In this document: positions 1-36,425 of the stretch, one piece after another | Position numbering within the stretch: the stretch's first letter is position 1 | How the letters are laid out: each line of letters begins with the position of its first letter | Assembly: GCF_016584665.1 (NCBI RefSeq) | Contig: NZ_BBJB01000059.1 | Span: 1 to 36,425, forward strand | Length of the DNA stretch: 36,425 bases | Reading direction: 5' to 3' | From: Pseudanabaena sp. lw0831 | GTDB lineage: Bacteria > Cyanobacteriota > Cyanobacteriia > Pseudanabaenales > Pseudanabaenaceae | Notes under the pieces: generated by a model | Databases searched by the model: none | Seen by the model: only the letters and a program-made list of their open reading frames with translations | Told to the model about the DNA's origin: nothing | Made by a program: the position numbers and the translations under genes

Positions 1-551
1 ATAGAGAGAAACAGCAACAACTCACCGAATTGCTTGAACAGGAAATGCAGGGCAAAATCGATTTGCGATATCTTGATGAAAGTGGCTTTTCTTTGACTCC
101 ACCGATTCCCTATGCTTGGCAAGAGAAAGGACTGGGTTTAAGCCTACCCAGTCAACGTAGTAAGCGGTTAAATGTCGTGGGGTTGATGAATCGAAACAAT
201 GACTTATCTGCTTATGTTTTTGAACGTAGTATCACCAGTGCAGTCATTCTCGCTTGTATTGATGACTTTGCTCGCCAATCTACCAAGCCTACTGTGATTG
301 TTATGGATAAAGCCTCTATTCACACCAGTCAAATGATTAATGAAAAACTGGAGGAGTGGAAAAGTCAGCAAGTCGAGATTTTTCTGTTGCCTCCTTATAG
401 TCCCCAGTTAAACTTGATTGAAATTTTATGGCGGTTTATGAAATATGAGTGGATTGAACTAAATGCATATGAATCTTGGGAAAGTTTAGTCTCATATGTT
501 GAAAAAGTTCTTCGAGAGTTTGGTTCAAAATATGTAATTAATTTTGCTTAA
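1..551 (+). CDS. IS630-family transposase, 3' part (cut by left window edge)
   Basis: DDE endonuclease domain of an IS630/Tc1-mariner-type transposase. The frame is open to the left edge, so the N-terminal helix-turn-helix half lies outside the window. A TTG at 30 is only an internal codon. Catalytic acidic residues can be placed in LDESGF (first Asp), VIVMDKASIHTS (second Asp) and PYSPQLNLIEILWRFMK (Glu), in the usual order and spacing. The C-terminus KYVINFA is a typical family ending. The stop is TAA at 549-551, and the next gene starts 6 nt later in the same frame, so the right end of the element must lie at or near that gene's start. I could not define the terminal inverted repeat because the left end is missing. 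The family call is firm. Whether the copy is active is unknown. Confidence 0.9.
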   Translation, partial: REKQQQLTELLEQEMQGKIDLRYLDESGFSLTPPIPYAWQEKGLGLSLPSQRSKRLNVVGLMNRNNDLSAYVFERSITSAVILACIDDFARQSTKPTVIVMDKASIHTSQMINEKLEEWKSQQVEIFLLPPYSPQLNLIEILWRFMKYEWIELNAYESWESLVSYVEKVLREFGSKYVINFA

Positions 552-557
552 CTACTT

Positions 558-1538
558 ATGCAAAGCTCAGTTGGTAACTGCAAACAAGTTCAAGGTCAAG
601 ATGTCATCTATTTAGCAATTTGCGATCGGGGCAATATTCCTGTCAAGATCAAACTCAATCCAGCAGGAAAAATCACCGCTATCTTCTTGGCTAAACATCA
701 ACAAACTTTTGAGCAAGCTGTATCCAGCTTTAAAACATTAGAAGGGGATGTTAGCCTACTTGTAATGGAAGGCAAAATGCAACGTGCTGGAATCCGTGCC
801 GACGATCCGATGGCAGTTGGCTCAGCCTTTAAATTGGCAGTTCTCAAGGTTCTCAAAAATCAAATTGCTGAGGGGAAAGTCACTTGGGGTCAAGTAGTAG
901 CTCTTCAAGCAAAACAACAGAGCTTCCCCACAGGGATTTTGCAAGATTGGTCAGCAGGCTCACTCTTAACCGTACAAACTCTCGCAAGCTTGATGATTTC
1001 CCTCAGCGATAACACTGCCACCGATACACTAATCGATCTTGTTGGCAAAAAGGAAGTAGAACGTTTCGCCCCTCGCAATCGTCCATTCCTTAAAACTCGC
1101 GAAGTATTTACATTACGAGGCTCCAAAAACACCGAACTGTTGAAAAAATATCGACTTGCTAATACTAGCGATCGCTCAAGGATATTGGAAGAAATCTCAC
1201 AGCAAGAACTACCTGACATCTCAGACTTTGTAAACAACCCCAAGATTGCACTGGATATTGAATGGACTTTCACAGTCCGTGAGTTATGTTCTTTAATCGA
1301 GGATGTCGCCGACTTACCGCTAATGTCATACAATCCTGGAATAGCCGATCCAAAATCATGGGCAAAGGTTTCTTTTAAAGGTGGCTCGGATGCAGGTGTA
1401 CTGAACTTCACAACTCTACTTCAGTCTAAAAGTGGTCAATCCTATTGTGTTTCAACCACATGGAATCATAATATGCCTGTAAGCGAGACTAAGCTAGCGA
1501 ATCTGTACAAGGGGGTAATTGATACGCTCCTGCAATGA
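558..1538 (+). CDS. Serine hydrolase, class A beta-lactamase fold; probably 5'-truncated by the IS
   Basis: A penicillin-recognising serine hydrolase of the class A beta-lactamase superfamily. In order it has the SxxK motif (S89-A-F-K92), the SDN motif (S150-D-N152) and the KTG-type motif as KGG (K274-G-G). These form the active site that acylates beta-lactams or peptidoglycan-like substrates. The N-terminal ~70 residues (VGNCKQ..., LNPAGKITAIF...) look like the tail of a domain that normally precedes the hydrolase in cyanobacterial relatives. There is no signal peptide, although such enzymes act outside the cytoplasm. Because the ATG at 558 comes 6 nt after an IS630 transposase stop, I infer that the insertion removed the signal peptide and promoter. 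If so, this is a gene remnant or is driven from the IS. Resistance activity is not implied. Confidence 0.8.
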   Translation: MQSSVGNCKQVQGQDVIYLAICDRGNIPVKIKLNPAGKITAIFLAKHQQTFEQAVSSFKTLEGDVSLLVMEGKMQRAGIRADDPMAVGSAFKLAVLKVLKNQIAEGKVTWGQVVALQAKQQSFPTGILQDWSAGSLLTVQTLASLMISLSDNTATDTLIDLVGKKEVERFAPRNRPFLKTREVFTLRGSKNTELLKKYRLANTSDRSRILEEISQQELPDISDFVNNPKIALDIEWTFTVRELCSLIEDVADLPLMSYNPGIADPKSWAKVSFKGGSDAGVLNFTTLLQSKSGQSYCVSTTWNHNMPVSETKLANLYKGVIDTLLQ

Positions 1539-1560
1539 CCATAAAAATAGAAGTGAGCGT

Positions 1561-1607
1561 CGGCTCACAAAAAAGACAGCACGAAGTGCTGCCTTTTTTT
1601 GGAGCCG
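1561..1607. terminator. Hairpin between convergent genes, bidirectional terminator-like
   Basis: Near-perfect dyad of about 22 bp. The base is CGGCTC/GAGCCG, then an A-run/T-run pair, then CAGCAC-GAA-GTGCTG with a 3-nt loop. It lies between the serine hydrolase (+) and the exported protein (-). The A and T tracts inside the stem suit termination in both directions. Its base differs from the AAACCC base of most other hairpins in the window. Confidence 0.7.
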
Positions 1608-1647
1608 AGGCAAAATTTGCATGGCTATTGAAGCTATGTAGAGATTC

Positions 1648-2916
1648 TCAATTAAACCAAACTACAAAGCCAAATAGATTGCTACCAAAAGCATTTAGCA
1701 TCTCATTCCAAACACGAGCATCAGTAGTAGTTCCTTTCTCAAGATAGGGAGTAGCCGCAGTACCTTGAACCCATGATACTAGGTCAAATGCACGCGGTTC
1801 TGTAAAAATTCGAGCAAAATCAATGCTCAATTTCTCATCTCGCCAGAACGGAATATTCTTTTTGCCATCAAGAATCATGGCAATTTCATCCAGAGATTTT
1901 AGCCAAGATTTAACCATTTCATCAGTAACACGCACCTGTGGAATTACTGACAATTGCTTAGGATTAGGAACCCATTCGCGATCGCTATCTGTTTCCGCCA
2001 AAATCGATTTCCACGACTCACGACTCAGGCTAATCACCGACTTCATGTGATTAAGAATTGTTGTCATGCGTTGCGGCTCCACCAGAGGTAATTTAAATAG
2101 ATGGACAGCCGAGACCAAATCTAGAGGATCAAAAATGTTGAAGGAATACTCATCAGTCTTCTTTGGTCGTATTAGTAAAAACTTATGAGGTGTATCCACA
2201 TTTTGGAAGAATAAATGAGCGCAAGCAGCAAACAACTCTCGGCTATCATAGGCTCGCAAAAATTCGCCCATCGCACCTAATACATGGGTATAGCCCTGTA
2301 GCCACAAAGCATCACCGCGATCAAATGCGATTAAAAATTGCTGTGCATCTTTTTCAGTAACCCTTGCGCCCGTCACGGCATTAAAAATCTGCCACAACAT
2401 TTCTTTGTCATCAGCCTTGCCATTGCCATCAAAATCTAAACGGATTAGCCCTAAACGTAATGCTAGTTTGAGATTTTGATCTTTGATCGGTTCGAGGGTA
2501 GTACGCACTGTAGCCAGATCGTCAATCCAGCCCTGAAAAACTTGCTGAAGTCCATCGTAGGTTAATGTTTGCGGTTTGGGATTGGTCGGAACAGGTAATC
2601 GAAAGAAAGGAACCGCACCACTTACGGGGTTTTGGATCATGCCATAGCGGTAGAGCGACTGCATTAGTCGCTCAGTACCGCTCATAAATTGGATTACGCC
2701 TAAGCCAAAACGAGCTTTGTCATCTTTGTCATTATTTTTTAAATAATCTTTAAAGACTTTTTCTCCTTCAGTAAGTTTTCCCGTGGTGAGATAGGGATCG
2801 GGTAATGGCGCGATCGCAGCGTTACTCGGCTGCAAAGCGATCGCTGATATAGAAATTAAACAAATGATCAATATAGCGATCGCGGTTCGCCATATCCACT
2901 GCATTCTTTTTTTCAT
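1648..2916 (-). CDS. Exported protein of unknown function with an EF-hand-type calcium loop
   Basis: Not a family I can name. The N-terminus MKKRMQWIWR followed by a hydrophobic stretch and ...ALQPSNA is a signal peptide, so the protein is probably periplasmic or lipid-associated. Around residue 165 is DFDGNGKADDKE, which fits the 12-residue EF-hand loop (acidic or Asn ligands at 1, 3, 5, 9 and Glu at 12). This suggests one calcium site. The rest is a mainly helical globular domain rich in Trp and Phe. I chose the ATG at 2916 rather than a TTG at 2934, because the ATG is preceded by an AAGAG ribosome site at suitable distance and gives a proper signal peptide. The next gene upstream ends before a strong hairpin, so this gene probably has its own promoter. 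Confidence 0.7.
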   Translation of the reverse strand: MKKRMQWIWRTAIAILIICLISISAIALQPSNAAIAPLPDPYLTTGKLTEGEKVFKDYLKNNDKDDKARFGLGVIQFMSGTERLMQSLYRYGMIQNPVSGAVPFFRLPVPTNPKPQTLTYDGLQQVFQGWIDDLATVRTTLEPIKDQNLKLALRLGLIRLDFDGNGKADDKEMLWQIFNAVTGARVTEKDAQQFLIAFDRGDALWLQGYTHVLGAMGEFLRAYDSRELFAACAHLFFQNVDTPHKFLLIRPKKTDEYSFNIFDPLDLVSAVHLFKLPLVEPQRMTTILNHMKSVISLSRESWKSILAETDSDREWVPNPKQLSVIPQVRVTDEMVKSWLKSLDEIAMILDGKKNIPFWRDEKLSIDFARIFTEPRAFDLVSWVQGTAATPYLEKGTTTDARVWNEMLNAFGSNLFGFVVWFN

Positions 2917-2934
2917 ATCCAAGTTCTCTTGCAA

Positions 2935-2975
2935 AAAAACAAATGATGCAAGCCAAGCTTACATCATTTGTTTTT
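2935..2975 (-). terminator. Hairpin terminator for the Mo-nitrogenase-C gene
   Basis: Stem of 19 bp with one mismatch and a CAA loop. Arms read AAAAACAAATGATG... and ...CATCATTTGTTTTT, so the minus-strand transcript ends in a U run just after the stop at 2999. Confidence 0.65.
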
Positions 2976-2998
2976 CTCGTATGCCTTAAGAAATTGCT

Positions 2999-3328
2999 TT
3001 AGCAATAAGAACTAATATCTTCTCCACATTGATCAACTAAAAAACATAGCGCCCGAAATCGTAGGAAAACAAATTCGTCGTAGAGGGGATTGAGTTTACA
3101 AAGTGGTGGAATATTGATAATCACATGACCAAGGATTTTAATAGTGCGCTCAAATGGGCATTGAGCTGGAATTAGTTTCGCGATGCGATGAGCCGTTTGT
3201 GATTTCTGAATTTCAAAGCTGTCGATTTTCTGGCGCAAAGGTTTTAGTAGATCGAAGGTTACTTTGGGTTGAGGTCTGCCGATATATGAGTTTTCCCCGC
3301 CAAATCCAGTGCTGTTAATACTTGACAT
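2999..3328 (-). CDS. Mo-dependent nitrogenase C-terminal-domain family protein (stand-alone)
   Basis: Small soluble protein of about 109 residues. The second half (AHRIAKLIPAQCPFER..., GHVIINIPPLCKLNPLYDE, LRFRALCFLVDQCGEDI) matches the family named for the C-terminus of a Mo-dependent nitrogenase protein. Cyanobacteria carry it as short stand-alone proteins, including strains that do not fix nitrogen, and its biochemical role is unknown. Five cysteines lie in the domain or near it. No nif genes are in the window, so nitrogen fixation cannot be inferred. The ATG at 3328 (MSSINST) is preferred over a TTG at 3349, because a GAGAG ribosome site lies just upstream of it. It is transcribed away from lpxA and separated from it by repeats, so it is not part of the lipid A operon. 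Confidence 0.75.
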   Translation of the reverse strand: MSSINSTGFGGENSYIGRPQPKVTFDLLKPLRQKIDSFEIQKSQTAHRIAKLIPAQCPFERTIKILGHVIINIPPLCKLNPLYDEFVFLRFRALCFLVDQCGEDISSYC

Positions 3329-3626
3329 GTTTACCAAACGCTCTCTCAAAATAGAGTGTGTACATTTAAAACATTTACGTTACTAATCTTAACATAATTG
3401 CTTTAAATAGAGTTCAGAAAATACATTATTCATTCTTATGTATGAGATTGTAATTACTCAAACCCGTAAAGTTGCGCCCCCGCGGAGCGAAAGCTTAGGG
3501 GTTTGGTTTTGTAATTAATTATGTCCATCTACTCATATACAAAAAGAATGATAAGAATTTTTCTATGACCTTGATAATTTAGAACATACCCATTTGTCTG
3601 TATAGGCGATCGCAAACAACTTATTT

Positions 3627-3702
3627 ACAGCACTTTGCGATCAAACCCGAAGCAAGAAAATTTTAAAGTGTTGCGAAGCAACACTTTAAAATTTTCTTGC
3701 TT
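3627..3702. repeat. ACAGC-family palindrome, right outer arm missing
   Basis: Core is a perfect 25-bp stem (3650-3674 and 3678-3702) with a GAA loop. Its tip reads TTGC-GAA-GCAA. To its left, ACAGCACTTTGCGATCAAAC (3627-3646) matches the reverse complement of the right end of the related element at 33218-33320. The corresponding right outer arm is absent here and is replaced by the next hairpin. Confidence 0.7.
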
Positions 3703-3708
3703 GATGTA

Positions 3709-3761
3709 AAACCCAAAAAGGATGAGGTGGTACATCGCGCCGCCTCATCCTTTTTGGGTTT
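3709..3761. terminator. AAACCC-type hairpin after lpxA
   Basis: Arms begin AAACCCAAAAAGGATGAGG and end with the exact complement CCTCATCCTTTTTGGGTTT. The tip is degenerate. It lies 7 nt past the lpxA stop, so it can terminate the lipid A operon. Confidence 0.65.
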
Positions 3762-3768
3762 GTCGTAA

Positions 3769-4587
3769 TTAAATACGGCGGGGAATTGGACCGCGTCGCT
3801 TAGAAAGAGTGATCGAATCTTGTAAAAATTGGCGCAAATGTTGAACATGAGGATTATCGACAAGCGTAACTAGCTTCTCAAGAGCTTCAACTAGGGTCAG
3901 ATCCTGATGATATAGCAATCGAAAAGCCGTCTTTAGGGCTTGTTGAGTGCCTGCATCTAGTCCAGCACGATCCATCCCAACACGATTAAGAGTTCTTACA
4001 CGAGAAGGATTTCCCTCAACTAGAGTATAGGGAGGCACATCTCGCTCGATGCGGCTCATACCGCCCACCATCGATAGCCTACCAATGCGCACAAACTGAT
4101 GTACACCTAACACACCACTGATTCTGGCATTGGGTTCAATATGCACATGTCCAGCCAGAGCCACACCATTAGCAATAATCACTCGATCTTCGATTTCGCA
4201 ATTATGCCCCACATGGACATAAGCCATTAACAAGTTACCGTTACCAACATAGGTAACTTCATCAGCTTCATTGGCTCGATTGATGGTGACATACTCGCGG
4301 ATGCGATTGTCATTACCGATGCGGACGAGGCTATCAGCACCCGAATATTTCAAGTCTTGAGAATCCAATCCGATCGCCGCCCCTGGATAAATTTGGTTGC
4401 GATCGCCGATTTCAGTTCTCCCTTCGACAATGGCATGATGTCCAATGACAGAATGAGAGCCAATTTTGACCTGTTCACCGATGACAGCATAAGCTCCAAC
4501 TTTAACAGTCGGATGTAGTTGGGCATCAGGATGCACTATGGCTGTCGGGTGAATAAATTCAGACACAGGCGCATGAGACACAGGCAT
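3769..4587 (-). CDS. lpxA: Acyl-ACP--UDP-N-acetylglucosamine O-acyltransferase (LpxA)
   Basis: First step of lipid A synthesis: transfers a 3-hydroxyacyl chain from ACP to the 3-OH of UDP-GlcNAc in the cytoplasm. The N-terminal two thirds are left-handed beta-helix hexapeptide repeats, starting IHPTAIVHPDAQLHPTVKVG. The catalytic histidine region is VHVGHNCEIEDRVIIANG, followed by GHVHI. The C-terminal ~75 residues are the helical trimerisation and ACP-binding part. Length 272 is normal for the family (about 260-275). It is the last gene of the omp85-lpxC-fabZ-lpxA run on this strand, 98 nt after fabZ, and is followed by a strong hairpin. lpxB is not next to it. Confidence 0.96.
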   Translation of the reverse strand: MPVSHAPVSEFIHPTAIVHPDAQLHPTVKVGAYAVIGEQVKIGSHSVIGHHAIVEGRTEIGDRNQIYPGAAIGLDSQDLKYSGADSLVRIGNDNRIREYVTINRANEADEVTYVGNGNLLMAYVHVGHNCEIEDRVIIANGVALAGHVHIEPNARISGVLGVHQFVRIGRLSMVGGMSRIERDVPPYTLVEGNPSRVRTLNRVGMDRAGLDAGTQQALKTAFRLLYHQDLTLVEALEKLVTLVDNPHVQHLRQFLQDSITLSKRRGPIPRRI

Positions 4588-4685
4588 AAAAAGTTTGGCT
4601 CGCTTGATACTAAGTTAGATCGCTGGATTTGCGATCGCTTGGATCGCCAGATGACAAATTAAAATTTGAAACTAGAGATAAAAGA

Positions 4686-5192
4686 TTAAAGATTAACTAA
4701 TGAAAACATCAATTCACCCTCGCAGGCTAATTGACCATCGACTTCTGCACGCCCATGCATCTTACCAAAACGCTTGCGTGAAACTAATAGCTCAGTGGTA
4801 ATAGTTAGGCGATCGCCAGGAACTACAGGACGACGGAATCGGACTTTATCAATGCCTGCAAATAGTGACAGTTGATTTTCCATACCTGGTAAGTGTCTTA
4901 AGACAATACCGCCTACTTGCGCCATCGCCTCAACAATTAACACGCCAGGCATGATCGGGCGATCAGGGAAATGACCTTGAAAGAATGGTTCGTTAAAGGT
5001 GACATTTTTAATTCCTGTAGCGGATTTGTTCGGTACAAAATTAATAATGCGATCAACTAACAGAAATGGATAGCGGTGGGGTAATAATTTCTGAATATCT
5101 TCGATCATCAAAATCTGACTGGGGGTGCTATTTTCCTCATCAGTATTCAACTCAGAACTATTTATGGTGGGTTCTTCGGTCAAAATTGACAT
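4686..5192 (-). CDS. fabZ: 3-hydroxyacyl-ACP dehydratase (FabZ)
   Basis: Dehydrates 3-hydroxyacyl-ACP in fatty acid elongation, the branch point at which the hydroxyacyl donor for LpxA is consumed. It has the hot-dog fold motifs [14 protein letters not shown] (catalytic His) and [20 protein letters not shown] (catalytic Glu in VEA). The first ~28 residues are a polar, Glu/Ser/Thr-rich extension before [10 protein letters not shown] start at that internal Met would give a standard-length enzyme, so the exact start is uncertain. It lies between lpxC (59-nt gap) and lpxA on the same strand, which fits balanced control of phospholipid and lipid A precursors. Confidence 0.95.
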
Positions 5193-5251
5193 ATTTAACT
5201 AATAATTTTGCATAGAAGGTCAATGATTTGTCTGGCTAACGCTTTGTGTGG

Positions 5252-6079
5252 CTATAGCTTTTTAGCTAAGGCGATCGCAAATTCAGCATGAAGGTTATGA
5301 CTAGCTTTATACGCAAGAATATGTGCCCTCGGTAAAAATCCTAGCAAGCTTAGGTCACCAATGAGATCTAAAAGTTTATGACGACATGGTTCATCGTCAA
5401 AACGTAGAGGTGGATTGATCCAGCGATCGGCATCACAAACGAGGGCATTTTCCAGACTGCCGCCCTTAATCAACCCTGCTGCACGAGCTTGGTCAATATA
5501 TGCGGCAAGCGTAAAAGTTCTAGCAGGGGCTACTTCCTCAACAAATCTTTCGCTAAAATTATTGATCGCTGGCGACCAACTAAACCACTGCTCACCGATT
5601 GCCTTAGTTGGATATTCGATGCCGTAGGTAAAGCGCAATGTATCTGACGGGATGGCAGTGACAAAGCTATCACCTTTGCTGACTGTGATAGTTTCAGCTA
5701 AAGGAATTACGCGATCGCCCTCTATTTGCGTCTCGATGCCAACTTTAGCGATCGCCTCAACCCAAGGCAATGCTGAGCCATCGAGAATCGGTAATTCAGG
5801 GCGATCGAGTTCAATACAGGCATTATGCACACCCATACCGAACAAAGCCGACAGCAGATGCTCAACCGTGCGAACACCTGTCCCATTTTGACGTAATTCA
5901 GTTGATAGTTGCGAAGCCGACACTACAGTCGTATCCGCAGGTATCCTTGACTCACCGTAAACAAAATAGCGACCTGCGTCGATGGGCGCAGGACTAACAG
6001 TCACAGAAACTTGCTCGCCACTATGCAATCCAATCCCCGACAACGAAAATGGGGCGGCGATCGTCTGTTGGTAGAGCAT
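5252..6079 (-). CDS. lpxC: UDP-3-O-acyl-N-acetylglucosamine deacetylase (LpxC)
   Basis: Zinc enzyme for the committed step of lipid A synthesis: it deacetylates UDP-3-O-acyl-GlcNAc. Zinc-ligand regions are visible: TVEHLLSAL (H74) in the first domain and HKLLDLIGDL near residue 235 in the second (His and Asp ligands). The catalytic His is in ASHNLHAEFA near the C-terminus. At 275 residues it is slightly shorter than the E. coli enzyme, as is usual in cyanobacteria. Its ATG at 6079 comes 2 nt after the omp85 stop, so the two genes are very probably co-transcribed and translationally coupled. Confidence 0.95.
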   Translation of the reverse strand: MLYQQTIAAPFSLSGIGLHSGEQVSVTVSPAPIDAGRYFVYGESRIPADTTVVSASQLSTELRQNGTGVRTVEHLLSALFGMGVHNACIELDRPELPILDGSALPWVEAIAKVGIETQIEGDRVIPLAETITVSKGDSFVTAIPSDTLRFTYGIEYPTKAIGEQWFSWSPAINNFSERFVEEVAPARTFTLAAYIDQARAAGLIKGGSLENALVCDADRWINPPLRFDDEPCRHKLLDLIGDLSLLGFLPRAHILAYKASHNLHAEFAIALAKKL

Positions 6080-6081
6080 GA

Positions 6082-8097
6082 CTAGAATTTTTCTCCTAGA
6101 CCAAAGCTAAACTGCGTGCCGCCATTTGAGCCGATACCATAGTCCACTCTGATCGAACCCAGAGGTGATTGTACTCGCACCCCAATGCCATAGCCTGCGC
6201 CATTACCTGGTTTATTTCGTGCTCCCGCAGGATTGCCAGGCACGGATGAGGCTGAGCCTAAGTCAGTACCATAGTCGAAGAACAGAACTCCACCAACTAT
6301 ATTAAAAACAGGGAAACGATATTCCGCAGAAAAGATACCAAAACTACGACCGCTTCCAATTTTGCCTTCATCCCAGCCGCGTACTGAGTTACTACCACCG
6401 AGTTGAAATGCTTCGTAGGGAGGTAAAGTGCCGATTACAGTGCCAGCTTGAATGTTAAATGCAAGCGTCTGATTGCCTTCAGAGAAATTCAAGAACTTCA
6501 CAGGCATGAAATAACTGTAGCTAGCGCGAACCCGATTTAAGAAAACAGAACCTAAACCAATGGGGATCGACTGCTCAGTGGCAATCCGAAATACAGAACC
6601 AGAGGATGGCTTAATCGGATTGTCGCGCTGATCGGTGGCATAGGCAAATTGCAGCAGTAGCAAGTCATCTTGTCCAGTGCCACTAGCAGAGAGCGGATTA
6701 CCTAGTGAGTCGGTTGCCGAGATGGCATTATTGCTGCTATCAGTAATACTGACTCTTTCAAAGCGCAAGCCCAATGAGGCAGTTGTGGCAGCTCCTAAAG
6801 GTCTAGAGAAGCTAAAACCCGTGCCTAGTCGGTTGATGCGAGGACTATTGTTATTAACACCAATCCCAATTGGGGTGTCAAAAATATAGCTAAACAAACT
6901 GCGGTTAAAAATATTAGCTGTGAAGGAAGTCCGATTCGGGTCACCTGCAAGCCAAGGATCGGTGAAGTTGAGGTCAAATAGTAATTCGCGTTCACCAACC
7001 TGAATATCTAAACCTAGCTTTTGGTTGTTACCACCAAGGTTTTGCTGTTGAAAACTGACTGTACCGAATAAGCCTGTTGATGAACTTAAACCTGCGCCTG
7101 CGGCGATCGAGCCTGTATTGCGTTCTTTAACGTTAACAGTCACAATCACTTTGCGTGGATCTGTGCCAGGAGCAAGGCCAATGTTCAGATCCTCAAATAA
7201 ACCGAGAGCAAAGACCTTTTGTAAATCACTCTGAACTGTATTCTTATTGAAGATTTCACCTTCTTTAACCGTCAGCTCACGGGTAATGATAAAGTCGCGA
7301 GTCGTACCAGCGACTGGTTTACCTTCTTTGTCTACGGTTTTGCCATCTTCATTGATAAAGGCAACTTTAATGTCTTCGATCACACCTTCAGAAACGACTA
7401 GATTAATATTTCCGTCAGGAGTTGCCTTGATATCAACAATCTGAGCTAGGACATAGCCCTTATCTTGGTAGTATTTCTCAAGTTCTTTAACCCCTGTTTG
7501 AATATCTTTAAGATTCGTGATTTTACCAACCTGTGAACCAAAGATCCGATCAACTACACCTGCTTCTAAGACTTTTGTCCCTTCTGTGTTAACGGATTTG
7601 AGAACGGGATTTGGCAAGACAAAGAAGGTTACACGCACACCTATATCTGTATCTTCTGGCTCTGCTTGCACATTTGAGAAAAAGCCTGTGGCAAATACAG
7701 CGTTGATGTCTGATTGGAGTTGGGTACGAGTTACTGTCCGCCCTGGTTTTGTGACGATCGCATCGTAAATTCTTTGCTCCAGTTCAGGCGGTAATGGAGG
7801 TTGCCCTTCTGGCGTTTTAATGGCAACTTCTCCCACTAGCACTTGAGTTTCAGGTGTGGTTGCTGGGGCAGGTGTGGTAGAGGGTAGAGTGAAAGTCGGG
7901 GATGTACTAGGCGGTGTTGTGGGGGGGATTGGCGTGCTTGGCTGAGCAGGCTTTTCAGAGGCTGGAGGAGTGGTTGGCTGCGGAGTTGGCGCTTGAGCAA
8001 TCTCTTGCCTTGAAGGAGCAGCCTGTGCCAGCAAAGGACTTGTCAGTAACGTGCTGGATGCGGCAATGGCTGTGAATACGAGCAAGTTTATACGCAT
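6082..8097 (-). CDS. bamA: Omp85/BamA-family outer membrane assembly protein
   Basis: Outer membrane insertase that folds beta-barrel proteins. It has a signal peptide (MRINLLVFTAIAASS...LLAQA), then a Pro/Thr/Ala-rich linker to about residue 85. POTRA domains follow from about 90 to 330 (repeated pattern of V..I.G...G..Y..., as in LEKYYQDKGYVLAQIV), then a 16-strand type barrel ending ...FSFGLGEKF with the C-terminal Phe of barrel proteins. SVRGWDEGKIGSG is the conserved VRGF/Y-like barrel lid motif. I chose the ATG at 8097 over a TTG at 8109 because GGAAG lies directly upstream and the signal peptide starts there. It is first in the lpxC-fabZ-lpxA run, downstream of purC as in other cyanobacteria. 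Confidence 0.94.
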   Translation of the reverse strand: MRINLLVFTAIAASSTLLTSPLLAQAAPSRQEIAQAPTPQPTTPPASEKPAQPSTPIPPTTPPSTSPTFTLPSTTPAPATTPETQVLVGEVAIKTPEGQPPLPPELEQRIYDAIVTKPGRTVTRTQLQSDINAVFATGFFSNVQAEPEDTDIGVRVTFFVLPNPVLKSVNTEGTKVLEAGVVDRIFGSQVGKITNLKDIQTGVKELEKYYQDKGYVLAQIVDIKATPDGNINLVVSEGVIEDIKVAFINEDGKTVDKEGKPVAGTTRDFIITRELTVKEGEIFNKNTVQSDLQKVFALGLFEDLNIGLAPGTDPRKVIVTVNVKERNTGSIAAGAGLSSSTGLFGTVSFQQQNLGGNNQKLGLDIQVGERELLFDLNFTDPWLAGDPNRTSFTANIFNRSLFSYIFDTPIGIGVNNNSPRINRLGTGFSFSRPLGAATTASLGLRFERVSITDSSNNAISATDSLGNPLSASGTGQDDLLLLQFAYATDQRDNPIKPSSGSVFRIATEQSIPIGLGSVFLNRVRASYSYFMPVKFLNFSEGNQTLAFNIQAGTVIGTLPPYEAFQLGGSNSVRGWDEGKIGSGRSFGIFSAEYRFPVFNIVGGVLFFDYGTDLGSASSVPGNPAGARNKPGNGAGYGIGVRVQSPLGSIRVDYGIGSNGGTQFSFGLGEKF

Positions 8098-8417
8098 AAA
8101 GTCTTCCAAACACCTACAGAATTTATTAACACGAAACTATTAACGATCAAATACAAACAGGAGATTTATTCCACTAGTAATAAATTACTATAACTTTCAA
8201 TATCCCCATATTGCTAGAGTCTTATACCAATTCTCGAAAGTGTGACCGCACTTTCGAGAATTAAAAACCAAACCCAGTAAGGGTTTTAAATTCTTAAAAT
8301 AGCAACGCTATTTTAAGAATTGGCATTACATTTATTTAGTATATTCATCGGTTACATCATATGTAATCAGTCGAACTGGTGATGACGACACTAAAAGCCA
8401 CGCTCAGTGCCAAAATT
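8098..8417. other. 320-bp gap between purC and omp85: promoter region plus a double-hairpin repeat
   Basis: No gene seen. Upstream of omp85 (minus strand) there is an AT-rich stretch with a 7-bp dyad TAGTAAT-AA-ATTACTA at 8175-8190, a possible operator. The double-hairpin repeat sits at 8224-8328. A second small dyad, TTACAT-CAT-ATGTAA, lies at about 8352-8366, just beyond the purC stop. Confidence 0.5.
8224..8328 (+). repeat. Double-hairpin dispersed repeat, copy 1
   Basis: About 105 bp. Ends are ATACCAATT and AATTGGCAT. First hairpin: AATTCTCGAAAGTG (8229-8242), 6-nt loop, CACTTTCGAGAATT (8249-8262). Conserved centre: AAAACCAAACCCAGTAAG. Second hairpin: AATTCTTAAAATAGC (8289-8303), AAC loop, GCTATTTTAAGAATT (8307-8321). 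Copy 2 is at 25337-25442 in the opposite orientation. Confidence 0.75.
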
Positions 8418-9137
8418 TTAATTTTCCAAGACTCGTTTCATTACCTCTTGATATGCTTCTGCAATATTACCAAGATCTTGGCGAAAGCGATCTTTGTCCA
8501 TGATCCGAGCAGTTGGGTCAGCGATCGCTTTATCCCAGAGGCGACAAGTATCAGGGCTAATTTCATCGGCTAATAGTAAGCGACCATCAGCATCAACGCC
8601 AATTTCCACCTTAAAATCAACAAGGAGCAAATTACAGCGATCAAAAAATGTTTGTAGATGCTGATTAATATCTAGAGCTAGAAGTTTGAGTTGGGCAACT
8701 TGTTCAGGTGTAGCAAGGTCGAGCATGGCAACATGGGCATCGGTAATCAGCGGATCGCCAAGGTCATCATTTTTATAGAAAAATTCGACAAGGGGCATTT
8801 TGAGGGGTTGACCTTGTTCTAAACCAAGACGTTTGCAAATACTTCCTGCGGCAATATTGCGGACGACAACTTCAATTGGCAAAATCTTAACGGCAACAAC
8901 TTGCATCTCGTTAGGTGAGACTTGCTTAATGAAGTGTGTAGCAAGCCCTTGGGTTTCCAGATACTGAAAAATATGCGAGGCGATCGCGCAGTTCATTTCT
9001 CCTTTGTTAACGATCGTGCCTTTTTTAAGAGCATTGAAGGCGGTTGCGTCGTCTTTGTAACGCGACAGCAAAATATTAGGATCATCTGTCGTAAACAGAA
9101 TTTTGGCTTTGCCTTCGTAAAGCTTGGTTCCAATCAT
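8418..9137 (-). CDS. purC: Phosphoribosylaminoimidazole-succinocarboxamide synthase (SAICAR synthetase, PurC)
   Basis: ATP-dependent ligation of CAIR with aspartate in de novo purine synthesis, cytoplasmic. It starts with the family motif MIGTKLYEGKAKILF. Other recognisable stretches are YKDDATAFN (with KKGTIVNKGEMNC), VVRNIAAGSICKRLG, and LLLVDFKVEIGVDADGRLLLADEISPD..RLWD, the substrate and nucleotide-binding core. The longest open frame begins at 9218, but the residues before this Met are not family sequence and run into a repeat. The ATG at 9137 gives 239 residues, the usual size. It precedes omp85, a conserved cyanobacterial neighbour. An intervening repeat and dyads suggest separate transcription. 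Confidence 0.95.
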   Translation of the reverse strand: MIGTKLYEGKAKILFTTDDPNILLSRYKDDATAFNALKKGTIVNKGEMNCAIASHIFQYLETQGLATHFIKQVSPNEMQVVAVKILPIEVVVRNIAAGSICKRLGLEQGQPLKMPLVEFFYKNDDLGDPLITDAHVAMLDLATPEQVAQLKLLALDINQHLQTFFDRCNLLLVDFKVEIGVDADGRLLLADEISPDTCRLWDKAIADPTARIMDKDRFRQDLGNIAEAYQEVMKRVLEN

Positions 9138-9185
9138 GGATATATTGCGATAGTAGTTGCTTATGTATTCTATAGGATCGCAAAC

Positions 9186-9230
9186 CCCACCATAGATTTG
9201 CAGCGTAAAGCGCTGCAAATCTATGGTGGG
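9186..9230. terminator. 20-bp perfect hairpin between the chorismate enzyme gene and purC
   Basis: CCCACCATAGATTTGCAGCG (9186-9205), loop TAAAG, exact complement at 9211-9230. It begins immediately next to the stop codon at 9231-9233 on the minus strand and lies 48 nt before the purC start. Confidence 0.65.
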
Positions 9231-10580
9231 TTAAGTTAAGCCTAGTGCTGCTAACTGAGCCTGAGCTTTTTGCAAAGATTCGCGCCATTCGCGATCGCTA
9301 ATACTATCAGCGACTATTCCTGCACCGACCTGTCCCCAGATATGATTATCAGTTTTGAGCAACGTCCGAATCAGAATATTCAGATCCATATTGCCGCGTC
9401 GATCAATATAGCCACAGGAGCCATAAAACAAACTGCGACGCTGCGGCTCCAATCTTTCGACGATTTCCATACAGCGCACTTTGGGGCAGCCAGTAATTGT
9501 CCCTCCTGGGAAAGTGGCGCGAATGAGATCGACAAAGGTGCGATCGCTGCGTAATGTCCCCACGACATTACTAACAAGATGCATAACGTGACTGTATTGC
9601 TCGATTGCTAATAATTCATCGACTTTTATGCTGCCCCATTCACAGACTCGTCCGAGGTCATTGCGCTCAAGGTCAACCAGCATAATATGTTCGGCTTGCT
9701 CTTTGGTACAGGCAAGTAATTCGCGCTCAAATTCGAGATCTTGCTGTTCAGTTTTACCGCGTGGTCTTGTGCCTGCGATCGGTCGGGTTTCGGCTTGGCG
9801 ATCGCGCAAGCTGACTAGGCGCTCAGGGGAAACGCTAATTACTTCACCCCAAGTTGTACGCCAATAGCTGGCAAAAGGCGATGGATTAATTTTTTGTAAA
9901 TGGCGGTAAAGTTTCCATCCGTCTGATGCCCAAGGGTAGCCAAACCGCATTGAGAGATTCGCCTGAAAAATATCACCAGCATAAATATGCTGTTTTGCCT
10001 TATTTACCATGGCTTCATAGCCTTGTTGATCTGGTTTACAAGTAAACTTTGTTCCTGCCGAAGGCAGGAACAAAGTTTGGTTTGTCCGAGAAAATCCTTT
10101 GCTTAAGAGATCGCTTAGTTCTGCTAATTCGTGATGATCGCTAGCCGCTAGCCAAATATTTTCAGTCTGATGATCGATCACCGCAAAGCTAGATGGCTCA
10201 TACCAAAAAGCAACTGGGAATGGCAACGTGTCTGATTTGGTATAGGGCAATCGCTCAATTTCCCAAGCGAGGTCATAGCCTAACCAACCTAAATATCCGC
10301 CTGTGAATGGTAAATAATTGGGTAAACCAGAATTAGAAACTTGAGAATATTGCATCTGCGATCGCAATTTTTCGAGACATGGCAGAATATCTCCAACCTC
10401 AGGAGTCCAGACCTGTCGCGGTTTTCCTGCTGCGATCGAATATCTTGCTAATTTTGAAGGGACTGTGGCTGGACTTTCTAGTAGAACTGTAATCGGTTCG
10501 TCTGCATAGAGCGATTCCCATAGATCTGCACCTGTCATATTTTCAGGTAGCGATCGCTGAAGCCACACCCAATCAGTCAT
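9231..10580 (-). CDS. Chorismate-utilising enzyme, anthranilate/aminodeoxychorismate synthase component I family
   Basis: Large-subunit enzyme that aminates chorismate, either to anthranilate (tryptophan) or to aminodeoxychorismate (p-aminobenzoate, folate). The N-terminal domain contains GGYLGWLGYDLAWEIE. The chorismate-binding domain has GDIFQANLS, PIAGTRPRGKT (267-277), LVDLERNDLGRV, TFPGGTITGCPK (Gly-rich loop) and GQVGAGIVADS. At 449 residues it is PabB-like in length. However, it has Ala in PIAGT where E. coli PabB has the catalytic Lys (PIKGT), as in TrpE, so I leave the symbol open. A perfect 16-bp palindrome is embedded in frame at residues 168-179, in the linker between the two domains. 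No glutamine amidotransferase gene is adjacent. Confidence 0.88.
   Translation of the reverse strand: MTDWVWLQRSLPENMTGADLWESLYADEPITVLLESPATVPSKLARYSIAAGKPRQVWTPEVGDILPCLEKLRSQMQYSQVSNSGLPNYLPFTGGYLGWLGYDLAWEIERLPYTKSDTLPFPVAFWYEPSSFAVIDHQTENIWLAASDHHELAELSDLLSKGFSRTNQTLFLPSAGTKFTCKPDQQGYEAMVNKAKQHIYAGDIFQANLSMRFGYPWASDGWKLYRHLQKINPSPFASYWRTTWGEVISVSPERLVSLRDRQAETRPIAGTRPRGKTEQQDLEFERELLACTKEQAEHIMLVDLERNDLGRVCEWGSIKVDELLAIEQYSHVMHLVSNVVGTLRSDRTFVDLIRATFPGGTITGCPKVRCMEIVERLEPQRRSLFYGSCGYIDRRGNMDLNILIRTLLKTDNHIWGQVGAGIVADSISDREWRESLQKAQAQLAALGLT
10044..10078. repeat. Perfect palindrome inside a coding region
   Basis: AAACTTTGTTCCTGCC (10044-10059), loop GAA, GGCAGGAACAAAGTTT (10063-10078). 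It has the same design as the intergenic hairpins (3-nt GAA loop) but is read through in frame as part of the linker of the chorismate enzyme. Confidence 0.8.
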
Positions 10581-10613
10581 AAAGAGATTTAATAATTTAG
10601 TACGGATACATTA

Positions 10614-10644
10614 TAGGGAGACGGTGCTAAGCGCCGCCGCCCTA
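10614..10644. repeat. Imperfect GC-rich hairpin in a divergent promoter gap
   Basis: TAGGG...CGGTGC-TAA-GCGCCG...CCCTA. A decayed-looking relative of the other hairpins, between the chorismate enzyme (-) and the small membrane protein (+). Confidence 0.45.
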
Positions 10645-10732
10645 TTTTTAATGTCTGTTCGACGAAAGCGCAAATTTTTAATGACATACTGAGAGACATC
10701 ACCAAATCTGAGTAAAAACATCAGCAAAAGCT

Positions 10733-10918
10733 ATGAATCGCAACCTGTTTATTGGGATTCTCGTCTTGATTGGGCTAATGGTATTGGCAAGTTCGCTGCC
10801 AAATAAGTTCTATGGTGCTAGCGATCGCAAGTTCATTGTTATCACGATCGCCACCAGTATTGTTTCAGTGATCGGCTTAGCAGTATTTTTCAGCATTCCC
10901 TTTTTGACTGCAAACTAA
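10733..10918 (+). CDS. Small membrane protein, two transmembrane segments
   Basis: 61 residues, no family recognised. Two hydrophobic helices, about residues 5-22 (LFIGILVLIGLMVLASSL) and 36-57, are joined by a short polar loop (PNKFYGASDRKF) that contains a HIP1-derived SDRK codon run. The codon use and the HIP1 site fit a real gene. The start codon follows GCAAAAGCT without a strong Shine-Dalgarno. Its TAA overlaps the first bases of a perfect 26-bp hairpin, which is its terminator. Confidence 0.65.
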   Translation: MNRNLFIGILVLIGLMVLASSLPNKFYGASDRKFIVITIATSIVSVIGLAVFFSIPFLTAN

Positions 10919-10971
10919 AACCCAACAAAGTAAAGCGCCCGCTGCGCGGGCGCTTTACTTTGTTGGGTTTT
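10917..10971. terminator. Perfect 26-bp AAACCC-type hairpin between convergent genes
   Basis: Left arm 10917-10942 starts AAAACCCAACAAAG and ends GCGCCCGC. The loop is TGC and the right arm 10946-10971 is the exact complement. It contains the stop of the small membrane protein and lies 6 nt from the rhodanese stop, so it can end both transcripts. Confidence 0.75.
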
Positions 10972-10976
10972 AAGCC

Positions 10977-11315
10977 TTAGTACTTTGACATGCTTGGCTC
11001 AACCACATAGGCATAGGCATCAATGCCTCCACCAATATTTTTGACGTTAGTAAAGCCTTGATTGACCAACCATTGACACATTTGCGCCGATCTCATCCCA
11101 TGATGGCAGAGCACTAATGTCTCCATGTGTGGATCAAATTTCTCCTTAAAATCTACTGCCCATTCTCCATATTCACTCAGAGGTAAGATCGTAAAATCAG
11201 CGATCGCAGCAACCTTCACCTCATCACGTTCTCGCACGTCGATCAGTTGTAAATCTTGGCGATCACCAGCCAAACGTTCGGCTAGCTCTTGGACAGTAAT
11301 TTGTATGATAGACAT
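10977..11315 (-). CDS. Rhodanese-like domain protein
   Basis: Single-domain rhodanese, 112 residues, cytoplasmic. The CH2A-like motif LQLIDVRERDEVKVAAI precedes the active-site loop VLCHHGMRS, with the persulfide-forming cysteine at C70. GFTNVKNIGGGIDAY is the usual C-terminal signature. Such proteins transfer sulfane sulfur, but the in vivo acceptor cannot be read from sequence. It starts with ATG at 11315 and faces the TPR gene across a gap containing two hairpins. Confidence 0.9.
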   Translation of the reverse strand: MSIIQITVQELAERLAGDRQDLQLIDVRERDEVKVAAIADFTILPLSEYGEWAVDFKEKFDPHMETLVLCHHGMRSAQMCQWLVNQGFTNVKNIGGGIDAYAYVVEPSMSKY

Positions 11316-11420
11316 ACGGGCAAAATATCTCTTAGGTATGAGTTAAAAAACTAACATAAGTCCCACTTTTAGTTCAAACTTTAGATGATTGAGCTTTGTC
11401 ATCAAAGTAACCCCAGATAG

Positions 11421-11457
11421 TTTTTGAAGAATTTTGCAAAGCAAGGCTCTTCAAAAA
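11421..11457. repeat. Hairpin in a divergent gap (first of two)
   Basis: 17-bp stem TTTTTGAAGA...TTGC, loop AAA, with two G-T wobbles and one A-C mismatch. It lies between divergently transcribed rhodanese and TPR genes. Confidence 0.6.
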
Positions 11458-11492
11458 TTATTCTCTTCCAACCTTAAGAATAGGCGTTATAA

Positions 11493-11543
11493 AGTGAATA
11501 ATTAGTGGTGCTCGGCAAAGCCGAGCACCACTAATTATTCACT
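11493..11543. repeat. Perfect 24-bp hairpin in a divergent gap (second of two)
   Basis: AGTGAATAATTAGTGGTGCT... (11493-11516), loop AAA, exact complement at 11520-11543. It sits upstream of the TPR gene, where a terminator would not be expected. Confidence 0.75.
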
Positions 11544-11587
11544 GGGAAGGGAGTATTTGCATAGTATAAATTTATTTGTTTAGACTA

Positions 11588-12055
11588 ATGAGCCAGCCCA
11601 TCGAAGAATTGTTGAGAGACCTCAAAAGTGAAGATGAAGGTATTCGCGATCGCGCCACTCAGGGGTTGTGGGAAATGTGGTTTATGCAGAAGGGAATGCA
11701 GGGCTTACAAGTTTTGCGACAGAGCCAAATGATGGCAGATAGCGGCAATGTCAGGCAGGCGGAGCTGATGTTGACACAATTAATTCATGCTCAGCCAGAT
11801 TTTGTTGAAGCATGGAATCGTCGAGCAGTTTTGTTTTATATGCAAGGAGATTACAAGCGCTCAATCAAGGATTGTTTGAAGGCGATCGCCCTTAATCCAT
11901 ATCATTTTGGGGCAGTTCACGGTTTGGGTTTATGCTATGCCGCGATCGGTAACTATCACGAGGCGATCTCCACTTTCCGCAGAGCGCTAGAAATTCAGCC
12001 CTATTCGCTCACCAACCAAAAACTAATTCTCGAATGTACAGCCATGTTGAATTAA
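11588..12055 (+). CDS. Tetratricopeptide-repeat protein
   Basis: 155 residues, soluble. The N-terminal ~50 residues (PIEELLRDLKSEDEGIRDRATQGLWEMWF) are helical and typical of cyanobacterial TPR proteins of this size. Two to three TPR units follow: AELMLTQLIHAQPDFVEAWNRRAVLFYMQGDYKRSIKDCLKAIALNP and HFGAVHGLGLCYAAIGNYHEAISTFRRALEIQP, each with the W/L-G-Y-A-P pattern. It probably mediates protein interactions and the partner is unknown. I chose ATG 11588 over an in-frame TTG at 11576, although no clear ribosome site precedes either. Confidence 0.85.
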   Translation: MSQPIEELLRDLKSEDEGIRDRATQGLWEMWFMQKGMQGLQVLRQSQMMADSGNVRQAELMLTQLIHAQPDFVEAWNRRAVLFYMQGDYKRSIKDCLKAIALNPYHFGAVHGLGLCYAAIGNYHEAISTFRRALEIQPYSLTNQKLILECTAMLN

Positions 12056-12058
12056 AAA

Positions 12059-12089
12059 AGCCAAAAAATCGCAAAGCGATTTTTTGGCT
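12059..12089. terminator. 14-bp hairpin between convergent genes
   Basis: AGCCAAAAAATCGC, loop AAA, GCGATTTTTTGGCT. It follows the TPR stop and includes two bases of the TAG stop (12088-12090) of the opposite gene. The A/T tracts suit two-way termination. Confidence 0.7.
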
Positions 12090-13524
12090 AATAGTTTGTA
12101 TTCCAAAGGGGGGTACGGCGGACAAAGGCTAGGATGCAAACGCCGATACTGATGCTAAGCCATCCCAAAATGAGCGTTATTATTGGTAGTGATTGCGTAA
12201 ATATGACTAGAGGAGCGATTTTGGCGGTCGGTTGGGTTGACAGAAAAGCGCTAATTAATAAAATCGCCGTACCGATTTCCCATGACTGTAAATGATTTTT
12301 GCTGTAGCTAGAGCGATCGCTTTGCAAACTATTCGGAGCAACTAGTTGCAAGAAAAATCTGGCGATCTCAGGACTAACTAGACAAACGCCTAGCCAAGCG
12401 ATCGCACTCTCTGCTGATAGGTTTGTGGGTAAAGGGAAGATAAATAATAGCAATGCTCCCAAGATGATAAATGCTGTACCTGCTAAAATCCCCGCTCCCT
12501 GAGGCAGTAATACACTCGCCATACCTAAACTGTCGCGCTCAGTTTCTTGCTTAGCGAGGTGAAACCCCTCACGGATGGCTTGCCCTAACTGATCATTTTG
12601 ACTTATACCTTCTTTAGGATTGGATGCTAAAATCGTCATCGCTAAAGGGATCGTGAGATCACTATTATTTCCCGATAGCTGCATCCAGCTTATTTCTCCA
12701 CCAGCCTCCTGCAATTTGACGATGGATAGGCATGAGAATGGTTTTACATTGATCGCATATTCCGCAGCAATTCCCCATAAGCCGCTAAACCTTATGTGTA
12801 AAACTTTTTCGGGCGATCGCAACTGAGCTTGCCAAGTAAAAAATCCTGTCATTCCCGAAGTGGTCAAACCGATCGCAGCGATCGCTCTCAGATTGGGAGA
12901 TAAATCCAGCATTGACCAAAAGAAAAAGCCCAAAACGATTAACACCAGACTATTAAACTGTCGTGGCTGCTGACCTAGTGATGAGGGACTGACCAAAACT
13001 GTTTGGTCAGAATAGGTAACGACATTCAACACATCAGCACTAACCGCTTCTAGGATTTGCTTTTTCTCTGTTGTTTTAGTTTTAGGTTTAGATTTACCTG
13101 AGCGCAAAGCTAGAGAGCCAGAGATACCTATAAAAATAGCGGCTGGCAAAATCCACCAAATCGCCACAAACCCCTTAACAAAAGTTTCTGAAGTTGAACT
13201 AATCCCTGCGATTAAAACTAACCAATAAGCTGTAATCCCAATCAATTGCGATCGCGAAAATAGATAATCTGAATTTTGTTGGCATACATTCACCACTGAT
13301 TTGGCTAAATATATGCCGATCCCAAAACCCACAAGCAAAGCAAGACTGGCTATCTCTAAAAAAGTTGACTCTCCGATTCGCACTAATTGAGCGATCGCCA
13401 CCATGAGAATCAACAACCCAGCAAAAAAAAAGTTTGCAGAAATAGGCAAAGTCGCCTGTCTCCATCCCCAACCGACTTTACCTGACACCAATTGTCGCTG
13501 TGAGTGAGATGGCGAAACTTGCAT
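12088..13524 (-). CDS. Multi-pass membrane protein of unknown function
   Basis: 478 residues, no family recognised. Hydrophobic segments lie near residues 28-47, 57-75, 92-110, 118-137, 190-225, 345-363, 374-390, 425-440 and 448-468. A ~110-residue soluble stretch (about 226-340) contains WQAQLRSPEKVLHIRF, a pattern seen in polar domains of cyanobacterial membrane proteins. A charged Lys/Thr-rich loop (SKPKTKTTEKK) follows the fourth helix and is probably cytoplasmic. It is on the same strand as, and 80 nt after, the PIN/TRAM gene. Short AATTGGTAATT-like repeats occupy the gap. Confidence 0.65.
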   Translation of the reverse strand: MQVSPSHSQRQLVSGKVGWGWRQATLPISANFFFAGLLILMVAIAQLVRIGESTFLEIASLALLVGFGIGIYLAKSVVNVCQQNSDYLFSRSQLIGITAYWLVLIAGISSTSETFVKGFVAIWWILPAAIFIGISGSLALRSGKSKPKTKTTEKKQILEAVSADVLNVVTYSDQTVLVSPSSLGQQPRQFNSLVLIVLGFFFWSMLDLSPNLRAIAAIGLTTSGMTGFFTWQAQLRSPEKVLHIRFSGLWGIAAEYAINVKPFSCLSIVKLQEAGGEISWMQLSGNNSDLTIPLAMTILASNPKEGISQNDQLGQAIREGFHLAKQETERDSLGMASVLLPQGAGILAGTAFIILGALLLFIFPLPTNLSAESAIAWLGVCLVSPEIARFFLQLVAPNSLQSDRSSYSKNHLQSWEIGTAILLISAFLSTQPTAKIAPLVIFTQSLPIITLILGWLSISIGVCILAFVRRTPLWNTNY

Positions 13525-13529
13525 AGGTA

Positions 13530-13578
13530 ATTTGGAATTGGTAATTGGTAATTTGGGATTGGTAATTAGAAATTGGGT
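13530..13578. repeat. Short degenerate tandem repeats
   Basis: Four to five imperfect copies of a TTGGTAATT/TTTGGGATT-like unit, followed by a CCTTTTTCCTTTTTCCC pyrimidine run. They occupy the 80-nt gap between two co-directional genes. Confidence 0.5.
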
Positions 13579-13604
13579 TTTCCTTTTTCCTTTTTCCCTA
13601 AAAT

Positions 13605-14681
13605 CTAGACAGTGGCGATCGCTTCGTGACGTGCAAATATCATCCGACCTGCTGAAGTTTGCAAAGCACTGGTGACAACCACAATAATTTGCTTGCCGAG
13701 ATATTCACGACCTTCTTCAATGACAACCATTGTGCCATCTTCAAGATAGCCGATTCCTTGAGATGCTTCTTTTCCTTCCTTAAGCACCTTAATTTCGATC
13801 AAGTCACCTGGTAAATAGGTTGGACGCAAAGCCTGAGCAAGATCGTTAATGTTTAAAACTTCAACTTGTTGTAAATTTGCAACTTTATTTAGGTTGTAAT
13901 CATTGGTAATCAAAGTACAACTTAACTCTTGAGCTAGGCGCACTAATTTAGCATCGACTGTGTGTAAGTCTTCGTAATCTGCTGAATGAATCGTGATGCG
14001 ATCGCTAAATTGATCGCGCATGTTATTGAGAATATCCAGCCCCCTTCTACCACGTACTCGCTTTTGATCATTAGAACTATCAGCGATCGTCTGCAATTCT
14101 TGAATCACAAAATGGGGGATCAATAATTGCCCCTCTAAAAAGCCTGTTTCCATTAAAGTCTGAATCCGCCCGTCAATCACCGTGCTAGTATCCAGAACCT
14201 TTGCGGTAGCAGTACGCAATGTGCCATCAGCGATCAGGCTGCTTTCGACATTGTTGGGATTAATCAAACGTAATAATGCACGTCCGTGCGTATCAGAGAG
14301 GGTCATCCCTGAATAGGCAAAGATAATACTCACCAAAATTGCAGTGAGTGGCTTAATAAAGTCAAAGTCGTTAGGAATAGGTATCAAAAATAATGGTGCT
14401 AGCATCAAGTTAGCAACCAGTAGCCCAAAGACCAAACCAACAGCCCGACCCAAAATCGTCTCAAGCGGCATTGATCGAATGTTCGTCTCGACACGGCGAT
14501 AGGTGTTTTGGACAATCAATCCTGCGACTAGACCGACAACAGATCCGACTCCAAGGGTTACCCAACGTAAATTTTGGATATTGAGATTGGCGATCATATC
14601 CGATGGTAGGAAATCAATACCGTGGAAACCAGTGCCAGCTCCCGCGAGGATGAATGTAAAAATGATAATAGCGTCAATCAT
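13605..14681 (-). CDS. PIN/TRAM-domain membrane protein (YacL type)
   Basis: 358 residues. The N-terminal 130 residues have four transmembrane helices (about 2-16, 40-60, 80-102, 110-126). A PIN nuclease domain follows (KVLDTSTVIDGRI from 162, first catalytic Asp D164; later acidic residues in IQELQTIAD, VDAKLVRLA and TNDYNLNK). A TRAM-like beta-barrel RNA-binding domain closes the protein (LRPTYLPGDLIEIKVLKEGKEASQGIGYLEDGTMVVIEEG). RGRRGLDIL is a family signature. The family is membrane-anchored, probably RNA-binding and possibly endoribonucleolytic; its substrate is unknown. A GGAG ribosome site precedes the ATG at 14681. Confidence 0.9.
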   Translation of the reverse strand: MIDAIIIFTFILAGAGTGFHGIDFLPSDMIANLNIQNLRWVTLGVGSVVGLVAGLIVQNTYRRVETNIRSMPLETILGRAVGLVFGLLVANLMLAPLFLIPIPNDFDFIKPLTAILVSIIFAYSGMTLSDTHGRALLRLINPNNVESSLIADGTLRTATAKVLDTSTVIDGRIQTLMETGFLEGQLLIPHFVIQELQTIADSSNDQKRVRGRRGLDILNNMRDQFSDRITIHSADYEDLHTVDAKLVRLAQELSCTLITNDYNLNKVANLQQVEVLNINDLAQALRPTYLPGDLIEIKVLKEGKEASQGIGYLEDGTMVVIEEGREYLGKQIIVVVTSALQTSAGRMIFARHEAIATV

Positions 14682-14832
14682 AGGGCGGAACTCCGCTTGG
14701 ACGAATAAATATAGGGACGTGAGAGCAACTCAAATAATCTCTAGCCTAAAGCTTTAATTGAGTTTAATTAATACTTTTCAAACTTTCTCAAGCCTTTGCA
14801 TACAATTCTACACAAATACAATAGAGAATTGT

Positions 14833-15234
14833 CTATTTTGGCGCTTTAGGGCATCCTTCGCTTGATTTTTGTCCATCGGGCATGATTGCGCCACAGAAGT
14901 TAGTCTCGGACATATAAGCACTCGTCAAATCTGCACCCGTGAGATCGGCTCCTCTTAGATCGGCTTTATCAAGGATCGCGCCAATTAGGTTTGCATCTCG
15001 TAAATCAGCAAGTTTAAGATCCGCAGAAAACAGATTTGCATAGCGTAAGTTGGCATTTCTCAGATTTGCAAAACTGAGTTTTGTACGCGAAAGATCGCAA
15101 CCTTGGCATTCTCTAGTTTGTAAAACTTGACGAACTTGGTTGGGATCGGCAAAGGCTGAGTGTGTCCAGCTAATTGAGGCGATCGCTCCAGTTAGTCCTG
15201 AAATCACCAAACAAGAATTAATTAGAGTTTTCAT
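14833..15234 (-). CDS. Exported pentapeptide-repeat protein
   Basis: 133 residues. A signal peptide (MKTLINSCLVISGLTGAIA...SAFA) is followed by a short N-cap with a C-x2-C pair (TRECQGCDLS). About twelve A(D/N)LxX pentapeptides follow (LSFANLRNANLRYANLFSAD...), which fold as a right-handed quadrilateral beta-helix. The C-terminal tail has two more cysteines (NFCGA, EGCPKAPK), so one or two disulfides are likely. Location is lumenal or periplasmic. Cyanobacteria have many such proteins and most have no known function. It stands alone between oppositely oriented neighbours. Confidence 0.9.
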   Translation of the reverse strand: MKTLINSCLVISGLTGAIASISWTHSAFADPNQVRQVLQTRECQGCDLSRTKLSFANLRNANLRYANLFSADLKLADLRDANLIGAILDKADLRGADLTGADLTSAYMSETNFCGAIMPDGQKSSEGCPKAPK

Positions 15235-15547
15235 TTTTTAGTTCTTAGTTGTTAAGTCTATTGTCAGTATAAAACCTAAAAAGTAAAGGCGGCACGAAGC
15301 GCCGCCTTTACTTATCACTATGGGTTGCGATCGCAATCACAAGGTTAGAGATCTGATATCACTGGCTCTAATGGAAAAAAGCTAGATGATGTTGTTATTG
15401 AGTTAATCACTCATAAATCAAGTTCATCCAGTCGGTTGAGTTGATAGCAGGAAGTAGCGATCGTTACTTTTGTTAGAGAATTAAATTATAGAGGTTTAGT
15501 TTTCTGGTTCGTTGGAAGCACTTAGAGAAAGCAGAGTAGAGGCAGTC
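15235..15547. other. 313-bp divergent promoter gap
   Basis: No gene seen. It carries one AAAACC-type hairpin (15271-15326), two HIP1-type sites and a GAGG ribosome site for the gene at 15548. The rest is AT-rich sequence without recognisable motifs. Confidence 0.5.
15271..15326. repeat. AAACCT-based hairpin with ACGAAGC tip, right base decayed
   Basis: AAGTAAAGGCGGCAC (15281-15295), loop GAA, GCGCCGCCTTTACTT (15299-15313), with one mismatch. The outer AAAACCTA...TGGGTT base is only partly paired. It lies between divergent genes. Confidence 0.6.
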
Positions 15548-15898
15548 ATGAAAAATACAATCGTAGCCACATTTTTAGCCATTTCGGGTTTTGTCATTTC
15601 AGGTTTTGCGATCGCTGCACCAGCAAATGCCCAAACAGCGATCGTCGCCGCCCTTTATCAAAGTCCTACTGCTCCTCAAACTGAAGTTCGTTATGAAAAT
15701 GCTGATATTAATCGCAATCAAATCATCCTTGCGGTTAATACTACTCCTGAAGTAATGGCGATCGCTGACAATCTACTCACTGGTCGTAGTTACGATCGCA
15801 TTGTAACTATGAGCCATAAAGATAATCTCGCCTGTTTAGTTAGTGGCAAAGGTTCTATCGATGGCGCAGTCATGTGCGGATTTATCGACCACGAATAA
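15548..15898 (+). CDS. Small exported protein of unknown function
   Basis: 116 residues from the ATG at 15548, which has an AGAGG ribosome site 7 nt upstream. A longer frame from 15512 lacks one. A clear signal peptide (MKNTIVATFLAISGFVISGFAIAAPANA-Q) sends it to the periplasm or lumen. The mature part is about 88 residues. It includes EVMAIADNLLTGRSYDRIVTM and two cysteines (LACLVSGKG, VMCGFIDHE) that could pair. No family recognised. Confidence 0.7.
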   Translation: MKNTIVATFLAISGFVISGFAIAAPANAQTAIVAALYQSPTAPQTEVRYENADINRNQIILAVNTTPEVMAIADNLLTGRSYDRIVTMSHKDNLACLVSGKGSIDGAVMCGFIDHE

Positions 15899-15922
15899 AA
15901 AAACGAAAACTTTTAAATAATT

Positions 15923-15977
15923 TATTGCATAAAACATAAGAGGCGGCGCGAAGAGCCGCCTCTTATGTTTTATGCAA
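15923..15977. terminator. 26-bp hairpin between convergent genes, GCGAAGA tip
   Basis: Left arm 15923-15948 starts ATTGCATAAAACATAAGAGG, the loop is GAA and the right arm is 15952-15977 with one mismatch. It supplies the stop and last codons of the minus-strand gene at 15970. Confidence 0.75.
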
Positions 15978-16473
15978 TATTCGCATTATTTTTCAGCTCG
16001 TTGAGCTTTTGCAGCCCGAACTGAGCGCGTTTAATTTGTTTCTCGCATAACTCTTCAATATCAGTACGCGCAATTTCAATCCCATTCTGCGTATCTGTCG
16101 CCCGATCAAAAAATACGATACTGTCCACCTGTTTCATGCCAATTAACCGAAACAGCATATCAATTACATTGTATTCTCCACATTCGAGATGCTCATCATT
16201 TAGTCTCAATCTGTCAATATTGGCAGGTATGCGATCGCAATAGGCATAGATCGTCGTCTTTTCGAGTTCAGGATTATCGTGATTGCTCAGTGGTGTCAGT
16301 AACCAGCCGCCCTCAATATCTTGAATCACGAAATAGATCGTATATTTAAGATTTTGAGCGATCGCCTTCAGTACTGATGCAATCAAACTAACTGCGCTGG
16401 CAGTCTCTGCATCAGGCGTGCTTTGGACTAATAGAGCCACTTGGCGATCGAGAATTTGATCTTTAGTTAGCAT
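15970..16473 (-). CDS. Conserved-looking cytoplasmic protein of unknown function
   Basis: 167 residues, no signal or membrane segment. A predicted alpha/beta domain (LKYTIYFVIQDIEGGWLLTPLSN, TTIYAYCDRIPANIDRL) is followed by a helical C-terminus rich in Glu and Lys (DIEELCEKQIKRAQFGLQKLNELKNN). The last codons and the TAA stop (15970-15972) lie in the arm of a repeat hairpin. No family recognised. Codon use and HIP1 content match neighbouring genes. Confidence 0.6.
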   Translation of the reverse strand: MLTKDQILDRQVALLVQSTPDAETASAVSLIASVLKAIAQNLKYTIYFVIQDIEGGWLLTPLSNHDNPELEKTTIYAYCDRIPANIDRLRLNDEHLECGEYNVIDMLFRLIGMKQVDSIVFFDRATDTQNGIEIARTDIEELCEKQIKRAQFGLQKLNELKNNANIA

Positions 16474-16502
16474 GAATCTTTAATAAACACTTCCTTTATA
16501 TC

Positions 16503-16539
16503 AAAGTTTTAGGTGGCGCAAAGCGCCACCTAAAACTTT
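16503..16539. repeat. Perfect 17-bp hairpin (first of a pair)
   Basis: AAAGTTTTAGGTGGCGC, loop AAA, GCGCCACCTAAAACTTT. It lies 10 nt from the next hairpin, between two minus-strand genes. Confidence 0.7.
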
Positions 16540-16549
16540 AGTTAGTAGC

Positions 16550-16584
16550 AATGTTTGGGTGGCGCGAAGCACCACCCGAACATT
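16550..16584 (-). terminator. 16-bp hairpin with GCGAAGC tip (second of a pair)
   Basis: AATGTTTGGGTGGCGC, loop GAA, GCACCACCCGAACATT, with one wobble and one mismatch. It overlaps the stop codon of the gene at 16583. Its GGTGGCGC core matches the neighbouring hairpin, so the pair may be a duplication. Confidence 0.65.
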
Positions 16585-17299
16585 AGTTAATTGATCGTTT
16601 GAGTGCAGGTTTGTCAGTGATCGATTGCAAAGATTCTAGAGTTTCAAAGATTGCTTCACGCATAGTCGTCTCTGTTTCCCGATTAAGCAATATCTGACAA
16701 TAATCAACGATCGCCCTTTCTTGAGCCACAGGCAACTGATTGTCTTGCACATATTGATTAATCTGTTTAATGGCAATTAGTCGAGCCAGATCGTCATTTA
16801 CAGCAAGTTGAGCAATTAGTTGATCAAAATTATCTTGTTGACGCTTCAACCATTGCCTAAAAGCTTGGCGAACTAGAAGCACTAAAATCCCTAGAGTTGC
16901 ACCTAGCTGCAAAATGTTGGCAGATGCTAACCAATGATTTTCTTGATCTGACCATACTGCTAATACCATATAGGTCAGAAAAACTGTCACCGTCCCACTC
17001 GCAACCGATAGTGGTAAAAGTCGATAAGGGCTTTGCAGAAATTTCTGGATGCGCCACAAAATCGCGTTCCAGTTCCAGTCCTGCATCATGTAGACAGCAA
17101 TCATGGCAAAAATTCCCGCACTGGTTGCCGCGATTAATTGCCAATTCCACAGCAGCAGCATCACGAGAAAAATAGCCAACAAAGCCCACACTGGTAAACC
17201 CTGTTCACGAGCTAGCCCACGCCAAAGCGATCGCATTAATTGTTGAGCTTGCGATGTTGTTGTTGATTCTTGATCTTGATGATGTGAGGTTTTGACCAC
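16583..17299 (-). CDS. Membrane protein with a C-terminal helical domain, unknown function
   Basis: 238 residues. A polar N-terminus (about 35 residues, Gln/Ser/Thr-rich) precedes four hydrophobic helices: about 37-55, 57-72, 92-115 and 127-143. A soluble helical tail follows (KRQQDNFDQLIAQLAVNDDLARLIAIKQINQYVQDNQLPVAQERAIVDYCQILLNRETETTMREAIFETLESL) resembling HEAT/armadillo-like repeats. The tail is probably cytoplasmic. It is downstream of and co-directional with the coiled-coil EamA transporter, but a strong hairpin separates them. No family recognised. Confidence 0.65.
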   Translation of the reverse strand: MVKTSHHQDQESTTTSQAQQLMRSLWRGLAREQGLPVWALLAIFLVMLLLWNWQLIAATSAGIFAMIAVYMMQDWNWNAILWRIQKFLQSPYRLLPLSVASGTVTVFLTYMVLAVWSDQENHWLASANILQLGATLGILVLLVRQAFRQWLKRQQDNFDQLIAQLAVNDDLARLIAIKQINQYVQDNQLPVAQERAIVDYCQILLNRETETTMREAIFETLESLQSITDKPALKRSIN

Positions 17300-17356
17300 T
17301 GGTTAACCACTTTTATCCCTAAGGACTGCTATAGCTACTCTACAGGATTTTAGATC

Positions 17357-17395
17357 AAAAAGGTGAAGGGGTGCGAAGCACCCCTTCACCTTTTT
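17357..17395 (-). terminator. Perfect 18-bp hairpin with GCGAAGC tip
   Basis: AAAAAGGTGAAGGGGTGC, loop GAA, GCACCCCTTCACCTTTTT. It lies 10 nt after the EamA transporter stop. The minus-strand transcript ends in a U-run, as in a rho-independent terminator. Confidence 0.75.
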
Positions 17396-17405
17396 ACTTA
17401 CTTTT

Positions 17406-19160
17406 TTATTTAGCAGCTCTCTTATACATATTTTGTAAACTAAGCAAACCGACTCCACCTGTAACTAGAAATACCCCAAATACCTGAATAAACTCCAGTT
17501 TACTTCCCAAGATCGTGAATGCTAAGAACGTTGTAAACACGGGACCACTGGCGCTAACAATAGATGCTTGGGCAGCGCCCATTAGCTTTGTGCCAAAGCT
17601 GGTCAGCAAATAACCACTTAAAGTAGTTAGCGCGATCAAGAAGCACATGAAGATCAGTGAGCCATTTAGAGAAATCGAAGCCAAGGTGAATGGTAATGTA
17701 CCAAGGCAAAGGAGCAAGATAATTGCAAAGTTAATTGACGTAAACGAGACAGGATTTAGTTGTTTAAAACAAGCCTGTGAGGTGATGATATATCCCGCAA
17801 AAGAAATGCCTGAAAGCATCGCTGCAATCACACCCCATGTATCAGGTTTAGCTACACCAAAGATGTTATAGGTCAGCATGATGCCGAAATATATCACCCC
17901 AATCACTAACCAGCGCTCCTTGCTGGGGCGATCGCCAAATAGTAACCAAGCTAGCAAAACTGTTACCGTCGGGAAGATGAAAAAGAGCGTGACAGCTAAT
18001 CCTGGATTTAAGATACCTAAAGCGACATAAATGAAGGCAAAAGAGGTGAATTGCAATAAAGCACTAAAGGCAACCCGCCAGAATAATAATCTGCGATTAG
18101 GGGTGAGTAATTGCTGAAAGTCACGTAATACATCCACCCGAAAAATAAACTTAGCAACTATCCACATAATCGGTGTGGCAAATAGCATTCGCAAGAGCAA
18201 CAACATAAAAGAGTTAGGGACGGTCGCTTGAATTAATCCACCAAAATTAAATAGCCCGAAAATACTGGAGTTGGAGAAAATTATCCTTACCAAAATATTT
18301 TGTAGGGATAAAACCACCGAAGCGCCCAAAACCAATACAAATCCAATCCACCAATCATTAAGACGCTTAGCTGGTTGAGCTACGGGAGGAGCTGATTCTA
18401 AAGAGTTAAATGGTTCAGTAGGATCGCCTGCATAGGGGCGAGTATCATTTTGGTCATATTGCCTAAACTGACTACTATTAAATGTGGGGATCTGAATTTG
18501 GCTATAATTACCGTTGCCGTTGGGGGTAGTAGGTGCTGTGCTATTGCCATTGGTACCGATCGCCCCCGCAAAACCAGATGTCCCCGTGAAGTTGATTGGT
18601 GGATTTCCCCCTATATTTCCCCCGCCAGAGCGATCGCCCGAAGATCGCCGCAAATATTCATCAATTCTTTCAACAAGTGCAGAGAGCATTAGCTCGCCTT
18701 GCTGTCTCTGTGTGTACATGCGTTGCATCTGATCGTCAAGATCGCGCTGATAGGTATCCACATCCCGTTGTAAGGACTGGAATGTTGCACGAATAGCGCC
18801 ATCAAGATTAAGCATTAGCTGCTCAAAATTCTCGGAGTGATCGCTAAGCACCTTTGAGTTAGTGACGATCACATCATTTTTAAGATGATAAGTAATCGCT
18901 TGGGCAAGTTGCTCGATCCATTGCTGGCGCTGGATTTCTTGTTGATTCATCCCTTGCTGAGCAACAGTTAATACCTCTAGCTCTTTGCGTTGAGACTGGA
19001 GACGTTGAATATCATCTGTTAGGGCATTTTTTTGGGCTTGCAAAATCAAAATTTCGCGGCTGAGCTTGCCCAAGATATTTGCCCGCAGATCTGACAAGTC
19101 CTTGGTGACTCCCGCGAGGGTCTGCTCGTAAGAACTATTACGAATATTGTTGCTCTCCAT
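17406..19160 (-). CDS. EamA/DMT-family transporter with a long N-terminal coiled-coil domain
   Basis: 584 residues. Residues 1-~165 are a soluble coiled coil rich in Gln, Glu and Leu (REILILQAQKNALTDDIQRLQSQRKELEVL, YQRDLDDQMQRMYTQRQQGELMLSALVERIDEYLRR). A Gly/Asn/Ser/Thr-rich linker runs from about 172 to 262. From about 270 there are ten hydrophobic helices in two EamA repeats (DWWIGFVLVLGASVVLSLQNILV, ...FTSFAFIYVALGILNPGLAV, ...GAAQASIVSASGPVFTTFLAF). EamA proteins export or import small metabolites, but the substrate cannot be deduced. A bare EamA carrier is about 300 residues, so the N-terminal half is an added module, probably for oligomerisation or anchoring. Confidence 0.85.
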   Translation of the reverse strand: MESNNIRNSSYEQTLAGVTKDLSDLRANILGKLSREILILQAQKNALTDDIQRLQSQRKELEVLTVAQQGMNQQEIQRQQWIEQLAQAITYHLKNDVIVTNSKVLSDHSENFEQLMLNLDGAIRATFQSLQRDVDTYQRDLDDQMQRMYTQRQQGELMLSALVERIDEYLRRSSGDRSGGGNIGGNPPINFTGTSGFAGAIGTNGNSTAPTTPNGNGNYSQIQIPTFNSSQFRQYDQNDTRPYAGDPTEPFNSLESAPPVAQPAKRLNDWWIGFVLVLGASVVLSLQNILVRIIFSNSSIFGLFNFGGLIQATVPNSFMLLLLRMLFATPIMWIVAKFIFRVDVLRDFQQLLTPNRRLLFWRVAFSALLQFTSFAFIYVALGILNPGLAVTLFFIFPTVTVLLAWLLFGDRPSKERWLVIGVIYFGIMLTYNIFGVAKPDTWGVIAAMLSGISFAGYIITSQACFKQLNPVSFTSINFAIILLLCLGTLPFTLASISLNGSLIFMCFLIALTTLSGYLLTSFGTKLMGAAQASIVSASGPVFTTFLAFTILGSKLEFIQVFGVFLVTGGVGLLSLQNMYKRAAK

Positions 19161-19307
19161 TTTAAGAAATCACCTCGTAACAATGCCATCTGAAATAACG
19201 TTAGGGACTAAGTTTGGCACTAATTTTCTAATTGGCTTAATTTGTTGCGTCTAGTTTGCGAACTTTATAACACTAATTTGAGCATATGACATATTTTGTT
19301 TTGTCGT

Positions 19308-19358
19308 AAAACCCAAAAATGGGAACGCCGCTTTGCGGCGTTCCCATTTTTGGGTTTT
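19308..19358. repeat. Perfect 24-bp AAAACCC-type hairpin in a divergent gap
   Basis: AAAACCCAAAAATGGGAACG... (19308-19331), loop TTT, exact complement at 19335-19358. It lies 42 nt upstream of the aldo/keto reductase start and 147 nt upstream of the EamA transporter start, where no terminator is needed. Confidence 0.8.
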
Positions 19359-19400
19359 GGATAGTATTGTTATGTTTGCGGTATATATTCAGCATTAACC

Positions 19401-20453
19401 ATGGAATACAAGAGACTTGGCTCAAGTGAACTGTTGGTGTCCAAAATTGGCCTAGGGACAATGACCTATGGTCAGCAAAACACGATCGCTGAAGCCCATG
19501 AGCAACTAGACTATGCAATCGCGCAAGGTATCAATTTTATTGATACAGCGGAAATGTATCCAGTCCCCCCAAATGCTGAGACACAAGGTAGGACAGAAAA
19601 ATATATTGGTGAATGGTTCGCACAACCTCGTATTAAGCAACAACGCGACAAGTTAATCATTGCTACCAAAATTATCGGGACGGGACGCAATTACAAGTGG
19701 TTACGGGATGATGCGATCGCAGCGCTCAGCCGCAAAAATATTTTGCAAGCCGTAGATGACAGCTTGAAGCGGTTACAAACAGACTATATCGATCTCTATC
19801 AAATCCACTGGCCAGATCGCAATGTACCAATGTTTGGTCAAGTTGCCTTCGAGCCGCAGCAAGAGCGTGAAATAGTCACTATTGCAGAACAATTAGAAAC
19901 CTTTGCCGAATTAATGCAAGCAGGTAAAATCCGCCATTTGGGAGTTAGCAATGAGACTGCATGGGGAATCTGTGAATTTAGTCATACGGCAAAACAGCTA
20001 GGTTTACCAAAGATTTTATCGATCCAAAATGCTTACAGCCTCATCAATCGCACCTTTGATAGCCACCTTGCTGAAGCTTGTTATCGGGAGCAAGTGAGTT
20101 TGCTGGCTTATAGTCCACTTGCCTTTGGACATTTGTCTGGCAAGTATATTCAAGGTTCGGAAACAAATACTCGTATCACTCTATTTCCTAGCTTTGGGCA
20201 GCGCTATAACAAGGTTAATGTTAAGTCAGCAACGGCAGAGTATGCTGCGATCGCCAAAAAATATGATTTGCCATTGTCCCAATTAGCGCTAGCATTTGTG
20301 CGAAGTCGTTGGTTTGTGGCAAGTACAATTGTTGGCGCAACAACGATGGAACAACTCAAGGAAAATATCGACAGTGCTAGTATTCAGTTAAATACCGAGA
20401 TTTTGGCAGATATTGACAATGTTCACGCTCGTTATTTTAATCCTGCACCTTAA
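19401..20453 (+). CDS. tas: Aldo/keto reductase, Tas type
   Basis: NADP(H)-dependent oxidoreductase with the aldo/keto reductase TIM barrel, 350 residues. Catalytic residues can be placed: D48 in NFIDTAEMYP, Y53 in the same motif, K90 in LIIATKIIG and H136 in LYQIHWPDRN. The insertion with VPPNAETQGRTEKYIGEWF and the phrase MPIA-like ending are typical of the Tas subgroup. The C-terminal cofactor-binding segment is STIVGATTMEQLKENIDS. The natural substrate is unknown. It is followed after 68 nt by the exported glycosidase-family gene on the same strand, without a hairpin between them, so they may be co-transcribed. Confidence 0.92.
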   Translation: MEYKRLGSSELLVSKIGLGTMTYGQQNTIAEAHEQLDYAIAQGINFIDTAEMYPVPPNAETQGRTEKYIGEWFAQPRIKQQRDKLIIATKIIGTGRNYKWLRDDAIAALSRKNILQAVDDSLKRLQTDYIDLYQIHWPDRNVPMFGQVAFEPQQEREIVTIAEQLETFAELMQAGKIRHLGVSNETAWGICEFSHTAKQLGLPKILSIQNAYSLINRTFDSHLAEACYREQVSLLAYSPLAFGHLSGKYIQGSETNTRITLFPSFGQRYNKVNVKSATAEYAAIAKKYDLPLSQLALAFVRSRWFVASTIVGATTMEQLKENIDSASIQLNTEILADIDNVHARYFNPAP

Positions 20454-20521
20454 GCTATCCCTGAAAGATTTTGGGTCACTTTGTGGCTCAAATTTTTTCA
20501 AATTAATCCTCGTTTAGCATC

Positions 20522-22333
20522 ATGAAAATGACATACTCTAAAACGCTAATCCCCTTTCTTGCTGCTGTTAGCTGCCAAGTTCTCATTGCTGACAGCGCAC
20601 CTTCGGCGACCATACCCGATAGTGGAACTGTAATTCAATTAAACGGACAGCCTTGGTCAGGACGTTGGATCAGGAGAGTGGAGCAAGGACAGCAAAGCTT
20701 GTATGTGCAGGAAGACTGGCTGACAGGTGGGTTAGGTGTGCAGATGTTGGATTCGGACAAAGCCGATCGCCAAAGATTGCGATGGTTTTCTAGCCCCACA
20801 TTTTCGCAGGTTGCTTTTGACAATACAGGGCAATTTCGCTATCTCGATCTTGCTCCTTTCGCTGAGCAATGGCGCACAGAAATCGCAGGAAATGCTCTGA
20901 ATATTTATACTCCTGATGCCACAATGCAGGCTGTCCGTCGCAGTAAGCAACCTTGGGGCGATCGCATTGCGATCGATCTAAACCGCCGTACTCCTTGGCG
21001 AGTTACTCAGCAGGGCAATGTGATTACGGTATTTGTATCAGCTGAGGTAGCTTCTGGTTTGCCCATTGGCCTCAATGCGATCGCAGGGAATTTGGTGAAA
21101 TCTGTTAATGTGCAGCCGCAGGGTAAATTAACCCAGATTCAGATTCAAATGAATGAATCCATTAATCCTGCGATCGAGATGCTCAGTAGTCCGACACCGA
21201 AGATTGTGATCGACTTACGGCGCGACTATATTCCACCGAGCTTAACGGTGCAATGGGCGGAAGGGTTGCGAAGGATTGAGCGAGTTGTAGAAATTCCCAA
21301 CAAGCCAAAAACCGATAAAGAGCCTAAAACAATTAAGTTTTCAGTTACAGCTTTAGAAGTTGATTTAAAATCACCGCGATTAAAATTACGCCCGATTTGG
21401 AGTAATCCTGATGGATCTCCCAATGGAATCTTAGGTTTAATGCCACTTCCCCAAATGGTGCAGCAAGCCCAAGCGGTGGGAGCGATTAATGGTGGATTTT
21501 TTAATCGGATTCGGAAGTTACCCGTTGGCGCAATTCGAGAAGGCAATCGTTGGTTAGCTGGAACCGCATTAGTTAGAGGTGCGATCGCTTGGAATGAGAA
21601 AGGCGAAACCCTTATTGATCGGCTCAATTTCAAAGAAGAGATCAGTACAGCAAGTCAAGCAACCATCGGACTTACAAATCTCAATAGTGGCTATGTGCAG
21701 AGAGGAATTGCTCGCTACACGCCTAATTGGGGCAGTGTGTACTCTCCCCTCACCGAAAATGAACTCTTAATCGTAGTGCGTGGCGATCGCGTAGTTGCCC
21801 AATATCAAGGTAATGCTGTCGGTGTGGGACAGATAGCCATTCCAAATGATGGCTATGTTTTAGTGGCGAGACAAACTCCTGAAGCTGCCAAGCAATTACC
21901 AGTAGGGATGACTGTTCGCGGTCGTCAAGCTTTTATTCCTGATAAGTTTGCTAGTTTCGCTAATTTGATTGGCGCGGGACCACTTCTACTTAAAAATGGA
22001 AGTCTATCTCTAGATGGAAAAGCAGAACAATTTCAATCAGGATTTGATACTCAAGCGGCGAATCGCAGTGCGATCGCTACTACTAAAGAAAAGGGTAAAC
22101 TAATTCTTGCCACTGTGCAAGCTGCCCCCGAAGGAGTTGCCCCCAATCTCTTACAAACTGCGGAAGTTCTCAAAAAGATGGGAGCGGTTGATGCACTCAA
22201 TCTTGATGGCGGTAGTTCTTCAAGCCTATTTCTTGGCGGTGAAATTCTCAATCGTCCTATCACTGAAATTGCCCCTGTGCATAATGCGATCGCAATTTTC
22301 ATCACTCCACCACCATCCAAACCCCAGTTCTAA
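20522..22333 (+). CDS. Exported phosphodiester glycosidase-family (NAGPA domain) protein
   Basis: 603 residues with a signal peptide (start MKMTYSKTLIPFLAAVSC). Residues ~150-235 resemble an AMIN-like beta domain that binds cell-wall or polysaccharide (VKSVNVQPQGKLTQIQIQ, PKIVIDLRRDY). The C-terminal half (about 275-597) is the NAGPA/exopolysaccharide-biosynthesis domain, with GAINGGFFNR at 320-329 and NLDGGSSSSLFLGG near 560-575, the two hallmark motifs. The family removes GlcNAc from phosphodiesters or acts in exopolysaccharide metabolism. The substrate here is unknown. The stop TAA at 22331 overlaps the first base of a perfect 22-bp hairpin. Confidence 0.88.
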   Translation: MKMTYSKTLIPFLAAVSCQVLIADSAPSATIPDSGTVIQLNGQPWSGRWIRRVEQGQQSLYVQEDWLTGGLGVQMLDSDKADRQRLRWFSSPTFSQVAFDNTGQFRYLDLAPFAEQWRTEIAGNALNIYTPDATMQAVRRSKQPWGDRIAIDLNRRTPWRVTQQGNVITVFVSAEVASGLPIGLNAIAGNLVKSVNVQPQGKLTQIQIQMNESINPAIEMLSSPTPKIVIDLRRDYIPPSLTVQWAEGLRRIERVVEIPNKPKTDKEPKTIKFSVTALEVDLKSPRLKLRPIWSNPDGSPNGILGLMPLPQMVQQAQAVGAINGGFFNRIRKLPVGAIREGNRWLAGTALVRGAIAWNEKGETLIDRLNFKEEISTASQATIGLTNLNSGYVQRGIARYTPNWGSVYSPLTENELLIVVRGDRVVAQYQGNAVGVGQIAIPNDGYVLVARQTPEAAKQLPVGMTVRGRQAFIPDKFASFANLIGAGPLLLKNGSLSLDGKAEQFQSGFDTQAANRSAIATTKEKGKLILATVQAAPEGVAPNLLQTAEVLKKMGAVDALNLDGGSSSSLFLGGEILNRPITEIAPVHNAIAIFITPPPSKPQF

Positions 22334-22378
22334 CCATAAAAAACAAAGCACCCAAAGGGTGCTTTGTTTTTTATGGTT
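22332..22378. terminator. Perfect 22-bp hairpin shared by two convergent gene ends
   Basis: AACCATAAAAAACAAAGCAC... (22332-22353), loop AAA, exact complement at 22357-22378. It contains most of the TAA of the glycosidase-family gene and the whole TAA plus last codons (Lys-Pro) of the aminopeptidase gene on the other strand. Confidence 0.8.
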
Positions 22379-25010
22379 TGGCTTTTGCCTCGATCGCTTC
22401 CAAGCGACTCTTCAGATCCTGATTGTCCTTACGAACTTGATCAAGCTCTTCACGTAGTTGCTTCAGCCCTGCATCCTTACCAATCGCTCTTTGTACGCGC
22501 TGAACCGCTTCGTCGGCAGCACGGCGTACTCTGCCATCAGGAGTCGAGTCAGACAGCGATCGCAATATGCCAATCGCCGCCGCACTATCAACTTGCCCAA
22601 GTGCGCCAACCGATGCCATTTGCGTCAAGAAAAAAGTCTCTTGAGCAATTACCTTCAAGCGATTGAGAATCTGCTCAGTTTTGGGTTTGGTTTGCGATTT
22701 ACCCATTGCACCTAAAGCCCTGATTGATGCTAGGCGCAATGGTTGTGGCACATCAGGTTCCGTGTATTTGATTACGGTTTCCAAAGCCTCATCGGAATCC
22801 TTAAGCTTAGCTAAACCTGCGATCGCGCCAGAACGCACCACTTCATTCCAACCTGCTCTCTCTTTGAGAACTGTCTGTAATAGCTTCACCACCTTAGAAG
22901 GTTCACGATCTGTGCTCAAAGCTGCCGCCAAATCACCTGTTAGCCTTGCTGCGGTTGCTTCCACATTGTAGCTAGGGTCGCCTTTTTTGATGAATGGTTT
23001 AATCAAATCTAAACTCTTCTGCACCTTGTTTTCTGCCAAACCGCTGATTACTGCCATTCTCACCTTTGCATCTGCATCCTCTAAACCCTTTGCCAAAGCT
23101 TCAAAAGCTTGATCGAGTTTAATCGAGGCAAGATTTTCAGCAATCTCCACGCGCACGCCCCAGAATTTTTCATCTAAAAGTGCTTGTCCAAGAGCTTTTA
23201 CCGATTCTAAACCACCTTTTTTCGCTAAGGCTTCCGCACATTGGATTCTTGCGATCGGATCGGGGTTAGCCTGCAAACCAGCTTTGAGTTCAGCAACGCC
23301 ATATTCGAGAGTGACTTGTTTGAGATAGTTGTTGCCGCGATCAAAACTGATGTACTTAGGTTTTTTGGACAATGGGAAGTAAAAAGCTTGATCTTTCTCA
23401 AATACTCGCACCGTGAAAACTTGACTTTCTGATATCTCTTCAAAACCAAAACCAATGGGGATCTTCAAATCAAAGAGTTCATCTTGGGTTTGAGAAACTG
23501 TGACCTTCGCCAAGTTATTATCACTATCCCAACTATAGCCAATCTTATATTCTGGATGTCCACCACGGAATACATATTGATCAAAGAGGAACATACAGTT
23601 TTTACCCGTTACTTCTTCGATCGCTCTTAGCAGATCAATCGTCTCCACGGTCTTATGGGCATTAGTCCGTACAAAATGATGAATTGCTTTCCAGAATAAA
23701 TCATCACCTAACTCAGTCCGAAGCATGTGATAAACACAGCCACCCTTCTCGTAGATATGGCGATCGTATAGCTCGATCGCCTCGCGATAGACATGGGTCA
23801 CCATCGGGCGGCGATAGCGATCTTTATCTTCGGAAATATATCGCCGCGCTTCACCTAGCAGATAATAGGCAGCTTCTTCAGATCCATATTCATGATCTGT
23901 CCAGAGCACTTCAGCATAGGTCGCTGCGCCTTCCTTTACCCATGCATGTGACCAATGCTTGATCACCAACAAATCGCCAAACCACTGGTGCGCTAATTCG
24001 TGGGCAACCAAACTTTCGCTAGATCGATTATCAAGTGCAGCTCTACTATCCAATACACAGCGATCGGTTAACAAAGTAGTGGAAGTGTTTTCCATGCCAC
24101 CAAAGATGAAATCAGCAACGCAAACCTGTGCATATTTAGGAAATGCATAGTCATAGCCATACTTCTCACTGAAGAACTCAATCATCTGTGGGGTTTTCCC
24201 CATCGTCAAGATCGCTTCTTCGGCAGTACGAGACTTATCGACATAGTAATTTACTGGCTTACCTTTCCATTCATCCTTTACTTCCACAAAATCCCCGATC
24301 GCAAGAGTCATCAGATAGCTAGGATGAACTTCTTTCTGTGACCAATGATAAATCTTCTCTTTTTTCTGCTCCCTAACCTCAATCAATTCCCCATTGGAAA
24401 TCACCATCAAGTCTTTAGGAACTTTAATCCGAATCTCGGAAGTCGCCAGTTGCCCAGGATAATCAAAACAAGGGAACCAATAGCGTGAATCCTCATCTTC
24501 ACCCTGTGTCCAAACTTGTGTGGGTTTGTTAGGCTGTGCGTCAGTGGGCTGCACAAAGTAAATCCCGCGTTGGGGTTGCTCGGCGGCATAAGCGATCGTA
24601 ATTTCAATTGGCACACCTGCTTGCGTTGGCTGATTGAGATAAATCTTCAGAAATTCACCGTCATAATCAAATTTGCACTTAGATTTATCTGGATCAGGTT
24701 TCGCTTCTATTTGATCGGTAATCGATATATTGTCAATCCGCAAACTTACAGCATCCAAGGTCAGTTCGATGATGCCATCACGCACAGGTCGCAGGCGAAT
24801 CTTGCAAGTACCTGCGATCGTTTTTTGAGCAATATCAAGCACCAAATCTAGAGCGATATGCTCAACTTGTCCTGGGCGATCGGGATTGTAATGTGGCTTT
24901 GCTCCTGGCATGTGGAAAGACTTATGCTTTTTCGATTTGTCTCCATCTCCATCCCAGAAGCCCAATTCTGAGCCTAATTCCAAATAGTTATCCCAAGATT
25001 TGCGTGTCAT
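22371..25010 (-). CDS. M1-family aminopeptidase with C-terminal HEAT repeats
   Basis: Zinc metallopeptidase that trims N-terminal residues from peptides, 879 residues, no signal peptide, so probably cytoplasmic. The exopeptidase motif is GGMEN (304-308). The zinc site is H337-ELAH341 with the third ligand E360 in KEGAATYAE. The N-terminal beta-saddle starts at about 45 and the catalytic domain ends about 500. From about 575 to 850 there are HEAT-like helical repeats (AEALAKKGGLESVKALGQALLDEKFWGVRVEIAENLASI...). The protein ends in a short coiled coil (LRSL..., LKQLREELDQVRKDNQDLKSRLEAIEAK). Its last two codons lie in the arm of a repeat hairpin. It is monocistronic. Confidence 0.94.
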   Translation of the reverse strand: MTRKSWDNYLELGSELGFWDGDGDKSKKHKSFHMPGAKPHYNPDRPGQVEHIALDLVLDIAQKTIAGTCKIRLRPVRDGIIELTLDAVSLRIDNISITDQIEAKPDPDKSKCKFDYDGEFLKIYLNQPTQAGVPIEITIAYAAEQPQRGIYFVQPTDAQPNKPTQVWTQGEDEDSRYWFPCFDYPGQLATSEIRIKVPKDLMVISNGELIEVREQKKEKIYHWSQKEVHPSYLMTLAIGDFVEVKDEWKGKPVNYYVDKSRTAEEAILTMGKTPQMIEFFSEKYGYDYAFPKYAQVCVADFIFGGMENTSTTLLTDRCVLDSRAALDNRSSESLVAHELAHQWFGDLLVIKHWSHAWVKEGAATYAEVLWTDHEYGSEEAAYYLLGEARRYISEDKDRYRRPMVTHVYREAIELYDRHIYEKGGCVYHMLRTELGDDLFWKAIHHFVRTNAHKTVETIDLLRAIEEVTGKNCMFLFDQYVFRGGHPEYKIGYSWDSDNNLAKVTVSQTQDELFDLKIPIGFGFEEISESQVFTVRVFEKDQAFYFPLSKKPKYISFDRGNNYLKQVTLEYGVAELKAGLQANPDPIARIQCAEALAKKGGLESVKALGQALLDEKFWGVRVEIAENLASIKLDQAFEALAKGLEDADAKVRMAVISGLAENKVQKSLDLIKPFIKKGDPSYNVEATAARLTGDLAAALSTDREPSKVVKLLQTVLKERAGWNEVVRSGAIAGLAKLKDSDEALETVIKYTEPDVPQPLRLASIRALGAMGKSQTKPKTEQILNRLKVIAQETFFLTQMASVGALGQVDSAAAIGILRSLSDSTPDGRVRRAADEAVQRVQRAIGKDAGLKQLREELDQVRKDNQDLKSRLEAIEAKAKP

Positions 25011-25040
25011 ATAACTTGATCTCTAATACGTGCCTTGATT

Positions 25041-25202
25041 TCACCATAATATAGCAATCTCAAAAGAGTTGGGAGAATATAGCTTGATGTAGATGGCTTT
25101 TGGAATGTAATTAACACCTAATCTTTCTTCATACGCTCTTACTACTAGGATTCGTAAATCTTCTGAATACGCTTTTGCCCTATCTTGTTTTCTCTTTTCT
25201 TT
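25041..25202 (-). pseudogene. Relic of an IS630-type transposase N-terminus
   Basis: On the minus strand an open stretch reads KAYSEDLRILVVRAYEERLG, followed by an unrelated-looking tail and TGA at 25041-25043. The phrase (K/P)-Y-S-x-D-L-R-x-x-V-V-x-A-Y-E-E is the typical first helix of IS630-family transposases. There is no usable start (a TAA lies just upstream at about 25203-25205), and the helix-turn-helix that should follow is missing. It is therefore a short decayed fragment. It cannot be compared with the transposase at the left edge because that copy's N-terminus is outside the window. Confidence 0.55.
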
Positions 25203-25262
25203 TTATCTCATGCTGTCCGCTTTGTATTGAAAACTGCAATATAGTGTCTAGCACTCTAATCA

Positions 25263-25313
25263 AAACCCAAAAAATGGGGGAGATGCTTTGCATCTCCCCC
25301 ATTTTTTGGGTTT
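25263..25313. repeat. Perfect 24-bp AAACCC-type hairpin
   Basis: AAACCCAAAAAATGGGGGAG... (25263-25286), loop TTT, exact complement at 25290-25313. It sits between the IS relic and the double-hairpin repeat. Confidence 0.75.
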
Positions 25314-25336
25314 ATAGCTAACAAGAGCTATATTTC

Positions 25337-25442
25337 ATACCAATTCTCAAAATGACAATGCCATTTTTGAGAAATTAAAATTCTTACTGGGTTTGGCTTT
25401 TAATTGCCTAAAGTGTAGTCACACTTTAGGCAATTGGTATTA
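25337..25442 (-). repeat. Double-hairpin dispersed repeat, copy 2 (abuts tRNA-Ser)
   Basis: Reverse orientation relative to copy 1 at 8224-8328. Perfect stem AATTGCCTAAAGTGT (25402-25416), loop AGTC, complement at 25421-25435. The second hairpin, TTCTCAAAATG/CATTTTTGAGAA, has one bulge. The centre, read on the minus strand, is AAGCCAAACCCAGTAAG. Ends are ATACCAATT and AATTGGTAT. Its end touches the 3' end of tRNA-Ser. Confidence 0.75.
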
Positions 25443-25529
25443 CGGAGAGAGAGGGATTCGAACCCTCGTTAAAGTTACCCCTAAACAGCATTTCCAGTGC
25501 TGCGCCTTCAACCACTCGGCCATCTCTCC
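25443..25529 (-). tRNA. tRNA-Ser (anticodon GGA)
   Basis: 87 nt, minus strand. The acceptor arm GGAGAGA/TCTCTCC is fully paired, with G as discriminator. The D-arm is GGCCGAGTGGTTGAAGGC. The anticodon stem-loop is CAGCA-CTGGAAA-TGCTG, giving GGA (reads UCC and UCU). A long variable arm, as in class II tRNAs, precedes GAGGG-TTCGAAT-CCCTC. CCA is not encoded; a repeat begins directly after the discriminator base. Confidence 0.95.
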
Positions 25530-25629
25530 TCGCTTAACGTGACAAAGAACTTTTTTAAAGTTGGTTGCTTCATTGCGCGGATTTTAATCATACCAAAACA
25601 TGACACATATGCAAAAAAAGTTATAAATA

Positions 25630-25684
25630 AAAACCCAAAGGTTGTGAGGTGGCGCTTAGCGCCACCTCACAACCTTTGGGTTTT
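25630..25684. terminator. Perfect 26-bp AAAACCC-type hairpin
   Basis: AAAACCCAAAGGTTGTGAGG... (25630-25655), loop TTA with GC-TTA-GC tip, exact complement at 25659-25684. It lies 6 nt past the stop of the homocysteine-biosynthesis-family gene. Confidence 0.75.
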
Positions 25685-25690
25685 ACAAAT

Positions 25691-26857
25691 CTAGAACCCT
25701 CGCACATCTTGCGGTAAAAATGTGCGATCGCTTGGCAACATCGCCACAGGTTCCGTAAGTGTAAATTCTCCTTTCACAATCCAATCCTTCAGCGTTTTAG
25801 CGGCTTCTTCGGATAAATGCAAACTGGCTAATGGCGCAGTCCTCACGGTTGAACCTGCGATCGTAATTTTGCCAGACTTGAGTTGAGCATAGGAAACAGA
25901 CCCAAAAATTGGGCGTACTCGTCTCGGAATCGAGAAATCAATTACAGGTGCGACTAACTCTTCATCCAAAACAGATGCTCTCGCCACCACTTCTTCATTA
26001 ATTACAGGAAGCGGTACAGCAACCCCCATCATCAATGACGCACCATAATTACGGAAATAGCAACCCCGCACCCAATCAGAAGTCATTTGCTTAGCATCGC
26101 CAATCAGGGCAAGAGTTGCCGCAGGCCCAATGGGAGTTCGGTTCTCTAAACGTTTTTGCATCGGGAAATGTTGCGTTCCTTCCCATGCCACATAGCCAAT
26201 GCCACCACCCATAAAGATACGTGTACCAATGCCAATTAATTGCAGATCGGGATCGTTCCACAATGGCGAAATCGCTCCTGGATTAGAATAAACAGCATTA
26301 CCTAAGCGTGGCTGAAGTGGTCCCAAATAGGTATAGAGAGTTTCTTCGCCCCCATTGACTCCGACAATAAAATTCTGATAGAGATTGCGGGGATTAAATA
26401 GATAGAATTGATTAATGGATTCTTTAGTAATTGTCGTTTCAAAATTAGCGCGAGGATAGCAATCATTGGGATGTCCGATCGCTTTAAAGTTCACCGTCTT
26501 CCCTGCGATCAAATCAGCAATCACATGCCCCCCGCCACGATATTGCGGTGCTTCATCGGTAGGATCAGCTTCTTGGGTTGCTCCTAAATAAATATCGACT
26601 GCCCCAAATCCTGCGTAGGCCGGTACACCATCGATCCAGCAGGTTCTGATTTTAATTGGTGGATCGGTGTGTCCTAAATTGAGCACAGCCCCCGATGACT
26701 CCATTGGCTCGAATGTACCTGTGACGATCACATCTACTTGTTTAGTAGCTTGAGTCACCCCGATATCCACGACAAGAGCTTTGAGTTCTGTAGCAGTGAG
26801 GACTTTAGCCTTACCAGCTTTGATTTTGGCATTAATATCGGCGATCGTTTGAGGCAT
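25691..26857 (-). CDS. Homocysteine biosynthesis family protein (HcyBio / DUF39)
   Basis: 388 residues, cytoplasmic. It matches the family first tied in methanogens to making homocysteine from aspartate semialdehyde and sulfide, a route that bypasses acyl-homoserine. Recognisable stretches: INAKIKAGKAKVLTATELK, VDVIVTGTFEPMESSGAVLNLGHTDPPIK, WIDGVPAYAGFGAVDIYLGA, YRGGGHVIADLIAGK, GGGIGYVAWEGTQHFP and RGCYFRNYGASLMMGVAVPLP (conserved Cys). The C-terminal CBS-like or ferredoxin partner seen in archaea is not attached. metK lies about 1 kb away on the other strand, so the local context is methionine and SAM metabolism. The function is inferred from the family. Confidence 0.85.
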   Translation of the reverse strand: MPQTIADINAKIKAGKAKVLTATELKALVVDIGVTQATKQVDVIVTGTFEPMESSGAVLNLGHTDPPIKIRTCWIDGVPAYAGFGAVDIYLGATQEADPTDEAPQYRGGGHVIADLIAGKTVNFKAIGHPNDCYPRANFETTITKESINQFYLFNPRNLYQNFIVGVNGGEETLYTYLGPLQPRLGNAVYSNPGAISPLWNDPDLQLIGIGTRIFMGGGIGYVAWEGTQHFPMQKRLENRTPIGPAATLALIGDAKQMTSDWVRGCYFRNYGASLMMGVAVPLPVINEEVVARASVLDEELVAPVIDFSIPRRVRPIFGSVSYAQLKSGKITIAGSTVRTAPLASLHLSEEAAKTLKDWIVKGEFTLTEPVAMLPSDRTFLPQDVRGF

Positions 26858-26892
26858 AGGACTTTGCTAAATTGCAGTTGAGTAGCTACGCA

Positions 26893-26985
26893 CAATTAAA
26901 TATAAAACCCCAAAATCTGTACCGCCTGCGTAGCGGGCGGTACAGATTTTGGCTCTGGGTTTCTAATTATGTCAAGGTGCTTATC
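26893..26985. repeat. AAACCC-type hairpin repeat with conserved flanks, copy A
   Basis: Stem CCAAAATCTGTACCGCCTGC (26910-26929), loop GTA, complement 26933-26952 with one wobble. The flanks AATTAAATATAAAACC and TAATTATG.C.AGGT are shared with copy B at 27549-27645. It lies about 36 nt upstream of the HcyBio gene start. Confidence 0.7.
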
Positions 26986-27010
26986 TAGAATATAGTGCTT
27001 TGCGCTCTCA

Positions 27011-27052
27011 TAAAAAGCAAAGGGGGCACTTAATGACCCTTTGGCTTTTTAT
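27011..27052 (-). terminator. Hairpin at the 3' end of the YbjN-like gene
   Basis: TAAAAAGCAAAGGG paired with CCCTTTGGCTTTTTA with one bulge and a 12-nt loop. It overlaps the TAA at 27049-27051 and gives a U-run on the minus-strand transcript. Confidence 0.6.
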
Positions 27053-27540
27053 AGTGACCAACCATTACTTGATAATGTGCCTGCATGAATACGATCTAAA
27101 GCGCGTTTACCACCCCAGCGATCTACAATTTTGTCGTCATATTTGTCAGCAATTTCCATCACCGCCTTCACTGAGGCTTCTAGCTCCTTCCTGTCACAAG
27201 TTGAGCCAACAATTGAATGCTCAAACAGAATTTCACTGTCTGGCGATATACCAAATGCCCCAAAAATCATCTTGGCGTTTTCTTCGAGCAAATATCGCAT
27301 CAGGTCAGGTTTTAATTCTGCGCCGACTACCACATACGATCGCGTATTAATAATTGCATCATCTTCATCCCAAGGAAAAATTAATACTTCTACTAACGCC
27401 GAACCCATAAATATGCCTAATCCTGGAATATCTTGGCGAGCACAGGGACATTTGCTAAATATCTCTTGCATCCACGTTACTACTTTTTCATAACAGGCTT
27501 CTTGAGCAGTAGTTTGAAATTTCAAGTTATTTGCCTCCAT
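27049..27540 (-). CDS. YbjN / type III chaperone-like small protein
   Basis: 163 residues, cytoplasmic. Its layout fits the YbjN/CesT-like fold: helix (EACYEKVVTWMQEIF), a strand-rich middle (FMGSALVEVLIFPWDEDDAIINTRSYVVVGAELKPDLMRYLLEENAKMIFGAFGISPDSEILFEHSIVG) and a long C-terminal helix (RKELEASVKAVMEIADKYDDKIVDRWGG). Cyanobacteria carry several such proteins and their clients are unknown. I chose ATG 27540 over a TTG at 27552 because MEANN follows directly and the upstream codons run into a repeat. The gene is bracketed by two near-identical hairpin repeats in the same orientation. Confidence 0.75.
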   Translation of the reverse strand: MEANNLKFQTTAQEACYEKVVTWMQEIFSKCPCARQDIPGLGIFMGSALVEVLIFPWDEDDAIINTRSYVVVGAELKPDLMRYLLEENAKMIFGAFGISPDSEILFEHSIVGSTCDRKELEASVKAVMEIADKYDDKIVDRWGGKRALDRIHAGTLSSNGWSL

Positions 27541-27548
27541 AGGTTTAG

Positions 27549-27645
27549 ACAACTAAATATAAAACCCCAAAATTTGTACCGCCTGCTTAGCGGGCGGTAC
27601 AAATTTTGACTTTGTTTTTTTAATTATGCCTAGGTACTTAATCAG
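27549..27645. repeat. AAACCC-type hairpin repeat with conserved flanks, copy B
   Basis: Stem CAAAATTTGTACCGCCTGC (27568-27586), loop TTA, complement 27590-27608 with one wobble. It differs from copy A by a compensated pair change in the stem. It lies in the divergent gap, starting about 10 nt from the YbjN-like start. Confidence 0.7.
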
Positions 27646-27672
27646 ACTATACCTATATACAGCCACATTTTC

Positions 27673-27735
27673 AAATGAAAACCCAAAAATGGGATGCGGC
27701 GCACAGCAACGCATCCCATTTTTGGGTTTTCATTT
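27673..27735. repeat. Perfect 26-bp AAACCC-type hairpin with an 11-nt loop, upstream of metK
   Basis: AAATGAAAACCCAAAAATGG... (27673-27698) pairs exactly with 27710-27735. It is the only family member seen with a long loop (GCGCACAGCAA). It lies 82 nt before the metK start. Confidence 0.75.
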
Positions 27736-27803
27736 AACGCCTTGTACTATGATGGATAAATCTTAAGAGATACTAAAAATTTGCCTTATTACTTCTTGCG
27801 TTT

Positions 27804-27820
27804 AGGAGGAAACATAGTTG
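27804..27820 (+). promoter_or_regulatory. Perfect Shine-Dalgarno and TTG start of metK
   Basis: AGGAGG at 27804-27809, followed 8 nt later by TTG at 27818-27820. There is no in-frame ATG that would preserve the conserved N-terminus, so this site decides the start. Confidence 0.8.
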
Positions 27821-29056
27821 GCTAGTCGCTTCTTATTTACATCTGAATCAGTTACGGAAGGTCACCCTGACAAAATTTGCGATCAAATTTCCGATACGAT
27901 TCTTGATACCTTACTGGCTCAAGATCCCCGATCGCGTGTCGCTGCTGAGGTTGTGGTCAACACGGGTCTGGTCTTGATCACGGGGGAAATCACCACCAAA
28001 GCGCATGTCAACTACGTCGATATTGCTCGTAAAAAAATTGCGGAAATTGGTTACACCAATGCTGATAATGGCTTTTCGGCAAATAGCTGCGCGGTGATGG
28101 TAGCCCTTGACGAACAGTCTCCAGACATTGCTCAAGGGGTGAATGTAGCGCACGAAGTCCGCACTGGTGCGGAAGAAGAAGCGGATATTGAAGCAGTAGG
28201 TGCTGGTGACCAAGGCATTATGTTTGGGTTTGCTTGCGACGAAACACCCGAGTTTATGCCGATGCCGATCGCGATCGCCCACCGCTTAGCCCGTCAGTTA
28301 TCAGTGGTTCGTAAAAATGGTACATTGCCATATTTGCGTCCTGATGGCAAAACTCAAGTCACCGTGGTTTATGAAGGTGACAAGCCTGTGGCGATCGATA
28401 CGATCCTAATTTCGACGCAGCATGATGCGGCGATCGATGGCATTAGCGATGAAGCAAAAGTACAAGAGCGTATCAAAGCTGATCTCTGGACACATGTAGT
28501 TTTGCCAAGCTTTGCTGATACATCAGTCAAACCTAATGACCAAACTCGCTATCTGGTTAATCCCACTGGTAAGTTTGTGATTGGCGGACCACAAGGTGAC
28601 TCTGGGCTAACGGGTCGTAAAATTATTGTTGATACTTACGGCGGCTATGCTCGTCATGGCGGTGGTGCTTTTTCGGGCAAAGATCCGACAAAAGTCGATC
28701 GCAGTGCAGCCTATGCGGCTCGTCATGTTGCTAAAAATATTGTCGCGGCAGGTTTGGCTAGCAAATGCGAGTTACAAATTAGTTATGCGATCGGTGTGGC
28801 TCGTCCTACTAGTATGCATATCGAGACTTTTGGTACTGGCAAAGTTGATGAAGAAACTTTGCTGCGCTTAGTCAAGGATCATTTTGATTTGCGTCCTGCG
28901 GCTATTATCAAGAATTTTGATTTACAAAATTTACCCAGTACTCGCAAGGGTCGTTTCTATCAAGATGTCGCGGCCTATGGTCACATGGGACGCAACGATC
29001 TAGACCTTCCTTGGGAACGTCTAGACAAAGTGGAACTTTTGAAAAAGAACGCTTAA
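27818..29056 (+). CDS. metK: S-adenosylmethionine synthetase (MetK)
   Basis: Makes SAM from methionine and ATP, tetrameric and cytoplasmic. 412 residues, normal for cyanobacteria. Signature motifs are [18 protein letters not shown] (ATP site), [16 protein letters not shown] (hexapeptide GAGDQG), [21 protein letters not shown] and [19 protein letters not shown] (P-loop-like nonapeptide). Translation starts at TTG, with a perfect AGGAGG. I saw no SAM riboswitch in the leader, only hairpin repeats. A bidirectional hairpin follows the stop. The nearby HcyBio-family gene suggests shared methionine context, though on the other strand. Confidence 0.97.
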
Positions 29057-29091
29057 TATTCCGAAAGGCTCGCTAAGCGAACCTTAAGCCC

Positions 29092-29134
29092 AAAAGATAA
29101 AGAGGCGGCGCGAAGCGCCGCCTCTTTATCTTTT
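29092..29134. terminator. Perfect 20-bp hairpin with GCGAAGC tip between convergent genes
   Basis: AAAAGATAAAGAGGCGGCGC (29092-29111), loop GAA, exact complement at 29115-29134. It ends 4 nt from the LivG-type stop and lies 35 nt after the metK stop. A small TCGCTAAGCGA dyad precedes it. Confidence 0.75.
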
Positions 29135-29138
29135 AGGT

Positions 29139-29918
29139 TTAACCTTCATCACCCAAATAAGCTTCAATTACTGCCCGATCGCTTTTGACAATTTCAGGTT
29201 TTCCGATCGCAATTAATTGTCCGAAATCTAAAACGGCAATGCGATCGCATAGTCCCATCACCAAAGGGACATGATGCTCGATCAATAAAATTGTGAGTGC
29301 AAAGCGATCGCGTAGACTACGAATAAAATCACTTAATTGACCCTTCTCATTAGGATTCATCCCTGCGGCGGGTTCATCTAGAAGTAATAATTTTGGTTGT
29401 AGTGCAAGTGCGCGAGCAATTTCTAGACGGCGCTGATCGCCATAGGAGAAGTTTCTGGCTTTGACATCGGCGCGATCGCTCAGTCCTACTAGTTCCAATA
29501 ATTCTAAAGCGCGATCGTAGGTTTGCTTTTCTTCTTTTGCAGTTGGTGGCAGTCCTAAGATTCCATTCCAAATACCTGTAGTCGTACTGAGATGTCTTGC
29601 GATCGCTACATTCTCTAAAGCCGATAGTTCTCCAAATAAACGGATATTCTGAAATGTTCTTGCAATTCCAAATTTAGCAATCTGATGCGGACGGCGGTTA
29701 GTGATTTCTTGCCCATCGTAGAGAGCCTTGCCACTCGTCGGCGCAATTAATCCTGTGATTGTATTAAACAGCGTCGTCTTACCTGCTCCGTTTGGTCCAA
29801 TCACGCCAAAGATTTCATTTTCTTGCACATCAAATGACACTTCATTTACTGCCACCAAGCCCCCAAAGCGACGGGTTACTTGCTGAATAGCTAAGATTGA
29901 TTTGCTATTTATATTCAT
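29139..29918 (-). CDS. Branched-chain/neutral amino acid ABC transporter ATPase, LivG type
   Basis: ABC ATPase of the hydrophobic amino acid uptake family (HAAT), 259 residues, at the inner face of the membrane. Walker A is GPNGAGKTT (41-49), the Q-loop is in RTFQNIRLFGELSALENV, the signature is NFSYGDQRRLEIARAL, Walker B is LLLLDEPAAGMNP and the switch His is in LIEHHVPLVMGLCDRI. The LivG-specific AAGMNPNEK is present. Cyanobacterial relatives include LivG and NatA (neutral amino acids), and I cannot tell them apart. No permease, binding-protein or LivF gene is adjacent, so the system is scattered. Confidence 0.88.
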   Translation of the reverse strand: MNINSKSILAIQQVTRRFGGLVAVNEVSFDVQENEIFGVIGPNGAGKTTLFNTITGLIAPTSGKALYDGQEITNRRPHQIAKFGIARTFQNIRLFGELSALENVAIARHLSTTTGIWNGILGLPPTAKEEKQTYDRALELLELVGLSDRADVKARNFSYGDQRRLEIARALALQPKLLLLDEPAAGMNPNEKGQLSDFIRSLRDRFALTILLIEHHVPLVMGLCDRIAVLDFGQLIAIGKPEIVKSDRAVIEAYLGDEG

Positions 29919-30012
29919 GACAATTGTGATGTGCTTTTGCTGATTTTCGGTAAAGTTGTTGTTACATCGCTTTGCGCTGTAAGCGATACGCTACCATATT
30001 TCACGATGTTCT

Positions 30013-30747
30013 ATGAATACAATAATAAGTCCTCTTCGGTTAAGCTCTGTAGCATTGGCAAGTATGGCGATCGCAGTGACACTTCTTCCACAAATCTCTG
30101 ATGCATCACCTAATTTGCCTCCGCTCAAGCAACCAAAACAGATTAAGTCCTTAACTGCAATCGAAAATGAGATCTTGCTAAAAGCATTGATAGCAGGGAA
30201 TTTCACCTCCGCAAAATTGGCTTTACTGCTTGGAGCTAATCCAAATACTACAGAAAAATATGGTCTAACTGTTTTAGGAATTGCCGCAAAGAACAGCCGT
30301 CTCGACATTGCCCAGCTTTTACTAGCACATAATGCAGACCCTAATTATTCTGAGCCACGTAGTTGTTGTCATCCCACTCCTCTGATGTCAGCTGCATACA
30401 ATGGAGACATTGAAATGGTAAAGCTCTTGCTTCTCAAAGGTGCTGAAGTTAATAGTAGTCCCGATGAAGGTGTTGCTGCTATAGATGAAGCAATTAGGCT
30501 CAATCATCCAGATGTTGTCAAGCTTTTGCTAGAGAACGGAGCGAATCCTAATCACAATGTTTTGGGGGCAACGCCACTCCATCATGCGGCTTATTATGGG
30601 TATCAAAAAATTGTTAGTCTTCTGATTGAGCATGGAGCAGATATTAACGCTAAGTCGCTTAGCGATAAAAAGACCCCATTAGCGATCGCAATTCAAAACA
30701 AACATCTTGACGTGATTGAACTGCTAAAAAAAGCAGGAGCAAAGTAA
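30013..30747 (+). CDS. Exported ankyrin-repeat protein
   Basis: 244 residues. The N-terminus (MNTIISPLRLSSVALASMAIAVTLLPQISDASP) is a signal peptide. About five ankyrin repeats follow from residue 55: LIAGNFTSAKLALLLGANPNTTEKYG, TVLGIAAKNSRLDIAQLLLAHNADPN, TPLMSAAYNGDIEMVKLLLLKGAEVN, AIDEAIRLNHPDVVKLLLENGANPN and TPLHHAAYYGYQKIVSLLIEHGADIN. These are protein-binding scaffolds. A periplasmic or lumenal location is unusual for ankyrin proteins but known in bacteria. It starts 94 nt from the divergent LivG-type gene. A CysCys pair (SCCHP) lies between repeats 2 and 3. Confidence 0.88.
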   Translation: MNTIISPLRLSSVALASMAIAVTLLPQISDASPNLPPLKQPKQIKSLTAIENEILLKALIAGNFTSAKLALLLGANPNTTEKYGLTVLGIAAKNSRLDIAQLLLAHNADPNYSEPRSCCHPTPLMSAAYNGDIEMVKLLLLKGAEVNSSPDEGVAAIDEAIRLNHPDVVKLLLENGANPNHNVLGATPLHHAAYYGYQKIVSLLIEHGADINAKSLSDKKTPLAIAIQNKHLDVIELLKKAGAK

Positions 30748-31008
30748 TTCATTTGATTTGATAAGGTTTTAAGCCACAGTTCTTTGTATTTATATATACA
30801 GAAACTTCCTGTCTACTCGCCTTAGATACAGCAAGAACCTGTATACAGTATACGCATTTATCTTTGAATGTTATTTATAAGCACAGTTTTGATAGAGCTG
30901 ACACTATCAGTGAGATAGGGATAGGAAAGTATGGTTTTGGTCTTAGCAATATCTACAACACAGTGAAATTTACTAGCAAAAAACTTCTCTATCCTAGGTT
31001 TAATATTC
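30748..31008. promoter_or_regulatory. Leader region of the Rieske pair with a CTGTATACAG dyad
   Basis: 261 bp without a gene. A perfect 10-bp palindrome CTGTATACAG lies at 30839-30848, directly followed by another GTATAC. These could be a binding site or part of an AT-rich promoter. No repeat hairpin is present here, unlike most gaps in the window. Confidence 0.3.
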
Positions 31009-32040
31009 ATGTTGGTTACCAAACAACCTGTACTTAAGCGCTTCTGGTATCCAGTGATGCCGATCGCGCAACTCTCTTCTGACAAACCCCAGCCATTTCA
31101 ATTATTGGGACAAAAGATTGCCCTCTGGATCGATAAAGATGGTAAACCTGCTGCTGTTGCCGACCAATGCTGTCATCGATCAGCCCAGCTATCCAGAGGT
31201 GTTGTGATTGATGGCTGCATTCGCTGTCCTTATCATGGGTGGTCATATAACCCTGAAGGAGCTTGCGTAAAAGTGCCGCAACTAGAGAGTGAAAAGCTAC
31301 CTAAAACTTACAAGGTGAACTCTTATCTATGTGTTGAAAGGTATGGGTATGTTTGGATTTGTTTAGATCGGGAACCATTGCATCCAATACCTGAGATCTC
31401 GGCAGTCACCGACCCTAGTTTTCGCATGATTCATGAGTTTTATGAAACTTGGAAAGTTGGAGGGTTGCGGGTGATCGAAAACTCCTTTGATAGCGCTCAT
31501 GGGCATTTTGTCCATGCTTCCTCATGGGGTGATCAGAGTAACCCAGTGCCACCACCTATCGACGAAACCGTAGAAACTGACACTGGCTTTGTGATGAAGC
31601 ATTGGGTGGAAGTTCTGAATCCAGACCTCCAAAAAAAGAATTTAGGGATCACTTCCGAAAAGACGATTCGTACTAATGAACGTACTTGGTATATGCCATT
31701 TGCCCGCACGCTGAAAATCCAATATCCCAATGGCTTGATTCATCTGATTTTTACAGCTTATACCCCCGTTGATGACCAAACGACTCAGTTAGTCCAGTTC
31801 TGTTTGCGAAATGATACTGAAGATGATGCAAAAGCGGCTGACATCATTGCCTTTGATCGTCAGGTGACGCAAGAAGATCGTGATGTATTGGAAACCACTG
31901 AATTTGATGCGCCATTATCTCTATCTGAGGAGCAGCATATGCCGTCGGATAAACCAGGAATCATCATGAGGCATCGACTAGCGGCTTTACTGAAAGAGCA
32001 TGGCGAAGTGGAGCAACGTCTGAATTATCCAAACCCATAA
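31009..32040 (+). CDS. Rieske non-heme iron oxygenase (VanA/PaO-like), first of a tandem pair
   Basis: 343 residues, soluble. The Rieske [2Fe-2S] site is C54-x-H56 and C73-P-Y-H76 (16 residues between). The catalytic mononuclear iron motif is ENSFDSAHGHFVH, with D161, H164 and H169. Such enzymes use a reductase partner to hydroxylate or demethylate aromatic or tetrapyrrole substrates. No reductase gene is adjacent and the substrate is unknown. The N-terminus FWYPVMPIAQL is typical of vanillate demethylase-like oxygenases. The last residues Pro-Asn-Pro and the stop are encoded by the arm of a repeat hairpin (32029-32077). The downstream gene is a clear paralogue. Confidence 0.92.
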   Translation: MLVTKQPVLKRFWYPVMPIAQLSSDKPQPFQLLGQKIALWIDKDGKPAAVADQCCHRSAQLSRGVVIDGCIRCPYHGWSYNPEGACVKVPQLESEKLPKTYKVNSYLCVERYGYVWICLDREPLHPIPEISAVTDPSFRMIHEFYETWKVGGLRVIENSFDSAHGHFVHASSWGDQSNPVPPPIDETVETDTGFVMKHWVEVLNPDLQKKNLGITSEKTIRTNERTWYMPFARTLKIQYPNGLIHLIFTAYTPVDDQTTQLVQFCLRNDTEDDAKAADIIAFDRQVTQEDRDVLETTEFDAPLSLSEEQHMPSDKPGIIMRHRLAALLKEHGEVEQRLNYPNP

Positions 32041-32077
32041 GGTTGCACACCTTCGGGGTGCAACCTTATGGGTTTGG
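32029..32077 (+). terminator. AAACCC-type hairpin between the two Rieske genes, overlapping the first stop
   Basis: CCAAACCCATAAGGTTGCAC (32029-32048) pairs exactly with 32058-32077. The tip is CC-TTC-GG and, as RNA, could form a UUCG tetraloop. It contains the TAA at 32038-32040. Confidence 0.75.
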
Positions 32078-32111
32078 GATCTACACTTATGCAGCATGAA
32101 GGAATATCTCA

Positions 32112-33128
32112 ATGTTAGTTACCAAACAACCAGTACTCAAACGGTTCTGGTATCCTGTTATGCCGATCGCACATCTAACCGCCAAAATGCCACAGCCGTT
32201 TGAGTTGCTAGGACAAAAACTAGCACTTTGGTTAGATATTGATGGTTATCCAGTCGCAGTAAGCGATCGCTGTTGTCATCGAACAACGCAACTTTCTAAA
32301 GGAGTTGTCATTGATGGGTGCGTTCGCTGTGCCTATCACGGTTGGCAATACGATGGTCAAGGGGTATGTGTGAAGGTTCCTCAATTTAGTCCCGATCAAA
32401 AAATCCCTCCCAGTTACAAAGTGGAATCCTTCAAATGTGCTGAACGCTATGGATATGTTTGGGTATGTCTAGACAAGGAACCATTGCTGCCGATTCCTTA
32501 TATTCCTGAAGCTGAAGATCCTGCCAATCGATTAATTCCTCAGTGCTATGACCAGTGGCAATGTAGCGGCTTGCGGGTGATGGAAAACTCCTTTGATAAT
32601 GCTCATTTTAGCTTTGTCCATGCCGCATCATTTGGCAGTATTGAGCAGCCAAAGCCAGCAACTTCCGAAATTACAACTCTCGAATTTGGTCTGGTGATTA
32701 AATCAGAAGTTCCAGTGATTAATCCGCCTGCACAACAGAAAAATCTCGGCATGACCGAAGCTTTTACAACTCGATTTGTCGAATCGACTTGGCATATGCC
32801 GTTTAGCCGCACATTAAAAATTATTTATCCCAATGGATTAATGCATTCGATTTTTACGGCGGCAACTCCTGTAAGCGATCGCATTTCTCAGATTGTTCAG
32901 TTCTGTGTACGCAATGACACAGAACTGGATGTCAGTGCCGAAGATGTGATTGCATTTGATCGCCAAGTCGTTTTGGAAGATCGAGTAGTTTTGGAAACGA
33001 CAAACTACGACACTCCACTTGATGTGGCGGTCGAGCAGCATATGCCATCTGACCAGCCAGGAATCGTGATGCGGCGTAAACTACTTGCACTATTCAAGCA
33101 ACATGGTGAGACGGAGCAACATTCTTAG
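32112..33128 (+). CDS. Rieske non-heme iron oxygenase (VanA/PaO-like), second of a tandem pair
   Basis: 338 residues, paralogous to the preceding gene along its whole length (identical first 20 residues). The Rieske ligands are C54, H56, C73 and H76. The iron site is ENSFDNAHFSFVH with D162, H165 and H170. A GAAGGA ribosome site precedes the ATG at 32112. Differences cluster in the substrate-facing segment after the iron motif, for example QSNPVPPPIDE versus EQPKPATSE, which suggests different substrates. The C-terminus is shorter than its paralogue's (TEQHS versus VEQRLNYPNP), because the TAG stop at 33126-33128 is supplied by the end of a MITE-like element. Confidence 0.92.
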   Translation: MLVTKQPVLKRFWYPVMPIAHLTAKMPQPFELLGQKLALWLDIDGYPVAVSDRCCHRTTQLSKGVVIDGCVRCAYHGWQYDGQGVCVKVPQFSPDQKIPPSYKVESFKCAERYGYVWVCLDKEPLLPIPYIPEAEDPANRLIPQCYDQWQCSGLRVMENSFDNAHFSFVHAASFGSIEQPKPATSEITTLEFGLVIKSEVPVINPPAQQKNLGMTEAFTTRFVESTWHMPFSRTLKIIYPNGLMHSIFTAATPVSDRISQIVQFCVRNDTELDVSAEDVIAFDRQVVLEDRVVLETTNYDTPLDVAVEQHMPSDQPGIVMRRKLLALFKQHGETEQHS

Positions 33129-33379
33129 GACTTACGCATCTGCCCTGCAATAAATTGCGGGCTAAAAGCTTAAACCTGTTGAAACAGGTTAGTTTGAGGC
33201 TTTCTTTAATCAGTTTTACAGCAATTATCGATCAAACGAACCACAAGAAAATTTTTGAAAGTGTTGCTTTGCAACACTTTCAAAAATTTTCTTGGTTTGG
33301 GTTTGAGCGCAAAGCGCTGTAACTGACTTGAGCTTTGAGCCAAGAACTTTAGTTCTTGGTTGATTTGCGTAAGCCCTAA
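33125..33379. mobile_element. MITE-like element with 14-bp terminal inverted repeats and TA flanks
   Basis: Ends are TTAGGACTTACGCA (33125-33138) and TGCGTAAGCCCTAA (33366-33379), inverted with one mismatch. TA on both sides fits the TA target duplication of IS630/Tc1-mariner elements. The interior has no gene. It holds three side hairpins (CCTGCAAT/ATTGCGGG, AACCTGTT-GA-AACAGGTT, CCAAGAACT-TT-AGTTCTTGG) and the ACAGC-family palindrome at its centre. It supplies the stop codon of the second Rieske gene. Confidence 0.65.
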
Positions 33380-33605
33380 TTCTTAAAAGCTATAGATTTT
33401 TGCGGGAATGTTTTGCCCATGCGTCTGAAGTGGTTTTAACTACGCACCAAGTTCTAAAACATCTGCAAATGGCAAATCTTCGGAAACTTCTATACTCTCC
33501 ACCCAAATCTCATTTTGCAAATGCTCTAACCTCTTTGCTTTCACCGATAAATTGGGGCTGCGTTGTGAGGTTGATGGGTTACGCGATCGCTAACCTATCC
33601 TACAT
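33129..33605. other. 477-bp gap between Rieske gene 2 and the ROCO gene
   Basis: The first 250 bp are the MITE-like element. The remaining 226 bp hold no convincing gene. On the minus strand a short open tail (33440-33544, ending ...DLPFADVLELGA-stop) might be the 3' remnant of a lost gene. I do not recognise it. Confidence 0.4.
33218..33320. repeat. ACAGC-family palindrome, complete copy
   Basis: Outer base ACAGC (33218-33222) / GCTGT (33316-33320). The core is a perfect 24-bp stem, CAAGAAAATTTTTGAAAGTG... (33244-33267), loop TTT, complement at 33271-33294. The right outer arm is GTTTGAGCGCAAAGCGCTGT. It shares core and outer arm with 3627-3702, with a paired 2-bp indel in the stem. Confidence 0.7.
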
Positions 33606-36425
33606 TTATTTCTTCAAAAGCTGAGGAGTTGTATATTCCTTAATTCCTGCTAGGCGGATAGCGCTACAGCCTAGTTTGAAGGCAAACTCGTAAGTTTCTC
33701 CTGCACCGATCGCTGCATAAAAACCAACGGCAAACTCAATGGCGGCGAGATCGTCGATAGTTTGATTCATGCCAATTACATATTTGATGTTTTGGCGGAT
33801 TGCTTCGGCTTGGGTTTCGCTATAGCAAGCATTGAGGACAACGCATTCAATGCGATCGCTAAATAGATCGAAGAGATCGGCTAAGTCTTCTCCTCCAATT
33901 AATTTAAACTGTCCATCGATATCTTCAAATACTAATCCATCTTCATCGGCTCCATGTCCTGAGAAATGGATGATTTGTGGGTTGAAGTCTAGCATGGCTT
34001 GCTGGATATCTCTCGGACGAACAGCTACAGCAGTTTTGATCGGTTCTGTGCCATAACCTGCGAGGCGCAAGCGTTCTTTGATGTCACGTTCTTCTTGTTG
34101 CAGGCGCAAAGAGACTGAATTTTTAGGATTTGCGGCAAGCATGAGGATCGTTTTCATGGGTTTAGTTGCTTCTTTTTCTTTATTTGAGAGTGATGTTTCA
34201 GGAACTGCTTTTTGGCTGAGTTTATTGTTTTGTACGCCTGTATTTTTACCTTTAGTTTTCAGCTCACCAATAACTACTTGTCCTGTTTGTCCTTCAAAAA
34301 TATAAGTATCACCTTGATGATCTTCCTTCTTATGGCGCGATCGCATTTCTTCGATATTACTAATGTCATCGCCTATTTCGCGAAGTTTCCGATCGCGATC
34401 GGGGTCGATGGAGTCATCAAGTAGGCGGCGAACGTTGACATCTTCACCACTTTCATAACACTCAATGGTGGGGCGACGCTGATCGGAATATTGATTTAGA
34501 CGCTTTAAGGTATAGGTGTATGGCTCGGTGAGGGTTTTACATTTAGCGCAGTTGCAAGGGATGAGGGTGTCGTATTCTAGGCGATTTTCAAAGTGATCGT
34601 GGATTTTTTCAAATTCATTGTTGATGATGGTGAGAAAGTCTCTTTGCCCTGAACCGCTGAGGCGAATCCGAATCTCGCGATCGTGGGTGCGTTCGGTGAC
34701 TTCGGCACGGGTGTTACCACGATTGAGAACTACGCCATATTTCCAAACTAAAGCGCGATCGGGATCGGAGACGTTTTCAATTTTTTGATGCATTTCCACA
34801 ATAAAGCGGCTCAAAATCCCCTTGGGCATAAAGATTTTGTAACGGTAGCGGAGAATCAGATTTTGGCTAGTATCCCAATCATAATTGGGAGGATCTTTTT
34901 GGAGGAGGTGAGGGGCGATGTAGTTACCTTTATGGTGGGGGATTTCGTAACAGACTTTAAACTCCTTCATTAATTGCAGAAGTTCATAGCGCATAGTCGC
35001 ATATTGCCTGTCTCGCCAAATATTTTGTAGATCGGCATCACAAAACTGTCCAAGTTCTTTTTTGACTTTCTCATTATCCAGAATTTTGTAAATGGCGGCA
35101 GTTCCCCAGTTGGGTTTGAGAATGAGGCGATGGCGGAGGATTGCATCTTTTTGGAAATGGAGACAGATGCCGAGTCGATGCAGAAAGTCGCTGATATCTA
35201 GCATCTCTTGAGGATCGCTAATTTTGTGTAATCGACAAATCGATTCGTATTCACTAAGAGCGATATAGTTGCGTCCGTCATTTTCGAGAGCATAGCGGAC
35301 GTTCAGCCATGAATTAGGGAAAGCAACTCCTTTAGGTAGGAGATCTTCGAGGTTGCGTTGAATGCTCTCTTTGATGTCTGCTAGTCCGCGATTGTCAGCG
35401 AGGTTGATGCTTTGAGGTGTTCTAAGCTGTTCAAATTCGGCGCGTAGTTCTCGGAGATTGAGGTTACAGGTGCGGTTTTGCTTTTCGTTTTGAATCAATA
35501 GTACGGGGCTATCTTTGCCGAGTAAACGGATGATTTGTAGCCAAAAATAATGATCGGTGTCTTCTTTGCGGCTATCGGCAACTAACAGATAGAGGGAGCG
35601 CTCGGTGAGGAAAAATTGATGGGTTTGGTGATAGATTTCCTGTCCACCAAAGTCCCAAATATTCACCTTATAGGTTTGCTGATTGCGTCCTGTAAATTCC
35701 CATTGCAAAATATCGATGCCCTGTGTGGAGATGTCCTCGGTTTCAGGTTTAAGTTGATAATCAGCATTAATCAGTTTGTTGGCGAGGCTAGTTTTGCCCG
35801 AACCACCTTCACCAACGATCAAGATTTTTGCTTCATAGATCTGGGTAGTTTCCTTGGGATCTTGGGTGCGGAAATAATAGTCAAGAATTGGACGTGCAGA
35901 AGGTTGATATTCTCCTGATTGTGGAGCCAGAAGATCGCGAGGAATACTAATCGGGTTGCTACGCAAATCTAAATATTTCAATTTAGCTAAGTTGGCGATC
36001 GCGTCTGGTATCGCCGTGATTTGGTTGCTAGAGAGGTAAAGCGTAGTCAGATTTGCTAAATTGGCGATCTCGTCTGGTATCGCCGTGATTTGGTTGCTAG
36101 AGAGGTAAAGCGTAGTCAGATTTGCTAAGTTCGAGATTGAGTCTGGTATCGCCGTGATTTGGTTGCTATCGAGGTTAAGCGTAGTCAGATTTACTAATTT
36201 GGCGATCTCGTCTGGTATCGCCGTGATTTGGTTGCTATCGAGGTTAAGCGTAGTCAGATTTACTAATTTGGCGATCTCGTCTGGTATTGCCGTGATTTGG
36301 TTGCTATCGAGGTTAAGCGTAGTCAGATTTACTAATTTGGCGATCTCGTCTGGTATCGCCGTGATTTGGTTGCTAGAGAGGTTAAGCGTAGTCAGATTTA
36401 CTAATTTGGCGATCTCGTCTGGTAT
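33606..36425 (-). CDS. LRR-Roc-COR-CHAT (ROCO family) protein, N-terminus beyond right edge
   Basis: At least 940 residues; the frame is open to the window end. In protein order: leucine-rich repeats of 23 residues (pattern LTTLNLxSNQITAIPDEIAKLVN), then a Roc GTPase domain. With residue 1 set at 35981, the P-loop is GEGGSGKTS at 57-65 and the switch motif is WDFGGQE at 109-115. The COR domain follows to about 480, with a possible metal-binding PCNCAKCK. A linker of short repeats (GDTYIFEGQTGQVVIGE) comes next. From about 635 there is a CHAT caspase-like domain with catalytic His in HFSGHG (H676) and Cys in VVLNACYS (C719). The LRR probably senses a ligand and the GTPase gates CHAT proteolysis. 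The family role is inferred; the target is unknown. Confidence 0.9.
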   Translation of the reverse strand: MPDEIAKLVNLTTLNLSSNQITAIPDEIAKLVNLTTLNLDSNQITAIPDEIAKLVNLTTLNLDSNQITAIPDEIAKLVNLTTLNLDSNQITAIPDSISNLANLTTLYLSSNQITAIPDEIANLANLTTLYLSSNQITAIPDAIANLAKLKYLDLRSNPISIPRDLLAPQSGEYQPSARPILDYYFRTQDPKETTQIYEAKILIVGEGGSGKTSLANKLINADYQLKPETEDISTQGIDILQWEFTGRNQQTYKVNIWDFGGQEIYHQTHQFFLTERSLYLLVADSRKEDTDHYFWLQIIRLLGKDSPVLLIQNEKQNRTCNLNLRELRAEFEQLRTPQSINLADNRGLADIKESIQRNLEDLLPKGVAFPNSWLNVRYALENDGRNYIALSEYESICRLHKISDPQEMLDISDFLHRLGICLHFQKDAILRHRLILKPNWGTAAIYKILDNEKVKKELGQFCDADLQNIWRDRQYATMRYELLQLMKEFKVCYEIPHHKGNYIAPHLLQKDPPNYDWDTSQNLILRYRYKIFMPKGILSRFIVEMHQKIENVSDPDRALVWKYGVVLNRGNTRAEVTERTHDREIRIRLSGSGQRDFLTIINNEFEKIHDHFENRLEYDTLIPCNCAKCKTLTEPYTYTLKRLNQYSDQRRPTIECYESGEDVNVRRLLDDSIDPDRDRKLREIGDDISNIEEMRSRHKKEDHQGDTYIFEGQTGQVVIGELKTKGKNTGVQNNKLSQKAVPETSLSNKEKEATKPMKTILMLAANPKNSVSLRLQQEERDIKERLRLAGYGTEPIKTAVAVRPRDIQQAMLDFNPQIIHFSGHGADEDGLVFEDIDGQFKLIGGEDLADLFDLFSDRIECVVLNACYSETQAEAIRQNIKYVIGMNQTIDDLAAIEFAVGFYAAIGAGETYEFAFKLGCSAIRLAGIKEYTTPQLLKK
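36004..36425 (-). repeat. 69-bp tandem repeats encoding LRR units
   Basis: Six exact-length units begin at 36004, 36073, 36142, 36211, 36280 and 36349, and a seventh starts at 36418 and is cut by the edge. Neighbouring units are nearly identical in DNA. Differences concentrate at the x positions of LxLxSN (Tyr/Asn, Ser/Asp) and LAN/LVN. A more diverged unit follows at 35942-36003. Confidence 0.9.

Follow-up and report, generated by a model that had tools for sequence, protein, structure and literature searches.

A MITE-type element of Pseudanabaena with two subterminal hairpins whose stem covariation probably arises from template switching rather than from selection on RNA

A 36,425-nucleotide stretch of the Pseudanabaena sp. 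lw0831 genome (contig NZ_BBJB01000059.1; the window) holds two short repeats whose hairpin stems differ by compensated changes, and thereby raises the question of whether such covariation marks a functional RNA or has another source. The original prediction placed a double-hairpin element of about 105 bp at 8224-8328, with a second copy in the opposite orientation, and took covariation around an invariant single-stranded centre as the mark of a structured element, either a non-coding RNA or a mobile DNA whose protein recognises the centre. Both copies are present in the window in opposite orientation, and the differences read between them are real: three compensated pairs in hairpin 1 (H1), where CTCG/CGAG in copy 1 is GCCT/AGGC in copy 2, a near-loop T-G wobble that becomes T-A, and a compensated T-A to C-G change in hairpin 2 (H2). 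The span needed adjustment, the exact limits of copy 1 being 8225-8325 (101 bp) with TTA on either side (Table 1). The centre is well conserved, as had been claimed, but it is not strictly single-stranded, since AAACCC and GGGTTT can pair across AGTAA in copy 1, a pairing that is lost in copy 2. Folded as single-stranded DNA, the copies gave z-scores of -11.2 (copy 1) and -6.9 (copy 2) against 200 shuffles each. Copy 1 is flanked by two minus-strand genes, one of the Omp85 family and the other for SAICAR synthetase, and copy 2 adjoins the 3' end of tRNA-Ser(GGA) (25443-25529).

Table 1. Positions of the two element copies and their parts in the window
Feature	Position	Strand	Remark
Target-site duplication TTA, 5' copy	8222..8224	+	single TTA in three empty sites
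Element copy 1, 101 bp, TACCAA...TTGGCA	8225..8325	+	
Hairpin 1 (H1) of copy 1, 15 pairs, 4-nt loop	8229..8262	+	
Conserved centre of copy 1; minor hairpin AAACCC-AGTAA-GGGTTT possible	8263..8288	+	
Hairpin 2 (H2) of copy 1, 15 pairs, 3-nt loop	8289..8321	+	
Target-site duplication TTA, 3' copy	8326..8328	+	empty sites in relatives
Element copy 2, 102 bp	25338..25439	-	
H1 of copy 2	25402..25435	-	
H2 of copy 2, one extra base	25342..25375	-	
Flanking triplet of copy 2 (TTA on + strand)	25440..25442	-	abuts tRNA-Ser(GGA) 3' end
Flanking triplet of copy 2 (TCA on + strand), one base off the other triplet	25335..25337	-	

A DNA search of the strain's own genome (5.26 Mb, 118 contigs) located the element at no fewer than 40 places of 59-105 bp, the best 40 of 104 candidates scored. 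Thirty-five of these form the main alignment; L021, L027, L039, L040, and L043 were left out as truncated, interrupted or compound. The covariance-model search of the genome and its relatives that had been proposed as a check turned up many further copies: model R1 matched all 23 genomes of the window's genus, its own included, with 6 to at least 101 matches each, and none of 15 genomes of other genera. In three relatives, at least 150 matches each were obtained. In a scan of genome contigs with the exact core pattern, all titles among the 80 matches listed (108 stretches) were cyanobacterial, mostly Pseudanabaena; the same pattern had no match in viral contigs, for which reason carriage by phage was set aside. 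Pairs of exact ends lying 30-400 bp apart in the loci examined were most often separated by the length of copy 1, 71 of 113 measuring 101 bp. When 63 copies were compared with ad hoc open reading frames of at least 100 aa, 3 overlapped a reading frame, 34 lay between tandem, 14 between divergent, and 12 between convergent frames, with no bias toward convergent gene ends. A terminator role was rejected on this ground and because the minus strand of copy 1 holds one short terminator-like site, in the centre, a number near chance (1 vs. 0.6 +/- 0.8).

The element inserts as a unit bounded by TACC and GGTA, and its insertion leaves a TNA target of 3 bp duplicated. Copies begin with TNA-TACCAA and end with TTGGTA-TNA; by the script's end motifs, 24 of the 35 aligned copies carry TTA or TAA at both ends, and in 23 of these the two triplets are identical. 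Among 308 distinct copies from many genomes, each with at least 95 matched positions, TNA flanks both sides in 252, and the triplets are identical in 229 (TTA in 123, TAA in 95, TGA in 7, and TCA in 4). The original prediction had proposed a search of syntenic sites for clean insertion boundaries, and these were found for copy 1 in three relatives (G017, G008, and G019), which have one TTA and no element between flanks that are 94-95% (left) and 82-87% (right) identical. Another empty site was found next to the same tRNA-Ser: an element present there in G017 and G008 is absent from G019. At the site of copy 2 itself, all three relatives have a rearranged left flank. The region near tRNA-Ser has been hit repeatedly, since the element of G017 (L430) and G008 (L437) sits at a different place from copy 2 and G019 (L436) retains the empty site.

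Passages in PMC10969869 and PMC3733652 describe bacterial MITEs as small, non-coding, AT-rich repeats with terminal inverted repeats, a target duplication, many copies, and stem-loops. The present family is likewise short and non-coding, with terminal inverted repeats, a target duplication, many copies, and empty sites in relatives, so that the "mobile DNA" of the original prediction is borne out by copy number, TNA duplication, and clean empty sites. The element is best explained as a non-autonomous MITE-type DNA transposon of Pseudanabaena, presumably transposed in trans. As far as could be found the family is undescribed: among the genomes searched it was matched in one genus only, and open-licence literature contained, among the matches listed, no description of MITEs of Pseudanabaena.

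Transposition in trans is inferred, and it counts against this reading that no transposase with these ends was found. No autonomous partner with the same ends appeared among the PF01797, PF13586, PF13359, and PF01609 loci examined or in 2.33 Mb scanned. Pfam searches of the strain's own genome gave one Y1_Tnp gene, five PF13586 genes, and no PF13359; the five PF13586 loci carry no TNATACCA/TGGTATNA ends. PF01609 had 108 matches in five genomes, and at the 30 loci examined no end pair flanks a transposase gene. Of scans for end pairs over 0.96 Mb, over stretches of G022, and, with matching triplets, over 2.33 Mb, the last gave 16 pairs, and the inner reading frames of these were compared with Pfam. 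The 14 frames (the L268 pair was left out as the same site as L306, and two pairs at L071 share one frame) belonged to other Pfam families in 12 cases, including transporters, ThiC, RibD, and OTCase, had no match in 2, and were never transposases. The IS1031-like group of the IS5 family prefers TNA targets, and the 3-bp TNA duplication fits this group as a candidate source.

Stem covariation within the family is strong. Over the 35 aligned copies and the two 15-pair helices, 95.9% of 1050 cells are paired, and 15 of the 30 pairs have changed on both sides at least once. Cells changed on both sides number 103, compared with 27.8 +/- 5.4 in 500 shuffles, none of which reached 103, and with 19-30 in slid control structures; the covariation is therefore real, and the statistical test that the original prediction had proposed is significant. 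The two outcomes that it had named against itself, an absence of further copies and further copies without covariation, were both tested and neither occurred. Its description of a structured element is likewise supported. In a set of 99 copies (28 own copies and 71 higher-scoring matches of length 109, hand-picked from 289 matches obtained by searching 77 of the 80 core-pattern loci), perfect H1 stems comprise 13 arm sequences in 42 copies and perfect H2 stems 25 arm sequences in 59 copies. When copies are grouped by non-stem divergence, with class means from 0 to 27%, stem mismatch stays at 4.4-8.3%, so that pairing persists in diverged copies.

A transposase would read the two ends as one inverted repeat. 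At their variable positions, however, the two ends of the 99 copies show no covariation: positions 13 and 95 are equal in 49 of 99 copies compared with 48.0 +/- 3.3 after shuffling, and the lowest end-to-end shuffle counts were 48, 55, 62, and 76 of 1000 at positions 11, 8, 14, and 9. The arms within each hairpin do covary, unlike the ends, and specificity for the terminal inverted repeats was accordingly rejected as the cause of covariation. The centre, the TACCAA ends, and the hairpin tips are all well conserved in this set, and are probably held by recognition by the transposase.

Loop inversion and double changes of the arms occur in place, after insertion. This is seen in pairs of copies that occupy the same site in different genomes, defined by both flanks being adjacent and similar. 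Fifteen such pairs were found and 11 were counted column by column, with e178/e422, e363/e373, and e416/e425 left out as partial or containing an indel and e314/e390 left out for a left flank of 68%. Flank divergence across the 11 pairs is 4.9%. Their H2 loops are the same in 3 pairs, the reverse complement of each other in 4, and otherwise different in 4; their H1 loops are the same in 8, otherwise different in 3, and never the reverse complement. Of 330 stem pairs compared, 307 are unchanged, 20 changed on one side, and 3 on both sides with pairing kept, against about 0.10 both-sided changes expected from the one-sided rate if the sides were independent. All three fall at pair 71/97 and run in the same direction (A-T in G008, G-C in G019); part of the signal may therefore come from conversion between copies, and the excess of one-sided (20) over compensated (3) changes implies that correction is not fast. 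A further double change, T-A to A-T, separates L088 from L107 at one site, where the single other difference is in the loop; this pair is partial and stands outside the count of 11.

Two comparisons capture whole inversions. The hairpins at G008 L268:641 and G019 L306:643 are exact reverse complements, mismatch included, with 5 differences when aligned directly and 0 when inverted; likewise the H2 hairpins of L309 and L359 differ at 3 positions directly and at 0 inverted, between flanks that are 98.8% and 99.0% identical. Among 16 pairs of same-site hairpins of any kind, which overlap the 11 pairs above and come from an incomplete finder (L309/L359 is missing from its output), 8 are nearer when inverted, 6 nearer when direct, 1 is equal, and 1 is of unequal length. 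Among the 8 are a pair whose flanks are weak, at 80-83% (L362/L334), and four hairpins outside the script's element motif. One of these four, L370/L045, is really an element copy with a changed tip; the others include an exact loop inversion from AAA to TTT (L381/L311) and a loop inversion accompanied by a compensated change in the stem (L304/L329). These two and L389/L398 are hairpins outside the family that also flip or compensate in place. The flips are read from assembled sequences and may reflect assembly error at hairpins, a point against a template-switching origin.

The population of loops tells the same story for H2. In 249 closed H2 hairpins, loops and their reverse complements are both common (GTA 96/TAC 74, ATA 14/TAT 12, GTT 12/AAC 5, TGC 11/GCA 7), and the overlap of the loop spectrum with its own reverse complement is 0.835 on the 308 copies. 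On a set of 343 copies, which includes 35 partly matched ones and on account of which the counts were repeated on 308, the overlap is 0.857, compared with a mean of 0.073 for random loop pairings (0 of 2000 reaching 0.857) and with control overlaps of 0.017 for the plain reverse and 0.135 for the plain complement. The loops of 230 closed H1 hairpins are biased to one orientation (GACA 66/TGTC 11, GGCT 38/AGCC 6), and their overlap with the reverse complement is 0.329; on the 343-copy set, 14 of 2000 random pairings reach the corresponding value. This much weaker symmetry of H1 tells against template switching.

A third footprint lies at the outer edge of the hairpins. Among the 586 hairpins whose outer end is TACC, pairing extends through the whole of TACC in 22, and in 9 of these 22 the palindrome continues for 7-20 nt through the triplet into the flank with at most one mismatch (two of the 9, L118 and L251, are the same site); the other 564 show no extension beyond 3 nt. 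At L146, L114, L408, and G022 C1:284306, the 5' half of the element precedes the extended hairpin, with the junction in the element's centre. Palindromes extended in this way would result if the outer arm, the end, the target triplet, and the flank were copied into the inner arm. Some hairpins stand alone at 41-42 bp, and in some of these the palindrome reaches through the target duplication into the flank; four of the 22, at three sites (L268:637/L306:639, L323:1713, and L327:1684), are solo hairpins of this length with identical TNA triplets on both sides, from which it appears that a lone hairpin may be able to insert and may be the minimal mobile unit.

Taken together, we consider it probable that template switching remodels the hairpins of this MITE family, so that most of the covariation would arise without selection at the RNA level. 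In the proposed mechanism, a DDE transposase supplied in trans would move an element each half of which is a near-perfect hairpin beside the end. During replication, a nascent strand at a hairpin would copy the opposite arm or strand (quasipalindrome correction). The arms would thereby remain complementary as their sequence drifts, the hairpin would sometimes flip, and most of the covariation would follow with no need for selection on RNA. A bolder extension, to which we give somewhat less than an even chance, is that short Pseudanabaena hairpins flip and self-correct so often that H2 loop orientation is near equilibrium, and that this process, not selection, keeps the hairpin ends of the MITE and makes the solo hairpins. 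From the 4 inverted H2 loops in 11 pairs at 4.9% divergence, a rough conversion gives on the order of ten flips per substitution per site, though the pairs are few. If true, the genus as a whole would have a hypermutable process, hairpin flipping, whose outcome resembles RNA covariation.

The best reading of the covariation is accordingly that it is mainly mutational and is not evidence of a non-coding RNA; on this point the original prediction is not supported. Strong stem covariation, stable folding (computed as DNA), and conservation of the centre and the loop-proximal sequences are all what would be expected of a structured non-coding RNA, or an RNA element in mRNAs, with stems kept by selection on pairing. 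Selection on RNA would tolerate G-U and not A-C. Mismatches in the 308 copies are G-T in 139 and A-C in 162 cases in H1, with no G-T excess, and G-T in 74 and A-C in 57 in H2, a slight excess that counts for an RNA and yet amounts to no clear preference. H2 loops occur in both orientations, in-place inversion and arm copying are shared by some unrelated hairpins, copies show no bias toward convergent gene ends among the 63 compared, and in the window Rfam at the gathering score matched only the tRNA. Since G-T and A-C mismatches are about equally frequent, the ends do not covary, and the hairpins change in place, the pattern is unlike that of selection on RNA, and we regard an RNA origin of the stems as very unlikely. 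A further alternative is a REPIN-like element that an HUH/Y1 transposase (RAYT, IS200/IS605-like), selecting for the hairpin form, moves as single-stranded DNA; such an element would likewise consist of two inverted hairpin units within some 100 bp. A target duplication with clean empty sites points to a staggered cut rather than Y1 chemistry, and both the 3-bp TNA duplication and the empty sites are seen here; the one Y1_Tnp gene of the strain's own genome has no element match in its 4-kb region (L047), so that RAYT linkage is not seen. According to passages in PMC3116915, compensatory changes are common in REPIN stems, which favours this explanation and also means that covariation in a mobile hairpin is not in itself new. 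REPINs bear a GTAG or CGTC tag at their ends (PMC3733652); the Pseudanabaena element has no such tag and has TACCAA ends and a target duplication instead. We judge a REPIN-like origin to be extremely unlikely.

Two further explanations accept a MITE and place the cause of pairing elsewhere. The hairpin form might be kept by selection because a DDE transposase or host protein needs palindromic subterminal sequence, with template switching in a minor part; conserved tips and ends around a variable but paired middle agree with this, as do the 3 sites at which a solo hairpin lies between identical TNA triplets, so that one hairpin may suffice. This reading leaves loop inversion and palindromes that reach the flank unexplained, and stem mismatch remains at 4-8% whatever the non-stem divergence, pairing persisting in diverged copies. 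It also sits poorly with a numerous subfamily that carries an A-C mismatch at H1 pair 16/33 (13 of 33 copies in G008, 14 of 35 in G017, and 17 of 33 in G019), given which perfect pairing at this position seems not to be needed for spread. On balance we find such selection unlikely as the main cause. Ectopic gene conversion between dispersed copies could replace whole hairpins and so produce apparent double changes, and it is favoured by one site where an H2 arm has changed as a block (G000 L014 vs. G022 L255) and by the parallel A-T/G-C difference between G008 and G019 at three sites. Alone, it would not yield exact inversions with a private mismatch, loop symmetry under reverse complementation, or palindromes that include the flank, and as the principal source of covariation it is unlikely.

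Template switching itself is well described. Passages in PMC8794818 list multiple compensatory stem changes, stem extension, and fully inverted loops among its footprints and include bacterial loop inversions; arm homogenisation and spacer inversion are named in PMC8604942, and the process in Escherichia coli is treated in PMC7202029. The present hairpins share arm homogenisation, stem extension, and loop inversion with the quasipalindrome mutations of those accounts, and differ from the cases described there in belonging to a mobile repeat family for which three genomes have 150 or more matches apiece, in having both H2 loop orientations common, and in forming palindromes that reach the flank. 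Known families such as Correia/NEMIS, RUP, Nezha (cyanobacteria), and ERIC resemble the element in being small, non-coding, AT-rich, multicopy, and stem-loop-forming with terminal inverted repeats. By the descriptions given in the sources it is set apart from them by its TACCAA ends, TNA duplication, two independent subterminal hairpins, and matches in one genus.

Covarying stems are commonly read as strong evidence for a functional RNA. The Pseudanabaena family passes the covariation test strongly, yet a mutational process acting on DNA hairpins is its best explanation. Three relatives yield at least 150 matches each and the genus has sequenced strains, which makes the family well suited to measuring template-switch mutation in bacteria and to calibrating tests for covariation where hairpins are repeated. 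Small dispersed palindromic repeats in cyanobacterial genomes were reportedly described by Elhai et al. in 2008, a study cited in PMC3733652; the likeness to the present element, as a small repeated palindromic sequence, is one of description.

Other hairpin-forming repeats were encountered beside the family. At L077:2812-3117, a tandem array of half-elements of about 50 bp (TAATACCAAATAAAGAAATGGC...) is joined to a full element. Other long hairpin sequences lie in or directly beside elements at L040:1475-1682, L142:1365-1574, and L141:3763-4146, i.e., these loci are nested or clustered hairpin repeats. Within the window, two more long hairpins with AAACCC...GGGTTT ends, at 25262-25313 and 25630-25684, stand on either side of the tRNA-Ser region and look like another hairpin repeat family; the second of them recurs at the same site in G017, changed on one side.
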